In this document: positions 1 to 64,000 of the stretch, piece after piece
Numbering within the stretch: position 1 is the stretch's first letter
Layout: every line of letters starts with the position of its first letter
NCBI RefSeq assembly: GCF_026016325.1
Contig: NZ_CP087203.1
Coordinates: forward strand, 5,828,001-5,892,000
Length of the DNA: 64,000 nt
Source: Pseudomonas sp. B21-056
GTDB lineage: Bacteria; Pseudomonadota; Gammaproteobacteria; Pseudomonadales; Pseudomonadaceae
Direction of reading: 5' to 3'
Made by a program: the position numbers and the translations under genes
Notes under the pieces: generated by a model
What the model saw: the letters and a program-made list of their open reading frames with translations, nothing else
Database searches by the model: none
What the model was told of the DNA's origin: nothing

Positions 1-997
1 AAGACAGCAACGCTGTTAGCAGCCCTGTACCAAGGGACGCGCCCCAAACGCCATAACCGGCGAACACGTTCAGGATCTGCGCGATGTGGTCGGTCAGGCC
101 GGCGTTCTTCAGGCCATAAACAACCAGATACATACCCAAAGAAAAAATCACCACCTGCCATGGCGCCTCTTTGAGCACCTTGCTTGTGTTGATGGCGTGA
201 CCACGAGCCGCGATGACGTAAAGAATGAATGCACAGACCGCTGCAATGGCGCTGATTGGCACCCCCAATGGCTCAATGACAAAGAAGCCGATCAGCAGTA
301 GTGCCAGCACCCACCAACCGGCTACAAAAGTCGCCCGGTCGTGGATTGCCTCGTCCGGATTGTCCAGTTGGTTGAGGTCATAGGTCTTTGGTAAATCTTT
401 GCGGAAAAACCACAGCAACATGACTAATGTCGCCGCCACGCTGACGATGTTTACCGGCACCATGATCGAAGCATATTCGTTGAAGCCGATATCGAAGTAG
501 TCGGCAGAAACGATGTTGACCAGGTTGGAAACCACCAGCGGTAAGCTCGCCGTATCGGCGATAAAACCGGCTGCCATAACGAATGCCAACGTAGCAGCAG
601 GAGAAAAACGCAGCGCCAGCAACATCGCGATCACAATGGGTGTGAGGATCAATGCTGCTCCGTCATTAGCGAACAGGGCAGACACCGCTGCGCCCAGCAG
701 GACGATAAATGCGAACAGCTTGCGGGTGCTCCCGCCTCCCCATCGGGCCACATGCAGCGCAGCCCATTTGAAAAGGCCTGCCTCATCAAGCAACAGACTA
801 ATGATAATGACCGCGATGAACGTTCCGGTAGCGTTCCAGACTATGCGCCATACCTCCGGTATGTCTGCGAGCGTAACGACACCTGCCAGCAACGCCACGA
901 TGGCACCGAATATCGCACTCCAGCCAACCCCAAGCCCCTTGGGTTGCCAGATGACAAGGACGATGGTGGCAATAAAGATCAATACGGCAATCAGCAT
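1..997 (-). CDS. arsB: Arsenite efflux permease ArsB, 3' end cut by the window edge
   Basis: Inner-membrane arsenite/antimonite extrusion permease of the ArsB family. About 332 residues are visible of a family length near 430; the C-terminus lies beyond base 1. The reading frame starts [19 protein letters not shown] and runs through repeated hydrophobic segments, including the conserved stretch [19 protein letters not shown]. It follows arsR after a 24-bp gap on the same strand, so it is the third gene of an arsC-arsR-arsB transcription unit. ArsR derepression by As(III) should control it. The call is firm; only the missing end is unknown. Confidence 0.93.
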
Positions 998-1021
998 TTC
1001 ATTAATCCGGTTGGGCGTGAA

Positions 1022-1378
1022 TCAGCTACACACGGCTTGGTTGATCGGACGGTCGTTCATGCCGCAGAGGCGCTTAGCCTCGGTTTCCAGCCATTGCTGA
1101 TTGGCGTCTACCACTTCCTTCAAAACTGCCGTCACCCACTCGGGCAAATCAGGATTCAGTCGGTAATACACCCATTGGCCTTGGCGACGATCCAACAGCA
1201 AACCGGCGGAGCGCAGCAGCGCCAAATGACGAGAAATCTTCGGCTGACTCAGGTCAAGTGCTGCCGTCAGCTCGCATACACACAGCTCACCTTCACTCAC
1301 GACAAGCAGCGAAATTTTTGCTCGGGTGTCATCCGCTAGGCACTTGAATAAGGTGGTGGGGTTCATGGGTTCTGTCAT
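1022..1378 (-). CDS. arsR: ArsR-family arsenite-responsive repressor
   Basis: Winged-helix metalloregulator of 118 residues that represses the ars operon until it binds As(III). It carries the classic ELCVCEL metal-site motif (two cysteines, about residues 31-37) next to the recognition helix segment DLSQPKISRHLALLRSAGLL. Its ATG overlaps the arsC stop codon by four bases (ATGA), which indicates translational coupling. The gene lies between arsC and arsB. A palindrome-rich promoter region at 1821-1860 is its likely operator. Confidence 0.93.
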   Translation of the reverse strand: MTEPMNPTTLFKCLADDTRAKISLLVVSEGELCVCELTAALDLSQPKISRHLALLRSAGLLLDRRQGQWVYYRLNPDLPEWVTAVLKEVVDANQQWLETEAKRLCGMNDRPINQAVCS

Positions 1379-1795
1379 AGATCCTCCAGGTGTTTGGTCT
1401 TGACCAAAACGAAGAGCTTGATGCGCTCGTGGATGTCGTGGAGCGTGTGGCGAAATGCGCCAGGATCATCGCTAGCTACTGGGTCAGGAAAATCCCAGGC
1501 AATGACTTCACCTGCACTGGGCATTGGTAGGCACTCGCTTGCGGATTTATCACAAAGAGTGATTACGTAATCGAATCGATCAGCTTGAAACTCGCTGATG
1601 GACTTGCTGTGCAGGCCCGTAGCATCGACTCCAACTGCCTCCAATGCTTGAGTCGTGCGCGGATCAACCTCTGACGGTTCAGATCCTGCGCTGAAGGCCG
1701 AAGCGCGGGTCGGTGTGCCGCAGCAAAGCCTCTGCAAGCAGGGAGCGGGCTGAGTTGGCAACGCACACGAAAAGCACTTTGATAGCAGGGCTCAT
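1375..1795 (-). pseudogene. arsC: Arsenate reductase ArsC (low-Mr phosphatase type), frameshifted
   Basis: Remnant or miscalled copy of a thioredoxin-type arsenate reductase. From the ATG at 1795 the frame gives MSPAIKVLFVCVANSARSLL, which contains the P-loop Cys-X5-Arg (CVANSAR), but it stops at 1679-1681 after 38 residues. The rest of the protein continues in the next frame: FSAGSEPSEVDPRTTQ, then the WDFPDPV loop, ending at 1375. The frames join near 1698-1702, as if two bases were lost between the codons for DPRF and AFSAG. A sequencing error is possible. As written, no product has both the catalytic cysteine and the aspartate loop. It is the first gene of the ars unit. Confidence 0.82.
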
Positions 1796-1820
1796 GGTGG
1801 AACTCGATGTATATGGAAAA

Positions 1821-1860
1821 TCGAATATACGCTTTGGCGAATATTCGGTAAAGCGAATAT
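1821..1860. promoter_or_regulatory. Divergent arsC/arsN2 promoter region with ArsR-type palindromes
   Basis: The gap between the arsC and arsN2 starts contains a perfect 10-bp palindrome CGAATATTCG at 1838-1847, flanked by further CGAATAT copies at 1822-1828 and 1854-1860. AT-rich inverted repeats in this position are typical ArsR operators. One operator could control both divergent genes. No binding data were available. Confidence 0.6.
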
Positions 1861-1936
1861 GATGTCTGCTGTTTCGGCATGTGCCCTAACGTTCCATGCG
1901 TGTCGGCATAACGGAGATGAGAGGATGGAGGGGGAT

Positions 1937-2416
1937 ATGATGATCCAGGCAACGGAAATAGCTGGAGGGCAGTCGCAGCGATTTCGCGATGCGCTGAAAT
2001 TTGCTGACCTTCCAGCAGACGATATTGATCTTCCAGGCCGAACCTTTTTTGAGTTCACACGGGATGGTGAGACTGTTGGATGGGGAGGGTTTGAAACGCA
2101 TGGGACAGATGGATTGCTGCGCTCCATGGTCGTAGAACCGGCGTACAGATCGAAAGGGGTTGGGGCTGAAGTGCTTCGAGTCATTGAAGCAATAGCTGCC
2201 GAGCAGGGAATCGCTCGATTTCATTTGCTGACAACAACTGCACCAGGCTTTTTTGAACAACAGGGCTATGCAGTAAATCAACGAGGCTCAGCGCCACCTC
2301 TGATTTCTCAAACGGAGCAGTTCAGGGGGCTTTGCCCTGGCTCGGCTTGCTACATGTACAAGGTCTTAACTTCGAAAGGTGCGATGACTGTTGCGCCTTA
2401 CGTTTTACGAGACTGA
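1937..2416 (+). CDS. arsN2: ArsN2-like GNAT acetyltransferase linked to arsenic resistance
   Basis: GNAT-fold N-acetyltransferase of 159 residues, matching the small acetyltransferases (ArsN/ArsN2) found in arsenic operons. Visible motifs are LLRSMVVEPAYRSKGVGAEVL (acetyl-CoA binding strand and Q/RxxGxG/A loop, here RSKGVG), HLLTTTAPGFFEQQGY, and the subfamily-like tail FRGLCPGSACYMYKVL. The start was set at the first ATG of a tandem ATGATG because GGAGGGGG lies just upstream at 1927-1934. It diverges from arsC across the shared operator. The substrate is not shown by the sequence; acetylation of an organoarsenical is inferred from family knowledge. Confidence 0.75.
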   Translation: MMIQATEIAGGQSQRFRDALKFADLPADDIDLPGRTFFEFTRDGETVGWGGFETHGTDGLLRSMVVEPAYRSKGVGAEVLRVIEAIAAEQGIARFHLLTTTAPGFFEQQGYAVNQRGSAPPLISQTEQFRGLCPGSACYMYKVLTSKGAMTVAPYVLRD

Positions 2417-2444
2417 AGGAGTGACTTATTCATCGTTTGAAATG

Positions 2445-2580
2445 TACCTCCAGCGCAAGCGGAGCGCGCAGGCCCTAGGATGGGCCGAAGGCTTGAGGAT
2501 GGAAGCCCGCAGGGCCAAAACCCAGCGCAGTCGGGGTTTGGTTCACGACAGCCGTACCCCAACTGGGTCAAGCCCCTAGC
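2445..2580. other. GC-rich segment of consecutive short hairpins, function unknown
   Basis: This 136-base stretch between arsN2 and the PemK-like gene contains a series of complementary arms: GGCCC/GGGCC near 2481-2496, GGCTT/AAGCC near 2500-2517, CCAAA-CCC with GGG-TTTGG near 2517-2542, and CCCA/TGGG near 2566-2575. It has no convincing reading frame. It could be a structured RNA, the end of a mobile element or a repeat. I could not assign it to a family. Confidence 0.4.
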
Positions 2581-2650
2581 GGATTCAATGTAAGTCGCCA
2601 TCGAACTACTGAGCCAGGAACCTTTGTCAGGCTTCCACTTGCCCATCCAA

Positions 2651-2675
2651 CACGTCAAAATACGATTTTGACGTG
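2651..2675. repeat. Perfect 11-bp inverted repeat just upstream of the PemK-like gene
   Basis: CACGTCAAAAT and its exact reverse complement are separated by three bases (ACG). The right arm ends 15 bp before the chosen ATG at 2691. The position suits an autoregulatory operator. It lacks a following T-tract, so it is not a good intrinsic terminator. Confidence 0.7.
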
Positions 2676-2690
2676 CCTACAGGATGTTCA

Positions 2691-3695
2691 ATGCAGACGA
2701 TCATCGTTCGCTATTTTGAAACTGTGATCGACCCAGCATCAGGCCGTGAAGTGCCTAACCTGCTGGGAACTGAATCCTACGAAGATATTCGCGAAGCACT
2801 CATCCCCGGCCTACCCACCCCGCGCCCAGGTAAGAAGGCCCCCCCGATCTTCGTCACTAAGTGCTTTTCTACCTCCCAGCACCATCGTTGGGAATTGGTA
2901 TCGGTAACCAGTACGCCCGCGAACGGGGTAGCACCGGCTATTTTTACGATTTTTATCAGGCCGGTAGACGTTTCCAGCGAGGTTTTCCTTTACCAGACGC
3001 TCAAGAAGGACAAAAACCAGACGCTGAAGAGACTGCTATGGCCTGGAACATTGGTTGAGGTCGATTATGGCTTTGTCCAGCACACAGGGCGGACTGACGC
3101 GAGCACAAAGACTAATAAGCGTTACTGCGACACGCTTCTTGCTGGTGAGATGTACAAGCGTCGATTGGCTGTAGTGGTGAAGGTTGTGTCGCCAAACCTT
3201 GTTCAGGTTGCTCCTGTGACATCCGTCACTCCATCGCCGGATGACAAATCGATCTTCCAGATATCTCAGGCCACGCTGGATAAAATGCCGCGCTATAAAT
3301 TTAGTGGCAAGTCCAGCTATGTCCTGTGCGGCAGAACAGAATCCGTTTCTATTCAGCGTCTTTTGCCTCCATTGAGCTACGGAACGAGCATCCCCATTCG
3401 CAACGTGCGCTACACGGTTAAGCTGGCGCGGAGCGAAGAGAAGCTTTTCAAAGAGGCTCTGCTGCACGCTGTGGGTGCTACCAACTATGTCCCCTACCAC
3501 CAGTTCCTTCAGGAGCAGATCAAAGCTGATCAGCTCCAGCAGGATGTTGACCGCCTCAATCGGGAGCTGGAGGCGTCCATAGCTGCCCTGGACGCGGTCA
3601 CCACAGCGGGCAACCTCGCAAAACGTTGGGCATCAGAGTGGGAGCTGGACTATGATGAAGGCCTTGAGGTTCAGCGAGAGTTGGATCGCGCCTGA
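2691..3695 (+). CDS. PemK/MazF-like domain protein with C-terminal coiled coil
   Basis: A 334-residue protein of uncertain function. Residues about 118-230 resemble the PemK/MazF fold: LLWPGTLVEVDYG, then KRRLAVVVKVVSPNLVQVAPVTSV, then a region ending SVSIQRLLPP. The first 110 residues match nothing I recognise. The last 70 (EQIKADQLQQDVDRLNRELEASIAALD) have coiled-coil heptads. ATG 2691 was chosen over an in-frame GTG at 2673 because AGGA lies six bases upstream and the GTG is inside the inverted repeat. A normal MazF is about 110 residues and has an antitoxin partner next to it; none is evident here. It may be a defence effector or a solitary PemK-like protein. Confidence 0.5.
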   Translation: MQTIIVRYFETVIDPASGREVPNLLGTESYEDIREALIPGLPTPRPGKKAPPIFVTKCFSTSQHHRWELVSVTSTPANGVAPAIFTIFIRPVDVSSEVFLYQTLKKDKNQTLKRLLWPGTLVEVDYGFVQHTGRTDASTKTNKRYCDTLLAGEMYKRRLAVVVKVVSPNLVQVAPVTSVTPSPDDKSIFQISQATLDKMPRYKFSGKSSYVLCGRTESVSIQRLLPPLSYGTSIPIRNVRYTVKLARSEEKLFKEALLHAVGATNYVPYHQFLQEQIKADQLQQDVDRLNRELEASIAALDAVTTAGNLAKRWASEWELDYDEGLEVQRELDRA

Positions 3696-3731
3696 GTCGA
3701 GCAACGTTAAATTGAAGTCCTGTCAATCTGG

Positions 3732-3761
3732 TTGACACGCGTGGCACCTTTTCTATATAAT
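3732..3761 (+). promoter_or_regulatory. Consensus sigma-70 promoter for a candidate small RNA
   Basis: Perfect -35 (TTGACA, 3732-3737) and perfect -10 (TATAAT, 3756-3761) hexamers lie 18 bp apart. Transcription should begin near 3768. No open reading frame with a ribosome binding site follows before the terminator at 3848-3874. Confidence 0.75.
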
Positions 3762-3768
3762 TTACCCA

Positions 3769-3874
3769 CATGGTCGAGCTAAGAGTGCAGGACTCCACCT
3801 CGGCGACACGGCTAATACCGTCTCCTGTGAAAGTAAAATGTTCAAAGAAACCGCCCCTCAAAGGCGGTTTTTTT
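3769..3874 (+). ncRNA. Candidate small RNA of about 105 nt
   Basis: The segment between a consensus promoter and a strong intrinsic terminator is about 105 nt and has no plausible coding frame. Such a promoter-terminator arrangement is typical of small RNAs or tRNA-like genes. I do not recognise the sequence as a known RNA family. It lies between the PemK-like gene and the convergent small gene at 4008-4295. Expression is inferred only. Confidence 0.5.
3848..3874 (+). terminator. Intrinsic terminator of the candidate small RNA
   Basis: Stem AACCGCC/GGCGGTT with a short loop is followed by an unbroken run of T (3868-3874). Confidence 0.85.
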
Positions 3875-4007
3875 GTGCCCATTGTTTACTGCTCGGAGCC
3901 CTGAGATGGAGGGTTACTCTTGAGTCCGGTTTTGCGCCAACGCCTTAGTGGTGGTGCTTCTGCCGGTCGTGGGCAGGATGCCCCGCTGATGGCGAGGCAG
4001 CTTCTGT

Positions 4008-4295
4008 TTACCAGCCCAGAATTTCTTCGACCTGTTCGGTGAGTTCTGCCCGGTCGGTAACCTTGCTCAGATCATCGCTATGAAGTGCATTTTCGGCAGC
4101 ATGGACATGTACAAGCTTCTCTTTGCCGTGCTTGTTCATAAGCTGCTCCAAGAAATAAAGGACTTCGTAGCCTTCGTCCTTGTCTACCTGCTGACGATCT
4201 TTAATACCTGCATAAGGCGAGTCGCCTTCATCTCGAGTCCAAGTGTAGGTATAGACATCGGTTTGAAGGTTTGAGCGTTTCAGTATTACAGCCAT
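4008..4295 (-). CDS. Hypothetical 95-residue acidic protein
   Basis: The frame starts MAVILKRSNLQTDVYTYTWT and ends with TEQVEEILGW. It is acidic and has no membrane segment or known motif that I recognise. The ATG at 4295 has GGAG five bases upstream, which supports it over longer extensions. It lies on the same strand as, and 363 bp downstream of, the methyltransferase gene, and is convergent with the candidate small RNA. It may belong to the same accessory island. The function is unknown. Confidence 0.6.
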   Translation of the reverse strand: MAVILKRSNLQTDVYTYTWTRDEGDSPYAGIKDRQQVDKDEGYEVLYFLEQLMNKHGKEKLVHVHAAENALHSDDLSKVTDRAELTEQVEEILGW

Positions 4296-4658
4296 GTGAA
4301 CTCCATTTGCGTGATACAGCTGATGTGGAATTGAGCGCTCCGTGCATCCAAAGGCCCCGCCTGGTAGGCGAGCATGATGGTGCTTGGGCGAGCTAATCGT
4401 GCCCCAGCTTTTGCGTAGTGTCACGGGATTAGTGGCTTCTTGCCAGCACACTTCAGATTGCTGCTAGGAGTTGGTCTTGTGAGGGCGATTGGGGATGAGG
4501 TGAAACCGTGCCTGGCATCTTAAGGATCAGAGTAGTGGGTCGCATGTCCCGTGCTGACTTTCCTATGACCCAAGTATTTAAAGGTCGGTCGTCGTCCGCG
4601 TGGAAAACTGATGTGGCATCAGCGCTAAAAGGCATCTCGAAGGTATAGGCGACTTGGT
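4296..4658. other. 363-bp gap with no supported gene
   Basis: Between the small gene ending its 5' side at 4295 and the methyltransferase stop at 4659 there is only a 60-codon minus-strand frame (4453-4635) with no ribosome site and no recognisable protein features. No strong promoter or hairpin was noticed. Confidence 0.5.
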
Positions 4659-5525
4659 CTACGATACCTTCCGGTTCAAGCCACTCTCAGGCGCTAAAAT
4701 AGTTGGCCCATAGATCATAACTTCAGAACCTTTCTTTTTTTGTTGAGCGGTATAGCTCAAGAAATATTCGTCCTGGCGATAATTGGTGTAGATATTTTTT
4801 ATCTCGCTCACGTTATCGTATGAAACGATCCAAGGCTTGTCGATACTGCCCAGCGCGTTAGCGATCTGTACGTGATCGTCGTGCACGTAGAAGTTGCGAT
4901 AGAGACCAGAGCCCTTGATGTAATAGGGAGGATCGAGATAGGTGAGGGATTTCTTTGGAAGAGCTGGGGTTATATTATTGATGAAGCCAAGAGCATCTTC
5001 ATTGTAGATTTTGATTCGATTCTTATACTTTCCAATTAATTCTATACGCTTAATAAGTTCAGGCTTATTGAAGCGAACATCCAACTTCCACTTTCCTGCT
5101 TGCTCTTTCCCACCAATAACGCCGGCTTTCAAGATGCCCGAGCGATTAGTGCGATTGAGGAAGAAGGTAGCCATGGCAAGATCCACAACTGAACAATCTT
5201 CTGGATTATCAAGTATGGCCTTAAATCTATGCCAGTTTTCCATGGTGACAGGCGTGTCAACGATAGCCTTGCTGATATCATCTGTATGATGGACTACCGA
5301 ATGCCAGAACGCGTAGATAGCCGGATCTAGATCATTGATATGTATAACTGAGGCATACTCGTGGAACATGAGTTCCAGAGCAACACCAGCTCCGCCTGCA
5401 TAGGGTTCTGCATAATGACCGTCATGTAAGCCATTCACTTCAAACACTTGCTTTATGAAGTGAGCAAATTTTCCCTTGCCACCAGGGTAGCGTAGCGGTG
5501 TAGAAAATACCCTAGAAGCGCCCAT
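4659..5525 (-). CDS. D12-class (Dam-type) DNA adenine N6-methyltransferase
   Basis: DNA methyltransferase of 288 residues. It has the D12/Dam motifs in order: FSTPLRYPGGKGKF (motif X), AEPYAGGAGVALEL (motif I, AdoMet binding) and TYLDPPYY (motif IV, catalytic DPPY). It methylates adenine in an unknown recognition site. Neighbours suggest a role in defence or self-marking: the ParB/HEPN-like gene lies 61 bp upstream on the same strand, so the two are probably co-transcribed. The region is more AT-rich than the core genes. No recognisable restriction endonuclease lies beside it, so it is either orphan or partnered by the upstream protein. Confidence 0.9.
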   Translation of the reverse strand: MGASRVFSTPLRYPGGKGKFAHFIKQVFEVNGLHDGHYAEPYAGGAGVALELMFHEYASVIHINDLDPAIYAFWHSVVHHTDDISKAIVDTPVTMENWHRFKAILDNPEDCSVVDLAMATFFLNRTNRSGILKAGVIGGKEQAGKWKLDVRFNKPELIKRIELIGKYKNRIKIYNEDALGFINNITPALPKKSLTYLDPPYYIKGSGLYRNFYVHDDHVQIANALGSIDKPWIVSYDNVSEIKNIYTNYRQDEYFLSYTAQQKKKGSEVMIYGPTILAPESGLNRKVS

Positions 5526-5586
5526 GAATCTTATCCCAGCTCGTCAAGCTGTCCATGAGAACACATGCTAGGGCATTTTCCAATGC

Positions 5587-7158
5587 TTAGCGCCAGATGG
5601 CTTCAAGCATAGGCTGGTATTCTTCCGCAATGTCCTTCAGCTCGGATGGTAGGGGGGCGCTATGAGTCCCGTGCACGAACAGGTTGAAGTGATCAACCGA
5701 TCCTGGCTGGTCATAGGAGCTGGCACGCTTGAAAATGGCCTTTGCCGCTGGGGCCGCTATTTTCTTTTCGGCTTCCAGATGTTTAACCACCGACTGAACC
5801 TTCATGACCAACTTGTCACCGCTTCCTCCACCGCGAAGTTCATTGTTAGTGTCCCAACGCAAAACTGTTTTACCTGCGTCCTTCTGCATTCTCGCGTATT
5901 CATCGCAAGTTGTTTCAATAAACACGCGAAAAGTTATTGCAACTGCGTTAGGGCACTCATCAACTCGCAGGACTGCTCTCAGCTCGTTATATATTGCGTT
6001 GATACGCGAGTTGGAAATCTTCAGCGACCAAGGGGTCAAATATTTCCTCGCTCGTGCTTGTGGTTTTGCGCGAATTCCCGGAGAAGCTGGAGGTTCAGGT
6101 TTTATATTTTCGGTGCCGTCCGGCTTGCCCGGCTTAGTCCCGCCCGATTGAGGGCCACTAGCTACACCTGGTCGAGTGCCGTTGCCACCACCTGGCTGCG
6201 CGTTAGTACCTTTTTCATCGTCAGAGTCACCGTTGCCGCCAGCGCTGTGACCGCCCCCTGTGCCCCCACCATTCGTCGTGTCCGGCTGAGCCGGTCTGAC
6301 CTTTACCTTTGCGGCTTCAGCCAAACTGTCGGGAAGTATTTCAGGTGGAATATGCCCAAGGGTAACTACCTGGTTCTCATACTTACGCACGTCGTTCACG
6401 TTGTATCCATGGGATACAAACATATCGAGCATGAACTCCAGCGCGGGCGCAATCTGATCGAGTGGCAGCTGTGGTGTCAGGGTCTTATTTTCGACTTTTA
6501 ACCGGAAGGTGTTCTGCCCGAGCGTAGACGAGAAGATCCGCGTAAGGGTCGTTACGTCGATCTCGAAGACGTCCAGAGCCGCCTTGTTCGTGAAGATGTG
6601 CTGGTTGTCGACGATCAGGTTTCTGATCTGGCGACCAATAGATTCAATGCCAGTCTGGCGTGCCCGGCGTTCGTCTCGAATGTCACTGTCCCAGCCAACC
6701 CGTCCTGCCCCCCGATTCTCGCCCGTATGCTTCAGCTCAATCCATACATCCCCGTCAGCGCGGGTAGGCACTACGCTGCATTGCAGGCTTTCAGGCACCC
6801 CATCCGTCAAACTATGATGGGCTTTTAGAAAGCCTTTATAGCCGCGATCTGCGGGACAAAGGTCGGGACGCTGAAGGAGCTTAAGGGCTGTCAGCCGGCG
6901 ATTCCCTTCAAGGACTATAAAGTTGCCGTCTTCGTCCGGTGTTACAAGCTGCAGCTCTGTAGGGTCGAGACCGTTCTCAACAATATGTTCGGCTAGGCGA
7001 AGAATTTTCTTAGCCTCCTCCGGATTGGAGAGCATCAGCTTGATCGCTTCCCGCTGATTCTGGGCGACATCGTTGCCGAATCGCACGTTCTCCTGGTCGA
7101 GCTTAATTTGATCCAGGGAGATAACGCGTATATCCCGCATCATTGCGTCAATTTTCAT
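5587..7158 (-). CDS. ParB/Srx-domain protein with Gly/Pro-rich linker and HEPN-like C-terminus
   Basis: A 523-residue multidomain protein. Residues about 8-130 form a ParB/sulfiredoxin-type domain (VISLDQIKLDQENVRF, then FIVLEGNRRLTALKLL, the GxRR-like nucleotide motif). About 290-370 is low-complexity Gly/Pro/Asn linker. The C-terminal 140 residues are helical and end HFNLFVHGTHSAPLPSELKDI, similar to HEPN-like tails seen in abortive-infection and restriction-type proteins; the HEPN call is inference. It does not look like a chromosomal ParB because it has no HTH or CTP-clamp arrangement and no parA neighbour. It is upstream of the adenine methyltransferase in the same orientation. A nuclease or ATPase activity is possible but unproven. 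Confidence 0.7.
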   Translation of the reverse strand: MKIDAMMRDIRVISLDQIKLDQENVRFGNDVAQNQREAIKLMLSNPEEAKKILRLAEHIVENGLDPTELQLVTPDEDGNFIVLEGNRRLTALKLLQRPDLCPADRGYKGFLKAHHSLTDGVPESLQCSVVPTRADGDVWIELKHTGENRGAGRVGWDSDIRDERRARQTGIESIGRQIRNLIVDNQHIFTNKAALDVFEIDVTTLTRIFSSTLGQNTFRLKVENKTLTPQLPLDQIAPALEFMLDMFVSHGYNVNDVRKYENQVVTLGHIPPEILPDSLAEAAKVKVRPAQPDTTNGGGTGGGHSAGGNGDSDDEKGTNAQPGGGNGTRPGVASGPQSGGTKPGKPDGTENIKPEPPASPGIRAKPQARARKYLTPWSLKISNSRINAIYNELRAVLRVDECPNAVAITFRVFIETTCDEYARMQKDAGKTVLRWDTNNELRGGGSGDKLVMKVQSVVKHLEAEKKIAAPAAKAIFKRASSYDQPGSVDHFNLFVHGTHSAPLPSELKDIAEEYQPMLEAIWR

Positions 7159-7594
7159 AAATTATCCATTCGGCGATTCGGTGCTGGCGCAATGATAATA
7201 CAAAGCGCGGACATAGGAGGGTCGCCGTTTCTTGGTCTATCAGCCCTTCGTAGCTGGTCGGCAACGCAGGAGCGGTGTACACCGCTTTTCTCCTCCAAAT
7301 TGGTAACATTTAGCATTGAGATTAAAAGGATAGGAGCAGAAAGGTGCGCCTGGATAATGACAATTTCAGTGAAATTACGGTGCAATTCGGAAAGTCCTGC
7401 AGCCGTCAATGAAGCGATGGTGCATGTCGCTCATCGCCGCTTCCGCCCGAAATTGCCGCTGAGCAGACCGGCGACCACGAGCTCCGATGAGGCTTCAGGG
7501 ATTTTCCGCAATGAGCTCGTCTGAGGTGAGCGCTGCACGGTGATTTAGATGTTCCCTAGCACACGAGAGGTGAGCGCATTGTGACGAGCCATCC
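7159..7594. other. Gap upstream of the ParB-like gene, no supported gene
   Basis: This stretch holds only poor open frames, including an 84-codon minus-strand frame (7155-7409) whose stop overlaps the ParB-like start but which needs a TTG start. The promoter of the ParB-methyltransferase unit probably lies here, but no clear -35/-10 pair was seen. Confidence 0.4.
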
Positions 7595-7618
7595 AAATAC
7601 AACACCAGGGTTGTATTT
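7595..7618. repeat. 9-bp perfect inverted repeat
   Basis: AAATACAAC and its exact reverse complement GTTGTATTT are separated by six bases. It stands between the ParB-like gene promoter region and the tRNA remnant. It could be a regulator or recombinase binding site. Confidence 0.5.
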
Positions 7619-7729
7619 AATCAACCGTAGCTACATGATCGTCAACCGGAAGCAATCACTATAATTCACGGGCAGTTGACCAGGGACATGACCGGACGGA
7701 CAGTACACAAACGGAAACTTTATATACCA

Positions 7730-7760
7730 CATAATGGTTCGAGTCCGTGTGGGCCCACCA
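7730..7760 (+). other. tRNA 3'-end remnant, likely island attachment site
   Basis: The bases GGTTCGAGTCC (T-arm and loop) followed by GTGTGGGCCCACCA look exactly like the last 30 bases of a tRNA gene with encoded CCA, ending at 7760. No matching 5' acceptor strand (GGGCCCA) or cloverleaf lies in the preceding 50 bases, so this is not a complete tRNA. A tRNA terminator follows directly. This is what remains when an element integrates into a tRNA 3' end. tRNA-Met is a guess from Pseudomonas gene order near davBA and rpoD. Confidence 0.6.
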
Positions 7761-7765
7761 ACTTG

Positions 7766-7790
7766 AAAGCCGCGCATTGCGCGGTTTTTT
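7766..7790 (+). terminator. Intrinsic terminator after the tRNA remnant
   Basis: Stem CCGCGC/GCGCGG with a three-base loop is followed by six T residues (7785-7790). Confidence 0.85.
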
Positions 7791-7830
7791 CATGCCTGCA
7801 AAAACAGCGGATTCAGCCCATACACAGAAA

Positions 7831-9027
7831 TCAGCCAAAGGTTTTCATAAAAGGCTCAGCACAACGGCGGATCGCAGCCACCACATCAGGCGCCTGCTCA
7901 CAAAGCTCAGTCGAGCGAGCCAGCACACGCTCCAATGCCTGTAATTGATTGCGGATTATCGTTTCCGGCTCGGCGATGCCACATACCTGAGCGAAGTCCA
8001 GCACGCCTTGTCGGGAAGCAAATAAGGACTTGTTTCCAACCAGATCAAGTGCCAAAACGTCCGCAGGAATGTACGCCGTCGTATTAACGATATCGTAGGC
8101 CGGAGCCAAGCGTGCGTCGCGCTGGGTTGGCTCGGAGTACAACAGCCCGAAGTTTTTCAGATGGGCGTCACCATTACCAACGATACAGCTCAAGGTTACG
8201 ATGGCAAATAGTTGCGCCAGTGAATCCTCTATATGCTTCGAAGGGCAGAACAGGCGTATAGCCTTGGCGATAGCCGAATAGCTCTTGCTATATTTTTGCT
8301 CGGCAGGAAGCCCCATCAGTACTGCCATATCCTCAAAACCCACGGGATTGAGCTGTTCGTCCCGGTCAAAGCGGCGCATGACAAACAGTTTGGCATTATC
8401 GGAAAGGTAAAACTCTGGAACAGGAATTCCCGCTTCTCTGGCCACGGACATGCACAGGAATTCGTTGATGGCCAATCCGGGAAATTCATCACGACCGCTT
8501 TTGATGATCAGATCAGAGGTCTTCGAGGTGAAACGCTGTGTGGCGCTAGTCTGACGCTCTGGAACCAGGACTTTTGGCTGCACACCCGATATCCCAGCAC
8601 GCAAGATGTAGCGATCGACCAAATCGACGAAGATGTCCTCCGCACCATCCCAAGCCAGGATTTCCTCCAGCTTTTCTCCGGGAAACTCTTGACGTCGCAG
8701 GAGTGCATCAACGTTCGCAGAGGTGATTGCTACACGCCCGATAGGCGAGCTGCTGCCAGACAAGGCCAGCAGCAACATGGGATCGACGTTTGCCACTTTA
8801 GCCAAGCGATTACGCAACTGCTCCAGGACGTAACCCTCCGGCAAATTCATCTGGAAGATTGGGTGCAGGTCCCGATGACGGTACTCATCCAGACGTACTG
8901 GCATCAACAAGCTGATCGCCGCCTGTGCTGCCGCATCCTCACGGTAGCGAAAAAGATAGTGCCCAGCACTGCTGAGGATCTTTCCGCTGTCGCCTTCTGG
9001 CGTCGTGACCTGCAATGAGGCAACCAT
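7831..9027 (-). CDS. hipA: HipA-family serine/threonine kinase toxin
   Basis: Toxin kinase of 398 residues; E. coli HipA phosphorylates glutamyl-tRNA synthetase and causes dormancy. Motifs: GISGVQPKVLV (145-155, the loop with the autophosphorylated serine, here Ser147), LIIKSG (Lys176, ATP contact), VGNGDAHLKNFGLLY (catalytic Asp287 and Asn292) and PAYDIVNT (Asp312, metal ligand). All active-site residues are present. The start codon overlaps the hipB stop by one base, the usual antitoxin-first arrangement. Target identity is inferred from the family. Confidence 0.92.
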   Translation of the reverse strand: MVASLQVTTPEGDSGKILSSAGHYLFRYREDAAAQAAISLLMPVRLDEYRHRDLHPIFQMNLPEGYVLEQLRNRLAKVANVDPMLLLALSGSSSPIGRVAITSANVDALLRRQEFPGEKLEEILAWDGAEDIFVDLVDRYILRAGISGVQPKVLVPERQTSATQRFTSKTSDLIIKSGRDEFPGLAINEFLCMSVAREAGIPVPEFYLSDNAKLFVMRRFDRDEQLNPVGFEDMAVLMGLPAEQKYSKSYSAIAKAIRLFCPSKHIEDSLAQLFAIVTLSCIVGNGDAHLKNFGLLYSEPTQRDARLAPAYDIVNTTAYIPADVLALDLVGNKSLFASRQGVLDFAQVCGIAEPETIIRNQLQALERVLARSTELCEQAPDVVAAIRRCAEPFMKTFG

Positions 9028-9278
9028 CAGTCAAACACTCCTTGGATTTCATCCAGCGTGGGCATGGATGCAGGAATTACCGAAAGTTCGCAGTCCAGGG
9101 CTGCCACAACCCGTGCATAAGCAGCCATGCCCACCGAGAGGTCACCCTTCTCGATTGTGATGACTTTCTGCCGGGTAATACCAGCTAACCCCGCCAGCCT
9201 GGCTTGTGTCAGCCCACGATTGAGACGACGTTGCTTAAGCTGCTCGCCAAGCCGAACCGTGATGAGAGAATAATCCAT
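9027..9278 (-). CDS. hipB: HipB-like XRE-family antitoxin
   Basis: DNA-binding antitoxin of 83 residues that neutralises HipA and represses the operon. The helix-turn-helix is visible in LKQRRLNRGLTQARLAGLAGITRQKVITIEKG. ATG 9278 was chosen over upstream in-frame codons because the protein then begins directly before the HTH and the family is about this size. It is the first gene of the hipBA pair. Two GTATAC palindromes immediately upstream are likely its operators. Confidence 0.88.
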   Translation of the reverse strand: MDYSLITVRLGEQLKQRRLNRGLTQARLAGLAGITRQKVITIEKGDLSVGMAAYARVVAALDCELSVIPASMPTLDEIQGVFD

Positions 9279-9283
9279 GTTCC

Positions 9284-9319
9284 GTATACATAACAATGTG
9301 ATGTCGATGTAACGTATAC
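9284..9319. promoter_or_regulatory. Likely HipB operator pair
   Basis: Two GTATAC palindromes, each in the context CGTATACA, stand at 9284-9289 and 9314-9319, exactly 30 bp apart (about three helical turns), just upstream of the hipB ATG. The pairing suits cooperative binding by a dimeric XRE repressor. Confidence 0.55.
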
Positions 9320-9406
9320 AGAACTTTTCAAGTAAGGCAAAACAATTTTCTTCAAGATTAGAAAGCACATGCGCGTATAAGCACGCATTGCACGGCTTTC
9401 CTGTTT

Positions 9407-11899
9407 TTGAGAGGGTGGCCGCCTCACTTTGTCCATGCCTGTTACCCAGCCCCCCTCACCGAGACGCTCATCATCGCCACCCCCACCCTCCCCCGACTGT
9501 TCCTTGAGCTTTTCTGGCAACTCGCCATCCTGCTGGTGCCGGCCTTTTTCGTCACGGTCATGCCACCCCCGCTGGCACTACTGACGGTGCTGTTCTTCGG
9601 CCTGTTGATGGGCATCGCGGCGCGGCTGGGCTTTCTATCCGTGGGTCGGGGCTGTGCCCGGTTGATGATCGGCGCCGTGTTTGGCCTGGGTTTCAGCCTG
9701 GGCAGGGCGCTGCCCGAGTGGTGGGGTATCCTGGTGGCAATCGTCGCCATCATCGGCGGGCTCGCCTGTGTCAGCAAATGGGAGCGACGTCTTGGCCTGG
9801 TATCGGACCCTGTCAAAGGGCCAAGTGCCTGGGGCGGATCCGAGCCGCAACTGACTCCGGAGGGTGAGCCGATACGGACGTTCAACCATGGCGAAATCGC
9901 AATGGGCGGCCCGACCTATTGCGACTACCTGTTTCCCGATGGCGTACTCCTGCAAGGCCTTGGCGCTTCGGCGGTGTTCTCCAGCGACGGACGTTATTTC
10001 GCCGCGCCGGTGCCGTCCCGGCAGAGCTGGGGGCTGGTCGTTCTGGACCGTCAGCAGCGCCGGATCTACCGCTGCGACAACAGTGAATCCTGGGAACTGG
10101 ACACGCTGGACCTTGATAGCTTGAACGGTCGTTATAGCCCATTGGTCGACAACAGCGTTCGTACGACCCGGATCGATGAGCTGTTGCAAACCGCCAGCGC
10201 CGCCGATCTGGTACCCGTTGCCGATCTTTGGCTGGAACCGGGCTGGTATCCGGATGATATTGCGCACACCTTCGAGCGGCGCTCCGCTGACGGGCAACAA
10301 TGCCTGGTGGGCAACGTTGTATTGCCCCCCACTTTTCGCGATCTGCCTCAGCCCTTGGAACCGCTGCGTTCACCACGCTATGCCATCAGCGTCAATGGGC
10401 AGCCGTCTGGCTTGTTGATGGCCGCTGATACCGCATTGGTGTGGGGTACCGATCACCGCGCGTTGGTGTGTCGGGCTCAGGAACAAACCGGGCATCCAAG
10501 CGGCGACCGCTACTGGTTATGGCAGGTTGACCAGGGCTGGCGCGCACTGCCTTCGCCTTGGGTGAATAGCGATGCCGAACCCTCTTTTTATTGGTATGAC
10601 GTGGTGGGCCTCAACAAGCACCACGTACATATCGGGTCGTACCTCGACTACCCGCGTCCGTCTCTCGGCCGGTATGGCTATCGCCTCGACAGCATCCACA
10701 GCGATACCGAAATCCAGGCAGGCCATGACGCCCAGGGTCGGGTGCAGGTTGCCGAGTTTCAGTTGACCCGGATGAGCATTGCGATGCCGTTGGGCAGCCA
10801 GGGCCGGCGCGGTGAGTCGTTCATAGAGACGCAGCCGATGTCGGGCGGCGTCTGCGCTCAGCTGATCTGGCTTTGCGACAACAGCGAAGGGCTGGGCGCT
10901 TATCGCTGCCAGATCGGTGAGTGGCAACTGCCAGGACGTTGGTTACTGGATCATCGGGTCTCCGACTGCGGACGTTATCTGGCGTTGCTGCCATTTGCAG
11001 ACGCAATGACAGTCGCAACCCACGCAGCGGTTGTCGATGTGCAGGAGAAGTGCCTGTTGGAGGGCCCTCCGATGTGGGTGGCCCGCCTGCTCGATTTCCG
11101 CAATGGCTTGCTGAGTCTGGCGACGATCGGCGGCCGTCTGGATCAAGACCTGAACGGCAGCGCGCTGCAACGCTTCAATGTCCCTGCACCGAAGGTCGGT
11201 AGCGATCCGTCATTCTTTCATGCCGACGAACACTCCCGGCTGTTCTACAACACCGTGGAGCTACGGGTGAGCGACTCACAGTTATGCAGCGTTACCCCTT
11301 GGCGCCGGGTGGATTGTCCGCAAGCGGCCATTGCCGAGGGCGACTTCATCCAGCCCTCACCCGAGCAACGAGATGCCGCCTGGTTGTTCGGCAGCGACAC
11401 GGAATATGCCGATAGCTGGGTCCGTGCGAATACGCCGCGGCTCGGGGGCTACTTGTTGACCGCCTCCGGCTGTGCGTTGACTGACCTTGCGCCCTCGATG
11501 ATCTGGTCGCCGGACGGCCGCTATCTCGCGCTGACCCGCATGGCTACCGATGTGACAGAGCTTTGTGGGAGTTATCGCGGCTGGCAGTTGCTGCTACTCG
11601 ACGTTCAAGCGCACACGCTACGGGTGCATTCGCAATGGCTGGGCAACCGTCCGCTATTTGAAGGTTTTGACGACCAGCAGGTACACATCCGTTGTTTTGA
11701 ACGGGATTGGGAAGCGGAGGACGATGAGGACCCAGGTTCAATACACTCATTGCCACTGGCCCTTCTGCTGCAATTACCCACTGAACAACTGATCTGCCAG
11801 GACGGTTTCTGGCTCAGTGCTTCGCAAACGCATCTGGCGCCCCACTGGCGAGCATTGGCGTTACCTGCCATCAGCTATTTCGAGCCCAAGAGCCTGTAA
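9407..11899 (+). CDS. Large membrane-anchored protein of unknown function
   Basis: A frame of up to 830 residues. Residues about 35-120 contain three or four hydrophobic segments (WQLAILLVPAFFVTVM, LALLTVLFFGLLMGIAARLG, MIGAVFGLGFSLG, WGILVAIVAIIGGLACV). The remaining 700 residues are hydrophilic and contain repeats such as FSSDGRYFAAP and WSPDGRYLALT, typical blades of WD40/TolB-like beta-propellers. I therefore infer a membrane-anchored propeller. The start is uncertain: the first in-frame codon is TTG 9407, and an ATG at 9435 is in another frame. It lies upstream of the Lrp gene and is not obviously in an operon with hipBA. Confidence 0.65.
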   Translation: MRGWPPHFVHACYPAPLTETLIIATPTLPRLFLELFWQLAILLVPAFFVTVMPPPLALLTVLFFGLLMGIAARLGFLSVGRGCARLMIGAVFGLGFSLGRALPEWWGILVAIVAIIGGLACVSKWERRLGLVSDPVKGPSAWGGSEPQLTPEGEPIRTFNHGEIAMGGPTYCDYLFPDGVLLQGLGASAVFSSDGRYFAAPVPSRQSWGLVVLDRQQRRIYRCDNSESWELDTLDLDSLNGRYSPLVDNSVRTTRIDELLQTASAADLVPVADLWLEPGWYPDDIAHTFERRSADGQQCLVGNVVLPPTFRDLPQPLEPLRSPRYAISVNGQPSGLLMAADTALVWGTDHRALVCRAQEQTGHPSGDRYWLWQVDQGWRALPSPWVNSDAEPSFYWYDVVGLNKHHVHIGSYLDYPRPSLGRYGYRLDSIHSDTEIQAGHDAQGRVQVAEFQLTRMSIAMPLGSQGRRGESFIETQPMSGGVCAQLIWLCDNSEGLGAYRCQIGEWQLPGRWLLDHRVSDCGRYLALLPFADAMTVATHAAVVDVQEKCLLEGPPMWVARLLDFRNGLLSLATIGGRLDQDLNGSALQRFNVPAPKVGSDPSFFHADEHSRLFYNTVELRVSDSQLCSVTPWRRVDCPQAAIAEGDFIQPSPEQRDAAWLFGSDTEYADSWVRANTPRLGGYLLTASGCALTDLAPSMIWSPDGRYLALTRMATDVTELCGSYRGWQLLLLDVQAHTLRVHSQWLGNRPLFEGFDDQQVHIRCFERDWEAEDDEDPGSIHSLPLALLLQLPTEQLICQDGFWLSASQTHLAPHWRALALPAISYFEPKSL

Positions 11900-11913
11900 C
11901 ATGCCCACCACCG

Positions 11914-12396
11914 ATGCCCGCGCCGGAGCCCACCGTGCCTGACACCCGCCCTCCCGTTCTCGACGAAATCGACCGTCAACTGATCGCCGCCCTGCAAATC
12001 AATGCCCGGGAAAGCGTCGCCATGCTGGCTCGGCAACTGGGCATTGCCCGGACAACCGTGACCTCACGGCTGGCCCGGCTGGAAAAAACCAAAGTGATTA
12101 CCGGCTATGGTGTGCGCCTTGGACAGCGGGTGGTCGATGGCGGCCTGCAGGCCTACGTCGGCATCAAGGTCCAGCCGCGCTCTGGCAAGGACGTGCTGCG
12201 ACGCCTGAGCGCCATGGCCCAGGTCCAGCAATTGTGCGCGGTCAGTGGCGAGTTCGATTATGTGGCCTGGCTGCGCACGGATTCGCCGGAACAGCTTGAT
12301 CAGTTGCTGGACCAGATCGGCAGCGTGGATGGCGTGGAGAAGACCACCACCTCGATCATTCTCAGCAGCAAGATTGATCGGGGGCAGCCGGTCTAG
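11914..12396 (+). CDS. Lrp/AsnC-family transcriptional regulator, likely of davBA
   Basis: Feast/famine regulator of 160 residues. The N-terminal HTH spans about 16-62 (LDEIDRQLIAALQINARESVAMLARQLGIARTTV in two blocks) and the C-terminal RAM ligand domain follows (VGIKVQPRSGKDVLRRLSAM). The gene is immediately upstream of and co-directional with davB, a position known for Lrp-type regulators of lysine catabolism in pseudomonads. A lysine or related amino acid effector is inferred. The ATG at 11914 was kept; GTG 11935 is an alternative. Confidence 0.85.
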   Translation: MPAPEPTVPDTRPPVLDEIDRQLIAALQINARESVAMLARQLGIARTTVTSRLARLEKTKVITGYGVRLGQRVVDGGLQAYVGIKVQPRSGKDVLRRLSAMAQVQQLCAVSGEFDYVAWLRTDSPEQLDQLLDQIGSVDGVEKTTTSIILSSKIDRGQPV

Positions 12397-12417
12397 GGCT
12401 GTTTACCCCGAACTGAT

Positions 12418-12507
12418 GTGGGAGCGAGCCTGCTCGCGATAGCTTCGGCCGGGTCGAGCACTTCGTCGACAGACAAACCGCTATCGCGAGCAGGCTCGCT
12501 CCCACAA
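12418..12507. repeat. REP pair (inverted, BIME-like)
   Basis: Two copies of the palindromic unit GGGAGCGAGCCTGCTCGC face each other with about 40 bp between. The element fills the gap between the Lrp gene and davB. Confidence 0.9.
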
Positions 12508-12674
12508 GGGTTGCATTTCGTCATTATGTTTTTCGCACACATCATAATGACCCCTTACAAACCAAAACGACGACACATTGCGTCTTATTAACGTGTTTCA
12601 CGCTCTCTAGAATGGCTGGCATCTTTCCTATACTCAGACGCGAGCCAGCGTCGGGTCGCCCATCAAGGTCAGCC

Positions 12675-14357
12675 ATGAACAAGCACAATCGCCATCCAGC
12701 AGACGGCAAGAAGCCCATCACCATTTTCGGGCCGGATTTTCCTTTCGCCTTTGACGACTGGATCGAGCACCCGGCCGGCCTGGGCAGTATTCCGGCTGAC
12801 AACCTCGGCGCGGAAGTGGCGATCGTCGGAGCCGGGATCTCTGGTCTGGTGGCGGCGTACGAGTTGATGAAGCTGGGCCTCAAGCCGGTGGTCTATGAGG
12901 CGTCGAAAATGGGCGGGCGGCTGCGCTCGCAAGCGTTCAATGGCGCCGAAGGGGTGGTCGCCGAACTGGGCGGCATGCGCTTTCCGGTATCGTCCACGGC
13001 GTTCTATCACTACGTCGACAAGCTGGGGTTGGAAACCAAGCCGTTTCCCAACCCGTTGACCCCCGCCTCGGGCAGCACCGTCATCGATCTGGAAGGCCAG
13101 ACCTACTACGCACAGAAGCTGGCGGATCTTCCTGCGTTGTTCCAGGAAGTGGCCGACGCCTGGGCCGATGCGCTGGAGGACGGCTCGCGCTTCGGCGAGA
13201 TCCAGCAGGCGATTCGCGACCGTGACGTGCCGCGCCTCAAGGAACTGTGGAACACTTTGGTGCCACTATGGGACGACCGCACCTTCTACGACTTCGTCGC
13301 CACCTCCAAGGCATTCGCCAAGCTCTCGTTCCAGCACCGTGAAGTCTTCGGCCAGGTCGGCTTCGGTACCGGTGGCTGGGATTCGGACTTCCCCAACTCG
13401 ATGCTGGAAATCTTCCGTGTGGTGATGACCAACTGCGACGATCATCAGCATCTGGTGGTCGGCGGCGTGGAGCAGGTGCCCCACGGCATCTGGAAACACG
13501 TGCCGGAGCGCTGCGCACATTGGCCGAAGGGCACCAGCCTGAGTTCGCTGCACCTGGGCGCGCCCCGCAGCGGTGTGAAACGCATCGCTCGCGCCGACGA
13601 TGGCCGGTTCAGCGTGACGGACGTCTGGGGCGACACCCGTGAATACGCCGCGGTGCTGGTCACCTGCCAGAGCTGGCTGCTGACCACCCAGATCGAATGT
13701 GAAGAGCCGCTGTTCTCACAAAAGATGTGGATGGCCCTGGACCGCACCCGCTACATGCAATCATCGAAGACGTTTGTCATGGTCGACCGCCCGTTCTGGA
13801 AGGACAAGGACCCGGAAACCGGCCGCGACCTGATGAGCATGACCCTCACCGACCGCCTGACCCGCGGCACCTACCTGTTCGACAACGGCGACGACAAACC
13901 GGGCGTGATCTGCCTGTCGTACTCCTGGATGAGCGATGCGCTGAAAATGCTGCCCCATCCGGTGGAAAAGCGCGTGAAGCTGGCCCTCGATGCCCTGAAG
14001 AAGATCTACCCCAAAGTGGATATCGCCGCTCGGATCATCGGCGATCCGATCACCGTTTCCTGGGAAGCCGATCCGCATTTCCTCGGTGCTTTCAAGGGCG
14101 CCCTGCCGGGTCACTATCGCTACAACCAGCGCATGTACGCGCATTTCATGCAAGACGACATGCCGGATGAACAACGCGGGATCTTTATCGCCGGCGACGA
14201 CGTCTCATGGACACCCGCCTGGGTTGAAGGCGCGGTACAGACCTCACTCAATGCCGTGTGGGGAATCATGAAGCACTTCGGCGGTGAAACTCACGCCGAG
14301 AACCCGGGTCCAGGTGATGTATTCAATGAGATCGGTCCGATCGCACTGCCTGAATGA
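12675..14357 (+). CDS. davB: L-lysine 2-monooxygenase (flavin amine oxidase family)
   Basis: FAD enzyme of 560 residues that oxidatively decarboxylates L-lysine to 5-aminopentanamide, the first step of the aminovalerate pathway. The dinucleotide-binding motif is VAIVGAGISGLVAAYEL (48-64). The FAD-contacting C-terminal segment is GIFIAGDDVSWTPAWVEGAVQTSLNA. The sequence closely resembles remembered P. putida DavB, including NRHPADGKKPITIFGPDFPF near the N-terminus. ATG 12675 was chosen for that match and an AAGG site upstream. davA follows after 26 bp. Confidence 0.95.
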   Translation: MNKHNRHPADGKKPITIFGPDFPFAFDDWIEHPAGLGSIPADNLGAEVAIVGAGISGLVAAYELMKLGLKPVVYEASKMGGRLRSQAFNGAEGVVAELGGMRFPVSSTAFYHYVDKLGLETKPFPNPLTPASGSTVIDLEGQTYYAQKLADLPALFQEVADAWADALEDGSRFGEIQQAIRDRDVPRLKELWNTLVPLWDDRTFYDFVATSKAFAKLSFQHREVFGQVGFGTGGWDSDFPNSMLEIFRVVMTNCDDHQHLVVGGVEQVPHGIWKHVPERCAHWPKGTSLSSLHLGAPRSGVKRIARADDGRFSVTDVWGDTREYAAVLVTCQSWLLTTQIECEEPLFSQKMWMALDRTRYMQSSKTFVMVDRPFWKDKDPETGRDLMSMTLTDRLTRGTYLFDNGDDKPGVICLSYSWMSDALKMLPHPVEKRVKLALDALKKIYPKVDIAARIIGDPITVSWEADPHFLGAFKGALPGHYRYNQRMYAHFMQDDMPDEQRGIFIAGDDVSWTPAWVEGAVQTSLNAVWGIMKHFGGETHAENPGPGDVFNEIGPIALPE

Positions 14358-14383
14358 AACGGCCCGAATAAAAGGAGTTGTCG

Positions 14384-15178
14384 ATGCGTGTAGCCCTTTA
14401 TCAATGCCCACCGCTGCCACTGGATCCGGTCGCCAACCTGCAGCGCCTGCATCAGGTGGCGCTGGAGGCCAGGGGCGCCGATGTGCTGGTCCTGCCGGAG
14501 ATGTTCATGACCGGCTACAACATCGGTGTCGATGCGGTGAATGTATTGGCCGAGGTCTACAACGGCGAATGGGCGCAGCAGATCGGCCGCATTGCCAAGG
14601 CGTCCGGCCTGGCGATTCTTTATGGCTACCCTGAGCGCAGCGAGGACGGGCAGATCTACAATTCGGTACAACTGATCGACGCCCAGGGCGAACGCCTGGC
14701 CAACTACCGCAAGAGCCATCTGTTCGGTGACCTGGATCATGCGATGTTCAGCGCAGGCGATGATTCACTGCCGATCGTGAACCTCAACGGCTGGAAGCTC
14801 GGTTTCCTGATCTGCTATGACCTGGAGTTCCCGGAAAACGCCCGACGCCTGGCCTTGGCCGGCGCCGAACTGATCCTGGTGCCGACCGCCAACATGCAGC
14901 CCTACGGGTTCATCGCCGACGTTACGGTGCGCGCCCGGGCGATCGAGAACCAGTGTTTCGTGGCCTACGCCAATTACTGCGGTCATGAAGGTGAATTGCA
15001 GTATTGCGGCCAGAGCAGCATTGCCGCGCCGGATGGCAGCCGTCCCGCCCTTGCGGGGCTGGATGAGGCACTGATCGTGGGTGAACTGGACCGTCAATTG
15101 ATGGACCACTCCCGCGCCGCCTACAACTACCTGCATGATCGTCGCCCCAAGCTTTACGACGACTTGCACAAGCACTGA
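14384..15178 (+). CDS. davA: 5-aminopentanamidase (nitrilase superfamily)
   Basis: Amidase of 264 residues that converts 5-aminopentanamide to 5-aminovalerate. The carbon-nitrogen hydrolase triad is complete: Glu39 (VLPEMFMTGYN), Lys110 (NYRKSHLF) and Cys144 (ICYDLEFPENARR). The start at 14384 has AGGAG nine bases upstream; an in-frame TTG two codons earlier is less likely. It is co-transcribed with davB. The downstream aminovalerate genes davT and davD are not in this window. Confidence 0.94.
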   Translation: MRVALYQCPPLPLDPVANLQRLHQVALEARGADVLVLPEMFMTGYNIGVDAVNVLAEVYNGEWAQQIGRIAKASGLAILYGYPERSEDGQIYNSVQLIDAQGERLANYRKSHLFGDLDHAMFSAGDDSLPIVNLNGWKLGFLICYDLEFPENARRLALAGAELILVPTANMQPYGFIADVTVRARAIENQCFVAYANYCGHEGELQYCGQSSIAAPDGSRPALAGLDEALIVGELDRQLMDHSRAAYNYLHDRRPKLYDDLHKH

Positions 15179-15233
15179 TTGAGAACGTGCTCCAATCCGC
15201 TAGCATGAGCGCATCTCTGCCTTGGAAGCGCTC

Positions 15234-17666
15234 ATGCCGGTCCCCGATTCCCTTCGCCCCTCTACTGAAACCCTGGCCAACGGGCTGAGGGTGACATTGC
15301 GTCATGCATCCGGTCTCAAGCGCAGCGCGGCAGTGCTGCGGGTGGCCGCCGGCAGCCATGATGCGCCGCTGGCCTGGCCGGGCATGGCGCACTTTCTCGA
15401 GCACCTTTTCTTCCTCGGTACTGAGCGTTTTCCCACGGGAGAACATTTGATGGCCTACGTGCAGCGGCATGGCGGCCAGGTCAATGCGCGTACCAGCGAA
15501 CGCACCACGGACTTTTTCATCGAGCTGCCGCCGGCCGCCTTCGCCGGCGGACTGGACCGGTTACAGGACATGCTTGCCCATCCGAGCCTCGACGAAGCCG
15601 ACCAGTTGCGGGAACGGGAAGTGTTGCAGGCGGAGTTCATCGCCTGGTCCCAGGACGCGGCGGCCCAGCGCCAGGTTGCCCTGCTCGAAGACCTCTCGAC
15701 GCTCCATCCGCTACGGGGTTTTCACGCGGGCAACCGCGACAGCCTGGCCGTGTCGCAGCCTGAGTTCCAGACGGCACTGCAGGATTTTTATCGGCGGTTC
15801 TATCACAGCGGCCAAATGACCCTGAGCCTGGCTGGCCCGCAAAGCCTCGGTGAGTTGAACGCACTGGCAGAATCCTTCGGCAACGACTTGCCCGCCGGCG
15901 ACATGGCTGCCCGGCAGTCGCCACCGAGCCTGATGGAGTCGTCCGAAACAAGTTATCAACAGGTCAACGACCGTTGCTTCGATCTACTGTTCGCCTTCGA
16001 AGACCTGCCCAGCGCTTCGCCCCAGGCCTTGGATTTTCTCTGCACCTGGCTGAACACCGGCAAACCGGGCGGCCTGCTTGCTACCTTGCGCCAACGTGGT
16101 CTGGCTGACAGCCTCAAGGCCACGCCGTTGTATGAATTTGCCGGGCAGGCGTTGCTGCACATCGAACTCAAGCTCGACGAGCCTCAACGGCGCAATGAAA
16201 TACAGCCATTGCTGCATGACTGGTTGGGTTTTTTTACCGCCCAGGATGATTGGGCGTCCTTGCGCAAGGAGTTGACCGCCCAGCTCCATTGCCGGCAAGA
16301 GACCGGATCGGCGCTGCAACTGGCCCGCTCGGACAGTGAAGGGCGGGACGCCCCTCTGTCGGAGAACGACCTCTTGAGGCTCAGGGAAATCCTCAGGCAG
16401 TTGCAACCGGCGGCTCACACCACCGAAGCATGGCAACTGCCCGCGCCCAATCCGTTCCTGCAAACAGCCGCCGAGCCACCCCGTGCCGGCCTGATACGCG
16501 GCCAGACCAGCGCCCACCGCGGTTTGCGGACCTTCGCCCAGGACCGCTCCCGGGGACGGCGCGAACGCTCGCCCATGCAGTTCAGCCAGGCACTGGCGGA
16601 TAACCCCCGTGAAGGCGCGGTGTACCTGCGCTGGCGGCTGGCGGCTCAAGCGCCACACGCTCTTCAATCCAGGTTGGAACGGCACCTGCAGGCGTTGCGA
16701 GAGGAGGCCCGGCACGCCGGTGTGGACGCCACCGTGGAAACCTCCGGCAACCAGATCCTGCTGAAGCTGGTCGGTTTGCAGGCACCGATGCCGCTGGTGC
16801 TTGAACACGTTTTGACAAAGTTGGGAGAACCGCTACCCAATGCTGTAGACGAAGCGCCGTTGATGCCGATTCGACATTTGTTGAGGGCGTTGACGGATCA
16901 GTGCCGACTGTCCTCTCGATCAGAAACTGTGCCGCAGCCCCACAGCGACCAAAGCCTGTGGGCCACCGCCGAGTGGGACGGCTTGGCCATCGGCCTTTCT
17001 GAAACGACCCAAAGCGCCATGGGCCCCGCTCTGGCTCGGGTACCCGGCATTGCCGGCCAACCTGTCGAACCGACGCCGCGTTTGGCGCAGCTCCTCTGGC
17101 GCAGCTTGCCAACCCAGGGCGACGAGGAGGCCGTATTGCTGTTTTGTCCGACGCCCACCCAGGCGTTGTCCGACGAAGCCGCCTGGCGGTTACTGGCCCA
17201 GCTGTGTCAGACGCCGTTTTACCAGCGCCTGCGGGTCGAGTTGCAACTGGGCTACGCGGTGTTCAGCGGATTGAGGCAAATCGATGGGCAAACCGGGCTG
17301 CTGTTCGGCGTTCAATCCCCCAGCGCTTCGGCGGCTGAGCTGATCACTCACATGGAACAGTTCCTGGAAGCGTTACCGGAACTGATCCGACAGATCGATG
17401 ATTCGACCTTGATCGACCAGCAACGGATACTCGCTTCCCAGTTCCACAGCGACACCCTGTCCTGCGCCCAAGCAGCCGAACTGCTCTGGCAGGGTAAACT
17501 GGCCGGCCGCCCGTCGGATTACCTTCAGCAGCTTTGCGATGGGATCGTGGGGTTGAATCGCGAGCAACTGCTGGACGCCGCCCGGCGCCTGAACGACGTC
17601 GAAGGTGGCCGCTATTGCCTGAGCAACGGCGCTTGCCCGGGCGAACACTGGCAGGTGCCAGAATGA
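15234..17666 (+). CDS. pqqF: PqqF, M16-family zinc peptidase for PqqA processing
   Basis: Metallopeptidase of 810 residues, insulinase-like. The inverted zinc motif HxxEH is HFLEH (His53, Glu56, His57) with the distal ligand Glu134 in EVLQAEF at the usual spacing. PqqF is thought to cut the modified PqqA peptide, with PqqG in some species. The start ATG 15234 has GGAAG eight bases upstream. It precedes pqqA by 157 bp, a spacing that probably contains the pqqA promoter, so pqqF may be transcribed separately. The C-terminal half is less conserved, as is usual for the family. Confidence 0.92.
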   Translation: MPVPDSLRPSTETLANGLRVTLRHASGLKRSAAVLRVAAGSHDAPLAWPGMAHFLEHLFFLGTERFPTGEHLMAYVQRHGGQVNARTSERTTDFFIELPPAAFAGGLDRLQDMLAHPSLDEADQLREREVLQAEFIAWSQDAAAQRQVALLEDLSTLHPLRGFHAGNRDSLAVSQPEFQTALQDFYRRFYHSGQMTLSLAGPQSLGELNALAESFGNDLPAGDMAARQSPPSLMESSETSYQQVNDRCFDLLFAFEDLPSASPQALDFLCTWLNTGKPGGLLATLRQRGLADSLKATPLYEFAGQALLHIELKLDEPQRRNEIQPLLHDWLGFFTAQDDWASLRKELTAQLHCRQETGSALQLARSDSEGRDAPLSENDLLRLREILRQLQPAAHTTEAWQLPAPNPFLQTAAEPPRAGLIRGQTSAHRGLRTFAQDRSRGRRERSPMQFSQALADNPREGAVYLRWRLAAQAPHALQSRLERHLQALREEARHAGVDATVETSGNQILLKLVGLQAPMPLVLEHVLTKLGEPLPNAVDEAPLMPIRHLLRALTDQCRLSSRSETVPQPHSDQSLWATAEWDGLAIGLSETTQSAMGPALARVPGIAGQPVEPTPRLAQLLWRSLPTQGDEEAVLLFCPTPTQALSDEAAWRLLAQLCQTPFYQRLRVELQLGYAVFSGLRQIDGQTGLLFGVQSPSASAAELITHMEQFLEALPELIRQIDDSTLIDQQRILASQFHSDTLSCAQAAELLWQGKLAGRPSDYLQQLCDGIVGLNREQLLDAARRLNDVEGGRYCLSNGACPGEHWQVPE

Positions 17667-17823
17667 TCGTTACAGCGTCTGCAATGAGCTTTCTCGGAGA
17701 ATCGCGGCGAACGAATTTGTTTAATTTAGTAACATAGCTGCCTAAGCATCTGAACATCTCCGAACGGAGGTGGACTATATGTATAGATCTCAACCGTCCC
17801 ACCCCAACCAAAGGAGTATGTCC

Positions 17824-17898
17824 ATGTCCTGGTCCAAACCCGCATATATCGACCTGCGTATCGGTTTCGAAGTCACCATGTACTTCGCCAACCGTTGA
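17824..17898 (+). CDS. pqqA: PqqA, PQQ precursor peptide
   Basis: A 24-residue peptide that is the substrate for PQQ synthesis: the Glu and Tyr side chains of the E-V-T-M-Y core are cross-linked and oxidised to the cofactor. Here these are Glu16 and Tyr20. The flanking residues ([19 protein letters not shown]) match known PqqA peptides. AAGGAG lies about eight bases before ATG 17824; an ATG two codons earlier is too close to it. An intrinsic terminator follows at 17926-17952, so pqqA is likely made in excess over pqqB-E. Confidence 0.96.
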
Positions 17899-17925
17899 TT
17901 GCTGCAGTCGATTGAACGCGCAGCA

Positions 17926-17952
17926 AACGCCTCGGTCACCCGGGGCGTTTTC
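17926..17952 (+). terminator. Terminator/attenuator between pqqA and pqqB
   Basis: Hairpin AACGCC-CGG/CCG-GGCGTT followed by TTTTC. Read-through would express pqqB to pqqE at lower levels than pqqA, as reported for other PQQ operons. Confidence 0.75.
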
Positions 17953-17978
17953 TATTTCGGTTTGCAGATGGAGCGGCC

Positions 17979-18890
17979 ATGTTTGTCCAGATTCTAGGTT
18001 CCGCCGCCGGCGGCGGTTTCCCTCAATGGAACTGCAATTGCGCCAATTGCGCAGGTTTTCGCAGCGGCAGCCTGCGGGCCCAGGCGCGCACCCAGTCGTC
18101 CATCGCGATTTCCGATGACGGTGTGAGCTGGGTGTTGTGCAACGCCTCTCCGGACATTCGCGCCCAACTCCAGGGCTTTGCCCCAATGCAACCCGGCCGG
18201 GCCCTGCGGGATACCGGCATTGGCGCCGTCATCCTGATGGACAGCCAGATCGACCACACCACCGGCCTGCTCAGCCTGCGCGAAGGCTGCCCTCATCAGG
18301 TCTGGTGCACCGACATGGTCCATGAAGACCTGAGCACCGGGTTCCCACTGTTCAACATGCTGACCCACTGGAACGGCGGGTTGAGCTGGAACCGCATCGA
18401 ACTCGACCAGAGCTTCACCGTTCCGGCCTGTCCGAACCTGCGCTTCACCCCGTTGCCCCTGCGTAGCGCCGCACCGCCCTACTCACCGCACCGCTTCGAT
18501 CCGCACCCGGGGGACAACATCGGCCTGATCGTCGAAGACCTGCGCACCGGGGGCAAGCTGTTCTATGCGCCGGGCCTGGGCAAAGTGGACGGGCCGCTGC
18601 TGGAGATCATGGCCGGCAGCGATTGTCTGCTGGTAGACGGCACGATGTGGGACGACGATGAAATGCAGCGCCGCGGCGTCGGCACCCGCACCGGTCGGGA
18701 GATGGGCCACCTGGCACAGAACGGCCCTGGCGGCATGCTGGAAGTGCTGGAGCAACTGCCCCAGCAACGCAAAATTCTGATTCATATCAACAATACCAAC
18801 CCGATCCTTGATGAAGACTCACCGGAACGGGCTGAACTTGTACGCCGAAAGGTTGAAGTGGCCTACGACGGAATGAGTATTGAGTTGTAG
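17979..18890 (+). CDS. pqqB: PqqB, metallo-beta-lactamase-fold PQQ biosynthesis protein
   Basis: Protein of 303 residues with the PqqB signature start [20 protein letters not shown] Cys pair (WNCNCANC, structural zinc) and metallo-hydrolase segments ([17 protein letters not shown]) are visible. It acts late in PQQ synthesis, as a hydroxylase in recent work. Start is supported by TGGAG upstream. A REP pair separates it from pqqC, which is unusual for an operon. Confidence 0.96.
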
Positions 18891-18954
18891 GAAGGGCTGG
18901 GCGATTGTGGGCTTGCAGCGTGTCAGTTGGTTTGATGCTGGCTGGGCTGGCCCC

Positions 18955-19045
18955 ATCGCGAGCAGGCTCGCTCCCACAGGAGTCCGGGTAGTACCGGATG
19001 TCTCATACACCACAGAACCCATGTGGGAGCGAGCCTGCTCGCGAT
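18955..19045. repeat. REP pair inside the pqq operon
   Basis: Inverted copies of the GAGCGAGCCTGCTCGC unit lie between pqqB and pqqC, with about 43 bp between them. They could stabilise upstream mRNA or reduce read-through. Confidence 0.9.
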
Positions 19046-19096
19046 GAGGCCAGCCCTGACGCCACCGAACCCGAAGGCCTCCCCCGGAGAACCGCA

Positions 19097-19849
19097 ATGA
19101 CTGACACCCCCCTGTCCCCCGCCGAGTTCGAAGCGGCCCTGCGTGCAAAAGGCGCGTATTACCACATCCATCACCCCTATCACGTGGCGATGTATGAAGG
19201 CCGCGCCACTCGCGAGCAAATCCAGGGCTGGGTCGCGAATCGCTTCTACTATCAGGTGAACATCCCGCTCAAGGATGCCGCGATCCTGGCCAACTGCCCG
19301 GACCGGGAAATCCGCCGCGAGTGGATCCAGCGCCTGCTCGACCATGACGGCGCGCCCGGCGAAGACGGCGGCATTGAAGCCTGGCTGCGGCTGGGCCAGG
19401 CTGTCGGGCTGGATCCCGATCAACTGCGCTCCCAGGAGCTGGTGCTGCCGGGGGTGCGATTCGCCGTGGATGCCTACGTCAACTTCGCCCGCCGGGCCAG
19501 TTGGCAGGAAGCCGCCAGCAGCTCGCTGACCGAGCTGTTCGCCCCGCAGATCCACCAATCGCGCCTGGACAGTTGGCCGCAGCATTACCCGTGGATCGAC
19601 CCGACCGGTTATGAATACTTCCGCACCCGCCTGGGCCAGGCCCGCCGTGACGTGGAGCATGGCCTGGCGATTACCCTGCAGCATTACACCACCCGCGCGG
19701 GCCAGGAGCGCATGCTGGAGATTCTCCAGTTCAAACTGGACATCCTCTGGAGCATGCTCGACGCCATGAGCATGGCCTACGAATTGAACCGCCCGCCCTA
19801 TCACAGCGTGACCGGGCAACGGGTGTGGCACAAAGGAATCCCTTTATGA
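19097..19849 (+). CDS. pqqC: PqqC, pyrroloquinoline-quinone synthase
   Basis: Cofactor-free oxidase of 250 residues that performs the final ring closure and eight-electron oxidation to PQQ. Family segments include [11 protein letters not shown] near the N-terminus, [20 protein letters not shown] and [20 protein letters not shown]. The histidines of the active site are present. ATG 19097 has CGGAGA just upstream. The stop overlaps the pqqD start (ATGA). Confidence 0.96.
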
Positions 19850-20121
19850 GTTTCGACCGCAGCAAAACCCCTCGCTGGCGCCCCGGCTATCGCTTCCAGT
19901 ACGAACCGGCCCAGAAAGGTCACGTGCTGCTCTACCCTGAAGGCATGATCAAGCTCAACGACAGCGCTGCGCTGATCGGCGGCCTGATCGACGGTGAACG
20001 AGATGTCACGGCCATCATCGGCGAGCTGGCCAAGCAGTTTCCCGACGTGCCCGAACTCGGTGATGACATCGAGCAGTTCATGGAGGTCGCCCGTGCAGAG
20101 CACTGGATCGAACTTGCCTGA
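19846..20121 (+). CDS. pqqD: PqqD, peptide chaperone for PqqA
   Basis: Protein of 91 residues with the RRE-type fold that binds PqqA and presents it to PqqE. Visible family features are [22 protein letters not shown] and the C-terminal helix of [20 protein letters not shown]. It overlaps pqqC at its start and pqqE at its end, consistent with tightly coupled translation and a PqqD-PqqE complex. Confidence 0.95.
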
Positions 20122-21244
20122 CCAGCCGGCGATCGGCCTGCCGCTGTGGTTGCTGGCGGAGCTGACCTATCGTTGCCCGCTGCAATGCCCGTATTGCTCC
20201 AACCCGCTGGACTTCGCCGAGCAGGGCAAGGAGTTGGGCACCGAGCAGTGGTTCAAGGTCTTTCGCGAAGCCCGGGAAATGGGCGCCGCACAGTTGGGCT
20301 TTTCCGGTGGCGAGCCGCTGGTGCGTCAGGACTTGGCTGAGCTGATCGGTGAGGCACGCAAATTGGGTTTCTACACCAACCTGATCACCTCCGGCATCGG
20401 TTTGACCGAACAGAAGATCAGCGATTTCAAGAAGGCCGGCCTGGATCATATCCAGATCAGCTTCCAGGCCAGCGACGAACAGGTGAACAACCTGCTGGCC
20501 GGCTCGAAGAAAGCCTTCGCGCAGAAACTGGAAATGGCCCGGGCCGTGAAGGCCCACGGCTATCCGATGGTGCTGAACTTCGTCACCCATCGGCACAACA
20601 TCGACAAGATCGACCGCATCATTGAGCTGTGCATCGCCCTTGAAGCCGACTTCGTCGAACTCGCCACCTGCCAGTTCTACGGCTGGGCGCAGCTCAACCG
20701 GGTGGGTCTGCTGCCCACCCGGGAGCAACTGGTCCGCGCCGAGCGCATCACCAACGAATACCGCGCCAGGCTGGAAGCCGAAGGGCATCCGTGCAAGTTG
20801 ATCTTCGTCACGCCGGACTACTATGAAGAACGCCCCAAGGCTTGTATGAACGGCTGGGGCAGCCTTTTTCTGACGGTGACGCCGGACGGTACCGCGTTGC
20901 CTTGTCACGGTGCCCGACAGCTACCGGTGCAATTTCCCAACGTGCGCGACCACAGCATGCAGCACATCTGGTACGACTCCTTCGGTTTCAACCGATTCCG
21001 CGGTTATGACTGGATGCCCGAGCCGTGCCGCTCCTGCGATGAAAAGGAAAAGGACTTCGGCGGCTGCCGTTGCCAGGCCTTCATGCTCACCGGCGACGCC
21101 AGCAATGCCGATCCGGTGTGCAGCAAGTCCGAACATCACAGGGTGATTCTCAAGGCTCGGGAAGAAGCCGAGCATGCCACCCAGACCATCGAACAACTGG
21201 CCTTTCGCAATGAACGAAACTCGCACCTCATCGCCAAAAGCTGA
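20093..21244 (+). CDS. pqqE: PqqE, radical SAM PqqA cross-linking enzyme
   Basis: Radical SAM/SPASM protein of 383 residues that links Glu and Tyr of PqqA. The radical SAM cluster motif is CPLQCPYC (Cys28, Cys32, Cys35). The C-terminal SPASM cysteines appear in [21 protein letters not shown]. The start is GTG 20093, with GGAGG six bases upstream and a good match to family N-termini; it overlaps pqqD by 29 bases. The downstream peptidase gene begins inside its 3' end. Confidence 0.95.
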
Positions 21245-23033
21245 CCCGTTCAGCGCCGCCCAGGCCGTTGCAGCGGGAATCGACTTCGCTGAACTGCAGC
21301 TCGGCCCACTGGGCCTGTTCTGGAATGAATATCGCCCGCAAGACGGGGCTTGCCGGATCTGGCAATGGCAGGACACCCAGGCCCGCTGCCTGACCCCGGA
21401 CGGTTTCAGCGCACGCAGCCGGGTCTATGAATACGGCGGTGGATCGTTCTGCCTGGGCGACGATGGCGTGCTGTTCGTCAACGACGCGGACCAACAGCTG
21501 TACCGTCAATCGCTGGGCGGCGAGATGCCTATGGCGCTGACGTCCGGCGACTGTCGATACGGGGGTCTCAGTTTCGCCGCCGGCCAGGTCTTGGCGGTGG
21601 AGGAACAGGCCAATCGGCATCGCCTGGTATCGATTGGCATCAAAGATCAGCAACGGCATCTGCTGGCCGAAGGCGCTGACTTCTATGCCGCGCCAACCTT
21701 GAGCCCGAACGGTCAGCGACTGGCCTGGATCGAGTGGAGTCGTCCGCATCAGCCGTGGACGGCCACGCGACTGATGCTGGCCGAACGTAGCGCTTCCGGT
21801 TGGGGGGAGCCGCGTTGCGTCGCCGGCAACGCGGAAGAGGAATCCATCCAGCAGCCGCGTTTCGATGAAACCAGCCGCTTGTACTGCCTGAGTGATCGCA
21901 GCGGTTACTGGCAGCCGTGGGTTGAATCGATCGACGGCCTGCAACCGCTGCCTTGCGCTGAAGCCGATCATGCTCCCGCGCCTTGGCAATCAGGCGGCTG
22001 TACCTGGCTGCCAGTGGACAACAAGACGTACCTGGCGAGCTGGACCGACGCGGGTTTCGGCCGGCTTGGCCTGTGTCGCAACGACACTGGGCTGGAAGAC
22101 TTTACCGGTGCCTACACCCGTTTTCGCAGCCTGGCGCTGGACGAGCGGTACATCTACGCCATCGTCGCTTCGCCCGTCAGTCCATCAGCTGTCATCGCGA
22201 TTGAGCGCCATAGCCATGCCACACGGGTACTGGCCGGCGGCGTCGCACCTCTTCCCGTCGAACAGATCAGCCGTCCGCAGACGCTGCACTATCCCTCGAC
22301 CTCGGGCATGGCCCATGGGTTCTTTTACCCCGCCATCGGGGCCGGAACCAAGCCACCATTGGTGGTGTTCATCCATGGCGGCCCCACCTCGGCCTGTTAT
22401 CCCCTGTTCGATCCGCGCATCCAGTACTGGACCCAGCGCGGCTTTGCCGTTGCCGACCTCAATTACCGGGGCAGCAGCGGCTATGGCCGGGCCTACCGGC
22501 AAGTGCTGCATTTGAACTGGGGCGTGGTGGACGTCGAGGATGCCTGCGCAGTGGTCGGCCATCTGGACGAACAAGGCCTGGTCGATGGCCGTTGCGCGTT
22601 CATTCGCGGCGGCAGCGCCGGAGGCTACACGACGCTCTGCGCCCTGGCGTTTCACGACGTATTTCGTGCCGGCGCCAGCCTCTATGGTGTCAGCGACCCG
22701 GTCGCCCTGGGTCGGGCCACACACAAATTCGAAAGTGATTACCTGGATTGGCTGATCGGCGACCCGCAACGGGACATCGAACGCTACCGCGCCCGCACCC
22801 CGCTGCTGCATGCCGACCGGATCCGCGCACCGATGATTTTCTTTCAGGGCGAACTGGACGCCGTGATCGTGCCGCAGCAGACCCGCGATATGGTCAAGGC
22901 GCTGGAGGACAACGGCGTTATGGTCGAAGCACACTACTACCCGGATGAACGTCACGGCTTTCGCAAGGCGGCGAACCAGGCCCATGCGCTGGAGCATGAG
23001 TGGTTGTTCTATCGGAAGGTGATGCAGATGTAA
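21210..23033 (+). CDS. S9-family prolyl oligopeptidase-like protein of the pqq operon
   Basis: Serine peptidase-like protein of 607 residues. The N-terminal two thirds look like a beta-propeller, and the C-terminal alpha/beta-hydrolase has GGSAGGY (nucleophile near Ser469), a GELDAVIVP acid segment and the DERHGFR histidine. The gene overlaps pqqE by 35 bases, so it is part of the pqq unit. Such genes were called pqqM in P. fluorescens as I recall; a role in PqqA turnover is inference. All triad residues appear intact. Confidence 0.85.
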
Positions 23034-23048
23034 GGAGATGAAGAACCT

Positions 23049-23133
23049 GTGGGAGCGAGCCTGCTCGCGATAGCGGTCAATCGACATCCATGTTGAATGA
23101 CAGACTGCTATCGCGAGCAGGCTCGCTCCCACA
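23049..23133. repeat. REP pair between the peptidase and yqaE genes
   Basis: Two inverted copies of the GAGCGAGCCTGCTCGC unit lie in the convergent gap between the S9 gene and the yqaE-like gene. Confidence 0.9.
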
Positions 23134-23151
23134 AGGGATTAGATATAACCC

Positions 23152-23310
23152 TCAGCGCTTGGCGATGATGTACACCGCGTGCACGATCCCGGGGATGTAA
23201 CCCAACAGCGTCAGCAGGATATTCAGCCAGAAAGCCCCGCCGAAGCCGACTTGCAGGAACACGCCCAACGGCGGCAACAGAATGGCGATGATGATGCGAA
23301 TGAAATCCAT
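23152..23310 (-). CDS. YqaE/Pmp3-family small membrane protein
   Basis: A 52-residue protein with two hydrophobic helices (IIIAILLPPLGVFLQVG and ILLTLLGYIPGIVHAVYII) and the family's PPLGVF signature. Pmp3/UPF0057 proteins sit in the membrane and are linked to salt or cold stress and membrane potential. ATG 23310 has AGGAG upstream, and the 52-residue size is normal for the family. Confidence 0.92.
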   Translation of the reverse strand: MDFIRIIIAILLPPLGVFLQVGFGGAFWLNILLTLLGYIPGIVHAVYIIAKR

Positions 23311-23426
23311 GGTGGGCTCCTGATGGACGATGGCTACATTGCCATATAGCTCATTGACCCACGACCGCTCGTCTGGGTTCAAACCATCAATGAGTAGGAC
23401 GCAGCTGGGCCAGAACAAAAAACGCA

Positions 23427-23457
23427 GGCAAAGAAAACCCCGCCGAAGCGGGGCTTT
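23427..23457 (-). terminator. Intrinsic terminator downstream of an acyl-CoA dehydrogenase gene
   Basis: Minus-strand hairpin CCCCGC/GCGGGG with a TTTTCTTT tail lies 180 bp past the dehydrogenase stop, before the yqaE-like gene. Confidence 0.75.
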
Positions 23458-23638
23458 GCAGACTGTTTCCCTGATATCCCTTTCACTCCACCTTCCTGGC
23501 GGAATCCTACGTGTCCGTGTTGTTTCTCTGCGCATCCTGCGCGACGTCCATGTGAAGTAGATTAGCCCTGGATCCAATCGGCCGATAGAGGGAAATCGGC
23601 GTCACGTCATGTAAGCATTTACTTACATAACGCTACGT

Positions 23639-25417
23639 TCAGAATTGCTCCGCTTCCAGCAGGAACAGCGACTCACTGCCCGCCTTCACCGAAGCGCTCA
23701 AGGAGTGAATCCGTGGCAGCAGGCGGGCAAAGTAGAACCGTGCGGTACCCAGCTTGCTCGCGTAGAAGTCATCCTGGTTTTCTTTGCCCAGCGCCGCCTT
23801 GGCCATCAGCGCCCACATATAGGCATAAGCGGTGTAACCGAATGCTTGCAGATACTCCACCGAAGCCGCGCCGATTTCGTTCGGGTTGCTTTTCGTCCGG
23901 TCCAGCAGCCAGTCGGTCAGCTCATCCAGGGTACCGACGGCATCGTTCAACGGCTTGGTGAACTCGGCCAGGTCACTGCTCGCGGTGGCGGTGAAGTGGC
24001 GGATTTCATCGGCGAACAGTTTGTAGAACGCGCCGCCGCTGCCGACGATCTTGCGTCCTACCAGGTCCAACGCCTGGATACCGTTGGTGCCTTCGTAGAT
24101 CTGGGTGATGCGAACATCACGCACCAATTGCTCCTGGCCCCACTCGCGAATATAACCGTGGCCGCCGAAAACCTGCTGGCCATGCACGGTGGTTTCCAGG
24201 CCCAGGTCCGTCAGGAACGCCTTCGCTACCGGCGTCAGCAACGCCACCAGGTCCTCGGCGCGCTTGCGGGTGGCCGGGTCTTCGCTGAACTTGGCGGTGT
24301 CCAGTTGCATCGCCACATAGGTGGAAAATGCCCGTCCGCCTTCGTTCGAGGCTTTCATGGTCAGCAACATCCGACGCACATCGGGGTGGACGATGATCGG
24401 GTCGGCGACCTTGTCCTTGTTCTGCGCGCCGGTGGGCGAACGGCTCTGCAAGCGATCACGGGCGTATTCGACGGCGTTCTGGTAGGAACGCTCACCGGAC
24501 GCCAGGCCCTGGATACCCACGCCCAGGCGTTCGTAGTTCATCATGGTAAACATCGCCGCCAGGCCTTTGTTCGGCTCGCCGACCAGATAACCCACGGCTT
24601 CATCGAAGTTCATCACGCAGGTGGCGGACGCCTGGATGCCCATCTTGTGTTCGATCGAGCCGCAGTTGGCCGCATTGCGTGCGCCCAGGCTGCCGTCGGC
24701 ATTGACCATGAACTTGGGCACCAGGAACAACGAAATGCCTTTCGGGCCGGCCGGCGCATCCGGCAGTTTTGCCAGCACCAGGTGGATGATGTTCTCGGTG
24801 AGGTCGTGCTCGCCGCCGGTGATGAAGATCTTGGTGCCGCTGACCTTGTAGGAACCGTCGGCCTGGGGTTCGGCCTTGGTGCGAATGATCCCCAGGTCTG
24901 TACCCGCATGGGGCTCGGTCAGGCACATGGAGCCGGCCCAGAGGCCGGCGTACATGTTCGGCAGGTACGCCGCTTTCAATTCTTCGCTGGCGTGGGCGTT
25001 GATCGACAGGCAAGCCCCGGCGGTCAGCATCGGATACAGACCGAAGGACAGGCTGGCGGAGTTGACCATTTCTTCGACCTGGGCCGAAACAGCCTTGGGC
25101 ATGCCCATGCCACCGTAGGCAGGATCGCCGCCGACACCGACCCAACCGCCTTCAGCGTAAGTCCGGTAGGCCTGTGGGAAACCTGCCGGCGTGGTAACGG
25201 CACCGTCCGCCCAATGGCAACCTTCTTCGTCAGCGGCACGGCTGAGGGGCGCAATGCTCTTGCTGGTGACTTTACCGGCCTCTTCGAGAATCGCCTCGAC
25301 GGTTTCAGCGTCAACGGTCTCGGCCAGCGCCGGCAGCTCGGCCCAGAGTTTCGCGACCTCGAACACTTCATTGAGGACGAAGCGCATATCGCGCAGGGGC
25401 GCTTTGTAGTCAGCCAT
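23639..25417 (-). CDS. Acyl-CoA dehydrogenase (FadE-type), paralogue 1
   Basis: FAD enzyme of 592 residues catalysing the first step of fatty acid beta-oxidation. Family segments: MADYKAPLRDMRFVLNEVFE at the start, CLTEPHAGTDLG and GTKIFITGGEHD (FAD binding), and GHGYIREWGQEQLVRD with IYEGTNGIQALDL near the C-terminus. It is one of three similar genes in this region. From gene order I believe it corresponds to P. aeruginosa PA0508, but substrate chain length cannot be read from sequence. A half-palindrome GAAAC/GTTTTC near 25455-25467 is a weak regulator site. Confidence 0.9.
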   Translation of the reverse strand: MADYKAPLRDMRFVLNEVFEVAKLWAELPALAETVDAETVEAILEEAGKVTSKSIAPLSRAADEEGCHWADGAVTTPAGFPQAYRTYAEGGWVGVGGDPAYGGMGMPKAVSAQVEEMVNSASLSFGLYPMLTAGACLSINAHASEELKAAYLPNMYAGLWAGSMCLTEPHAGTDLGIIRTKAEPQADGSYKVSGTKIFITGGEHDLTENIIHLVLAKLPDAPAGPKGISLFLVPKFMVNADGSLGARNAANCGSIEHKMGIQASATCVMNFDEAVGYLVGEPNKGLAAMFTMMNYERLGVGIQGLASGERSYQNAVEYARDRLQSRSPTGAQNKDKVADPIIVHPDVRRMLLTMKASNEGGRAFSTYVAMQLDTAKFSEDPATRKRAEDLVALLTPVAKAFLTDLGLETTVHGQQVFGGHGYIREWGQEQLVRDVRITQIYEGTNGIQALDLVGRKIVGSGGAFYKLFADEIRHFTATASSDLAEFTKPLNDAVGTLDELTDWLLDRTKSNPNEIGAASVEYLQAFGYTAYAYMWALMAKAALGKENQDDFYASKLGTARFYFARLLPRIHSLSASVKAGSESLFLLEAEQF

Positions 25418-25566
25418 GGCAAACCTCGCAGGATCTAAACAGTGGGGTCCGTAGGAAACGGTTTTCGCAGTGGTCGGAGTGTACCTCAACAACTTTTGCG
25501 ACACATAGGGTCAACCCATGACTGTTTTGTTATTTTTAGTCACATCCAAGGGTATTCATAAATCCC

Positions 25567-25613
25567 GTGGCGAGGGAGCTTGCTTCCGCTGGGCTGCGCA
25601 GCAGCCCTTTTTC
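25567..25613. repeat. REP-like hairpin element, second family
   Basis: It begins GTGGCGAGGGAGCTTGCTTC and continues into GGGCTGC-GCAGCAGCCC followed by T5. The same GTGGCGAGG family recurs at 53.7, 59.0 and 61.9 kb. Confidence 0.7.
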
Positions 25614-25673
25614 TTTGGACACCCCACACTCAAGCGCAAGCAAGCACCTTTTGCCACCCTTGTGCTTCAACCC

Positions 25674-27470
25674 TTAAAGGGCAAACAGCTCGGCCGGCAG
25701 CTTCATCAGACAATCACTCCCCGCCTCGATGGCTTCCCGGTGGGCAGCCGTGCGCGGCAACAGACGCTTGAAGTAGAACTCGCAGGTCGCCAGTTTGCCC
25801 CGGCAGAAATCGGCATCGCCGCGACCACTGTCGAGTTGCGCCTGCGCCACCAGTGCCATGCGCAACCACAGGTAGGCCAGGATGATGTAGCCGCTGTACA
25901 TCAGATAATCCACAGAGGCGGCGCCCACCTCGTCCGGGTTCTTCATGGCGGCCATGCCGACCCGGGTGGTCAGTTCGCCCCACTGCCGGTTGAGTCCGTC
26001 GAGTTGTGCGACGTAGTCCTTGAGCTGCGGGTGCCCAGCATTCGCGGCGCAGAATGTGTGAACGATTTTGGTGAACCCGCGTAGCAACTTGCCCTGGCTA
26101 CCCAGCACCTTGCGCCCCAACAGATCCAGGGCCTGGATTCCGTTGGTGCCCTCATAGATCGGCGCGATGCGGCAGTCCCGCACCAACTGTTCCATCCCCC
26201 ACTCGCGGATGAAACCATGGCCGCCAAACACCTGCATGCCATGGTTCGTCACCTCCAGTCCGGTCTCGGTCATGAAGGCCTTGCAGATCGGGGTAAGGAA
26301 CGCCAGCAGGTCCTCAGCTTCCTGACGGGCGCTTTCGTCGGCGCCCAGGTGCGCGGTATCCAGCAGTTGCGCGGTGAAGTACGTCAATGCCCGATTGCCC
26401 TCGTTGAAGGCTTTCATGGTCAGCAACATACGGCGCACATCGGGATGGACAATGATCGGATCGGCGACCTTTTCCGGCGCCTTGGGACCGGTCAGCGAGC
26501 GCATCTGCAAGCGGTCGTTGGCGTACTTGATCGCGCCCTGGAAGCTCGTCTCTCCCAGGCACAGGCCCTGCATGCCGGTGCCGAGCCGGGCATGGTTCAT
26601 CATGGTGAACATGCAGTTCAGGCCCTTGTTCGGCTCACCGATCAGGAACCCCTTGGCACCGTCGAAATTCAACACACAGGTGGCAGAAGCCTTGATACCC
26701 ATCTTGTGTTCGATCGAACCGCAGGTAACGCCGTTGCGCCCCCCCGCTTCGCCCGTAGCGTCGGGCAGGAACTTGGGCACGATGAACAGCGAGATGCCCT
26801 TGGTGCCGGCGGGGGCATCCGGCAGTTTGGCCAGCACCAGATGAATGATGTTTTCACTCATGTCGTGTTCGCCGGCGGAAATGAAGATCTTGCTGCCGGT
26901 GACCGCGTAGCTGCCGTCGGCCTGAGGCACCGCGCGGGTCTTGATGATGCCCAGGTCCGTACCGCAATGGGCTTCGGTCAGGCACATGGTGCCGGTCCAT
27001 TGACCGGCGGTGAGCTTGCTCAGGTAGGTCTGTTTCTGCTCTTCGGTGCCGTGGGCGTGAATGGCCGACATGGCGCCGTGGGTCAGGCCCGGGTACATGC
27101 CCCAGGACGTGTTGCTGGACGCGATCATTTCGCTGATGACCAGGCCCAGGGAACCGGGCAGGCCCTGGCCACCGTATGTCGGATCAGCGGCCAACCCGTG
27201 CCAGCCGCCCTCCACGTACTGTGCGAAAGCCTCTTTGAAACCGGTAGGCGTGGTCACCACACCGTTGTCGAAATGGCAGCCCTCTTCGTCGCCGGAGCGA
27301 TTGAGCGGCGCCAGCACGTTCTCACAGAATCGCGCGCCTTCCTCGAGGATCGCATTGACCATGTCCGGGCTGGCATCGCTGGCCCCCAGCTCGGCATAAC
27401 GGCCATGGAAATCGAAAACGTGGTCGATCAAAAAGCGCATGTCACGCAGGGGAGCTTTGTACTCGGGCAT
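25674..27470 (-). CDS. Acyl-CoA dehydrogenase (FadE-type), paralogue 2
   Basis: A 598-residue paralogue of its two neighbours, beginning MPEYKAPLRDMRFLIDHVFDF. It has the same CLTEAHCGTDLGII, GSKIFISAGEHDMSENIIH and GHGFIREWGMEQLVRDCRI segments. GGAG lies 10-13 bases upstream of ATG 27470. It is separated from paralogue 1 by 250 bp that contain a REP-like hairpin, so the two may have separate promoters. Substrate range is not readable from sequence. Confidence 0.9.
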   Translation of the reverse strand: MPEYKAPLRDMRFLIDHVFDFHGRYAELGASDASPDMVNAILEEGARFCENVLAPLNRSGDEEGCHFDNGVVTTPTGFKEAFAQYVEGGWHGLAADPTYGGQGLPGSLGLVISEMIASSNTSWGMYPGLTHGAMSAIHAHGTEEQKQTYLSKLTAGQWTGTMCLTEAHCGTDLGIIKTRAVPQADGSYAVTGSKIFISAGEHDMSENIIHLVLAKLPDAPAGTKGISLFIVPKFLPDATGEAGGRNGVTCGSIEHKMGIKASATCVLNFDGAKGFLIGEPNKGLNCMFTMMNHARLGTGMQGLCLGETSFQGAIKYANDRLQMRSLTGPKAPEKVADPIIVHPDVRRMLLTMKAFNEGNRALTYFTAQLLDTAHLGADESARQEAEDLLAFLTPICKAFMTETGLEVTNHGMQVFGGHGFIREWGMEQLVRDCRIAPIYEGTNGIQALDLLGRKVLGSQGKLLRGFTKIVHTFCAANAGHPQLKDYVAQLDGLNRQWGELTTRVGMAAMKNPDEVGAASVDYLMYSGYIILAYLWLRMALVAQAQLDSGRGDADFCRGKLATCEFYFKRLLPRTAAHREAIEAGSDCLMKLPAELFAL

Positions 27471-27561
27471 GGTGGTTTTCTCCGGTAGCAGATCGTTCAA
27501 ACCTACTGGCGGCCACCGGGGCTCACAATCACAGTCCAGACGCTGAATGCGCCGTCATCAC

Positions 27562-28887
27562 TCAACCCGCGGCGGCTTCCATGCGTACCGCGCCACGGCG
27601 GTTCTGACCAAAGGCGACCACACAGTTGCGTCCGGCGCCCTTGGCGTTATAGAGGGCCTGGTCGGCGGACTTGAGGACGTCCTCGGGGGTGCGTTGCTCG
27701 AGGCGCTCAGCCACGCCGATGCTGACCGTTACCGATACGCTGGATGCACCCGCCCCTGAGCGCCGCTGACGGCCTTGCTGATCGTCCTGGGGGCGGCTGT
27801 CCGGATTGCGGAGTTGAATGGCATACGTTTCGATGGACTGGCGGATGACTTCAAGATGAGGCATGCATTCATCGATGGTTTTACCTGCGAACACCAACGC
27901 AAACTCCTCGCCACCATAGCGATAAGCCCGACCGCCGCCACCGATTTTCGACAGTTTGCTGGCCACCAGGCGCAGTACCTGGTCACCCACGTCGTGGCCG
28001 TGGGTGTCGTTGAATTTCTTGAAGTGGTCGACGTCGCTCATGGCCAATACATAATTGCGGCCCAGGCGCTGCATCCGCTCATTCAGCGCCCGCCGTCCCG
28101 GCAAGCCGGTCAGTTCATCACGAAACGCCATCTGATAGGCCTCATGGGCAACCGCCGCGGCGATCATCAGCATCACCTGGCTGCACATGATGTTCAGGGT
28201 GAAGGGCAGGATGAAGGTTTTCGGCAACATCCAGAACAGCCCCAGCACGCCCACCAGTTGTGCGGCATGTAAAGGTCGGGGATTGCGCCAGTATTGCCAG
28301 GCCAGCAGCAGGAATACGCCGATGAACACCGGGTAGGACAACTGGATCAGGCTCATCCAGGCACCATGCAACGCCGGCCAGCGGATCTCTGAAAGCCACA
28401 GCAACAAGGCCTGGGGGAAGCTCTGCTCCAAGGCCAATGCCACACTGCCGAAGGCCAGCAAGACCGCAAAACGCGCCACCATGTCCTGGAACAGGTGAGT
28501 ACGCTCCTGCCACGCCGCGAACAGGCCAAACAATAGCGGCAGCAACAGGCAGACAAGGTGGAACACCACGGCGGCGTCTTCGCGCACCTTGCCGTTGTCA
28601 CGGTAGAAATCGGTCTGGGTGTCCAGCAGGAAGTAGGCGATGTACACCGTGACCATCAGAAACAGCTCACGTTGACGTCGGTAAACAGCGCAGTACGCAC
28701 CGCCAAGCAGCAACACCAGCGTAGGAAGAACGTTGAACAGCGAGGTGAAGAAGACGTTGAGATCCTTGACGTAGGCAGCCGCAAGCCCCGCCAGCAACAG
28801 CAACAGCGAAGGTAGGAAATGACTGAAGCGTACAGCGGAAGAACGCGGCAAGGGTAAAGCTCCGACCCGGCTGATCAAAGGTGGCAT
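27562..28887 (-). CDS. Membrane diguanylate cyclase (GGDEF)
   Basis: A 441-residue protein with about six hydrophobic helices in residues 20-250, then a GGDEF domain carrying RYGGEEF, an active-type GG[D/E]EF signature. No RxxD inhibitory site stands five residues before it (the sequence is GGGGRAYRYGGEEF), so product inhibition is probably absent. A 25-residue low-complexity insert (SRPQDDQQGRQRRSGAGASS) lies before the VTVSIGVAE strand. It should make cyclic di-GMP in response to an unknown membrane signal. It sits between the acyl-CoA dehydrogenase genes. Confidence 0.9.
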   Translation of the reverse strand: MPPLISRVGALPLPRSSAVRFSHFLPSLLLLLAGLAAAYVKDLNVFFTSLFNVLPTLVLLLGGAYCAVYRRQRELFLMVTVYIAYFLLDTQTDFYRDNGKVREDAAVVFHLVCLLLPLLFGLFAAWQERTHLFQDMVARFAVLLAFGSVALALEQSFPQALLLWLSEIRWPALHGAWMSLIQLSYPVFIGVFLLLAWQYWRNPRPLHAAQLVGVLGLFWMLPKTFILPFTLNIMCSQVMLMIAAAVAHEAYQMAFRDELTGLPGRRALNERMQRLGRNYVLAMSDVDHFKKFNDTHGHDVGDQVLRLVASKLSKIGGGGRAYRYGGEEFALVFAGKTIDECMPHLEVIRQSIETYAIQLRNPDSRPQDDQQGRQRRSGAGASSVSVTVSIGVAERLEQRTPEDVLKSADQALYNAKGAGRNCVVAFGQNRRGAVRMEAAAG

Positions 28888-29019
28888 TGTGCCTGCTTTT
28901 GGTGCAGTAAGGCACGAGAGATGTGACAGATATCACACTGCCATCGCTGTAACGGCAGGAGGGAATATTTTCTTAGGGCTGGGCTGGATGAATATTGTTT
29001 CAGAATCACCGCGTAACCC

Positions 29020-29106
29020 TGTGGGAGCGAGCCTGCTCGCAAAGCGGTGTATCCGATAATATTTTGTCGACTGACACACCGCATCGCGAGCAGGCTCGCT
29101 CCCACA
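29020..29106. repeat. REP pair between GGDEF and acyl-CoA dehydrogenase 3 genes
   Basis: Inverted copies of the GAGCGAGCCTGCTCGC unit flank about 40 bp. Confidence 0.9.
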
Positions 29107-29125
29107 AATTTGTGTGACGGACATG

Positions 29126-29161
29126 AAAAAGCCGCTGCGTCCCGAAGGAGGCAGCGGCTTT
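29126..29161 (-). terminator. Intrinsic terminator after acyl-CoA dehydrogenase 3
   Basis: Minus-strand stem AAGCCGCTGC/GCAGCGGCTT followed by TTTTT, starting about 20 bp after the stop codon. Confidence 0.85.
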
Positions 29162-29181
29162 CAGGAAGAACCACCTGAGGC

Positions 29182-30987
29182 TTAGTAGCCCAGTGCGAAG
29201 TCTTCTTCTTTCATGTCCATCAGGTTGTTGGCGCCCGACAGCATGGTTGCCACGTGAGTGCGGGTGCGCGGCAGGATGCGCTGGAAGTAGAAGCGCGCGG
29301 TCTGCAGCTTGGCGGTGTAGAAGGCTTCTTCGGTGGTGCCGGCAGCCAGTTTTTCCGCCGCCAGGCGCGCCATGTCAGCCCAGAAGTAGGCCAGGCAGGC
29401 GTAACCGGAGTACATCAGGTAGTCCACCGAGGCGGCGCCGACTTCTTCGCGATCTTTCATGGCGGCCATGCCGACTTTCATGGTCAGCTCGCCCCATTCC
29501 TTGTTCAGCGCGGCCAACGGCCCGACGAACTCCTTGACCGCTTCGTTGCCTTCGTTGCCCTGGCAGAACTTGTGGACGATCTTGGTGAAGCCCTTGAGCG
29601 CCTCGCCCTGGGTCATCAAGACTTTGCGGCCCAGCAGGTCGAGGGCCTGGATGCCGGTGGTGCCTTCGTACAGCATCGAGATACGGCTGTCGCGAACGTT
29701 CTGCTCCATGCCCCACTCGGCGATGAAGCCGTGGCCGCCGTAGATCTGCACACCGTGGTTGGCCGATTCGAAGCCGACTTCGGTCATGAATGCCTTGGCG
29801 ATCGGCGTCATGAACGCCAACAGCGCATCGGCTTTCTTCTTCTCTTCTTCATCGACGCCGTACTTGACGATGTCGACCTGCTTGGCAGTGAAGTAGACCA
29901 TCGCCCGGTTACCCTCGGCGAAGGCTTTCATGGTCAACAGCATGCGACGCACGTCAGGGTGCACGATGATCGGGTCGGCGGCCTTGTCCGGCGCTTTCGG
30001 GCCAGTCAGGGAGCGCATCTGCAGGCGGTCACGGGCATATTTCAAGCCGCCCTGGAAACCGATCTCGGCGTGGGCCAGGCCTTGCAATGCGGTGCCCAGG
30101 CGTGCGGTGTTCATGAAGGTGAACATGCAGTTCAGACCTTTGTTCGCCGGGCCGATCAGGTAACCGGTGGCCGCGTCGAAGTTCATCACGCAGGTGGCGT
30201 TGCCGTGGATGCCCATTTTGTGTTCCAGGGAACCACAGCTCACTGCGTTGCGCTGGCCGACGGTGCCGTCGGCGTTAGGCAGGAACTTGGGCACGATGAA
30301 CAGCGAAATACCCTTGGTGCCGGCCGGAGCATCCGGCAGGCGAGCCAGAACAATGTGGACGATGTTGTCGGCCATGTCGTGTTCGCCGGCCGAGATGAAG
30401 ATCTTGGTGCCGGAAACTTTGTAGGAACCGTCGGCCTGAGGTTCGGCCTTGGTGCGCAGCATGCCCAGGTCGGTACCGCAGTGCGGCTCGGTCAGGCACA
30501 TGGTGCCGGTCCATTCACCGGACACCAGCTTGGTCAGGTAGGCTTCTTGCTGCTCAGGCGTACCGTGCTCGGAAATGGTGTTCATCGCGCCATGGGACAG
30601 GCCCGGGTACATGCCCCACGACCAGTTGGCTTCGCCGACCATTTCGCTGACCGCCAGGCCCAGGGACTCCGGCAGGCCTTGACCACCGTGCTCGACGTCG
30701 TGGGCCAGGCTTGGCCAGCCGCCTTCGACGAATTGCTTGTAGGCTTCCTTGAAACCGGTCGGGGTTTTCACGCCGGACTCGCTCCAGGTGCAGCCTTCGG
30801 TGTCACCCACGCGGTTCAGCGGAGCCAGCACCTGCTCACAAAACTTGGCGCCTTCTTCGAGAATGGCGTCAACCATGTCCGGAGTGGCGTCCTGGCAAGC
30901 CGGAAGGCTCTGATAATGCGCTTCATAGCCAAGCAGTTCGTCACGAACGAAGCGAATATCACGCAAGGGGGCCTTGTAGTCAGGCAT
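29182..30987 (-). CDS. Acyl-CoA dehydrogenase (FadE-type), paralogue 3
   Basis: A 601-residue acyl-CoA dehydrogenase starting MPDYKAPLRDIRFVRDELLG. Conserved segments are CLTEPHCGTDLGMLRTKAE, GTKIFISAGEHDMADN and GHGFIAEWGMEQNVRDSRI. By position next to the bio genes it is the equivalent of P. aeruginosa PA0506, a known target of the fatty-acid-responsive repressor PsrA as I recall. A tandem PsrA-like site lies 61 bp upstream of the start, supporting induction by long-chain fatty acids. It has its own terminator. Confidence 0.92.
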   Translation of the reverse strand: MPDYKAPLRDIRFVRDELLGYEAHYQSLPACQDATPDMVDAILEEGAKFCEQVLAPLNRVGDTEGCTWSESGVKTPTGFKEAYKQFVEGGWPSLAHDVEHGGQGLPESLGLAVSEMVGEANWSWGMYPGLSHGAMNTISEHGTPEQQEAYLTKLVSGEWTGTMCLTEPHCGTDLGMLRTKAEPQADGSYKVSGTKIFISAGEHDMADNIVHIVLARLPDAPAGTKGISLFIVPKFLPNADGTVGQRNAVSCGSLEHKMGIHGNATCVMNFDAATGYLIGPANKGLNCMFTFMNTARLGTALQGLAHAEIGFQGGLKYARDRLQMRSLTGPKAPDKAADPIIVHPDVRRMLLTMKAFAEGNRAMVYFTAKQVDIVKYGVDEEEKKKADALLAFMTPIAKAFMTEVGFESANHGVQIYGGHGFIAEWGMEQNVRDSRISMLYEGTTGIQALDLLGRKVLMTQGEALKGFTKIVHKFCQGNEGNEAVKEFVGPLAALNKEWGELTMKVGMAAMKDREEVGAASVDYLMYSGYACLAYFWADMARLAAEKLAAGTTEEAFYTAKLQTARFYFQRILPRTRTHVATMLSGANNLMDMKEEDFALGY

Positions 30988-31047
30988 AGCGATAACCTCT
31001 GCTGATGTAACCGGGAATGAACGACCGCGTGGATTTGTTGTGATGGT

Positions 31048-31074
31048 CAAACAGTTGTTTGAAACATACGTTTA
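31048..31074. promoter_or_regulatory. Tandem PsrA-type operator
   Basis: CAAAC-N4-GTTTG (31048-31061) overlaps GAAAC-N4-GTTTA (31061-31074). Both fit the G/CAAAC-N4-GTTTG/C motif described for PsrA in Pseudomonas. The site lies in the promoter region of acyl-CoA dehydrogenase 3. Confidence 0.7.
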
Positions 31075-31212
31075 CGCCTAAATCTTGTCAAGCGTCGATC
31101 TTTTGCCATTCGTCATCGCGACATCAAAAAATTCCAGGCGCGGGCGTCCAGCGCGCTATACATCCACAGCGTGCGAAGAAAAAGATTAGTTGAGCGTGAA
31201 AGAGTCAGAGAC

Positions 31213-31237
31213 AAAAACGCCGCGAATAATCGCGGCG
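31213..31237 (-). terminator. Intrinsic terminator of the rod-like protein gene
   Basis: Minus-strand stem CGCCGCGA/TCGCGGCG with a four-base loop, followed by TTTTT, 25 bp after the stop. Confidence 0.85.
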
Positions 31238-31261
31238 CTTTCGTCAATCGGGAGTTCAAGG

Positions 31262-31558
31262 TCAGGCGAAGGTATCGATCAACGTACCGAGCATTTCGTC
31301 GGATGCCTTGGCCACATTCACGCCCGCTTGGACCTGGAACTTGCCCTGAGCCATTTCCACCATATTGCTGGCCAGGTCCGATTGCTGGCTGCGATCCACC
31401 GACCGCAGACGATCGACCTGGACTTCGGACGACTGGCTGGTAACCGCCCGCTCGATGGTGTTGTTGGCGATCTGGGAGGAGGCCTGATCGACGCGGTTCT
31501 GCCCTGTCTGAATAGTGCTCAGACCGGCATAGAATGCGGTACTTCCTGAGATTTCCAT
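31262..31558 (-). CDS. Small protein resembling flagellar rod/hook family ends
   Basis: A 98-residue protein starting MEISGSTAFYAGLSTIQTGQ. Its N-terminus has the heptad-like GLSTIQTGQNRVDQASSQIANNT and its C-terminus NMVEMAQGKFQVQAGVNVAKASDEMLGTLI, both like the coiled ends of flagellar rod and hook proteins. It has no flagellar gene neighbours; it lies between bioD and an acyl-CoA dehydrogenase gene. It corresponds to the conserved hypothetical at this locus in other pseudomonads (PA0505 position). Export or a role in flagella is inferred from similarity only. Confidence 0.6.
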   Translation of the reverse strand: MEISGSTAFYAGLSTIQTGQNRVDQASSQIANNTIERAVTSQSSEVQVDRLRSVDRSQQSDLASNMVEMAQGKFQVQAGVNVAKASDEMLGTLIDTFA

Positions 31559-31663
31559 GGCAAGGCTCGTTTCTTGAAGGGTCGATGGGGCCATTGAATC
31601 AGAAGCAGTGGGAAAAGGCCCGACAAAAACACTAATGGCACAGTGCCTTGCTATAGGAAAACC

Positions 31664-32344
31664 CTAATCCAGCAGGTCCAGATGCAGATACCCGGCCACC
31701 GCTTCCGCCGTCACGCCCTTGATCCGCGGCACCCGACCCAGGCACGGTGCCGGAAGGCGTTCGGCGAGCGTGGCCAGGTTTTCCTCCAGGCGCGACGTCT
31801 TGGGGTCGATGATGTTCGCCACCCAACCGGCCAATTGCAGACCATCCCTGGCAATAGCCTCAGCGGTGAGCAGCGCGTGGCTGATGCAGCCCAGCCGCAC
31901 CCCTACCACCAGGATCACCGGCAGGCCCAGGGCCATTGCCAGGTCCGAGAGATTATCCTGATCGGCCAACGGAACCCGCCAACCGCCGGCGCCTTCAATC
32001 AAGGTGAAATCGGCTTGCAGCGCCAGCACATCACGCATCGGCCCCAACAACGACTGCACCGTCAACGCCACGCCGGCTTCCCGGGCCGCCAGATGGGGCG
32101 CGATGGCCGGTTCGAACGCCACCGGGTTGACCTGGGCATACGCCAGGGGCACCGAGCATTCGGCGAGCAGGGCCAGGGCATCGGCATTGCGCAGGCCTTT
32201 GGGCGTGACCTCGCAACCGGAGGCCACAGGCTTGCCGGCGGCGGTGCTTCTGCCGGCCTGTCGTGCGGCGTGCAGCAGGCCGGCCGCAACCGTGGTCTTG
32301 CCCACGTCGGTGTCGGTGCCGGTGATGAAGTAAGCCTGGCTCAT
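31664..32344 (-). CDS. bioD: Dethiobiotin synthetase
   Basis: ATP-dependent enzyme of 226 residues that carboxylates 7,8-diaminopelargonate to dethiobiotin. The P-loop is [10 protein letters not shown] (9-18), and [10 protein letters not shown] is the conserved substrate loop. It is the last gene of the bioF-bioH-bioC-bioD run, and its start overlaps the bioC stop (ATGA). The bioA gene is not in this window. Confidence 0.95.
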
Positions 32345-33153
32345 AGGGGTTTCTCCAACACGGCGTAGACCACCTGATAGGTTGCGGGTAACCCTTCTTC
32401 CCGACGAAATTGCTCGTAGGCTTCAATCATCCCCAGGATCCTCGCCCTGCCGGTCAACCCACCCGGACGGCCGGGATTCAGATTATGGGCACCAAGGGAT
32501 TTCAATTCATGGGTCAGGCTGCGTACGTCCGGGTAATGCAACACATGGGGGCGGTTCTCGAGACTGACGAGCTTCAGCCCGCTTTCCGCACACAATTGTT
32601 GATACGTTTCAAACCCGCGGAAACGGTTGACGTGCACCAGGCCGTCCACCTGACGCCAACTGTCGCGCAACTCGTACAGGGTACCGACGCAAAGGCTGCT
32701 GAAGGCAAACACCCCGCCCGGCTTCAACACTCGATGCACCTCACTCAGCACCGAGGCAAAATCCGCACACCACTGCACCGCAAGGCTGGAAAACACCAGG
32801 TCGCAGCTCGACGCCTGCAAGGGCAGGCGCTCTGCGTCACCGGCCACGAAATGTGCGGCACCGCCCTGGGGCCGGGCATGATTGAGCATCCCTTCGGCGA
32901 TATCCAGCGCAACGCCGCCCGCCACGCCGAAGCGCGCGCCCAGGGCCCGGGTGAAGTGACCGGTGCCGCAGCCCACGTCCATCCAGCGTCCCGGCACGAA
33001 CGAGGCAGGTAACTGCTCCAGCAACTGCTGACCCACGTCACGCTGCAATTCGGCCACGCTGTCATAGCTGGCCGCCGCCCGGGAAAAAGAAGCCGCCACC
33101 TGGCGCTTGTCAGGCAAGGCGCCGGGCAATTGGGGATGGGATAGATCAGTCAT
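32341..33153 (-). CDS. bioC: Malonyl-ACP O-methyltransferase
   Basis: SAM-dependent methyltransferase of 270 residues that caps malonyl-ACP at the start of pimelate synthesis. Motif I is [19 protein letters not shown] 33153 is preferred over an in-frame start four codons upstream because it gives the family-like [11 protein letters not shown]. It overlaps bioH by eight bases and bioD by four. Confidence 0.94.
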
Positions 33154-33877
33154 CACCGGACTCATGCAAAAAGGCCTGGATCGCCCCCGCTACACCGTGC
33201 GGGTCTTCCAGAAGAAATCCATGACCGGCCTGTTCGATCAGGCCGATTTCGACATCCGGCAGCAAGGCCAGCAATTCACCCGCTGCTTCGGCCGGTACCA
33301 GGGCGTCGAGCCCGGCAAACAGATGCAGTTGCGGGCCACGGAAGTGCTGCAACGCGGCGCGGGTATCCAGTTGCGCCAGCACTTGCAGGCCGGCCATCAA
33401 CACCTGCGGCGCGGTGCTCGGTGCACCGGCCAGCAGCAGCCGCGACAACCCGCGCGGATCGCTGCAGCCCTGGGCACACAATAAGCTGAAGCGCTTGAGG
33501 GTCTGCCGTGGATCGGCGGCACACCCGGCGAGAAAGCCGTCGAAGGTTTCACCGGCCATCGCGCTCGGCCATTGCTCATGGACCACAAACGAAGCATTGC
33601 TCGCCAGGGTCAACAACCCGCAGCAACGTTCGCCCCGACGCGCAGCCAATGCCGACGCCAACATACCGCCCAGGGACCAGCCCCCCAGCCAGGCGTCCTC
33701 AGGCACGCAGGCATCCAACTCGTCGAGCCATTCCTCTGGATCACTCGTCGTCAGGGCCGGCAGCGGTTCGATTTCCACCCGCAGATGTTCGTCGAGCCCA
33801 TGCAGTGCAGCAGCCAACGGCTCCAGCGGGGAAACGCCCAAGCCCCAACCGGGCAGCAATATCAGTCGATCACGCAT
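33146..33877 (-). CDS. bioH: Pimeloyl-ACP methyl ester esterase
   Basis: Alpha/beta-hydrolase of 243 residues that removes the methyl cap from pimeloyl-ACP ester. The nucleophile elbow is GGWSLGG with Ser68; the histidine is in [11 protein letters not shown] near the C-terminus. [14 protein letters not shown] is the typical BioH N-terminus, supporting ATG 33877. It overlaps bioF by eight bases. Confidence 0.94.
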
Positions 33878-35048
33878 GGCTCGCCTCCGGTCCCAGTTGG
33901 GCAAAACACTCGGCCAGTGCATTCAACAATAGTTGCACCTGGGCTTCGCTGTGGGCGGCCGTCAGGGTCACGCGCAAACGGGCGCTGCCGGCCGGCACGG
34001 TAGGTGGTCGGATCGCGGTGACCATCAGCCCCCGTTCGCGCAGCATCTGCGACAGGCGCATCGCCCGACCGGCATCACCGATCAGAATCGGCTGGATCGG
34101 CGTGAAGCTGTCCATCAGTTGCAGGCCGATCTGCTCCGCGCCGTGGCGAAATTGACGAATCAACACCTGCAAATGCTCGCGCCGCCAATGCTCGCTGCGC
34201 AGCAACTCAAGACTTTTCAGCGTGGCGCAGGCCAGGGCCGGCGGTTGGCTGGTGGTGTAGATGTAGGGCCGGGCAAACTGGATCAGGCTCTCGATCAGTT
34301 CTTCACTGCCGGCCACAAAAGCCCCGGCGGTGCCGAAAGCCTTGCCCAGAGTACCGACCAGCACCGGCACGTCGTCCTGGCTGAGACCGAAGTGCTCGAC
34401 GATACCGCCTCCGCTCACGCCCAACGGGCCGAAACCGTGAGCATCGTCGACCATCAGCCAGGCGCCCTTGGCCTTGGCTTCACGGGCCAGGGCCGGCAGG
34501 TCGGCAACGTCGCCATCCATGCTGAACACGCCGTCGGTGACCACCAGGGTATTACCGGTGGCTTTCTCCAGACGGCTGGCCAGGCTTTGGGCATCGTTGT
34601 GCAGGTAACGGCTGAAACGCGCACCGGACAACAACCCGGCGTCGAGCAACGAAGCATGATTGAGCCGGTCCTCCAGCACCGTATCGCCCTGCCCGACCAG
34701 CGCGGTCACGGCGCCGAGGTTGGCCATGTAGCCGGTGGTGAACAACAGCGCCCGCGGACGACCGGTGAGATCGGCAAGCGCTTCCTCCAGGGCGTGATGC
34801 GGACCGCTATGGCCGATCACCAGATGGGACGCACCGCCACCCACACCCCAACGAGCCGCCCCGGCGCGCCAGGCTTCGATCACCTGCGGGTGATTGGCCA
34901 GGCCCAGGTAGTCGTTGTTGCAGAACGCCAGCAACGGTTGCCCGTCCACCACCACCTCCGGCCCCTGAGGGCTTTCGAGCAGCGGACGCTGGCGATAGAG
35001 GTTTTCGGCACGACGGGCAGCCAGGCGTGCGGCGAGATCGAAGGGCAT
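33870..35048 (-). CDS. bioF: 8-amino-7-oxononanoate synthase
   Basis: PLP enzyme of 392 residues that condenses pimeloyl-ACP with L-alanine. The PLP lysine is Lys236 in [24 protein letters not shown] holds the cofactor-binding Asp and His. The gene follows bioB after a 170-bp gap that contains a REP pair, so it may have reduced read-through or a separate promoter. Confidence 0.96.
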
Positions 35049-35093
35049 GCTGGCCTCGGGCTAATCACTATTTAGAAGCTGGATGAAATCCCT

Positions 35094-35183
35094 TGTGGGA
35101 GCGAGCCTGCTCGCGATAGCGATGTGTCAGTCGACATAGATGCTGAATGTCGCATCGTCATCGCGAGCAGGCTCACTCCCACA
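35094..35183. repeat. REP pair between bioB and bioF
   Basis: Inverted copies of the GAGCGAGCCTGCTCGC unit; the right copy has one change (GGCTCACTCCC). It sits within the bio gene run. Confidence 0.9.
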
Positions 35184-35218
35184 GGTCCCACATTCCAAAC
35201 CGAAGAATCGGGGATTGA

Positions 35219-36274
35219 TCAGACAGCCGCGTTATAGAACTGCTCGCTGCTCTTGTGCTCCACCAGCGCCTGCTCAATCGCGGCCTGGTGTACTTCGTCG
35301 GCATGTTCTTCGCGGGCTTCTGGCTGGATGCCCAGGCGTGCGAACAATTGCATGTCCTTGTCGGCCTGCGGGTTGGCGGTGGTCAGCAGCTTGTCGCCGT
35401 AGAAAATCGAGTTTGCACCGGCCATAAATGCCAGGGCCTGCATCTGCTCATTCATCGCTTCACGACCGGCCGACAGGCGCACATGGGACTTGGGCATCAG
35501 GATCCGTGCCACGGCGAGCATGCGGATGAAATCGAACGGGTCGACGTCCTCGGCATTTTCCAGCGGCGTGCCGGCGACCTTGACCAGCATGTTGATCGGC
35601 ACCGACTCCGGGTGCTCCGGCAGGTTCGCCAGTTGGATCAGCAGGTTGGCGCGGTCGTCCAGGGACTCGCCCATGCCGAGGATGCCGCCGGAGCAGATCT
35701 TCATCCCGGAGTCACGCACGTAGGCCAGGGTTTGCAGGCGTTCGCCGTAGGTACGGGTGGTGATGATGCTGCCGTAGAACTCCGGCGAGGTATCGAGGTT
35801 GTGGTTGTAGTAATCCAGGCCGGCCTGGGCCAGGGCTTCGGTCTGCTCCTGGTCGAGGCGCCCCAGGGTCATGCAGGTTTCCAGGCCCATGGCCTTCACG
35901 CCTTTGACCATCTCCAGCACATAAGGCATGTCCTTGGCCGACGGATGCTTCCACGCCGCGCCCATGCAGAAACGGGTCGAACCGATGGCCTTGGCGCGCG
36001 CGGCCTCTTCGAGGACCTTCTGCACTTCCAGCAGTTTTTCCTTATCCAGCCCGGTGTTGTAGTGGCCGGACTGCGGACAATATTTGCAATCTTCCGGGCA
36101 GGCGCCGGTCTTGATCGACAGCAGCGTGGAAACCTGGACGCGGTTGGCGTCGAAATGCGCGCGGTGCACCGTCTGCGCCTGGAACAACAGGTCATTGAAT
36201 GGCTGGACAAAGAGTGCTTTGACTTCGGCCAAAGACCAGTCATGACGCAGATTGGCAGTGGTGCTGGCGCTCAT
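35219..36274 (-). CDS. bioB: Biotin synthase
   Basis: Radical SAM enzyme of 351 residues that inserts sulfur into dethiobiotin. The 4Fe-4S motif CPEDCKYC gives Cys59, Cys63 and Cys66. Second-cluster ligands are in RFCMGAAW and ETCMTLG, with Arg in [12 protein letters not shown] 36274 ([14 protein letters not shown]) fits the family length. It diverges from comF, and a BirA-type operator overlapping a -35 (TTGACA on the minus strand) lies about 100 bp upstream. Confidence 0.96.
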
Positions 36275-36365
36275 GGATATTTCCTTGATTATGCTTGGCT
36301 GGCGACTGGGGGCACGCAATACCCACAGGCGCGACACGGATGTTCGGCATATTTAAGGAAGAGTC

Positions 36366-37106
36366 ATGCGCTGTCAACCACGATACGAAGGACCGGTTTA
36401 CATCTGGTTAAAAAACAAACAACTCTGTCTCCTGTGCGGCGACACCACCGATACCCAGCAACCGCTCTGCACACCGTGCGAAAGCGAACTGCCCTGGCTC
36501 GGCGATCAATGCGCCATCTGCGCCCTGCCGCTATCCATGGCCGGGCTGCGTTGTGGGCAATGCGCCGCGCAACCACCGGCCTTCGAGCGGGTCCTGGCAC
36601 CCTGGGCTTATGATTTTCCGGTGGACAGCCTGATCACCCGTTTCAAGCACCAGGCGAAATGGCCCCTCGGCCGCCTCATGGGCGAACTGTTGGCGCAGTC
36701 GCTGCAGCATCATTTCGACGAAGGCCTGGAACGGCCCGACGCGCTGGTTCCGGTTCCGCTGGCCGGTCGACGCTTGCGCCAGCGCGGGTTCAATCAGGCG
36801 GCCCTGCTGGCGCGCTGGCTCAGCGCTGCGTTGCAGCTTCCTTGCGAAGAACATCTGCTGCTGCGCATCCACGACACCCCGGCACAGCAGGCTCTCGACG
36901 CCAGGGCCCGGCGTCGGAATCTGCGCCAGGCCTTCGCCCTCGCGCCCGATGCCCCGCTGCGCAACCGCCACCTGGCTTTGGTGGACGATGTGCTCACCAC
37001 CGGGGCCACTGCCCAGACACTGGCCCAATTGCTGCTCGACGGCGGAGCCGCCCGGGTCGATGTGTATTGCCTGGCGCGCACGCCGAAACCCGGTGAGTCA
37101 GCTTGA
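36366..37106 (+). CDS. comF: ComF-family phosphoribosyltransferase-like protein
   Basis: A 246-residue ComF/GntX-type protein linked to DNA uptake or use of DNA. Two zinc-binding Cys pairs (CLLCGDTT, CTPCESE) and another pair (CAICALP, CGQC) occur in the first 70 residues. The PRPP motif is LALVDDVLTTGAT, and VPVPLAGRRLRQRGFNQA is the ComF signature. The start at 36366 lies at the edge of the BirA-type operator, so the first codons share DNA with a bioB control site; the true start may be slightly downstream. Confidence 0.9.
   Translation: MRCQPRYEGPVYIWLKNKQLCLLCGDTTDTQQPLCTPCESELPWLGDQCAICALPLSMAGLRCGQCAAQPPAFERVLAPWAYDFPVDSLITRFKHQAKWPLGRLMGELLAQSLQHHFDEGLERPDALVPVPLAGRRLRQRGFNQAALLARWLSAALQLPCEEHLLLRIHDTPAQQALDARARRRNLRQAFALAPDAPLRNRHLALVDDVLTTGATAQTLAQLLLDGGAARVDVYCLARTPKPGESA
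36372..36402. promoter_or_regulatory. BirA-type biotin operator
   Basis: TGTCAACC-N15-GGTTTACA; the arms match in 7 of 8 positions and fit the BirA consensus TTGTAAACC-N15/16-GGTTTACAA. On the minus strand the TTGACA of the left arm can serve as the bioB -35, with an AT-rich -10 near 36350. Biotin-dependent repression of bioB is inferred. Confidence 0.7.
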
Positions 37107-37163
37107 CGTGCGAGGGCCGAGGCGCCAACGTCCGCTCATTCACCCTTGCGCGCAGTTTCCGTC

Positions 37164-37928
37164 ATGTCATTACCTACGCTTCTGACCCAGCACCTTGTCC
37201 GGCGTCCGCAACGCATCGCCCTGTTGCAGCACATTGCCGAACAAGGCTCCATCACCCGCGCCGCCAAGAGCGCGGGCCTGAGCTACAAGGCGGCGTGGGA
37301 CGCCATCGATGAGTTGAACAACCTGGCGAACCAACCGTTGGTGGAACGCAGCGTCGGCGGCAAGGGCGGCGGCGGTGCCAGGCTGTCGGAAGAAGGGCAG
37401 CGTGTGCTGCGCCTGTATCTGCGCCTGCAAACCTTGCAGGCGCAATTGCTGGAAGCGAGCGAAGACGCAGGCGATCTCGGCCTGCTGAGTCGCCTGATGC
37501 TGCGCACCAGCGCCCGCAATCAATTGCACGGCAAAGTCCTCGGCATCGAGGCCCAGGGTCATAACGACCGGGTGCGCCTGGAATTGGCCCGGGGCCTGGT
37601 CATCGACACGCAGATCACCCACGACAGCACGGTGCGCCTGGAGCTGGCGATCGGCACCGAGGTGGTTGCGCTGATCAAGGCCGGCTGGCTGGAATTGTTC
37701 CCCAGCGGGCCCTTGGAAATATCGGGAATGAATGTTCTACAAGGCGTCATCGAGCACATCGCCACGGCCTCCGACGGTCCCAGCGAAGTGCGTATCGGCT
37801 TGCCCAACGGCCAGACCCTGTGTGCCCTGGCCGATCCGCTCCAACTGCAAGCGCGCAAGCTGGACACCGGCTCACCGGTGCAAGTGGTGTTTTCGGCGAC
37901 GAATGTGTTGCTCGGCACGCCGCTATAA
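37164..37928 (+). CDS. modE: ModE-type molybdate-responsive regulator
   Basis: A 254-residue regulator. The N-terminal winged helix (about 15-65: QHIAEQGSITRAAKSAGLSYKAAWDAIDEL, in two blocks) is the ModE type. Two C-terminal TOBE/Mop domains follow (ARNQLHGKVLGIEAQG and a second half ending ATNVLLGTPL). It should sense molybdate and control molybdate uptake genes, none of which are adjacent. ATG 37164 was chosen to fit the family N-terminus. Confidence 0.88.
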   Translation: MSLPTLLTQHLVRRPQRIALLQHIAEQGSITRAAKSAGLSYKAAWDAIDELNNLANQPLVERSVGGKGGGGARLSEEGQRVLRLYLRLQTLQAQLLEASEDAGDLGLLSRLMLRTSARNQLHGKVLGIEAQGHNDRVRLELARGLVIDTQITHDSTVRLELAIGTEVVALIKAGWLELFPSGPLEISGMNVLQGVIEHIATASDGPSEVRIGLPNGQTLCALADPLQLQARKLDTGSPVQVVFSATNVLLGTPL

Positions 37929-37995
37929 ACGCACTGAAACAAAAGTTTCATCGACCCGCTTTAAGGTGACTGCCAAAACCAGCAGGGAGCCTGAG

Positions 37996-39897
37996 ATGAG
38001 CCTATTAGAAGAAAACCAATCCACCGACCTGGAAAAAATCGTCGGCCTGAGCCGCCGTAGTTTCATCGGCGCCGGCGCCCTGTGTGGCGCGGCGATGTTC
38101 CTGGGCGGCAACCTGCTGAGCCGCAGCGCCCTGGCCGCCGCCGTGAGCGAAGGCACCAGCCGGTTGCTGGGCTTCGACAGCATCGCTGCCGCCACGACCG
38201 ACACCCTCACCCTGCCATCAGGCTACAAATCCTCGGTGCTGATCAGTTGGGGCCAGCCGTTGCAGAAGAACGCACCGGCATTCGACCCGAGTGGCAAGGG
38301 CACCGCGCGCGACCAGGAAATGCAGTTCGGCGACAACAACGACGGCATGAGCCTGTTCCCGTTCCCCGGCGACGAGAACCGGGCACTGATGGCGATCAAC
38401 AACGAATACACCAACTACCGCTACCTCTTCGCCCACGGCGGCCAGCCCCAATCGGCCGAAGACGTGCACAAGGCCCAGGCCAGCGAAGGCGTGTCGGTGA
38501 TCGAAGTGAAGCGCCAGGGCGGCCAATGGCAGTTCGTCCAGGCCTCGCGCTACAACCGCAGGATCCATGGCAACACACCGATTGAACTGAGCGGACCAGC
38601 GGCCGGACATGCGTTGCTGAAAACCAGCGCCGACAAGAGCGGCAAGAAAGTCCTCGGCACCTTCCAGAACTGCGCCAACGGCATGACGCCGTGGGGCACT
38701 TACCTGACCTGCGAAGAGAACTTCACCGACTGCTTCGGCAGCAGCAAGGCCGACCTGCAGTTCGATGAAGCGCAAAAGCGCTACGGCGCTACCGTCACCA
38801 GTCGCGAGATCAACTGGCATCTGTACGATCCACGCTTCGACCTGGCGAAGAATCCCAACGAACTCAATCGCCATGGTTGGGTGGTGGAAATCGATCCGTT
38901 CGATCCAGAGTCCACACCGGTGAAACGTACCGCCCTGGGCCGTTTCAAACACGAAAACGCCGCCCTGGCACAAACCAGGGATGGTCATGCCGTGGTCTAC
39001 ATGGGCGACGACGAGCGTGGCGAATTCATCTACAAATTCGTCAGCCGCGAGCGCATCAATCACAAGAACGCCAAGGCCAACCGCAACCTGCTGGACCATG
39101 GCACGCTGTACGTCGCACGCTTCGATGCCGGCGACGGTAATCCGGACCATCCGAAAGGCACGGGCCAGTGGATCGAACTGAGCCATGGCAAGAACGGCCT
39201 CGACGCCAGCAGCGGCTTCGCCGACCAGGCCGAGGTGCTGATCCATGCGCGCCTGGCCGCCAGTGTCGTGGGCGCCACGCGGATGGATCGTCCGGAGTGG
39301 ATCGTGGTCAGCCCGAAAGACGGCCAGGTCTATTGCACCCTGACCAACAACGCCAAGCGCGGCGAAGACGGCCAACCGGTGGGCGGTCCCAACCCTCGGG
39401 CCAAGAACGTCTATGGGCAGATCCTGCGCTGGCGCACCGACCGCGACGATCACGCGTCCATGACCTTCGCCTGGGACCTGTTCGTCGTGGCCGGCAACCC
39501 GACGGTACATGCCGGCACGCCGAAAGCCGGTTCGTCCAACATCAACCCGCAGAACATGTTCAACAGCCCCGATGGCCTGGGTTTCGACAAGGCCGGCCGG
39601 CTGTGGATCCTCACCGATGGTGACGTCAGCAACACCGGGGACTTCGCCGGCATGGGCAACAACCAGATGCTCTGTGCGGACCCCAACAGCGGCGAAATCC
39701 GTCGATTCATGGTCGGGCCGGTGGGTTGCGAAGTGACCGGCATCAGCTTCGCGCCGGACCAGAAGGCCCTGTTCGTCGGGATCCAGCATCCGGGTGAAAA
39801 CGGCGGTTCGACCTTCCCCGAGCACCTGCCCAACGGCAAGCCGCGCTCTTCGGTGATGGTGATTACCCGTGAGGATGGCGGCATCATCGGCGCCTGA
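37996..39897 (+). CDS. phoX: PhoX-family alkaline phosphatase, Tat-exported
   Basis: A 633-residue phosphatase of the PhoX family, calcium/iron dependent in known members. The Tat signal is LSRRSFIGAGALCGAAMFLGG (Arg20-Arg21), cleaved after ALAAA near residue 49. Conserved segments include TYLTCEENFTDCFG, GWVVEIDPFDP, GRFKHENAA and NSPDGLGFDKAGRLWI. It acts in the periplasm or is released. No clear Pho box was seen in the 67-bp gap after modE. Confidence 0.9.
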   Translation: MSLLEENQSTDLEKIVGLSRRSFIGAGALCGAAMFLGGNLLSRSALAAAVSEGTSRLLGFDSIAAATTDTLTLPSGYKSSVLISWGQPLQKNAPAFDPSGKGTARDQEMQFGDNNDGMSLFPFPGDENRALMAINNEYTNYRYLFAHGGQPQSAEDVHKAQASEGVSVIEVKRQGGQWQFVQASRYNRRIHGNTPIELSGPAAGHALLKTSADKSGKKVLGTFQNCANGMTPWGTYLTCEENFTDCFGSSKADLQFDEAQKRYGATVTSREINWHLYDPRFDLAKNPNELNRHGWVVEIDPFDPESTPVKRTALGRFKHENAALAQTRDGHAVVYMGDDERGEFIYKFVSRERINHKNAKANRNLLDHGTLYVARFDAGDGNPDHPKGTGQWIELSHGKNGLDASSGFADQAEVLIHARLAASVVGATRMDRPEWIVVSPKDGQVYCTLTNNAKRGEDGQPVGGPNPRAKNVYGQILRWRTDRDDHASMTFAWDLFVVAGNPTVHAGTPKAGSSNINPQNMFNSPDGLGFDKAGRLWILTDGDVSNTGDFAGMGNNQMLCADPNSGEIRRFMVGPVGCEVTGISFAPDQKALFVGIQHPGENGGSTFPEHLPNGKPRSSVMVITREDGGIIGA

Positions 39898-39905
39898 TAA
39901 GGCCC

Positions 39906-39980
39906 CATCGCCAGCAGGCTCGCTCCCACAAGGATCAGCAACCTTGAAGATCCACTGTGGGAGCGAGCCTGCTCGCGATG
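39906..39980. repeat. REP pair between phoX and srkA
   Basis: Inverted copies of the GCAGGCTCGCTCCCACA unit and its complement. Confidence 0.85.
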
Positions 39981-40068
39981 GCTTCAGCACAGCCACCACC
40001 TATCTGCCTCCGTCTGCGCTACCATGCTGGGCCGGACGCGGCAGCCCTGCCGCTGCGCAGGAGTCAGC

Positions 40069-41043
40069 ATGTCTCATCCGTTCGAAACCCTCACCCCCGA
40101 CCTGGTGCTCGATGCCGTAGAGAGCATCGGTTTCCTCAGCGACGCCCGGGTGCTGGCCCTCAACAGCTACGAAAACCGCGTCTATCAGGTCGGCATCGAA
40201 GACGCCGAGCCGCTGATCGCCAAGTTCTATCGCCCCCAGCGCTGGACCAACGAAGCGATCCTCGAAGAGCACCGCTTCACCTTCGAACTGGCTGATTGCG
40301 AAGTGCCGGTGGTGGCGCCGCTGATCCACAATGGCGCCAGCCTGCACGAGCACGCCGGGTTTCGTTTCACCCTGTTTCCCCGTCGCGGTGGTCGGGCACC
40401 AGAGCCGGGCAACCTCGACCAGCTCTATCGCCTCGGACAATTGCTCGGGCGCCTGCATGCGGTAGGCGCCAGCCGTCCGTTCGAACATCGCGAAGCCCTG
40501 GCCGTGAAGAACTTTGGCCATGACTCGCTGGCCACCGTGCTGGAAAGCGGTTTCGTACCCCGCAGCCTGCTGCCGGCCTACGAGTCGGTGGCAAGGGATC
40601 TGCTCAAGCGTGTCGAAGACGCCTACGCTGCCACGCCTCACCAGAACATCCGCATGCACGGTGACTGCCACCCGGGCAACATGATGTGCCGCGACGAGGT
40701 GTTCCACATCGTCGACCTCGACGACTGCCGCATGGGCCCGGCGGTGCAGGATTTGTGGATGATGCTCGCCGGCGATCGCCAGGCATGCCTGGGGCAGTTA
40801 TCGGAATTGATGGACGGCTACCAGGAGTTTCATGACTTCGACCCACGGGAATTGGCACTGATCGAGCCCCTGCGCGCCCTGCGCCTGATGCACTACAGCG
40901 CCTGGCTGGCCCGGCGCTGGGACGATCCGGCGTTCCCCCGCAGCTTCCCGTGGTTCGGCAGCGAACGTTATTGGGGTGATCAGGTATTGGCGTTGCGCGA
41001 GCAACTGGCGGCGCTCGATGAAGAACCGTTGAAGTTGTTCTGA
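40069..41043 (+). CDS. srkA: SrkA/YihE-type stress response kinase
   Basis: A 324-residue kinase of the aminoglycoside phosphotransferase-like fold. Motifs are IAKFYRPQRW (Lys52, ATP), MHGDCHPGNMMC (His197, catalytic Asp199, Asn204) and HIVDLDDCRMG (metal Asp216/Asp218). SrkA counters toxin-driven programmed death in E. coli; a stress role here is by family. ATG 40069 has CAGGAG upstream. Confidence 0.93.
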   Translation: MSHPFETLTPDLVLDAVESIGFLSDARVLALNSYENRVYQVGIEDAEPLIAKFYRPQRWTNEAILEEHRFTFELADCEVPVVAPLIHNGASLHEHAGFRFTLFPRRGGRAPEPGNLDQLYRLGQLLGRLHAVGASRPFEHREALAVKNFGHDSLATVLESGFVPRSLLPAYESVARDLLKRVEDAYAATPHQNIRMHGDCHPGNMMCRDEVFHIVDLDDCRMGPAVQDLWMMLAGDRQACLGQLSELMDGYQEFHDFDPRELALIEPLRALRLMHYSAWLARRWDDPAFPRSFPWFGSERYWGDQVLALREQLAALDEEPLKLF

Positions 41044-41074
41044 AGACCGCAGTCCAACTATCACCACAAGTCCC

Positions 41075-41164
41075 TGTGGGAGCGAGCCTGCTCGCGATGA
41101 CGGAGCATCAGTCCAAATAGCTGCCAACTGACACACCGCCATCGCGAGCAGGCTCGCTCCCACA
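41075..41164. repeat. REP pair between srkA and rarD
   Basis: Inverted copies of the GAGCGAGCCTGCTCGC unit with about 40 bp between. Confidence 0.9.
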
Positions 41165-41258
41165 AGGGGATTTGCGTTATCGCTTACATGGTTCACCCCC
41201 AACCTGACAAATCTACTTACAATCACCCCTTTGTTAGCTGCCTAAGCAAGGATTCTGC

Positions 41259-42146
41259 ATGCAAGCCGCCAACCCGCGTCGCGGGTACATCCTGGGCCTG
41301 AGTGCCTACATCATCTGGGGCTTGTTCCCCATCTATTTCAAAGCCATCGCCAGCGTGCCGGCCGTGGAGATCATCATCCATCGGGCACTGTGGTCGGCGC
41401 TGTTCGGCGCGGCGTTGCTGATGGTCTGGAAACACCCGGGCTGGTGGCGCGAGCTGCGGGACAATCCGCGTCGTTTCGCGATCCTGGCCCTGAGCGGCAC
41501 ATTGATCGCGGCCAATTGGCTGATCTACGTCTGGGCGGTGAACAACGGCCGCATGCTCGAAGCCAGCCTGGGTTACTACATCAACCCGCTGGTGAATGTG
41601 CTGCTGGGAATGCTGATCCTGGGCGAACGGCTGCGGCGCATGCAGTGGCTGGCGGTGGGGTTGGCGGCGGTTGGCGTGGCGCAGCAGGTCTGGCAGGTCG
41701 GCAGCCTGCCGTGGGTGTCGCTGGCGTTGGCGTTGACCTTCGGCTTCTATGGCTTGATTCGCAAACAGGCTCCGGTCAAAGCCTTGCCGGGGCTGGTGGT
41801 GGAAACCTGGATGCTGGTGCCGATTGCCATAGCCTGGTTGCTGTTCAACCCGACGGCCACCAGTGCCCAGGCAGCCTTCTGGACCACCTCCGAAGCCTGG
41901 TGGCTGATAGCGGCCGGCCCGGTGACGCTGGTCCCGCTGGTGTGCTTCAACGCCGCCGCCCGGCATTTGCCTTACACCACACTGGGATTTCTCCAGTACA
42001 TCGCACCAACATTGGTACTGCTGCTGGCGGTGCTGCTGTTTGGCGAGCATCTGTCGTCCAGCACCTTGGTGGCGTTCCTGTTCATCTGGGCCGGGCTTGC
42101 GGTGTACAGCGTCGATGCTGTGATCAGTATGCGCTGGCGTAACTGA
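41259..42146 (+). CDS. rarD: RarD-type EamA transporter
   Basis: A 295-residue ten-helix EamA/DMT permease. The start MQAANPRRGYILGLSAYIIWGLFPIYFKA and motif LQYIAPTLVLLLAVLLFGE fit RarD. The family name refers to chloramphenicol sensitivity in E. coli; the substrate is unknown. It is followed by a hairpin at 42169-42191. Confidence 0.92.
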   Translation: MQAANPRRGYILGLSAYIIWGLFPIYFKAIASVPAVEIIIHRALWSALFGAALLMVWKHPGWWRELRDNPRRFAILALSGTLIAANWLIYVWAVNNGRMLEASLGYYINPLVNVLLGMLILGERLRRMQWLAVGLAAVGVAQQVWQVGSLPWVSLALALTFGFYGLIRKQAPVKALPGLVVETWMLVPIAIAWLLFNPTATSAQAAFWTTSEAWWLIAAGPVTLVPLVCFNAAARHLPYTTLGFLQYIAPTLVLLLAVLLFGEHLSSSTLVAFLFIWAGLAVYSVDAVISMRWRN

Positions 42147-42168
42147 TCAAAAATCGTACAACCCTCTA

Positions 42169-42191
42169 CAGGCCACGCCTGACGTGGCCTG
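42169..42191 (+). terminator. Probable terminator after rarD
   Basis: Stem CAGGCCACG/CGTGGCCTG with a five-base loop, 22 bp past the rarD stop. The T-tract is weak (TGTGTTG), so termination may be partial. Confidence 0.55.
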
Positions 42192-42209
42192 TGTTGATCC
42201 GCCCCAAGG

Positions 42210-42355
42210 TTATCCACAGCGTCATCCCCGCCGTTTGTGCACAAGCCCTTGAAAACTGGCGATTTTTGATCATCGCCGGCAAAGGCACGCCGGGCCTGGG
42301 CTGGCGTCGGGTCTCTACAGGTTATCCACAGGCAGGGGCAGTTTTTCCTTGGATA
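42210..42355. other. Cluster of DnaA boxes
   Basis: Two perfect TTATCCACA boxes (42210-42218 and 42322-42330) and a near-box TTATCCAAG on the minus strand (42348-42355) stand within 150 bp. A 12-bp inverted repeat GATCAAAAATCG/CGATTTTTGATC (42145-42156 and 42260-42271) flanks the first. There is no AT-rich unwinding region or dnaA gene, so it is not oriC. Confidence 0.55.
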
Positions 42356-42361
42356 ACCGCG

Positions 42362-42880
42362 TCACGCCTCATCGCTGAGCTTAAGTTCTACCATCAATTC
42401 GTCGGCCAGGGTTTCCAGGCGTTCCTGCAAGGTGTCCAGCGACAAGGTCAGCGGCACGCCCAGGATGGCTTCGGCGTGAAACAGCAATTCGCTGCTCATC
42501 GGCGCCGGCCCGACATGGGTCACCAGACGCTCGACATTGACCCCCTGCTCACTCAACAACCGGGTGATGTCCCGCACGATGCCGGGACGGTCGTTACCCA
42601 CAAGCTCCATGGCGATCGGTTTCCAACTGCAAGACTCCTCGATCGTGCTCTCCGCGATGAGCACGCGAATGCCGTGGCTCGACAGCCCCTGCAAGGCTTC
42701 GATCAGCTCTTCATGGGATTCGGCCGGGACACCGAGGCGCAGTATCCCGGCAAATTGCCCGGCCAGATGCGACATGCGGCTTTCCAGCCAGTTACCGCCG
42801 TGCTCGGCAATGCATTGGGCGATGCGCTCGACCTGCCCGGGTTTGTCCGGGGCGAAAACGGTGATGACGAGATGGTCCAT
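42362..42880 (-). CDS. GcvR-like double-ACT-domain protein
   Basis: A 172-residue protein with two ACT domains: ITVFAPDKPGQVERIAQCI (about 7-25) and MELVGNDRPGIVRDITRLL (about 93-111). GcvR in E. coli represses the glycine cleavage operon through GcvA, with glycine as signal. ATG 42880 has AGGGCTGCGCC just upstream, a moderate site. The DnaA-box region is at its 3' end. Confidence 0.85.
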   Translation of the reverse strand: MDHLVITVFAPDKPGQVERIAQCIAEHGGNWLESRMSHLAGQFAGILRLGVPAESHEELIEALQGLSSHGIRVLIAESTIEESCSWKPIAMELVGNDRPGIVRDITRLLSEQGVNVERLVTHVGPAPMSSELLFHAEAILGVPLTLSLDTLQERLETLADELMVELKLSDEA

Positions 42881-42973
42881 GGCGCAGCCCTCTTGTGATG
42901 GAAGAAAGAGTATAGGCAGTGCACAAAAATCCTGTGGCAGGCGCTGTGTGTAGGTGCTGTGTAGGAGCTGTGC

Positions 42974-43078
42974 AGGAGCTGTCGAGTGCAACGAGGCTGC
43001 GATATTTTGATTTTGATTTCCGCTCTTGACTCAATTGGTAGTGGAAAGATCGCAGCCTCGTTGCACTCGACAGCTCCT
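42974..43078. repeat. Long perfect inverted repeat, third REP-like family
   Basis: Thirty-base arms (42974-43003 and 43049-43078, sharing AGGAGCTGTCGAGTGCAACG and the rest) flank 45 bases. Shorter copies of AGGAGCTGT precede it. I recall similar units elsewhere in P. fluorescens genomes. Confidence 0.85.
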
Positions 43079-43261
43079 ACGCCCGGCGGTCGCTTCTGTT
43101 CATTTCTCGATCCCCAAGCCAACAATCGTGTACAAGTCATTATATTTATCTGGAACAATCCCTATATTTTTTGAGAACATCCTGTCTCTCGTCGTGACTG
43201 TACTGCTTTAGTCGGTCGCGGAACGACGCAATTAGTCTAATTTTCACAACCGCAACCGTTC

Positions 43262-43289
43262 ATGTAGTATGCCGCAGCGCGCACTACAT
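43262..43289. promoter_or_regulatory. Inverted repeat upstream of glcB, possible operator
   Basis: ATGTAGT and ACTACAT arms with a 14-bp spacer stand 130 bp before the leader frame. The regulator is unknown. Confidence 0.35.
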
Positions 43290-43420
43290 AATGTTGGACC
43301 GATGTCTGCTTAAGGCGCAGTCGCATCCCTGAAAGCCCCGTCAGCAAGGCTTAACGCCCATGATAGGTCCCACCCAGCCGCCAGCGATGGCATGTACTGG
43401 TACCGGGGTTTGTGGTTTAA

Positions 43421-43498
43421 ATGTCCAAAGGCTTCATTGTCAAAATCGAAGAGCTGAAAAGCGAAATAGCTGAGCAGAGTGAGGCAAGCAATGACTGA
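43421..43498 (+). CDS. 25-codon leader frame overlapping the glcB start
   Basis: A short frame ([20 protein letters not shown] and five more residues) begins at ATG 43421 and ends with a TGA inside the first codons of glcB, overlapping it by eight bases. It is lysine- and glutamate-rich and has only a weak ribosome site. The overlap would allow translational coupling to glcB. It may be chance. Confidence 0.4.
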
Positions 43499-45668
43499 AC
43501 ACGTTCAAGTCGGTGGCCTTCGGGTCGCCAAAGTCCTGTTCGACTTCGTGAACAACGAAGCCATTCCCGGTACCGGTCTGACCGCCGACCAGTTCTGGGC
43601 CGGTGCCGACAAGGTCATCCACGACCTGGCGCCGAAGAACAAAGCCCTACTCGCCAAACGCGATGATTTCCAGGCTCGGATCGATGCCTGGCACCAGTCG
43701 AAGGCCGGCCAGGCCTTTGATGCCGTGGCTTACAAAGCCTTCCTGCAAGACATTGGATACCTGCTGCCAGAAGCGGCGGATTTCCAGGCTACGACCCAAA
43801 ACGTCGATGACGAAATCGCCCGCATGGCCGGCCCGCAGTTGGTAGTGCCGGTGATGAATGCCCGTTTCGCTCTCAACGCCTCGAACGCCCGCTGGGGTTC
43901 GTTGTACGACGCACTGTACGGCACCGACGCCATCAGCGAAGCCGATGGCGCGGAGAAGGGCAAAGGCTACAACAAGGTTCGTGGCGACAAGGTCATTGCC
44001 TTCGCCCGCGCCTTCCTCGACGAAGCGGCGCCCCTGGCAGCCGGTTCCCACGTCGATTCCACCGCCTACAAGATCGTCGACGGCAAACTGGTGGTCGCAC
44101 TCAAGGGCGGCAGCAACAGCGGCCTGCGTGACGATGCCCAACTGATCGGCTTCCAGGGCGACGCCTCGGCCCCCACCGCGGTTCTGCTGAAGCACAACGG
44201 CCTGCATTTCGAAATCCAGGTCGATGCCAGCACTCCGGTCGGCCAGACCGACGCCGCCGGCGTCAAAGACATCCTGATGGAAGCCGCACTGACCACCATC
44301 ATGGACTGCGAAGACTCGGTCGCCGCCGTCGATGCCGATGACAAGGTGGTGATCTACCGCAACTGGCTCGGCCTGATGAAAGGCGATCTGTCGGAACAGG
44401 TCGCCAAGGGCGGTCAGACGTTTACCCGCACCATGAACCCCGACCGCGCGTACACCGCCGTCGACGGTTCGAGCCTGACGCTGCACGGTCGCTCGCTGTT
44501 GTTCGTGCGCAACGTCGGTCACCTGATGACCATCGACGCGATCCTCGACAAAGACGGCAACGAAGTGCCGGAAGGCATCCTCGATGGCCTGGTCACCAGC
44601 CTGGCGGCGATCCATAGCCTCAACGGCAACACCTCGCGCCGCAACAGCCGTACCGGCTCGGTGTACATCGTCAAGCCGAAGATGCACGGCCCGGAAGAAG
44701 CCGCGTTCACCAACGAACTGTTCGGTCGCGTCGAAGACGTGCTGAACCTGCCGCGCAACACCCTCAAGGTCGGGATCATGGACGAGGAGCGCCGGACCAC
44801 GGTCAACCTCAAGGCCTGCATCAAGGCCGCCAGCGAGCGCGTGGTGTTCATCAACACCGGATTCCTGGACCGCACCGGCGACGAAATCCACACCTCGATG
44901 GAAGCCGGGCCGATGGTGCGCAAGGCCGACATGAAAGCCGAGAAGTGGATCGCCGCCTACGAAAACTGGAACGTCGACATCGGCCTGAGCACCGGCCTGC
45001 AAGGCCGTGCGCAGATCGGCAAGGGTATGTGGGCCATGCCGGACCTGATGGCGGCGATGCTCGAGCAGAAAATCGCCCATCCGATGGCCGGCGCCAACAC
45101 CGCATGGGTTCCATCGCCGACCGCTGCCGCGTTGCATGCGCTGCATTACCACAAGGTCGATGTGTTCGCCCGCCAGGCCGAACTGGCCAAGCGGACCCGC
45201 GCCTCGGTGGATGACATCCTGACCATCCCGCTGGCGGTCAACCCGGGCTGGACGCCGGAGCAGATCAAGAACGAGTTGGACAACAATGCCCAGGGCATCC
45301 TCGGCTACGTGGTGCGCTGGATCGACCAGGGCGTCGGTTGCTCCAAGGTGCCGGACATCAACGACATCGGCCTGATGGAAGACCGTGCGACGCTGCGCAT
45401 CTCCAGCCAGCATATCGCCAACTGGCTGCGCCACGGCATCGTCACGCAGGATCAGGTGATGGAAAGCCTCAAGCGCATGGCGCCAGTGGTGGATCGCCAG
45501 AACGCCAGCGACCCGCTGTACCGTCCGCTGGCACCGGACTTCGACCGCAATATCGCCTTCCAGGCAGCGGTCGAGCTGGTGATCGAAGGCACCCGGCAGC
45601 CCAACGGCTACACCGAGCCGGTGCTGCACCGTCGTCGTCGCGAGTTCAAGGCAGCCAATGGGTTGTGA
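43491..45668 (+). CDS. glcB: Malate synthase G
   Basis: A 725-residue enzyme of the glyoxylate pathway that condenses glyoxylate with acetyl-CoA to malate. Length and sequence fit isoform G: the TIM-barrel segments [32 protein letters not shown] and [13 protein letters not shown] with the conserved Glu/Asp metal ligands are all present. GAGG lies ten bases before ATG 43491. It stands alone, with a strong terminator at 45691-45724. Confidence 0.96.
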
Positions 45669-45690
45669 TTGAGCGGTAGCGATAAATGAG

Positions 45691-45724
45691 GAAGGCCCTG
45701 ATCTTGCGATCAGGGCCTTTTTTG
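45691..45724 (+). terminator. Intrinsic terminator of glcB
   Basis: Stem AGGCCCTGATC/GATCAGGGCCT followed by a run of T. Confidence 0.9.
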
Positions 45725-45738
45725 TTTGCCGTGCAGAC

Positions 45739-45849
45739 CGATCGTCCCCACGCTCCGCGTGGGGATGCCGCAACGGACGCTCCGCGTTCGGCTCTTCGGG
45801 ACGCGGAGCGTCCCAGGCTGCATTCCCACGCGGAGCGTGGGAACGATCG
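45739..45849. repeat. Nested palindromic repeat (CGCGGAGCGTGGG family)
   Basis: Outer arms CGATCGT-CCCACGC and GCGTGGGAACGATCG enclose smaller hairpins built from CCACGCTCCGCGTGG and GACGCTCCGCGTTC/GACGCGGAGCGTC. This is a common intergenic element type in pseudomonads, lying between glcB and the receiver gene. Confidence 0.8.
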
Positions 45850-45856
45850 CTACAGG

Positions 45857-46303
45857 CTAGAGATCCATCCCCAACTCGCGCTTGACCAGCCCCAGCAACT
45901 TCTCCGTATCGATGGGTTTGAGCAAAAAGTCCACCACGCTCAGGTGCATCGCCTCGATGGCGTCCTTCACGTCGGCGTCGCCGGACACGATGATGATCGG
46001 CAGCGCGGCCCGCTCCGACTCGCGGATCAGGCGGATCAGCTCCAGGCCATCGACATTGCCCATGCGCAGGTCAGTGATCAGCAGGCCGATCGACGGCTTG
46101 GTTTCCAGCATCTTGAGCGCAGTTTCGCCACTGGCGGCGGTCATGCAGTGGATACCGTCCAACGCCAGGATTTCCGACAGCAGCTCGCGGGCGTCCTTGT
46201 CGTCATCGACGATCAAGACCCGCTGCGGCGGCAGATCAGGCTCCAGCATGACGGCACTCAACGCTTCGCGCTCGGCGTCACTCAAAATATCGTGGTCGGA
46301 CAT
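45857..46303 (-). CDS. Single-domain response regulator
   Basis: A 148-residue protein with one receiver domain: acidic pocket VDDD (33-35), phosphoacceptor Asp78 in LLITDLRM, Ser107 in IIIVSGD and Lys129 in FLLKPID. There is no output domain. The 25-residue N-terminal extension (MSDHDILSDAEREALSAVM) has no known motif. No kinase is adjacent. It diverges from the cNMP/CBS gene, and a functional link is possible. Confidence 0.88.
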   Translation of the reverse strand: MSDHDILSDAEREALSAVMLEPDLPPQRVLIVDDDKDARELLSEILALDGIHCMTAASGETALKMLETKPSIGLLITDLRMGNVDGLELIRLIRESERAALPIIIVSGDADVKDAIEAMHLSVVDFLLKPIDTEKLLGLVKRELGMDL

Positions 46304-46561
46304 GGTGCTCTCTATGTTCTTAAATCGATCCCCTGGCACAGTGGTCAGACATCGTTCGGCAGCGCTTCAATGTGCACTTCGTCGGATTTTTTTCCAAGAA
46401 AATTCAGTGAAGATTTTTTCAAGGCCTCGCGCCGGACTTTTCCGCAGGTCCAGCCCCTTTGCAGGAACCTAGACTTACGTCCAATGGGCACTCCCCCTTC
46501 AGAGGTCGACCATGGGGAACAGATCCGACCACAACAATTCAAAAAAGATTGCGCAATGGTT

Positions 46562-48496
46562 ATGAAAAAAGCGGACGCCTTCATCCAGGCAGGGAAAACC
46601 GCAGTGTTGCAGAACATCCAGGGGACGCTGCAGTTTCTTCAGCGCTTTCCCCCGTTCAACCAGATGGAAAATGCTCACCTGGCCTATCTGGTCGAACAAT
46701 GCCTGCTGCGCTTCTACGCTCCGGGCGAAACCATCATCAAACCGGCCGACGGTCCGGTGGAACACTTCTACGTCGTCAAGCAGGGCCGGGTGGTGGGTGA
46801 ACGCCCGCATTCGGCCAAGGGTGGCACCGAGACCACTTTCGAAATCACCACCGGCGAATGCTTTCCCCTCGCCGCCTTGCTGGGGGAAAGGGCCACGCGC
46901 ACCGAGCACCGGGCCGGCGAGGACACGTTCTGCCTGCAATTGAACAAGCAGGCCTTCATCAAGTTGTTCGCTTTGTCCGGCCCGTTTCGCGATTTCGCCC
47001 TGCGCGGGGTCAGCAGCCTGCTCGACCAGGTCAACCAGCAGGTCCAGCAAAAATCCGCGCAGACCCTCGGTACTCAATATTCCCTGAACACGCGGCTGGG
47101 TGAGTTGGCGATGCGGCATCCGGTGAGTTGCGGCCCTGACACACCCCTGCGCGAAGCCGTGAAGCTGATGCACGAACAGCAGGTCGGCAGCATCGTGGTG
47201 GTGGACGACCACAAGGCGCCCCTGGGGATTTTTACCCTGCGCGACCTCCGGCATGTGGTGGCCGACGGTTCCGGGGATTTTTCCCAGGCCATCGCGGCGC
47301 ACATGACCCAGGCACCGTTTTTTCTTTCGCCGGACCACAGCGCCTTCGACGCGGCCATCGCCATGACCGAGCGCCACATTGCCCATGTCTGCCTGGTCAA
47401 GGAACAGCGTCTGTGTGGCGTGGTGTCGGAACGCGATCTGTTTTCCCTGCAGCGAGTCGACCTGGTGCACCTGGCCCGGACCATTCGCAGCGCCCCCCGG
47501 GTGGAAAATCTGGTGGTCCTGCGGGGCGAAATCGGCCAACTGGTGGAACGCATGCTGGCCCATGGCGCGTCGTCGACCCAGATCACCCACATCATCACCC
47601 TGCTCAACGACCACACCGTGAGCCGGGTCATCGAGTTGACCCTGGCGGAGAAAGGCGATCCGGGGGTGCCGTTCAGTTGGCTGTGCTTCGGCAGTGAAGG
47701 CCGGCGCGAGCAGACGCTGCACACCGACCAGGACAACGGCATCCTGTTCGAGGCCCGGGATGCGGCCCATGCGGCGCAGATCCGCGGCCTGCTGCTACCC
47801 ATCGCCCAACAGATCAACCAGAGCCTGGCGCTGTGCGGCTTCACGTTGTGCAAGGGCAACATCATGGCCGGCAACCCGGAGCTGTGCCTGTCCCGCGCCG
47901 AATGGTCCCGGCGCTTTGCCGCGTTCATTCGCGAAGCGACGCCGGAAAACCTGCTGGGCTCGAGCATCTACTTCGACCTGCGGGTGGTCTGGGGCGATGA
48001 GCAAGGCTGCGAGCAGTTGCGCCGGCAGATCCTCGATCAGGTGGGCGACAACCGTCTGTTCCAGCGCATGATGGCCGAGAATGCACTGCGTCATCGTCCG
48101 CCGGTCGGGCGTTTCCGGGATTTCGTGCTGAGCCGCAAGAACGGCGAGAAGGCCACCCTGGATTTGAAAGTGCAGGGCCTGACGCCTTTTGTCGACGGCG
48201 CCCGCCTGCTGGCGCTGGCCAACGGCATCGAGGCCAACAACACCCTCGAACGCCTACGGCAACTGGTCGCCAGGGAAGTGATCGAACCCCTGGATGGCGC
48301 AGCCTATGAAGAGGCCTACCACTTCATCCAGCAGACCCGTATGCAGCAACACCAATTGCAGACCCGGGAGAACCTGCCCTATTCCAACCGCGTCGACCCC
48401 GACAGCCTCAATCACCTGGATCGACGGATCCTGCGTGAATCCCTGCGCCAGGCCCAACGCCTGCAAAGCAGCCTGACGTTGAGGTATCAGCTATGA
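46562..48496 (+). CDS. Cyclic-nucleotide/CBS/DUF294 nucleotidyltransferase-like signalling protein
   Basis: A 644-residue protein. Residues about 25-150 form a cyclic-nucleotide-binding domain (LRFYAPGETIIKPADGPVEHFYVVKQGRVVGE, in two blocks). Two CBS domains follow (about 180-300: MRHPVSCGPDTPLREAVKLM and MTQAPFFLSPDHSAFDAAI). DUF294 starts near 370 with CFGSEGRREQTLHTDQDNGILFE, a nucleotidyltransferase GS..R...D.D pattern. Such proteins stand beside exonuclease genes and acetate genes in pseudomonads. The start is ambiguous between ATG 46556 and 46562; no good ribosome site is visible. Confidence 0.88.
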   Translation: MKKADAFIQAGKTAVLQNIQGTLQFLQRFPPFNQMENAHLAYLVEQCLLRFYAPGETIIKPADGPVEHFYVVKQGRVVGERPHSAKGGTETTFEITTGECFPLAALLGERATRTEHRAGEDTFCLQLNKQAFIKLFALSGPFRDFALRGVSSLLDQVNQQVQQKSAQTLGTQYSLNTRLGELAMRHPVSCGPDTPLREAVKLMHEQQVGSIVVVDDHKAPLGIFTLRDLRHVVADGSGDFSQAIAAHMTQAPFFLSPDHSAFDAAIAMTERHIAHVCLVKEQRLCGVVSERDLFSLQRVDLVHLARTIRSAPRVENLVVLRGEIGQLVERMLAHGASSTQITHIITLLNDHTVSRVIELTLAEKGDPGVPFSWLCFGSEGRREQTLHTDQDNGILFEARDAAHAAQIRGLLLPIAQQINQSLALCGFTLCKGNIMAGNPELCLSRAEWSRRFAAFIREATPENLLGSSIYFDLRVVWGDEQGCEQLRRQILDQVGDNRLFQRMMAENALRHRPPVGRFRDFVLSRKNGEKATLDLKVQGLTPFVDGARLLALANGIEANNTLERLRQLVAREVIEPLDGAAYEEAYHFIQQTRMQQHQLQTRENLPYSNRVDPDSLNHLDRRILRESLRQAQRLQSSLTLRYQL

Positions 48497-49200
48497 ACCT
48501 GTTTTCCTGGTTGCGCCCGGCTCAGCCGACGTTGCCGGACGCGTTGCAGCGACGCCTGGACAAGCTGTCACCGCCCTCGCCCCTGGATGAGCGCAGTTTG
48601 CGGGAGCAGCGCTGGGTCGTGGTGGACCTGGAAACCACCGGCCTGAATCTGAACAAGGATCAGGTGCTGTCCATCGGCGCGGTGGTGATCGAAGACGGCG
48701 CTATCGATTTCAGCCAACAGTTCGAGCGCACCTTGCAATGCGAAAAGCAGAAGCTCGGACCGAGTGTGTTGATTCATGGCCTGGCACCGAGCGCAATCGC
48801 CGCCGGCAGCGACCCGGCCGAAGCACTGTTGGGGTTCATGGAATTCGTCGGCGACAGCCCGCTGCTGGCCTTCCATGCGCCCTTCGATGCCCACATGCTC
48901 GGACGCGCACTGAAAGACTACCTGGGCTATCGCTTGCAGCACCCGTTCCTCGACGTCGCCGACCTGGCGCCGATGCTCTGCCCCCAGGCAGGGTTACGCA
49001 AGGCGGGCCTGGACGACTGGATCGACGCGTTCAAGCTGCAAGTCGTCGATCGTCACAACGCCAACGCCGACGCCCTGGCCACGGCCGAGCTGGCATTGAT
49101 CCTGTTCAGTCGCGCCCGCCAGCAACAGATCCACAGCCCACTCAACCTGCAACAGTGCCTGGGGCAGTGGAAGCGGCGGCAGCAGGCGCCTTCGATCTGA
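48493..49200 (+). CDS. DnaQ-type 3'-5' exonuclease
   Basis: A 235-residue DEDDh exonuclease. ExoI is VVDLETTGL (Asp45, Glu47), ExoII includes HAPFDAHMLGRAL, and ExoIII has DRHNANADALATAEL (His, Asp). It starts four bases before the stop of the cNMP/CBS gene (ATGA), so the two proteins are made together. The substrate is unknown; this is an epsilon-like exonuclease outside the polymerase. Confidence 0.9.
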   Translation: MNLFSWLRPAQPTLPDALQRRLDKLSPPSPLDERSLREQRWVVVDLETTGLNLNKDQVLSIGAVVIEDGAIDFSQQFERTLQCEKQKLGPSVLIHGLAPSAIAAGSDPAEALLGFMEFVGDSPLLAFHAPFDAHMLGRALKDYLGYRLQHPFLDVADLAPMLCPQAGLRKAGLDDWIDAFKLQVVDRHNANADALATAELALILFSRARQQQIHSPLNLQQCLGQWKRRQQAPSI

Positions 49201-49228
49201 ATTCCCCTGGCGATGAACACCCTACCCT

Positions 49229-49313
49229 GTGGGAGCCTGCTCGCGACAGCGGTATATCAGTCGACATCAAGGTTGAATGACAGACTGCTATCGCGAGCAG
49301 GCTCGCTCCCACA
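49229..49313. repeat. REP pair before fecI
   Basis: Inverted copies of the GAGCGAGCCTGCTCGC unit; the left one is missing a GCGA step (GGGAGCCTGCTCGCGA). Confidence 0.85.
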
Positions 49314-49376
49314 GTTTCCAAACTCGATCATCCCGACCAGACCAATTGCATTCCCGCCCCCGCCTCTGCCACAATC

Positions 49377-49395
49377 GCGAACAATTCTCGTTACT
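49377..49395 (+). promoter_or_regulatory. Probable Fur box upstream of fecI
   Basis: GCGAACAATTCTCGTTACT resembles the Fur-box 19-mer in the AATTCTC core, and stands 21 bp before the fecI start. Match to the consensus is about half, so this is tentative. Confidence 0.5.
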
Positions 49396-49415
49396 TAAAA
49401 CATCGGTGATGCTCC

Positions 49416-49934
49416 GTGTCGTCAGTTCCTAGCCCCCACAACGATCTGGTTGGTGCGTTGTACCGTGACCATCGCGGTTGGCTATTGGCCTGGTTGCGGC
49501 GCAATGTGGCCTGCCCACAACGGGCCGAGGATTTGAGCCAGGACACGTTCGTGCGCCTGCTCGGCCGTGATGAACTGACGACACCCCGCGAGCCCCGGGC
49601 ATTCCTGGTGGCCATCGCCAAAGGCCTGTTGTTCGACTATTTCCGTCGGGCAGCCCTGGAGCAGGCTTACCTCACCGAACTGATGCTGATTCCCGAAGGC
49701 GAACAGCCGTCGCTGGAAGAACAGCAATTGATCCTCGAAGACCTCAGGCAGATCGATCGCCTGCTCGGCAAGCTGTCGAGCAAGGCCCGCGCCGCGTTCC
49801 TGTACAACCGGCTCGACGGCCTCGGCCACGCCGAAATCGCCAGGCGCCTGGGGGTTTCGGTGCCGCGGGTGCGCCAGTATCTGGCCCAGGGCATCCGACA
49901 GTGCTACATCGCACTCTATGGGGAGCCGACATGA
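49416..49934 (+). CDS. FecI-type ECF sigma factor
   Basis: A 172-residue iron-starvation sigma factor. Region 2 is visible in LYRDHRGWLLAWLRRNVACPQRAEDLSQDTFVRLL (in blocks), and region 4 in ALFL-like ARAAFLYNRLDGLGHAEIARRLGVSVPRVRQYL. It should recognise the promoter of the TonB receptor gene below, under control of FecR. The start is GTG 49416; no strong ribosome site is seen. Its stop overlaps fecR. Confidence 0.92.
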   Translation: MSSVPSPHNDLVGALYRDHRGWLLAWLRRNVACPQRAEDLSQDTFVRLLGRDELTTPREPRAFLVAIAKGLLFDYFRRAALEQAYLTELMLIPEGEQPSLEEQQLILEDLRQIDRLLGKLSSKARAAFLYNRLDGLGHAEIARRLGVSVPRVRQYLAQGIRQCYIALYGEPT

Positions 49935-50914
49935 GCCCGGCCCCTTCCAGACCGGTCTCGGCCGGCGTACTGGATGCCGCCATTGCCTGGCAGTTGTCGC
50001 TGGACGCCGGCAGCGCCAGCACCCAGGAGCGCGAAGCGTTCGCCCGCTGGCACGCCGCCGACGAAGAACATGCCCGGGCCTGGCGACAGTTGGGCATGCT
50101 CGACCAGCGCTTCAGCGTCGCCAACGGACCGGCGCGGGCCGCGCTGTTGCAATCGCGGGTGAGTATCCGACGCCGGCTACGCAAGGTGGGCAGCGGCCTG
50201 GCCAGTATTGTCGCGGTCATCGGCCTGGCATTGTTTGCCGGTGAACGTTACCTGCCGCTGGACTACTGGCTGGCCGATCAACGCACCGCCACCGGCGAGC
50301 AGCGCACCCTGCGCCTGGCCGACGGCACGCTGATCAACCTCAACACCCACAGTGCCCTCGACGTGCGTTTCGACGAAAAACAACGCCGCGTTGTGCTCCA
50401 GGAAGGCGAGATCCTGGTGGAGACCGGCCACAACGACCCGCGTCCGTTCATCGTTGAAACCCGCGAAGGCAGCCTGCGTGCCTTGGGCACACGGTTCCTG
50501 GTCAAGCGCGAGGACGACGGCACTCGCCTGAGCGTGTTGAAATCCGCCGTAGCCGCCCATCCGCAGGCGACGGAACAAGAACAGATCTTGCGCGAAGGCC
50601 AGCAAGTGCTGATGCGCCGTGACGGCCTCGGCCCCACCCTGGCCCTGAGCCCCGGCGCCGATGCCTGGACCCGGGGCATGCTGGTGGTAGACAACGCGCG
50701 CCTTGAAGATCTGGTGCATGAGCTGGGGCGCTATCGGCGCGGCTACCTGGGCGTCGAGCCAAACGTGGCGGACTTGCGCATCACCGGCAGCTTCCCGCTG
50801 CACGACACCGACCTGGCCCTGAGCGCGTTGCTGCCGACCTTGCCGGTGCAGATCGAGCATCGCACGCGGTGGTGGGTGGTGGTGCAACCCCGGACCGAAA
50901 CCAAGGCCCGATAG
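49931..50914 (+). CDS. FecR-type anti-sigma regulator
   Basis: A 327-residue inner-membrane regulator that holds the sigma factor and receives the receptor signal. The N-terminal cytoplasmic part has FARWHAADEEHARAWRQL (DUF4880-like), one membrane helix is VGSGLASIVAVIGLALFAGE (near residue 90), and the periplasmic FecR domain follows (RTLRLADGTLINLNTHSALDV). The ATG 49931 overlaps the fecI stop by four bases. Confidence 0.92.
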   Translation: MSPAPSRPVSAGVLDAAIAWQLSLDAGSASTQEREAFARWHAADEEHARAWRQLGMLDQRFSVANGPARAALLQSRVSIRRRLRKVGSGLASIVAVIGLALFAGERYLPLDYWLADQRTATGEQRTLRLADGTLINLNTHSALDVRFDEKQRRVVLQEGEILVETGHNDPRPFIVETREGSLRALGTRFLVKREDDGTRLSVLKSAVAAHPQATEQEQILREGQQVLMRRDGLGPTLALSPGADAWTRGMLVVDNARLEDLVHELGRYRRGYLGVEPNVADLRITGSFPLHDTDLALSALLPTLPVQIEHRTRWWVVVQPRTETKAR

Positions 50915-50933
50915 ATGGATACCCGTGAGATCG

Positions 50934-51008
50934 CCTTCGCGAGCAGGCTCGCTCCCACATTGATGGGTGTGCGCAGATCCATTGTGGGAGCGAGCCTGCT
51001 CGCGAAGG
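50934..51008. repeat. REP pair between fecR and the receptor gene
   Basis: Inverted copies of the GAGCGAGCCTGCTCGC unit. A 7-bp tandem repeat follows 40 bp later. Confidence 0.85.
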
Positions 51009-51048
51009 GGCCATCAGCCCCGCAAAAAATGGAGCTGGTCTTCCGATC

Positions 51049-51118
51049 TGAATCCTGAATCCTGAATCCTGAATCCTGAATCCTGAATCCTGAATCCTGA
51101 ATCCTGAATCCTGAATCC
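51049..51118. repeat. Ten perfect copies of a 7-bp tandem repeat
   Basis: TGAATCC is repeated ten times without error (70 bp), ending 85 bp before the receptor ATG. Directly upstream is TCTTCCGATCT (51039-51049), identical to the end of an Illumina adapter, so an assembly artefact cannot be excluded. Confidence 0.95.
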
Positions 51119-51203
51119 AGATTATTTTCATCCCCCCCTATCACTTTTCAATTTTCATCCGGCATCCAGGCAATTGAGAAATATTTTCATTCAGGAGCCG
51201 CGT

Positions 51204-53642
51204 ATGTCCCGCCCGCTAGACACCTTGTTGCGCCCCAGCCTGTTGGCCATCGCCATCGTCCTTACCGTCCCGTTGGTCAGCGGCCCGCTGCTGGCGGCCG
51301 AGCAGGCGTCCAGCGTGCGCACTTACAACCTGCCCGTCGCGTCACTGGCCAGCACCCTGAACCAGATCGCCAGCCAGGCCGGCCTCGCCCTGAGCCTGAA
51401 TCCAGCGCTGGCCGCAGGCAAAACCTCGGCCCCGGTCCAGGGCCAGTTCGATGCCACGGGCGCATTGCGTGAAGCCCTGCGCGGCACCGGTTTGCAACTG
51501 CAACAGAGCGGCACTGGCACCTACAGCCTGGTGGCGATACCCGAAGGTGTCATGGCCCTGCCGGAAACCAGCGTGATCGGCGCCGGCCTGAGCGAAAGCG
51601 CCTGGGGTCCGAGCGAGAGCTATGCGGCCACCCGCACCGCCGCGGGCACCAAGACCGATACGCCGATCGTCGAACTGCCGCGCTCGGTCTCGGTGGTGAC
51701 GCGCCAGCAAATGGAGGATCGCTCGGTCCTCAACCTCAACGACGCCCTGCGCTACACCGCCGGGGTGCAGAGCAGCGGCTACGGCTCGGACTCGCGTAAC
51801 GACTGGCTGCTGGTGCGCGGTTTCGTGCCGACCCAGTTCCTCGATGGCCTGCCGCTGCCCAAGGGCAACTACATCACGCCGAAAATCGAGCCCTGGAACC
51901 TGGAGCGCATCGCCGTGCTGCGCGGCCCGGCATCGTCGGTCTACGGCCAGACGCCACCCGGCGGCATGCTCGACATGGTCAGCCGGCGCCCGCAAGCCGA
52001 GAGCAGCCACGAAGTCGAGTTGCAGGCCGGCAGCTACGAACACAAACAGATCAACTTCGACAGCACCGGCAACATCGATGACGAAGGTCAGTTCCTCTAT
52101 CGGCTCAGCGGCACCGTGCGCGACAGCAATGCCCAGGTCGATCACATCCCGGACAAGCGCTACAACATCGCCCCGAGCCTGACCTGGAACATCAATGACG
52201 ACACCCGCCTGACCTTGCTGTCCCAGTACACCCGCGACGACACCGGCATCACCGGGCAATTCCTGCCATTGCAGGGCACCAAACTGGCGTCGCCGGCCGG
52301 CAGGATTTCCCACCACAAGAACCTCGGCGATCCGGACTGGGAATTCTACGACCGCACCTACTACGCCCTCGGCTATGCCTTTGAACATCGCTTCAACGAC
52401 ACCTGGCAGTTCCGCCAGAACCTGCGCTACACCAAGAGCGACCTGGAATTCCAGGGTCTCACTGCGGGCGGATCGTTCTTCCCGGCGGGGCCCGACGAAG
52501 CCGTGAGCGCCGACGGCACCGTCAAGCGCAGCGCCGGTATCGTTGACGAAGACATCAGCCAGTTCGCCGTGGACAACAATTTCCAGGCGGACTTCCAGAC
52601 CGGCGCCCTGGACCACACGCTGTTGCTTGGCCTGGACCATCAGCGCTCCAACAGCAATTCGCGCTGGAAATGGGGTTCCACGGGCGTCCCGACCACCAAC
52701 ATCAACAACCCAATCTATGGGCAGGATTTTTCCAACGTCCAGTACTTCACCATGTATGACTACAACCAGAAGACCCAGCAGACCGGCCTCTACGTCCAGG
52801 ACCAGATAGCTCTGGACAACTGGCGCCTGACCCTCGGCGGTCGTGAGGACTGGATTCACACCGGCACTGTCTTCCACAACCAGAACGATGCCACCAATAC
52901 CCAGCGCGACAAGAAATTCAGCGGCAACGCGGCATTGAGTTACGTCTTCGACAACGGCGTAACACCGTACATTTCCTTCGCCCAATCCTTCCAGGCGGCG
53001 GCCGGTACCAACGTCAACAGCACCGATGCGTTCAAGCCGACCGAAGGCGAACAGTACGAAGTGGGTATCAAGTACCAGCCACCCGGCACCAAAACCCTGC
53101 TGACGGCGGCGGTGTTCGACCTGACCCAGAAAAACAACTCCGTCACTGAAAACAGCATCACTCGCCAGGTCGGTGAGGTGCGGGTACGCGGCCTGGAACT
53201 GGAAGCCTCCGGCGACGTCACCGACAACCTGAAACTGATCGGCTCCTACACCTACAACGACAGCGAAATCACCCAGGGCACCGCAGCCGAGAAAGGCCAG
53301 CGCATGGCCCAGGTGCCGCGTAACCAGGCCACCGCGTGGGCCGACTACACCTGGCACAACGGCCCGCTCGATGGCTTCGGGGTCGGCGCGGGTGTGCGCT
53401 ATGTCGGCGACACCTACGGCAATACCACCAACACCGATTGGGGCCATGTCGGCTCCTACACCGTCTACGACGCCTCGGCCCATTACGACCTGGGGCGCGT
53501 GAGCAGTTCCCTCAAAGGGGTATCGGTGGCGGTGGACGCGAAGAACATTTTCAACAAGGACTACCTCTCCACCTGCGACGGTTTCTATTGCTACTACGGC
53601 GACCAACGCAACGTGGTCGCGAGTGTGAATTACAAGTGGTAA
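51204..53642 (+). CDS. TonB-dependent siderophore receptor with STN signalling domain
   Basis: An outer-membrane receptor of 812 residues. A signal peptide ends near LLAAEQ (about residue 30). The STN domain (about 35-115: TYNLPVASLASTLNQIASQAGLALSL in blocks) signals to FecR. A plug (VELPRSVSVVTRQQMEDRSVLNLNDAL) and a long beta-barrel follow, ending in ASVNYKW with the typical terminal aromatic. It fits ferric-siderophore receptors; the ligand is unknown. Its promoter should be FecI-dependent. It sits in the FecI-FecR-receptor order. Confidence 0.93.
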   Translation: MSRPLDTLLRPSLLAIAIVLTVPLVSGPLLAAEQASSVRTYNLPVASLASTLNQIASQAGLALSLNPALAAGKTSAPVQGQFDATGALREALRGTGLQLQQSGTGTYSLVAIPEGVMALPETSVIGAGLSESAWGPSESYAATRTAAGTKTDTPIVELPRSVSVVTRQQMEDRSVLNLNDALRYTAGVQSSGYGSDSRNDWLLVRGFVPTQFLDGLPLPKGNYITPKIEPWNLERIAVLRGPASSVYGQTPPGGMLDMVSRRPQAESSHEVELQAGSYEHKQINFDSTGNIDDEGQFLYRLSGTVRDSNAQVDHIPDKRYNIAPSLTWNINDDTRLTLLSQYTRDDTGITGQFLPLQGTKLASPAGRISHHKNLGDPDWEFYDRTYYALGYAFEHRFNDTWQFRQNLRYTKSDLEFQGLTAGGSFFPAGPDEAVSADGTVKRSAGIVDEDISQFAVDNNFQADFQTGALDHTLLLGLDHQRSNSNSRWKWGSTGVPTTNINNPIYGQDFSNVQYFTMYDYNQKTQQTGLYVQDQIALDNWRLTLGGREDWIHTGTVFHNQNDATNTQRDKKFSGNAALSYVFDNGVTPYISFAQSFQAAAGTNVNSTDAFKPTEGEQYEVGIKYQPPGTKTLLTAAVFDLTQKNNSVTENSITRQVGEVRVRGLELEASGDVTDNLKLIGSYTYNDSEITQGTAAEKGQRMAQVPRNQATAWADYTWHNGPLDGFGVGAGVRYVGDTYGNTTNTDWGHVGSYTVYDASAHYDLGRVSSSLKGVSVAVDAKNIFNKDYLSTCDGFYCYYGDQRNVVASVNYKW

Positions 53643-53675
53643 CAGGTTTGCCTTTGCAGATCTTTGAGGGGCACT

Positions 53676-53705
53676 TGTGGCGAGGGGATTTATCCCCTCG
53701 CCACA
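53676..53705. repeat. Short REP-like palindrome
   Basis: GTGGCGAGGGGATTTATCCC with its complement CCTCGCCAC forms a compact hairpin. The same element occurs at 61858-61886. Confidence 0.85.
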
Positions 53706-53764
53706 ATAATTCTTGAACTTGGGCCTAGCTACATCAGCATGAACCTTCCGCATCCGGACCCATC

Positions 53765-54895
53765 ATGAAAAGCAAAACCATCCGCCGCTGGTCCTTCGTC
53801 CACACGTGGTCCAGCCTGATCTGCACCGTGTTCCTGCTGATGCTGGCAGTCACCGGGTTGCCGCTGATTTTCCATCACGAGATCGAGCACCTGCTGGGCG
53901 ATGCGCCGGAATTTCGGGACATGCCCGCCGATACGCCGCAGCTGGATCTTCAGCAACTGGTGGCAAAGGCCAAGGCCCATCGCCCGGGTGACGTGGTGCA
54001 GTATTTTGGCTGGGACGAGGACGAGCCCAACGGTGTCCTCACCATCATGGCGCCGACACCGGGCACCGAACCCAATGCCTCCCACACCTTCATGCTCGAC
54101 GCCCGTACCGGCGAGGCCCTGGAGACGCCTGCGGCCAATGGCGGCTTCATGATGGTCATGCGGCGCCTGCATGTGGACCTGTTCGCCGGGCTGCCAGGCA
54201 AATTGCTCCTGGCATTCATGGGGTTGCTGTTCGTGATTGCCATCGTGTCCGGCGTGGTCCTGTACCTGCCGTTCATGCGGCGATTGAAATTCGCCACGGT
54301 GCGCCAGGACAAATCCCCACGCCTGCGCTGGCTCGACCTGCATAACCTGATCGGCGTGGTCACGCTGGTCTGGGCGCTGACGGTGGGAGTCACCGGCGTG
54401 ATTGCCGCCTGCGCCGACCTGATCATCGCCACATGGCGCAACGACAGCCTCAGTGCCATGGTCGAACCCTACCGCCACGCGGCGCCACTGGCACAACTGG
54501 CACCGGCCACCCGCCTGCTGGACATCGCCAGGGACGTCGCGCCCGGCATGGAGCCGAGTTTCATTGCCTTCCCTGGCACCTTGTTTTCCAGCGCACACCA
54601 CTATGGCGTGTTCATGAAGGGCAGTACCCACCTGACCTCCCATCTGCTGACACCGGTACTCATCGACGCCAGCACTCTGGAAGTCACCGCCGTGGCCGAA
54701 CGGCCGTGGTACATGGACCTGATGAGCCTGTCCCTGCCGCTGCACTTCGGCGACTACGGCGGCAGGCCGATGCAGATCTTCTGGGCGACCCTGGACGTGC
54801 TGACCCTCATCGTCCTCGGCAGCGGCGTTTACCTTTGGATCGTGCGGCGCAGAGCGACCCGGCGTGGGGCTGTCGACGTGGAGGCCGTCTCGTGA
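53765..54895 (+). CDS. PepSY-domain membrane protein
   Basis: A 376-residue PepSY_TM protein with about four membrane helices (FVHTWSSLICTVFLLMLAVTG, LLLAFMGLLFVIAIVSGVVLYL, LIGVVTLVWALTVGVTGVIAA, ILWATLDVLTLIVLGSGVYLWI). Such proteins accompany TonB receptors and may reduce ferric siderophore in the periplasm. It follows the receptor gene after 122 bp and its stop overlaps the next gene (GTGA). Confidence 0.9.
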   Translation: MKSKTIRRWSFVHTWSSLICTVFLLMLAVTGLPLIFHHEIEHLLGDAPEFRDMPADTPQLDLQQLVAKAKAHRPGDVVQYFGWDEDEPNGVLTIMAPTPGTEPNASHTFMLDARTGEALETPAANGGFMMVMRRLHVDLFAGLPGKLLLAFMGLLFVIAIVSGVVLYLPFMRRLKFATVRQDKSPRLRWLDLHNLIGVVTLVWALTVGVTGVIAACADLIIATWRNDSLSAMVEPYRHAAPLAQLAPATRLLDIARDVAPGMEPSFIAFPGTLFSSAHHYGVFMKGSTHLTSHLLTPVLIDASTLEVTAVAERPWYMDLMSLSLPLHFGDYGGRPMQIFWATLDVLTLIVLGSGVYLWIVRRRATRRGAVDVEAVS

Positions 54896-55071
54896 AGCCT
54901 CGACAGTCGAGTTTCTGGAAAGTCTTCGCAATGCCCGTGGCCATCGGCGCTCTTTGCGCCGCAGGGCTGTTCAGCGCGTTGCTCGGCGATGGCCTGTGGG
55001 ACGCCGTGAGCTGGCTGGGATTGGGCATCCCCTCCATCGTGGCGCTGCGGGGATTGATTACGCGCCGCTGA
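54892..55071 (+). CDS. Small membrane protein downstream of the PepSY gene
   Basis: A 59-residue protein beginning at GTG 54892, with two hydrophobic segments (VFAMPVAIGALCAAGLFSALL and LGIGIP-like WLGLGIPSIVALRGLI). It overlaps the PepSY gene by four bases (GTGA), so it is translationally coupled. Small proteins of this type commonly end FecI-FecR-receptor-PepSY clusters. Function is unknown. Confidence 0.7.
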   Translation: MKPRQSSFWKVFAMPVAIGALCAAGLFSALLGDGLWDAVSWLGLGIPSIVALRGLITRR

Positions 55072-55161
55072 TTCGCTCGAGTGTCCAGGCCTCCGACTGC
55101 CAGTCATACGATGACCACCTCACCTCGGGTGCCAGAAAGCGCCCAACCTTTGACATATTTG

Positions 55162-55211
55162 TTGACAAATTATTCCTTGCACTCATATAAAGGCGAATGT
55201 TGTACGACAAC
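55162..55211 (+). promoter_or_regulatory. Promoter and GntR-type operator for the MFS gene
   Basis: -35 TTGACA (55162-55167) and -10 TATAAA (55186-55191) are 18 bp apart. The palindrome GTTGTACGACAAC (55199-55211) fits the TNGTNNNACNA operator of FadR-type GntR regulators. No GntR gene is adjacent. Confidence 0.65.
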
Positions 55212-55255
55212 CTACAACAGCGACACCAACTCCAAAAATAATCGATGGTGAAGTG

Positions 55256-56557
55256 ATGAAAATCAAAGGCATCCGCTGGTGGATGGTCGGCCTGGTCACG
55301 GCCGGCCTGATGGTCAACTACCTGGCTCGCAATACCCTCTCGGTGGCCGCTCCGACCCTGATGAGCGAAATGAGCATCTCCACCGAGCAGTACTCCCACA
55401 TCGTCGTCGCCTGGCAGATCTGCTATGCGCTGATGCAGCCGGTGGCCGGCTACATCATCGATGCCATCGGCACCAAGATGGGTTTTGCCATTTTCGCCTT
55501 CGCCTGGTCCATCGCCTGCGCCGCCGCAGCCATGGCCTCGGGCTGGCAAGGCCTGGCGTTTTTCCGCGGCCTGCTGGGCCTGACGGAAGCGGCCGGGCTG
55601 CCCGCCGCCGTCAAGGCTTCGACCGAATGGTTTCCCGCCAAGGAACGTTCGGTCGCCATCGGCTGGTTCAACATCGGCTCGTCGATCGGTGCCGTGCTGG
55701 CACCGCCGCTGGTGGTCTGGGCAATCCTGAACAGTGGCTGGGAACTGGCGTTCCTGATCGTCGGTGGCCTGGGCATCGCCTGGACGTTTCTCTGGCTGGT
55801 CCTCTACAAGCACCCGCGTGACCAGAAGCGCCTGAGCGACACCGAACGCGATTACATCATCAGCGGCCAGGAAGCCCATTTCCAGGAACCGAACCCGAAA
55901 AAAGGCAGCTGGAAAAAGATCATCGCCAGCCGCAACTTCTACGCCATCGCCAGCGCCCGGATCCTCTCCGAGCCGGCCTGGCAGACCTTCAACGCCTGGA
56001 TCCCGCTGTACCTGATGACCGAGCGGCACATGAACATCAAGGAGATCGCGATGTTCGCCTGGCTGCCGTTCCTGGCCGCCGACCTTGGCTGTGTGCTGGG
56101 CGGCTACCTGAGCCCGTTCTTCCACAAATACTGCAAGGTGTCGTTGTTCACCTCGCGCAAGATGGTCTTGCTGTTCGGCGCATCCTGCATGGTTGGCCCG
56201 GCCTGCATCGGCCTGGTGGACAGTCCGTACACGGCAATCGCCCTGCTGTGCGTCGGCGGCTTCGCCCACCAGACCCTGTCCGGGGCGTTGTATGCCATCA
56301 CCTCCGACTCGTTCGGCAAGAATGAAGTCGCTACCGCCACCGGCATGGGTGGCATGTTCGGTTACCTGGGCGCTGCGGCTTTCACCCTGCTGTTTGGCGT
56401 GATGGTGACAAAAATCGGCTATAGCCCGCTGTTCGTGATGCTGGCGATTTTTGACGTGATTGCCGCATTCATCGTCTGGACCGTCGCCCGGGAACTCAAG
56501 CAACAACCGGCAACGCCAGCACCGCTGGAGCCGCAGGCCTTCCAACCGGCCGCTTGA
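55256..56557 (+). CDS. MFS transporter of the anion:cation symporter (hexuronate) type
   Basis: A 433-residue 12-helix major facilitator. The start MKIKGIRWWMVGLVTAGLMVNYLARNTLSVAAPTL and ITxxGxxxGGR-like and FFRGLLGLTEAAGLPAAVKASTEWFPAKERSVAIG segments (in blocks) fit the ACS family (ExuT, GudP). The substrate is an organic acid or sugar acid by family. ATG 55256 is preferred over GTG 55253. The promoter carries a GntR-type operator, consistent with sugar-acid control. Confidence 0.85.
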   Translation: MKIKGIRWWMVGLVTAGLMVNYLARNTLSVAAPTLMSEMSISTEQYSHIVVAWQICYALMQPVAGYIIDAIGTKMGFAIFAFAWSIACAAAAMASGWQGLAFFRGLLGLTEAAGLPAAVKASTEWFPAKERSVAIGWFNIGSSIGAVLAPPLVVWAILNSGWELAFLIVGGLGIAWTFLWLVLYKHPRDQKRLSDTERDYIISGQEAHFQEPNPKKGSWKKIIASRNFYAIASARILSEPAWQTFNAWIPLYLMTERHMNIKEIAMFAWLPFLAADLGCVLGGYLSPFFHKYCKVSLFTSRKMVLLFGASCMVGPACIGLVDSPYTAIALLCVGGFAHQTLSGALYAITSDSFGKNEVATATGMGGMFGYLGAAAFTLLFGVMVTKIGYSPLFVMLAIFDVIAAFIVWTVARELKQQPATPAPLEPQAFQPAA

Positions 56558-56658
56558 TTCAAGCTACAGACCGGGCTGTTGCGGCCCGGTCGCCCCTGCC
56601 TTGCGCCTGGATGAACGCGCTATGCTGCGCGACATCCTCCCCTGATCGAGACGTTGCC

Positions 56659-57288
56659 ATGTCCGTTCCCAGCATGACGCTGTTCCACAACCCCGCCTCG
56701 CCCTTCGTTCGCAAAGTCATGGTGCTGCTGCACGAAACCGGCCAGCAGGACCGCGTGGGGTTGCAACTCAGCCAGCTCACGCCCGTCAAGCCGGACCAGG
56801 TCCTCATCGACGATAATCCCCTGAGCAAGATCCCCGCCTTGCGCCTGGCCAACGGCAGCGTGATCCACGACAGCCGTGTCATCCTCGACTACCTCGACCA
56901 CCAGCACGTCGGCAACCCACTGATCCCCCGTGACGGCGCAGCCCGCTGGCGACGCCTGACCCTGGCCTCCCTGGCCGACGGGGTCATGGATGCGGCGGTG
57001 ATGATCCGCTATGAAACGGCCCTGCGCCCGGTGGAGAAGCACTGGGACGAATGGCTCGATGCCCAACGGGACAAGATCCGCCGCGCCCTGGACATGCTCG
57101 AGGCCGAGGCGATTGCCGAACTGGCCTGCCATTTTGACGTGGCATCCATCAGCGTCGCCTGTGCCCTGGGTTACCTGGACCTGCGCCATCCTGACCTGGA
57201 ATGGCGCAAGGCCCATCCGCAACTGGCGGCGTGGTTTGCCGAGGTGAGCTTGCGGCCTTCGATGGTCGCTACCGTGCCCAGGATCTAG
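56659..57288 (+). CDS. Glutathione S-transferase
   Basis: A 209-residue GST-fold protein. The thioredoxin-like half starts MTLFHNPASPFVRKVMVLLHETG and has IPALRLANGSVIHDSRVILDYL (cis-Pro and the GSH-binding Asp-Ser). The C-terminal helical half follows. ATG 56659 has GAGACGTTGCC upstream. The substrate is unknown. Confidence 0.9.
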   Translation: MSVPSMTLFHNPASPFVRKVMVLLHETGQQDRVGLQLSQLTPVKPDQVLIDDNPLSKIPALRLANGSVIHDSRVILDYLDHQHVGNPLIPRDGAARWRRLTLASLADGVMDAAVMIRYETALRPVEKHWDEWLDAQRDKIRRALDMLEAEAIAELACHFDVASISVACALGYLDLRHPDLEWRKAHPQLAAWFAEVSLRPSMVATVPRI

Positions 57289-57313
57289 ATCTTCGCCAGC
57301 GGTACCGGCCTAT

Positions 57314-57374
57314 TTGCGAGCAGGCTCGCTCCCACATTTGATCGCGCGGCCCCTGTGGGAGCCTGCTCGCGAAA
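57314..57374. repeat. Compact REP pair
   Basis: Inverted copies of the GCAGGCTCGCTCCCACA unit, the second shortened to GGGAGCCTGCTCGC, lie in the convergent gap before creD. Confidence 0.8.
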
Positions 57375-57466
57375 GGGCCGACACGGTTCCAAAGGAAACA
57401 ACCCGACAATCAGCGCCACCAGCCTCGCCCCCTCCCGCCGATCCTCCCGCAGCCCCAGCGAGCGGC

Positions 57467-58840
57467 TCATTTCACCTCTCCCAGGTCGAAGGTCATGGCA
57501 GGCGCCGGCTTCGATCCGACCCCGTACCAGTCCAGTTTGCGGGTCAGCACCATGAACACACCCAGCAGGCCGAACAGCAACAGCGAACCCATCAGCAGTG
57601 CGTAGTCTTCAGCGCTCAACAGGCCGTAGAGCAACGCATACAGCGCCGCCAGCCCCGCCGAGAAGCCCAGGCCATGGTTCACGCTGCGCAGCACATGGCA
57701 GACATAGAACCCGATCAACAGCACACAGGCGCTGGCCGATAGCAGGTACGCCTGGGCAAAGCCGATATGCTCGGACAGCGACAGCAGCAACAGGTAGAAG
57801 AATGCCAGCGCCACGCCCACCAGGGCGTATTGGACCGGGTGCACCGCCAGGCTCTTGAGCACTTCGAACAGAAAGAAGCCGGCGAAGGTCAGGGCGATGA
57901 ACAGCAATGCATATTTGATCGCCCGGTCACTCTTGAGGTACTGGTCCACCGGGTCGATGAAGCTCACGCCGAAGGCACGACTGCGGAACGTTTCACAGCC
58001 CTCACTCGATACGCAGTCCTGCAACGCTTCTTCAAGGTTGGTCGAGAAGAACGAGGTCTGCCAGTCGGCGCTGAAGCCCTTCTCATTGATGTCGCGGTTG
58101 ATGGGCAAGTAGTTGCCGATGAAACTCGGGTGCGGCCAGTCGGCGGTCAAGTGCACTTTGCTGGTTTTACCCACCGGCAGAATCTGCAACTCGCCAGTGC
58201 CTTGCAGGCTCAGGTCGAAACCGAAGATCAGGTCGGCGCTGTTCTGGGCGTTGACCATCGGCAACGGCACATGCACCCCCTGCCCCAGCCAACCGACCCG
58301 CGAGCCGGGCAGGAAGTCGACCGTCTGCTGGTTGAGCTTCAGGGTCAGTGCATTCTCGATACCACGGATGTCGCTGATGCCCACGCTCAGGTACGGTTCG
58401 TCGAAGCGGTAATCGGCTATATCCTTGGCCGCCAGGCCATAGCGCTCAGGCACCTTGAAGTGACCATCGATCCGGTTGTCGGCATGGAACAACCGCGCCT
58501 CGTAGATCCCCCGGGCACGGGTTTCGGTCCGGACCTGACCGTCGAGCTCGAACTGTTCCGGCAGGAAATACAACTCACCGCTCTGCTCGACGGTTTCGAG
58601 GAAACGGACACCGGTCTTCTCGTTGGTATTCCACACCCGCACGTTCTTGCGAAACGGCACCACAATCATCGGCCCGATGAGCTGCTGGCTGTGGCTGGAG
58701 CTGCTGGCGATCTCCTCCAACACGCCATCGCGCAGGCCCTGGCGCTCGTCGATGAGGCCGTTGATCATCAACAGCGGAATCATCAGCAAGAGAATCAATA
58801 GGGCGATCATGCCCAGTTTTATGGCGAGGCTGCGGTTCAT
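57467..58840 (-). CDS. creD: CreD, inner-membrane protein
   Basis: A 457-residue CreD-family protein. One N-terminal helix (MIALLILLLMIPLLMINGLI), a large periplasmic domain, and about six C-terminal helices beginning YALLFIALTFAGFFLFEVLKSLAVHPVQYALVG (in blocks). CreBC (BlrAB) activates it, and it is linked to envelope stress and beta-lactam response. It is separated from creC by 228 bp with a REP-like element, so it is a separate unit. A cre-tag-like site lies upstream. Confidence 0.92.
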   Translation of the reverse strand: MNRSLAIKLGMIALLILLLMIPLLMINGLIDERQGLRDGVLEEIASSSSHSQQLIGPMIVVPFRKNVRVWNTNEKTGVRFLETVEQSGELYFLPEQFELDGQVRTETRARGIYEARLFHADNRIDGHFKVPERYGLAAKDIADYRFDEPYLSVGISDIRGIENALTLKLNQQTVDFLPGSRVGWLGQGVHVPLPMVNAQNSADLIFGFDLSLQGTGELQILPVGKTSKVHLTADWPHPSFIGNYLPINRDINEKGFSADWQTSFFSTNLEEALQDCVSSEGCETFRSRAFGVSFIDPVDQYLKSDRAIKYALLFIALTFAGFFLFEVLKSLAVHPVQYALVGVALAFFYLLLLSLSEHIGFAQAYLLSASACVLLIGFYVCHVLRSVNHGLGFSAGLAALYALLYGLLSAEDYALLMGSLLLFGLLGVFMVLTRKLDWYGVGSKPAPAMTFDLGEVK

Positions 58841-58906
58841 GTGGGGCTCTCCCTGTTCGAATGGGGAGAGTCTGGCGACGCTGTGTGGGCTGTTTATGTG
58901 GGCAAT

Positions 58907-58922
58907 GTGGAGATTGTGTGGA
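58907..58922 (-). promoter_or_regulatory. cre/blr-tag-like CreB site upstream of creD
   Basis: On the minus strand, TCCAC-N6-TCCAC differs by one base in each half from the CreB tag TTCAC-N6-TTCAC. It ends 67 bp before the creD start, as expected for a CreB-activated promoter. Confidence 0.5.
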
Positions 58923-58950
58923 GACTTGATCTGTCACAGGCTGGAAACCC

Positions 58951-59041
58951 GTGGCGAGGGAGCTTGCTCCCGCTGGAGTGCGAAGCGCTCCCTGGAAAGC
59001 GACTGCTGCGCAGTCGAACGGGGATAAATCCCCTCGCCACA
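58951..59041. repeat. REP-like element of the GTGGCGAGG family
   Basis: Outer arms GTGGCGAGGG and CCCTCGCCAC enclose smaller hairpins (AGCGCTCC, GACTGCTGCGCAGTC). It fills the creD-creC gap. Confidence 0.8.
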
Positions 59042-59068
59042 ACGGTGTTCTTCAAGAAGAACTCATCG

Positions 59069-60487
59069 TCAAGGCAACCGCAGCACCACCTCGACCCCGC
59101 CCTCGACATTGCCGATCCCAAACTCCCCTTCATGCAACTGCACCACTTCCTCCACGAAATTGAGCCCCAGGCCGGTGCTCTTGCGGCCGCTGTCCGGGCG
59201 CGGCAGGGAGTAGAAGCGTTCGCTCAGGCGCGGTAGGGCGTAGTCGGGAATCGGCTCGGCCTGGTTGAACAGGCGGATCTCGACACGATTGCCACTGCGC
59301 CCGGCACTGATGCGCAACACCCCGTTGGCGGGAGTGAAATCCAGGGCATTGTCCAGCAGATTGCCCAAGGCTTGGCGCAACAGAAACGCCTCGCCGGTCA
59401 GGGCCAGGTCGGCGGCGATGTGCCGCTCGATCCGCAACTGCCGACGTTCGATCCAGCCGCTGCGGGCCTCCAGCAGTTCATCCAGCAACGCCGCCAGCGG
59501 CACCGCGACCTGTTCTTCCAGCCCCTGGCGCTGTTCGACCTGGGCCAGGTTGAGCAAACGCTCGATCAGTTGCTGCATACGCACGCTTTCACTGTCGATG
59601 TTGCTGACAAAGCGCTGGTGCTGGGCAGCGGGCATGTCGCTTTGCAGCAGCTCGGCGGCGCCGCGAATCGCCGCCAGCGGGCTCTTGAGTTCGTGCGTCA
59701 GGGTGTGCACGTAACGTTCGACGTAAGCCTTGCCTTCGAGCTGCGTGCGCATGTGCTCCAGGGCGTGCGCCAGTTGCTCGAATTCCCCTCCGCGATAATG
59801 TGGCACTTCCACCCGCTGCCCCTGGCTGACGGCCTGTGCATAAGTGGTCAAACGGCGTAGCGCCGAGCTGAGCCACCACGACAGCAACGCCCCCAGCACC
59901 AGGCCCAGGCCGATCAACCCGATGCCATAGAGCAGCAGCCGTCGTTCGGTGCGGTCGATATAAGGCTGCAGCGAGCTGTTGGGCTTGGCCACGGTGACCA
60001 CGCCGATGATCCGGCCGTTGTCGCGGATCGGCGCGCCGACGTGCATCACCGAAGAGCTCGGATCATCCGCGACGCTGCGGCTCGAGCGGGCGCCGTACTG
60101 GCCGCGCAAGGTCAGGTAGACATCGTTCCAGCGCGAGTAGTCCCGACCCACCGCCACACCACTGGAATCAAGCACCACGATACCCTTGGCATCGGTGACG
60201 TAGATGCGATGGCTGACCTGATTCTTCGGCAAGCCCCAGATCGTCGCCGCCGGTTGCCGCTCGCCATAGGCCTTGAGCAACTGTGGCCAGCGATTCTGGT
60301 TAAGGGTTCCGGCCTTGAAATCATCCCGCAGGATCTCGGCCATCAGGTTGGCCGTGTCCACCAGGGTTTCCTCGGTGGACTGGCGCACGCCGGGGCGGAT
60401 CTGCTCAATCACCGTGCCGAGCACGAAATACCCGGTCAAGCCGATGAACAGCAGGTAGACCAGGAAGATGCGGATCCCCAACGGCAT
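59069..60487 (-). CDS. creC: CreC sensor histidine kinase
   Basis: A 472-residue kinase with two membrane helices (IFLVYLLFIGLTGYFVLGTV and LLLYGIGLIGLGLVLGALLSWWL). The periplasmic sensor lies between. The dimerisation H-box is THELKSPLAAIRGAAELL with His265; GTGLGL-type G-box is STGLGLNFVEEVV. It phosphorylates CreB. The start overlaps the creB stop by one base. Confidence 0.93.
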   Translation of the reverse strand: MPLGIRIFLVYLLFIGLTGYFVLGTVIEQIRPGVRQSTEETLVDTANLMAEILRDDFKAGTLNQNRWPQLLKAYGERQPAATIWGLPKNQVSHRIYVTDAKGIVVLDSSGVAVGRDYSRWNDVYLTLRGQYGARSSRSVADDPSSSVMHVGAPIRDNGRIIGVVTVAKPNSSLQPYIDRTERRLLLYGIGLIGLGLVLGALLSWWLSSALRRLTTYAQAVSQGQRVEVPHYRGGEFEQLAHALEHMRTQLEGKAYVERYVHTLTHELKSPLAAIRGAAELLQSDMPAAQHQRFVSNIDSESVRMQQLIERLLNLAQVEQRQGLEEQVAVPLAALLDELLEARSGWIERRQLRIERHIAADLALTGEAFLLRQALGNLLDNALDFTPANGVLRISAGRSGNRVEIRLFNQAEPIPDYALPRLSERFYSLPRPDSGRKSTGLGLNFVEEVVQLHEGEFGIGNVEGGVEVVLRLP

Positions 60488-61173
60488 CAGCTGTGCCCCG
60501 GGCTGTAGCTGTAGCCGAGGCCACGGTGGGTCTGGATCGGTTCGGCCTCGGCCCTGACCAGGCGCAGCTTGGCGCGCACACTCTTGATGTGGCTGTCGAT
60601 GCTGCGCTCATAGCCGGCATCACTGGCCACGCCCAGGGCGTCGAGCAGTTGTTCGCGGCTGAATACCCGTTCGGGTTGCTCCAGCAGGCAGTTCAGCAGA
60701 CGAAATTCGTGGCGGGTAAGGTTCAGCGGTTTACCGCGATAGTTGATCTGCACCCGGTCGCTGTCCACCTGGAACAACGCCGTCCCCAGCTCCGCCGCCG
60801 GTCGTGGCGCTGGCGCTACCCGTTTGAGGATGGCCCGGACCCTGGCCGCCACCTCTCGGGGGCTGAAGGGTTTGACCACGTAATCGTCGGCACCGATCTC
60901 CAGGCCCACGACCCTGTCGATCTCACCATCCCGGGCTGTCAGAAAAATGACCGGAACGTCGCTGAAACGTCTGAGATTCTTGCAAGTCTCGAAACCAGTG
61001 ATATCCGGCAGGCCCACATCGAGGATGATCAGGTCCGCGGGAGTGTTTTTCTGGTGCTCGAGCGCGGCGACCCCAAGGCTCACCCAAGTGGTCTCGAAGC
61101 CCTCCCCTTGCAGGGCAAACACCAGCGTATCGGCGATGGCGGCTTCGTCTTCGACAATCAGAATATGAGGCAT
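60487..61173 (-). CDS. creB: CreB response regulator
   Basis: A 228-residue OmpR-type regulator. The receiver has the acidic pair VEDE and phosphoacceptor Asp52 in LIILDVGLPD. The C-terminal winged helix includes LTRHEFRLLNCLLEQPERVFSREQLLDALG (in blocks). ATG 61173 (MPHILIVEDE) is the normal start. It activates creD and is linked to beta-lactamase control in other pseudomonads. Confidence 0.94.
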   Translation of the reverse strand: MPHILIVEDEAAIADTLVFALQGEGFETTWVSLGVAALEHQKNTPADLIILDVGLPDITGFETCKNLRRFSDVPVIFLTARDGEIDRVVGLEIGADDYVVKPFSPREVAARVRAILKRVAPAPRPAAELGTALFQVDSDRVQINYRGKPLNLTRHEFRLLNCLLEQPERVFSREQLLDALGVASDAGYERSIDSHIKSVRAKLRLVRAEAEPIQTHRGLGYSYSPGHS

Positions 61174-61242
61174 GTCTTGCGAGCCCGACAGTAAAGTTGC
61201 CGGAACGGTGCCCCAAGCCTCGGGGCACGTCAATCGGGGAAA

Positions 61243-61749
61243 TCAGCAGTCGGGCTTGTCCGCCGTGAAACGTCGGGCCGGATTCACCGCCGCACCAAAT
61301 TCGCGCAGGGCCTTGGCGCCGATCAACAGTGGGTAATTGAAGCTGCTGCGGTCGGTCAGGTTGACCTCGACGGTACGCTTGACGTTACCCAGGCACAGCT
61401 CCAGATCCACAACCGGGCGCTTGGTGGGGGCGATCTTTTCGTCGTCTTCCTCATCTTCTTCGGAACGGGTCTTGATCTTGCTGATACGGGCGATCTTGTG
61501 TTCATAGACCTTGTTGCTCGCGTCCTTGGTCGCCAGGCGGAACCGCACCCAGTCTTCACCGTCACGGGTAAAGGTTTCAATGTCCTTGGCCGACAGCGAG
61601 GCGGTCAGGGCCCCGGTGTCCATCTTGGCCTTGAGCACCTCACCGCCGATCTCCGGCAGCGCGATGTATTCGTAGCGCCCATAAAGGGTCGGTTCGGCGG
61701 CCAGCACGGGAAGGGCCACCAGGGAAAGCAGGGCGAGAATGGATTTCAT
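61243..61749 (-). CDS. Periplasmic retropepsin-like protease (RimB/Zn_protease family)
   Basis: A 168-residue secreted protein with a signal peptide ending ALPVLAAEP (about residue 18). The retropepsin-like active site is KMDTGALTAS (Asp44). A charged stretch (RSEEDEEDDEKIAP) interrupts the domain. These proteins are annotated as ATP-dependent zinc proteases, but the DTG motif suggests an aspartyl-type fold. It lies upstream of creB in the same orientation with 69 bp between, so it may be in that unit. Confidence 0.85.
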   Translation of the reverse strand: MKSILALLSLVALPVLAAEPTLYGRYEYIALPEIGGEVLKAKMDTGALTASLSAKDIETFTRDGEDWVRFRLATKDASNKVYEHKIARISKIKTRSEEDEEDDEKIAPTKRPVVDLELCLGNVKRTVEVNLTDRSSFNYPLLIGAKALREFGAAVNPARRFTADKPDC

Positions 61750-61857
61750 GCAATTGGGCTTCCTGTGTGGGTGGTTTTTTTAGACCGCGAGCGGTGGATT
61801 CGTTCGGTTGACCTCGATACCACGGATTAAGGAAACATACAGCCCAGCGCTATCCCT

Positions 61858-61886
61858 GTGGCGAGGGGATTTATCCCCTCGCCACA
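61858..61886. repeat. Short REP-like palindrome
   Basis: Same GTGGCGAGGGGATTTATCCC hairpin as at 53676-53705, in the divergent gap before the acyltransferase gene. Confidence 0.85.
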
Positions 61887-61966
61887 GGTTGCTCTTTCAA
61901 CCGCGATTTGGCCTGCCGCCCGAAGCTGCTTATCATGGCCCGCCTACCCGTTTGCAAGAGTCATTT

Positions 61967-62854
61967 ATGCGCCGCCTGCTCACCGGCTGTTTCGTCACCC
62001 TGCTGCTGTTGCTCAACACCCTGGTGCTGTTCGGGCCGTTGATGGTGTTCGCGCTGCTCAAGCTGATCCTGCCCGGACGTCTTCGCGACTATGCTTCCTG
62101 GGCGGTGATGTGGATCGCCGAAACCTGGGCCGAGATCGACAAACTGATCTTCGCCCTGTGCATCCCCACCCGTTGGGACATTCGCGGCGGCGAAGGCCTG
62201 CGTGGCGATACGTCTTACCTGGTCATCAGCAACCATCAATCCTGGGTGGACATTCCCGCCCTCATCCAGACCCTCAACCGGCGCACACCATTCTTCAAGT
62301 TTTTCCTCAAGAAAGAGCTGATCTGGGTACCGTTCCTGGGGCTGGCCTGGTGGGCGCTGGATTATCCGTTCATGAAGCGCTACACCAAGGCTTTCCTGGC
62401 GAAGAACCCGGAACTGGCCGGCAAGGACCTGGAAATCACCCGGGCGGCCTGCGAGCTGTTCAAGCGCCAGCCGGTCACCGTGGTGAACTACCTCGAAGGG
62501 ACGCGCTTTACTGCTGCCAAACGCCAGCAACAGCAATCACCCTTTGCCCATCTGCTCAAGCCCAAGGCCGGTGGCGTGGCGTTCGTGCTCGCAGCGATGG
62601 GCGAACAACTGGACGCGATACTGGATGTGACCGTGGTGTATCCACAGGAACGGATTCCGGGGTTCTGGGACTTGATCAGTGGCGCAGTGCCCAGGGTCAT
62701 CATCGACATCCAGACCCGCCCGTTGGACCCGGCGTTGTGGCAAGGCGATTACGAAAACGACTCGCTGTTTCGCCAGCATGTCCAGAACTGGGTCAACCAG
62801 CTCTGGACCGAAAAGGACCGGCGCATCGTCGCTTTGCTCGACGGGCGCGGCTGA
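61967..62854 (+). CDS. PlsC-type acyltransferase
   Basis: A 295-residue membrane acyltransferase. N-terminal hydrophobic helices are TGCFVTLLLLLNTLVLFGPL and others up to residue 65. The catalytic HX4D is NHQSWVD (His90, Asp95), and YLEGTR corresponds to the FPEGTR motif. It resembles YihG of E. coli, which adds a fatty acid to lysophosphatidic acid. The stop abuts the stop of the convergent DUF2780 gene. Confidence 0.9.
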   Translation: MRRLLTGCFVTLLLLLNTLVLFGPLMVFALLKLILPGRLRDYASWAVMWIAETWAEIDKLIFALCIPTRWDIRGGEGLRGDTSYLVISNHQSWVDIPALIQTLNRRTPFFKFFLKKELIWVPFLGLAWWALDYPFMKRYTKAFLAKNPELAGKDLEITRAACELFKRQPVTVVNYLEGTRFTAAKRQQQQSPFAHLLKPKAGGVAFVLAAMGEQLDAILDVTVVYPQERIPGFWDLISGAVPRVIIDIQTRPLDPALWQGDYENDSLFRQHVQNWVNQLWTEKDRRIVALLDGRG

Positions 62855-63433
62855 TCAGATACCGGCACCGGTGCCCCAGATACCGCCGAGGTTCTGCAGC
62901 AATGAGCTGGCCACGCCTTGCTGGCCGAGGTACTGGAGGATCACCGGGGCAAACTGACCGATCATGCCACTGTCCATGCCCAACGCACTGAAAGCGTTGT
63001 TCAAGTCGTTGGTGTCCTTGACGTTGCCCAACAGGCCGTCGAGCAAGGCATTCTTCTGCGAGCCGCCACCGAGCAGGCCGCCCAGGCCATTGAGCCCGCC
63101 AATGGCGCTATTGCCGGCAATCTGGTCCAGGCCTGGCACGCTTTGGCTCAGTTCGGAAAACTGCGGCTCGCTGAGGCGGTTCTTCGCCAGCCCCAGCATT
63201 GCACCGGCACCGCCGATGGCCTGCTCCGGCGTGATCTTCAACTCCGAGCCCAACGTGTTCAGCAGCCCGGCGGCTTCCGGTGCCGCGGCCACGGCGCCTT
63301 TCCCCTCCTCGCCCTGACCACCCTGCATGGCCGCCACCGCATTGGCCGCATCACTGAGGCTGAACTGCGCGAAGGCCGGACCGGCCGCCAGCGACAGCAG
63401 GCAAGACAGTGCGAAACCGCGTGAAACCTTCAT
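62855..63433 (-). CDS. DUF2780 secreted protein
   Basis: A 192-residue protein with a signal peptide (LSCLLSLAAGPAFAQF, cleaved near residue 22). Gly/Ala/Leu-rich repeats (GGLNGLGGLLGGGSQ) precede a C-terminal segment MIGQFAPVILQYLGQQGVASSLLQNLGGIW, characteristic of DUF2780 (VcgC/VcgE) proteins. It is periplasmic or outer-membrane associated by prediction. Function is unknown. It is convergent with the acyltransferase gene, with no space for a terminator. Confidence 0.8.
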   Translation of the reverse strand: MKVSRGFALSCLLSLAAGPAFAQFSLSDAANAVAAMQGGQGEEGKGAVAAAPEAAGLLNTLGSELKITPEQAIGGAGAMLGLAKNRLSEPQFSELSQSVPGLDQIAGNSAIGGLNGLGGLLGGGSQKNALLDGLLGNVKDTNDLNNAFSALGMDSGMIGQFAPVILQYLGQQGVASSLLQNLGGIWGTGAGI

Positions 63434-63607
63434 TGCGAACGTCCTCTTGAGCCACTAAAAAGCCGCCCGATAAGGAGCGGCACAAAATCGTGGATTGGAC
63501 TGGGGCCCATGACGATTGTTCCCCGGGCCCACTTTCTGATCCCGTGACAAGAATTTCACGGTGGGCGCAAATACCGTACAGTGCGTCTCCCCCAGCAGAG
63601 TTTGCCC

Positions 63608-64000
63608 ATGGACGTAAAAATTGGTGGCGCCACCCTCGCGGTCATCCTGGCGGGCATGCTTATCGCACTGGGTGTCAACGAATGCCAGAAGGGGCCCCTG
63701 ACCCCGAAGTTTTCCGATGGTGTCAGTGAAGAGCAGAAGACCTGGCTGACCATCGAGCACCGCATCAAGCGCTACGACCCGTCCCTGACCTCGGTGACCC
63801 GCGACCAGCAAACACTCACCATCACCTATCGTCCGGACGCAGCCACCGAGAACGACGAAGGCTGGGTCCCGCGCATGCTACGCGTCGTCGGCCATGGGCT
63901 CGCGGCGCTCAATAACGCACCAGGGGGCCAGCAGTACACCCAGGTGACGGTCAAGGCCAGGCGCCTTGCCGACGACGACGTTGAACTGGTCTACGACATG
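63608..64000 (+). CDS. Anchored periplasmic protein of unknown function, 3' end cut by the window edge
   Basis: The frame starts MDVKIGGATLAVILAGMLIALG, a signal anchor, and continues as a soluble domain (KTWLTIEHRIKRYDPSLTSVT, then QQYTQVTVKARRLADDDVELVYDM) for 131 codons to the window end without a stop. The Cys in NECQKG near residue 26 is not in a clear lipobox. I do not recognise the family. AGAG stands 8-11 bases before the ATG, a weak ribosome site. Confidence 0.65.
   Translation, partial: MDVKIGGATLAVILAGMLIALGVNECQKGPLTPKFSDGVSEEQKTWLTIEHRIKRYDPSLTSVTRDQQTLTITYRPDAATENDEGWVPRMLRVVGHGLAALNNAPGGQQYTQVTVKARRLADDDVELVYDM

Follow-up and report, generated by a model that had tools for sequence, protein, structure and literature searches.

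A Pseudomonas genomic island carries a PD-lambda-5 gene pair, a ParB-like and HEPN-like effector beside an adenine methyltransferase whose family also pairs with an OLD-like ATPase

The window analysed here, a 64,000-nucleotide stretch of the Pseudomonas sp. B21-056 genome (NZ_CP087203.1, positions 5,828,001 to 5,892,000), contains two adjacent genes that, judging from profile matches to both proteins, almost certainly constitute the anti-phage system PD-lambda-5. Gene A (PD-lambda-5_A; 5587..7158, - strand; 523 aa) encodes a ParB-like and HEPN-like effector, and gene B (PD-lambda-5_B; 4659..5525, - strand; 288 aa) a D12-class adenine-N6 DNA methyltransferase; A lies upstream of B on the common strand with a gap of 61 bp. 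Our best overall explanation, to which we assign a probability of roughly 0.6, is a PD-lambda-5 system in which a methyl-gated, ParB-like sensor would trigger a HEPN RNase. The initial annotation, an interpretation that is partly supported overall, had the reading frames, lengths, strand and spacing right, as it did the AT-richer DNA under the pair (GC content: A, 53%; B, 44%; 9.4-64 kb of the window, 62%). Its proposal of a two-gene defence module combining a methyltransferase with an effector is borne out, since both genes are PD-lambda-5 components in PADLOC. Its statement that no named system has this architecture is wrong: the pair is an island-borne member of an already named system (PADLOC; PMC9519451).

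PADLOC matched A to PDLC04016 (PD-Lambda-5_A; E=4.4e-248) over residues 6-523 and profile positions 1-494 of 494, and B to PDLC04018 (PD-Lambda-5_B; E=8.9e-125) over positions 4-279 of 291. In total 26 PADLOC families matched A, and all 25 among the matches listed are PD-Lambda-5_A. The pair thus shows the features of PD-lambda-5 membership, namely the A profile at full length, the B profile, and adjacency of the two genes. B is also a MethyltransfD12 protein by Pfam (E=1e-16, above cut-off), while Pfam and NCBIfam assigned no family to A, and a PDB sequence search with A and A profiles returned nothing credible. PD-lambda-5 came out of a functional selection carried out in E. coli (Vassallo et al. 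2022, PMC9519451), and the accessible text of that paper reports broad phage protection by the E. coli system, terms it a compacted RM+Abi system, and describes an experimental host without the mrr region; this last point hints, by our own inference, that the methyltransferase is active. In the accessible portions of the papers naming the system, we found no description of its mechanism, and two surveys, in the portions accessible, record it from Vibrio europaeus and from Pseudomonas PAPI-1 islands. The same two genes also occur in a P2-like prophage of E. coli (locus L007), with the replication endonuclease gene on one side and the portal gene on the other; this is the hotspot position given in the accessible text of PMC9519451, and PADLOC names both L007 proteins PD-Lambda-5. 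The window pair resembles the published system in both proteins, in their order (A then B), in its mobile-element setting, and in matching the PADLOC models near end-to-end; it differs in sitting on a tRNA-integrated genomic island and in being only 28% (A) and 56% (B) identical to the L007 pair. Another E. coli protein, P0080, is nearer to A (52% identical over 99%), and distant BLASTN against 5426 E. coli genomes recovered nothing more than short pieces of the methyltransferase, from 19 of them.

The initial annotation had tied its proposal to homologues of A occurring together with the methyltransferase, and they do so almost without exception. A profile search of one-genome-per-species contigs yielded 66 A loci, near-copies included (L024 and L025; L012 and L015, from one strain), that span Pseudomonadota, Bacteroidota, Bacillota, Actinomycetota, and archaea. 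B adjoins A in 63 of these, and the three unpaired loci (L039, L047, and L060) are those in which the contig terminates no more than about 110 nt past the A frame. In four loci B or both genes are cut (L024, L025, L028, L043), and in four B is on the opposite strand (L064, L066, L068, L070), lying ~1 kb from A in L064 and L068. With four near-copies and A scores below 150 bits left out, distances between A proteins correlate with those between B proteins (r=0.73 over 73 loci), and none of 999 permutations gave a correlation as high. These data confirm that the pairing of A and B exceeds chance, and the reading of the two as chance neighbours, an orphan methyltransferase by an unrelated gene, can for practical purposes be set aside given the 63 paired loci and this co-divergence. 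Outside the 66-locus count, A also has matches among phages (8 records) and plasmids (6 records). Three weaker ParB-like relatives in the genus (L003-L005) match the profile at E 2e-4 to 1e-3 over 47-69 positions, with no B within their 3.1-3.2-kb stretches; they were not counted as A homologues.

Structure prediction (AF2, mean pLDDT 86) shows A as a ParB-like unit with a putative helix-turn-helix, followed by a flexible linker and a HEPN-like domain. Residues 1-157 (6688..7158, -) form a predicted ParB/sulfiredoxin-fold domain with invariant N24, R26, GNRR (85-88; 69 of 69 rows of the A alignment), KHTGxNxGxG (143-152), and W156. Residues 158-289 (6292..6687, -) are helical in the model, match the ParB middle domain, and contain the putative helix-turn-helix with invariant R207. 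In a structure search with the model, residues 2-171 have the ParB/Noc/KorB fold, as the ParB/Srx N-terminus proposed at the outset implied, and some ParB/Noc chains align on to residues 269-273, mostly at high rmsd. The GNRR motif resembles the GERR motif of ParB, and a counterpart of the KHTGxNxGxG loop is not known from partition ParBs. A is thus like the ParB/Noc CTPase clamps in how residues 2-171 fold, a likeness that with several chains reaches as far as 269-273; it differs from them in its fusion to a HEPN-like domain, and its own use of NTP is only putative. The Gly/Pro-rich linker of the initial annotation (residues 290-370; 6049..6291, -) is disordered in the model, with block pLDDT of 35-61 over residues 291-370. 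Sub-threshold Pfam matches among the 69 A members comprise GmrSD_N in 8, ParB_N in 5, and DUF4145, a family of the HEPN clan, in 3.

The C-terminal domain (residues 371-523; 5590..6048, -) had been called HEPN-like, with an unrelated fold named as grounds for dropping the idea; the model instead matches HEPN structures over residues 380-523, including MntA-HepT complexes, a HEPN toxin, and Csm6. All 69 rows carry R411 and H496, and 65 of the 69 carry E415, but the alignment has no conserved arginine 4-6 residues ahead of H496. Because the canonical HEPN Rx4-6H motif is absent, the C-terminus is classed as a HEPN-like fold only; it shares its helical fold with HEPN toxins such as MntA-HepT and the HEPN part of Csm6, and differs from them in this missing arginine. 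The same absence lends something to the reading of A as itself a DNA-attacking restriction enzyme, in which the ParB/Srx domain would nick or cleave unmethylated DNA while the HEPN-like part dimerises or binds nucleic acid, as does the non-specific DNA nicking by ParB/Srx proteins that is cited in the accessible text of PMC12839542. However, the invariance of R411 and H496 is more in keeping with a functional site than with a scaffold, and none of the family scans of the window's A named a nuclease, so we regard direct attack on DNA by A as unlikely. As to a type II restriction-modification partner enzyme, neither Pfam and NCBIfam nor the structure matches named an endonuclease domain in A. 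A also resembles SspE, GmrSD, and DndI (DUF262 sensor plus HNH nuclease) in joining a ParB-like sensor to a C-terminal effector and in its link to DNA modification, but its effector is HEPN-like and its modification partner is an adenine methyltransferase. The analysis thus gives PD-lambda-5_A a concrete anatomy of ParB-like sensor, helix-turn-helix, linker, and non-canonical HEPN domain, and names candidate residues.

The partner protein B appears to be a working enzyme: all 22 aligned rows retain D198, P199, P200, and Y201 (DPPY), E40, G44, and G45, and the catalytic and SAM-binding motifs are both intact. A type IV-like reading, in which A would recognise wrongly or heavily modified DNA and B would serve in another role, would not explain why A is so regularly paired with a methyltransferase that appears active, and we consider it quite improbable. 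Residues 112-165 of B (FLNRTNRSGI...GvIGG) are more conserved than the remainder of the protein (mean distance 0.46 vs. 0.99), and this holds in copies partnered with A and in those partnered with an ATPase (see below) alike. In related Dam-type enzymes this region carries target contacts. Target sequences of restriction-modification systems are usually variable, and the conservation of residues 112-165 beyond that of the rest of B suggests that the family has one conserved target sequence. The evidence from A is divided: T/S203, T/N/S204, and R207 of its putative recognition helix are kept in 69 of 69 rows, which counts for one fixed target, whereas the middle region as a whole is the most variable part of A (mean distance 2.44) and has the lowest correlation with B (r 0.50), which counts against it.

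Under our preferred explanation, B would methylate adenine at one fixed sequence across the host chromosome, the fixed target being suggested by its conserved stretch together with the recognition-helix residues of A. A would act as a nucleotide-dependent DNA sensor whose ParB-like part and helix-turn-helix together bind this sequence only in its unmethylated form, for example on incoming phage DNA; we consider this methylation-gated step somewhat better than an even proposition. Nucleotide-driven closure or clustering of a clamp in the manner of ParB may then draw the HEPN domains together, a detail that we put forward with considerable doubt. Finally, the HEPN RNase would cleave cellular or phage RNA, which is the probable target, and infection would be stopped, probably with growth arrest of the host. 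The nearest worked precedent that we found is DndI, described in the accessible text of PMC11662687 as a DUF262 (ParB-like) and HNH protein that hydrolyses ATP and is stimulated by modified DNA, and in which the R87A substitution in the DGQQR motif eliminates ATP hydrolysis and weakens resistance to phage. The proposed sign is reversed in A, which would detect unmodified DNA.

Relatives of B also occur beside a second, unrelated partner. A search of viral contigs with B yielded at least 600 stretches; 572 of these 600 encode a relative, and the best 80 were kept. Among these best 80 of at least 572, 39 are at least 37% identical to B (L074-L112), and 24 of the 39 have an A-family neighbour, five of them scoring below 90 bits (L090, cut by the contig start, L104, L106, L108, and L110; L098 scores 98 bits). 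In 12 others of the same 39 (L074, L076, L078-L080, L082-L084, L086, and L101-L103; L074 and L076 are near-copies), a 469-582-aa AAA ATPase takes the place of A upstream of B, at a gap of 0-337 bp. Of the remainder, L095 begins at B, L112 is a fragment, and in L092 B is preceded by two genes, one ParB-like and one unknown. No A was found near the other 41 of the best 80, which are at most 31% identical to B. The L092 arrangement (L092:3596-5733) looks like a split A, with a ParB-like protein of 370 aa and a second protein of 338 aa, without a family assignment, encoded upstream of B.

All six ATPases scanned (five viral and one from L006) match AAA_15 and AAA_21, and the C-termini inspected by eye read like the TOPRIM domain of OLD proteins, a reading accompanied by PADLOC ATPase-Toprim matches. 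L006, an E. coli P2-like prophage, has the OLD-like ATPase downstream of B, and in six loci A, B, and the ATPase all lie within 700 bp (L009, L010, L011, L019, L026, and L173, the last being the same place as L009). Among the 102 B proteins of at least 220 residues scored from 111 loci (nine missing or fragmentary ones were dropped), a sample biased because most loci were fetched by A, 79 are partnered by A only, 13 by the ATPase only, 6 by both, and 4 by neither. The four partnerless proteins are those of L064 and L068, where A is ~1 kb off, L092, and L095. In a tree of 97 B proteins, from which the near-copies L076, L173, and L175 and the partnerless L092 and L095 were removed and in which L064 and L068 were labelled by hand as having A, the ATPase-only label undergoes 8 changes, at least 5 of them forced by well-supported branches. 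Even so, none of 500 shuffles clustered the label as tightly, and a few rows have long branches. These changes and this clustering indicate that the partner of B was swapped or combined several times, but not freely. A narrow literature search returned nothing on a pairing of B with an OLD-like ATPase.

The second partner bears on a further reading, in which A is a toxic HEPN protein restrained directly by B, as in toxin-antitoxin pairs, and freed by infection, with genome methylation not serving as the signal. The A and B frames are indeed tight and often overlapping across loci, and the HEPN part resembles MntA-HepT toxin complexes. But direct restraint of this kind does not account for B partnering an unrelated ATPase as well, nor for active-methyltransferase motifs kept in B across phyla, and it leaves the ParB-like DNA-binding anatomy of A unexplained, so we hold it to be improbable. 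Taken at the sequence level, the company kept by the PD-lambda-5_B family suggests effectors that are exchangeable around one methyl mark, and this exchange around a conserved methyltransferase is the part of the analysis most worth following. As a speculative extension, which we rate somewhat below even odds, the family may form a modular platform in which one mark is set by a methyltransferase whose specificity does not change, and swappable readers act on unmarked DNA, the reader being a methylation-gated ParB-like HEPN RNase (a partition-type clamp turned immune sensor), an OLD-like ATPase-TOPRIM protein, or both. Were this so, a single methylome result would bear on two defence modules.

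The pair lies at one end of a genomic island of ~42.2 kb (G000:C1:5793577-5835735), with no recognised gene between A and the right end at window position 7735; the left end is at ~1077 in L192. The tRNA remnant noted next to the pair is real: the 25 nt just outside the right end (7736..7760, +) represent the 3' end of a CAT-anticodon tRNA, which a relative (G010) has intact beside the same hipBA genes, and no sequence left of window position 7736 was found in the 19.9-kb stretch of G010. ARAGORN found no tRNA in the window. The host tRNA gene is disrupted by the insertion, which cuts it in the T-arm, with its first part and upstream flank at G000:C1:5793455-5793576, and the island carries its own CAT-anticodon tRNA gene ~65 nt inside the left end. 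The island is flanked by a 5-bp duplication, GGTTC, and bears an 11-bp terminal inverted repeat, read from the sequence, with its right copy at 7724..7734 (+) and its left copy at the other island end, outside the window. Near the left end, one gene matches a phage integrase in Pfam; it is the only one of the first four left-end genes to do so, and an assignment as a GInt-type island, as far as the accessible description of that type goes, was rejected on this ground. A Gabija system (L154:1372-3950; GajA E=4e-108, GajB E=4e-49) is encoded on the same island ~16-19 kb left of the window start, and a defensive role of the A-B pair therefore fits its setting. Fluoride- and arsenic-resistance genes, identified by reading protein sequences by eye, are also present on the island. 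Directly outside its right end, a HipA/HipB-like toxin-antitoxin pair (7831-9368, -) is shared with G010.

A small acidic frame downstream of B (4008..4295, -; 95 aa, inside a 147-aa ORF) had been suggested as a third member of the module. Its homologues lie near A and B in 1 of the 66 A loci (L008) and in none of the three other A-bearing genomes among 398 genomes of the genus; in these 398 the small gene occurs in 6 and A in 4, and both only in the window's own genome. One more Pseudomonas may carry both an A homologue (P0003) and a small-gene homologue (P0143), as the longest contigs given for the two are equal in length (6,261,650 bases). The locus and genome counts reject the small gene as a general third component, while a role as hitchhiker is not rejected by them. 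In PHROGs it matches phrog_33929 (E=7.5e-7), for which no function is given, and a homologue occurs in a stretch (L169) with a gene that by eye encodes an OLD-like ATPase.

Beyond the small frame, any family matches of a 340-aa ORF (2673-3695, +) are at E=0.017 or weaker, and Rfam at gathering scores gave no match in window positions 1-12000. The segment at 3732-3880 (+) has a 12-of-12 match to a sigma-70-type promoter and, no more than ~120 nt beyond it, a hairpin and T-run that were recognised by eye and are absent from the promoter/terminator scan listing. By its sequence the segment is a possible small RNA gene; Rfam isrK scores 24.9 bits there, below the cut-off of 50. It matched 51 of 149 genomes, most over the last 35-45 nt only, and long similar stretches (80-91%) are found in three of them (G008, G079, and G009).
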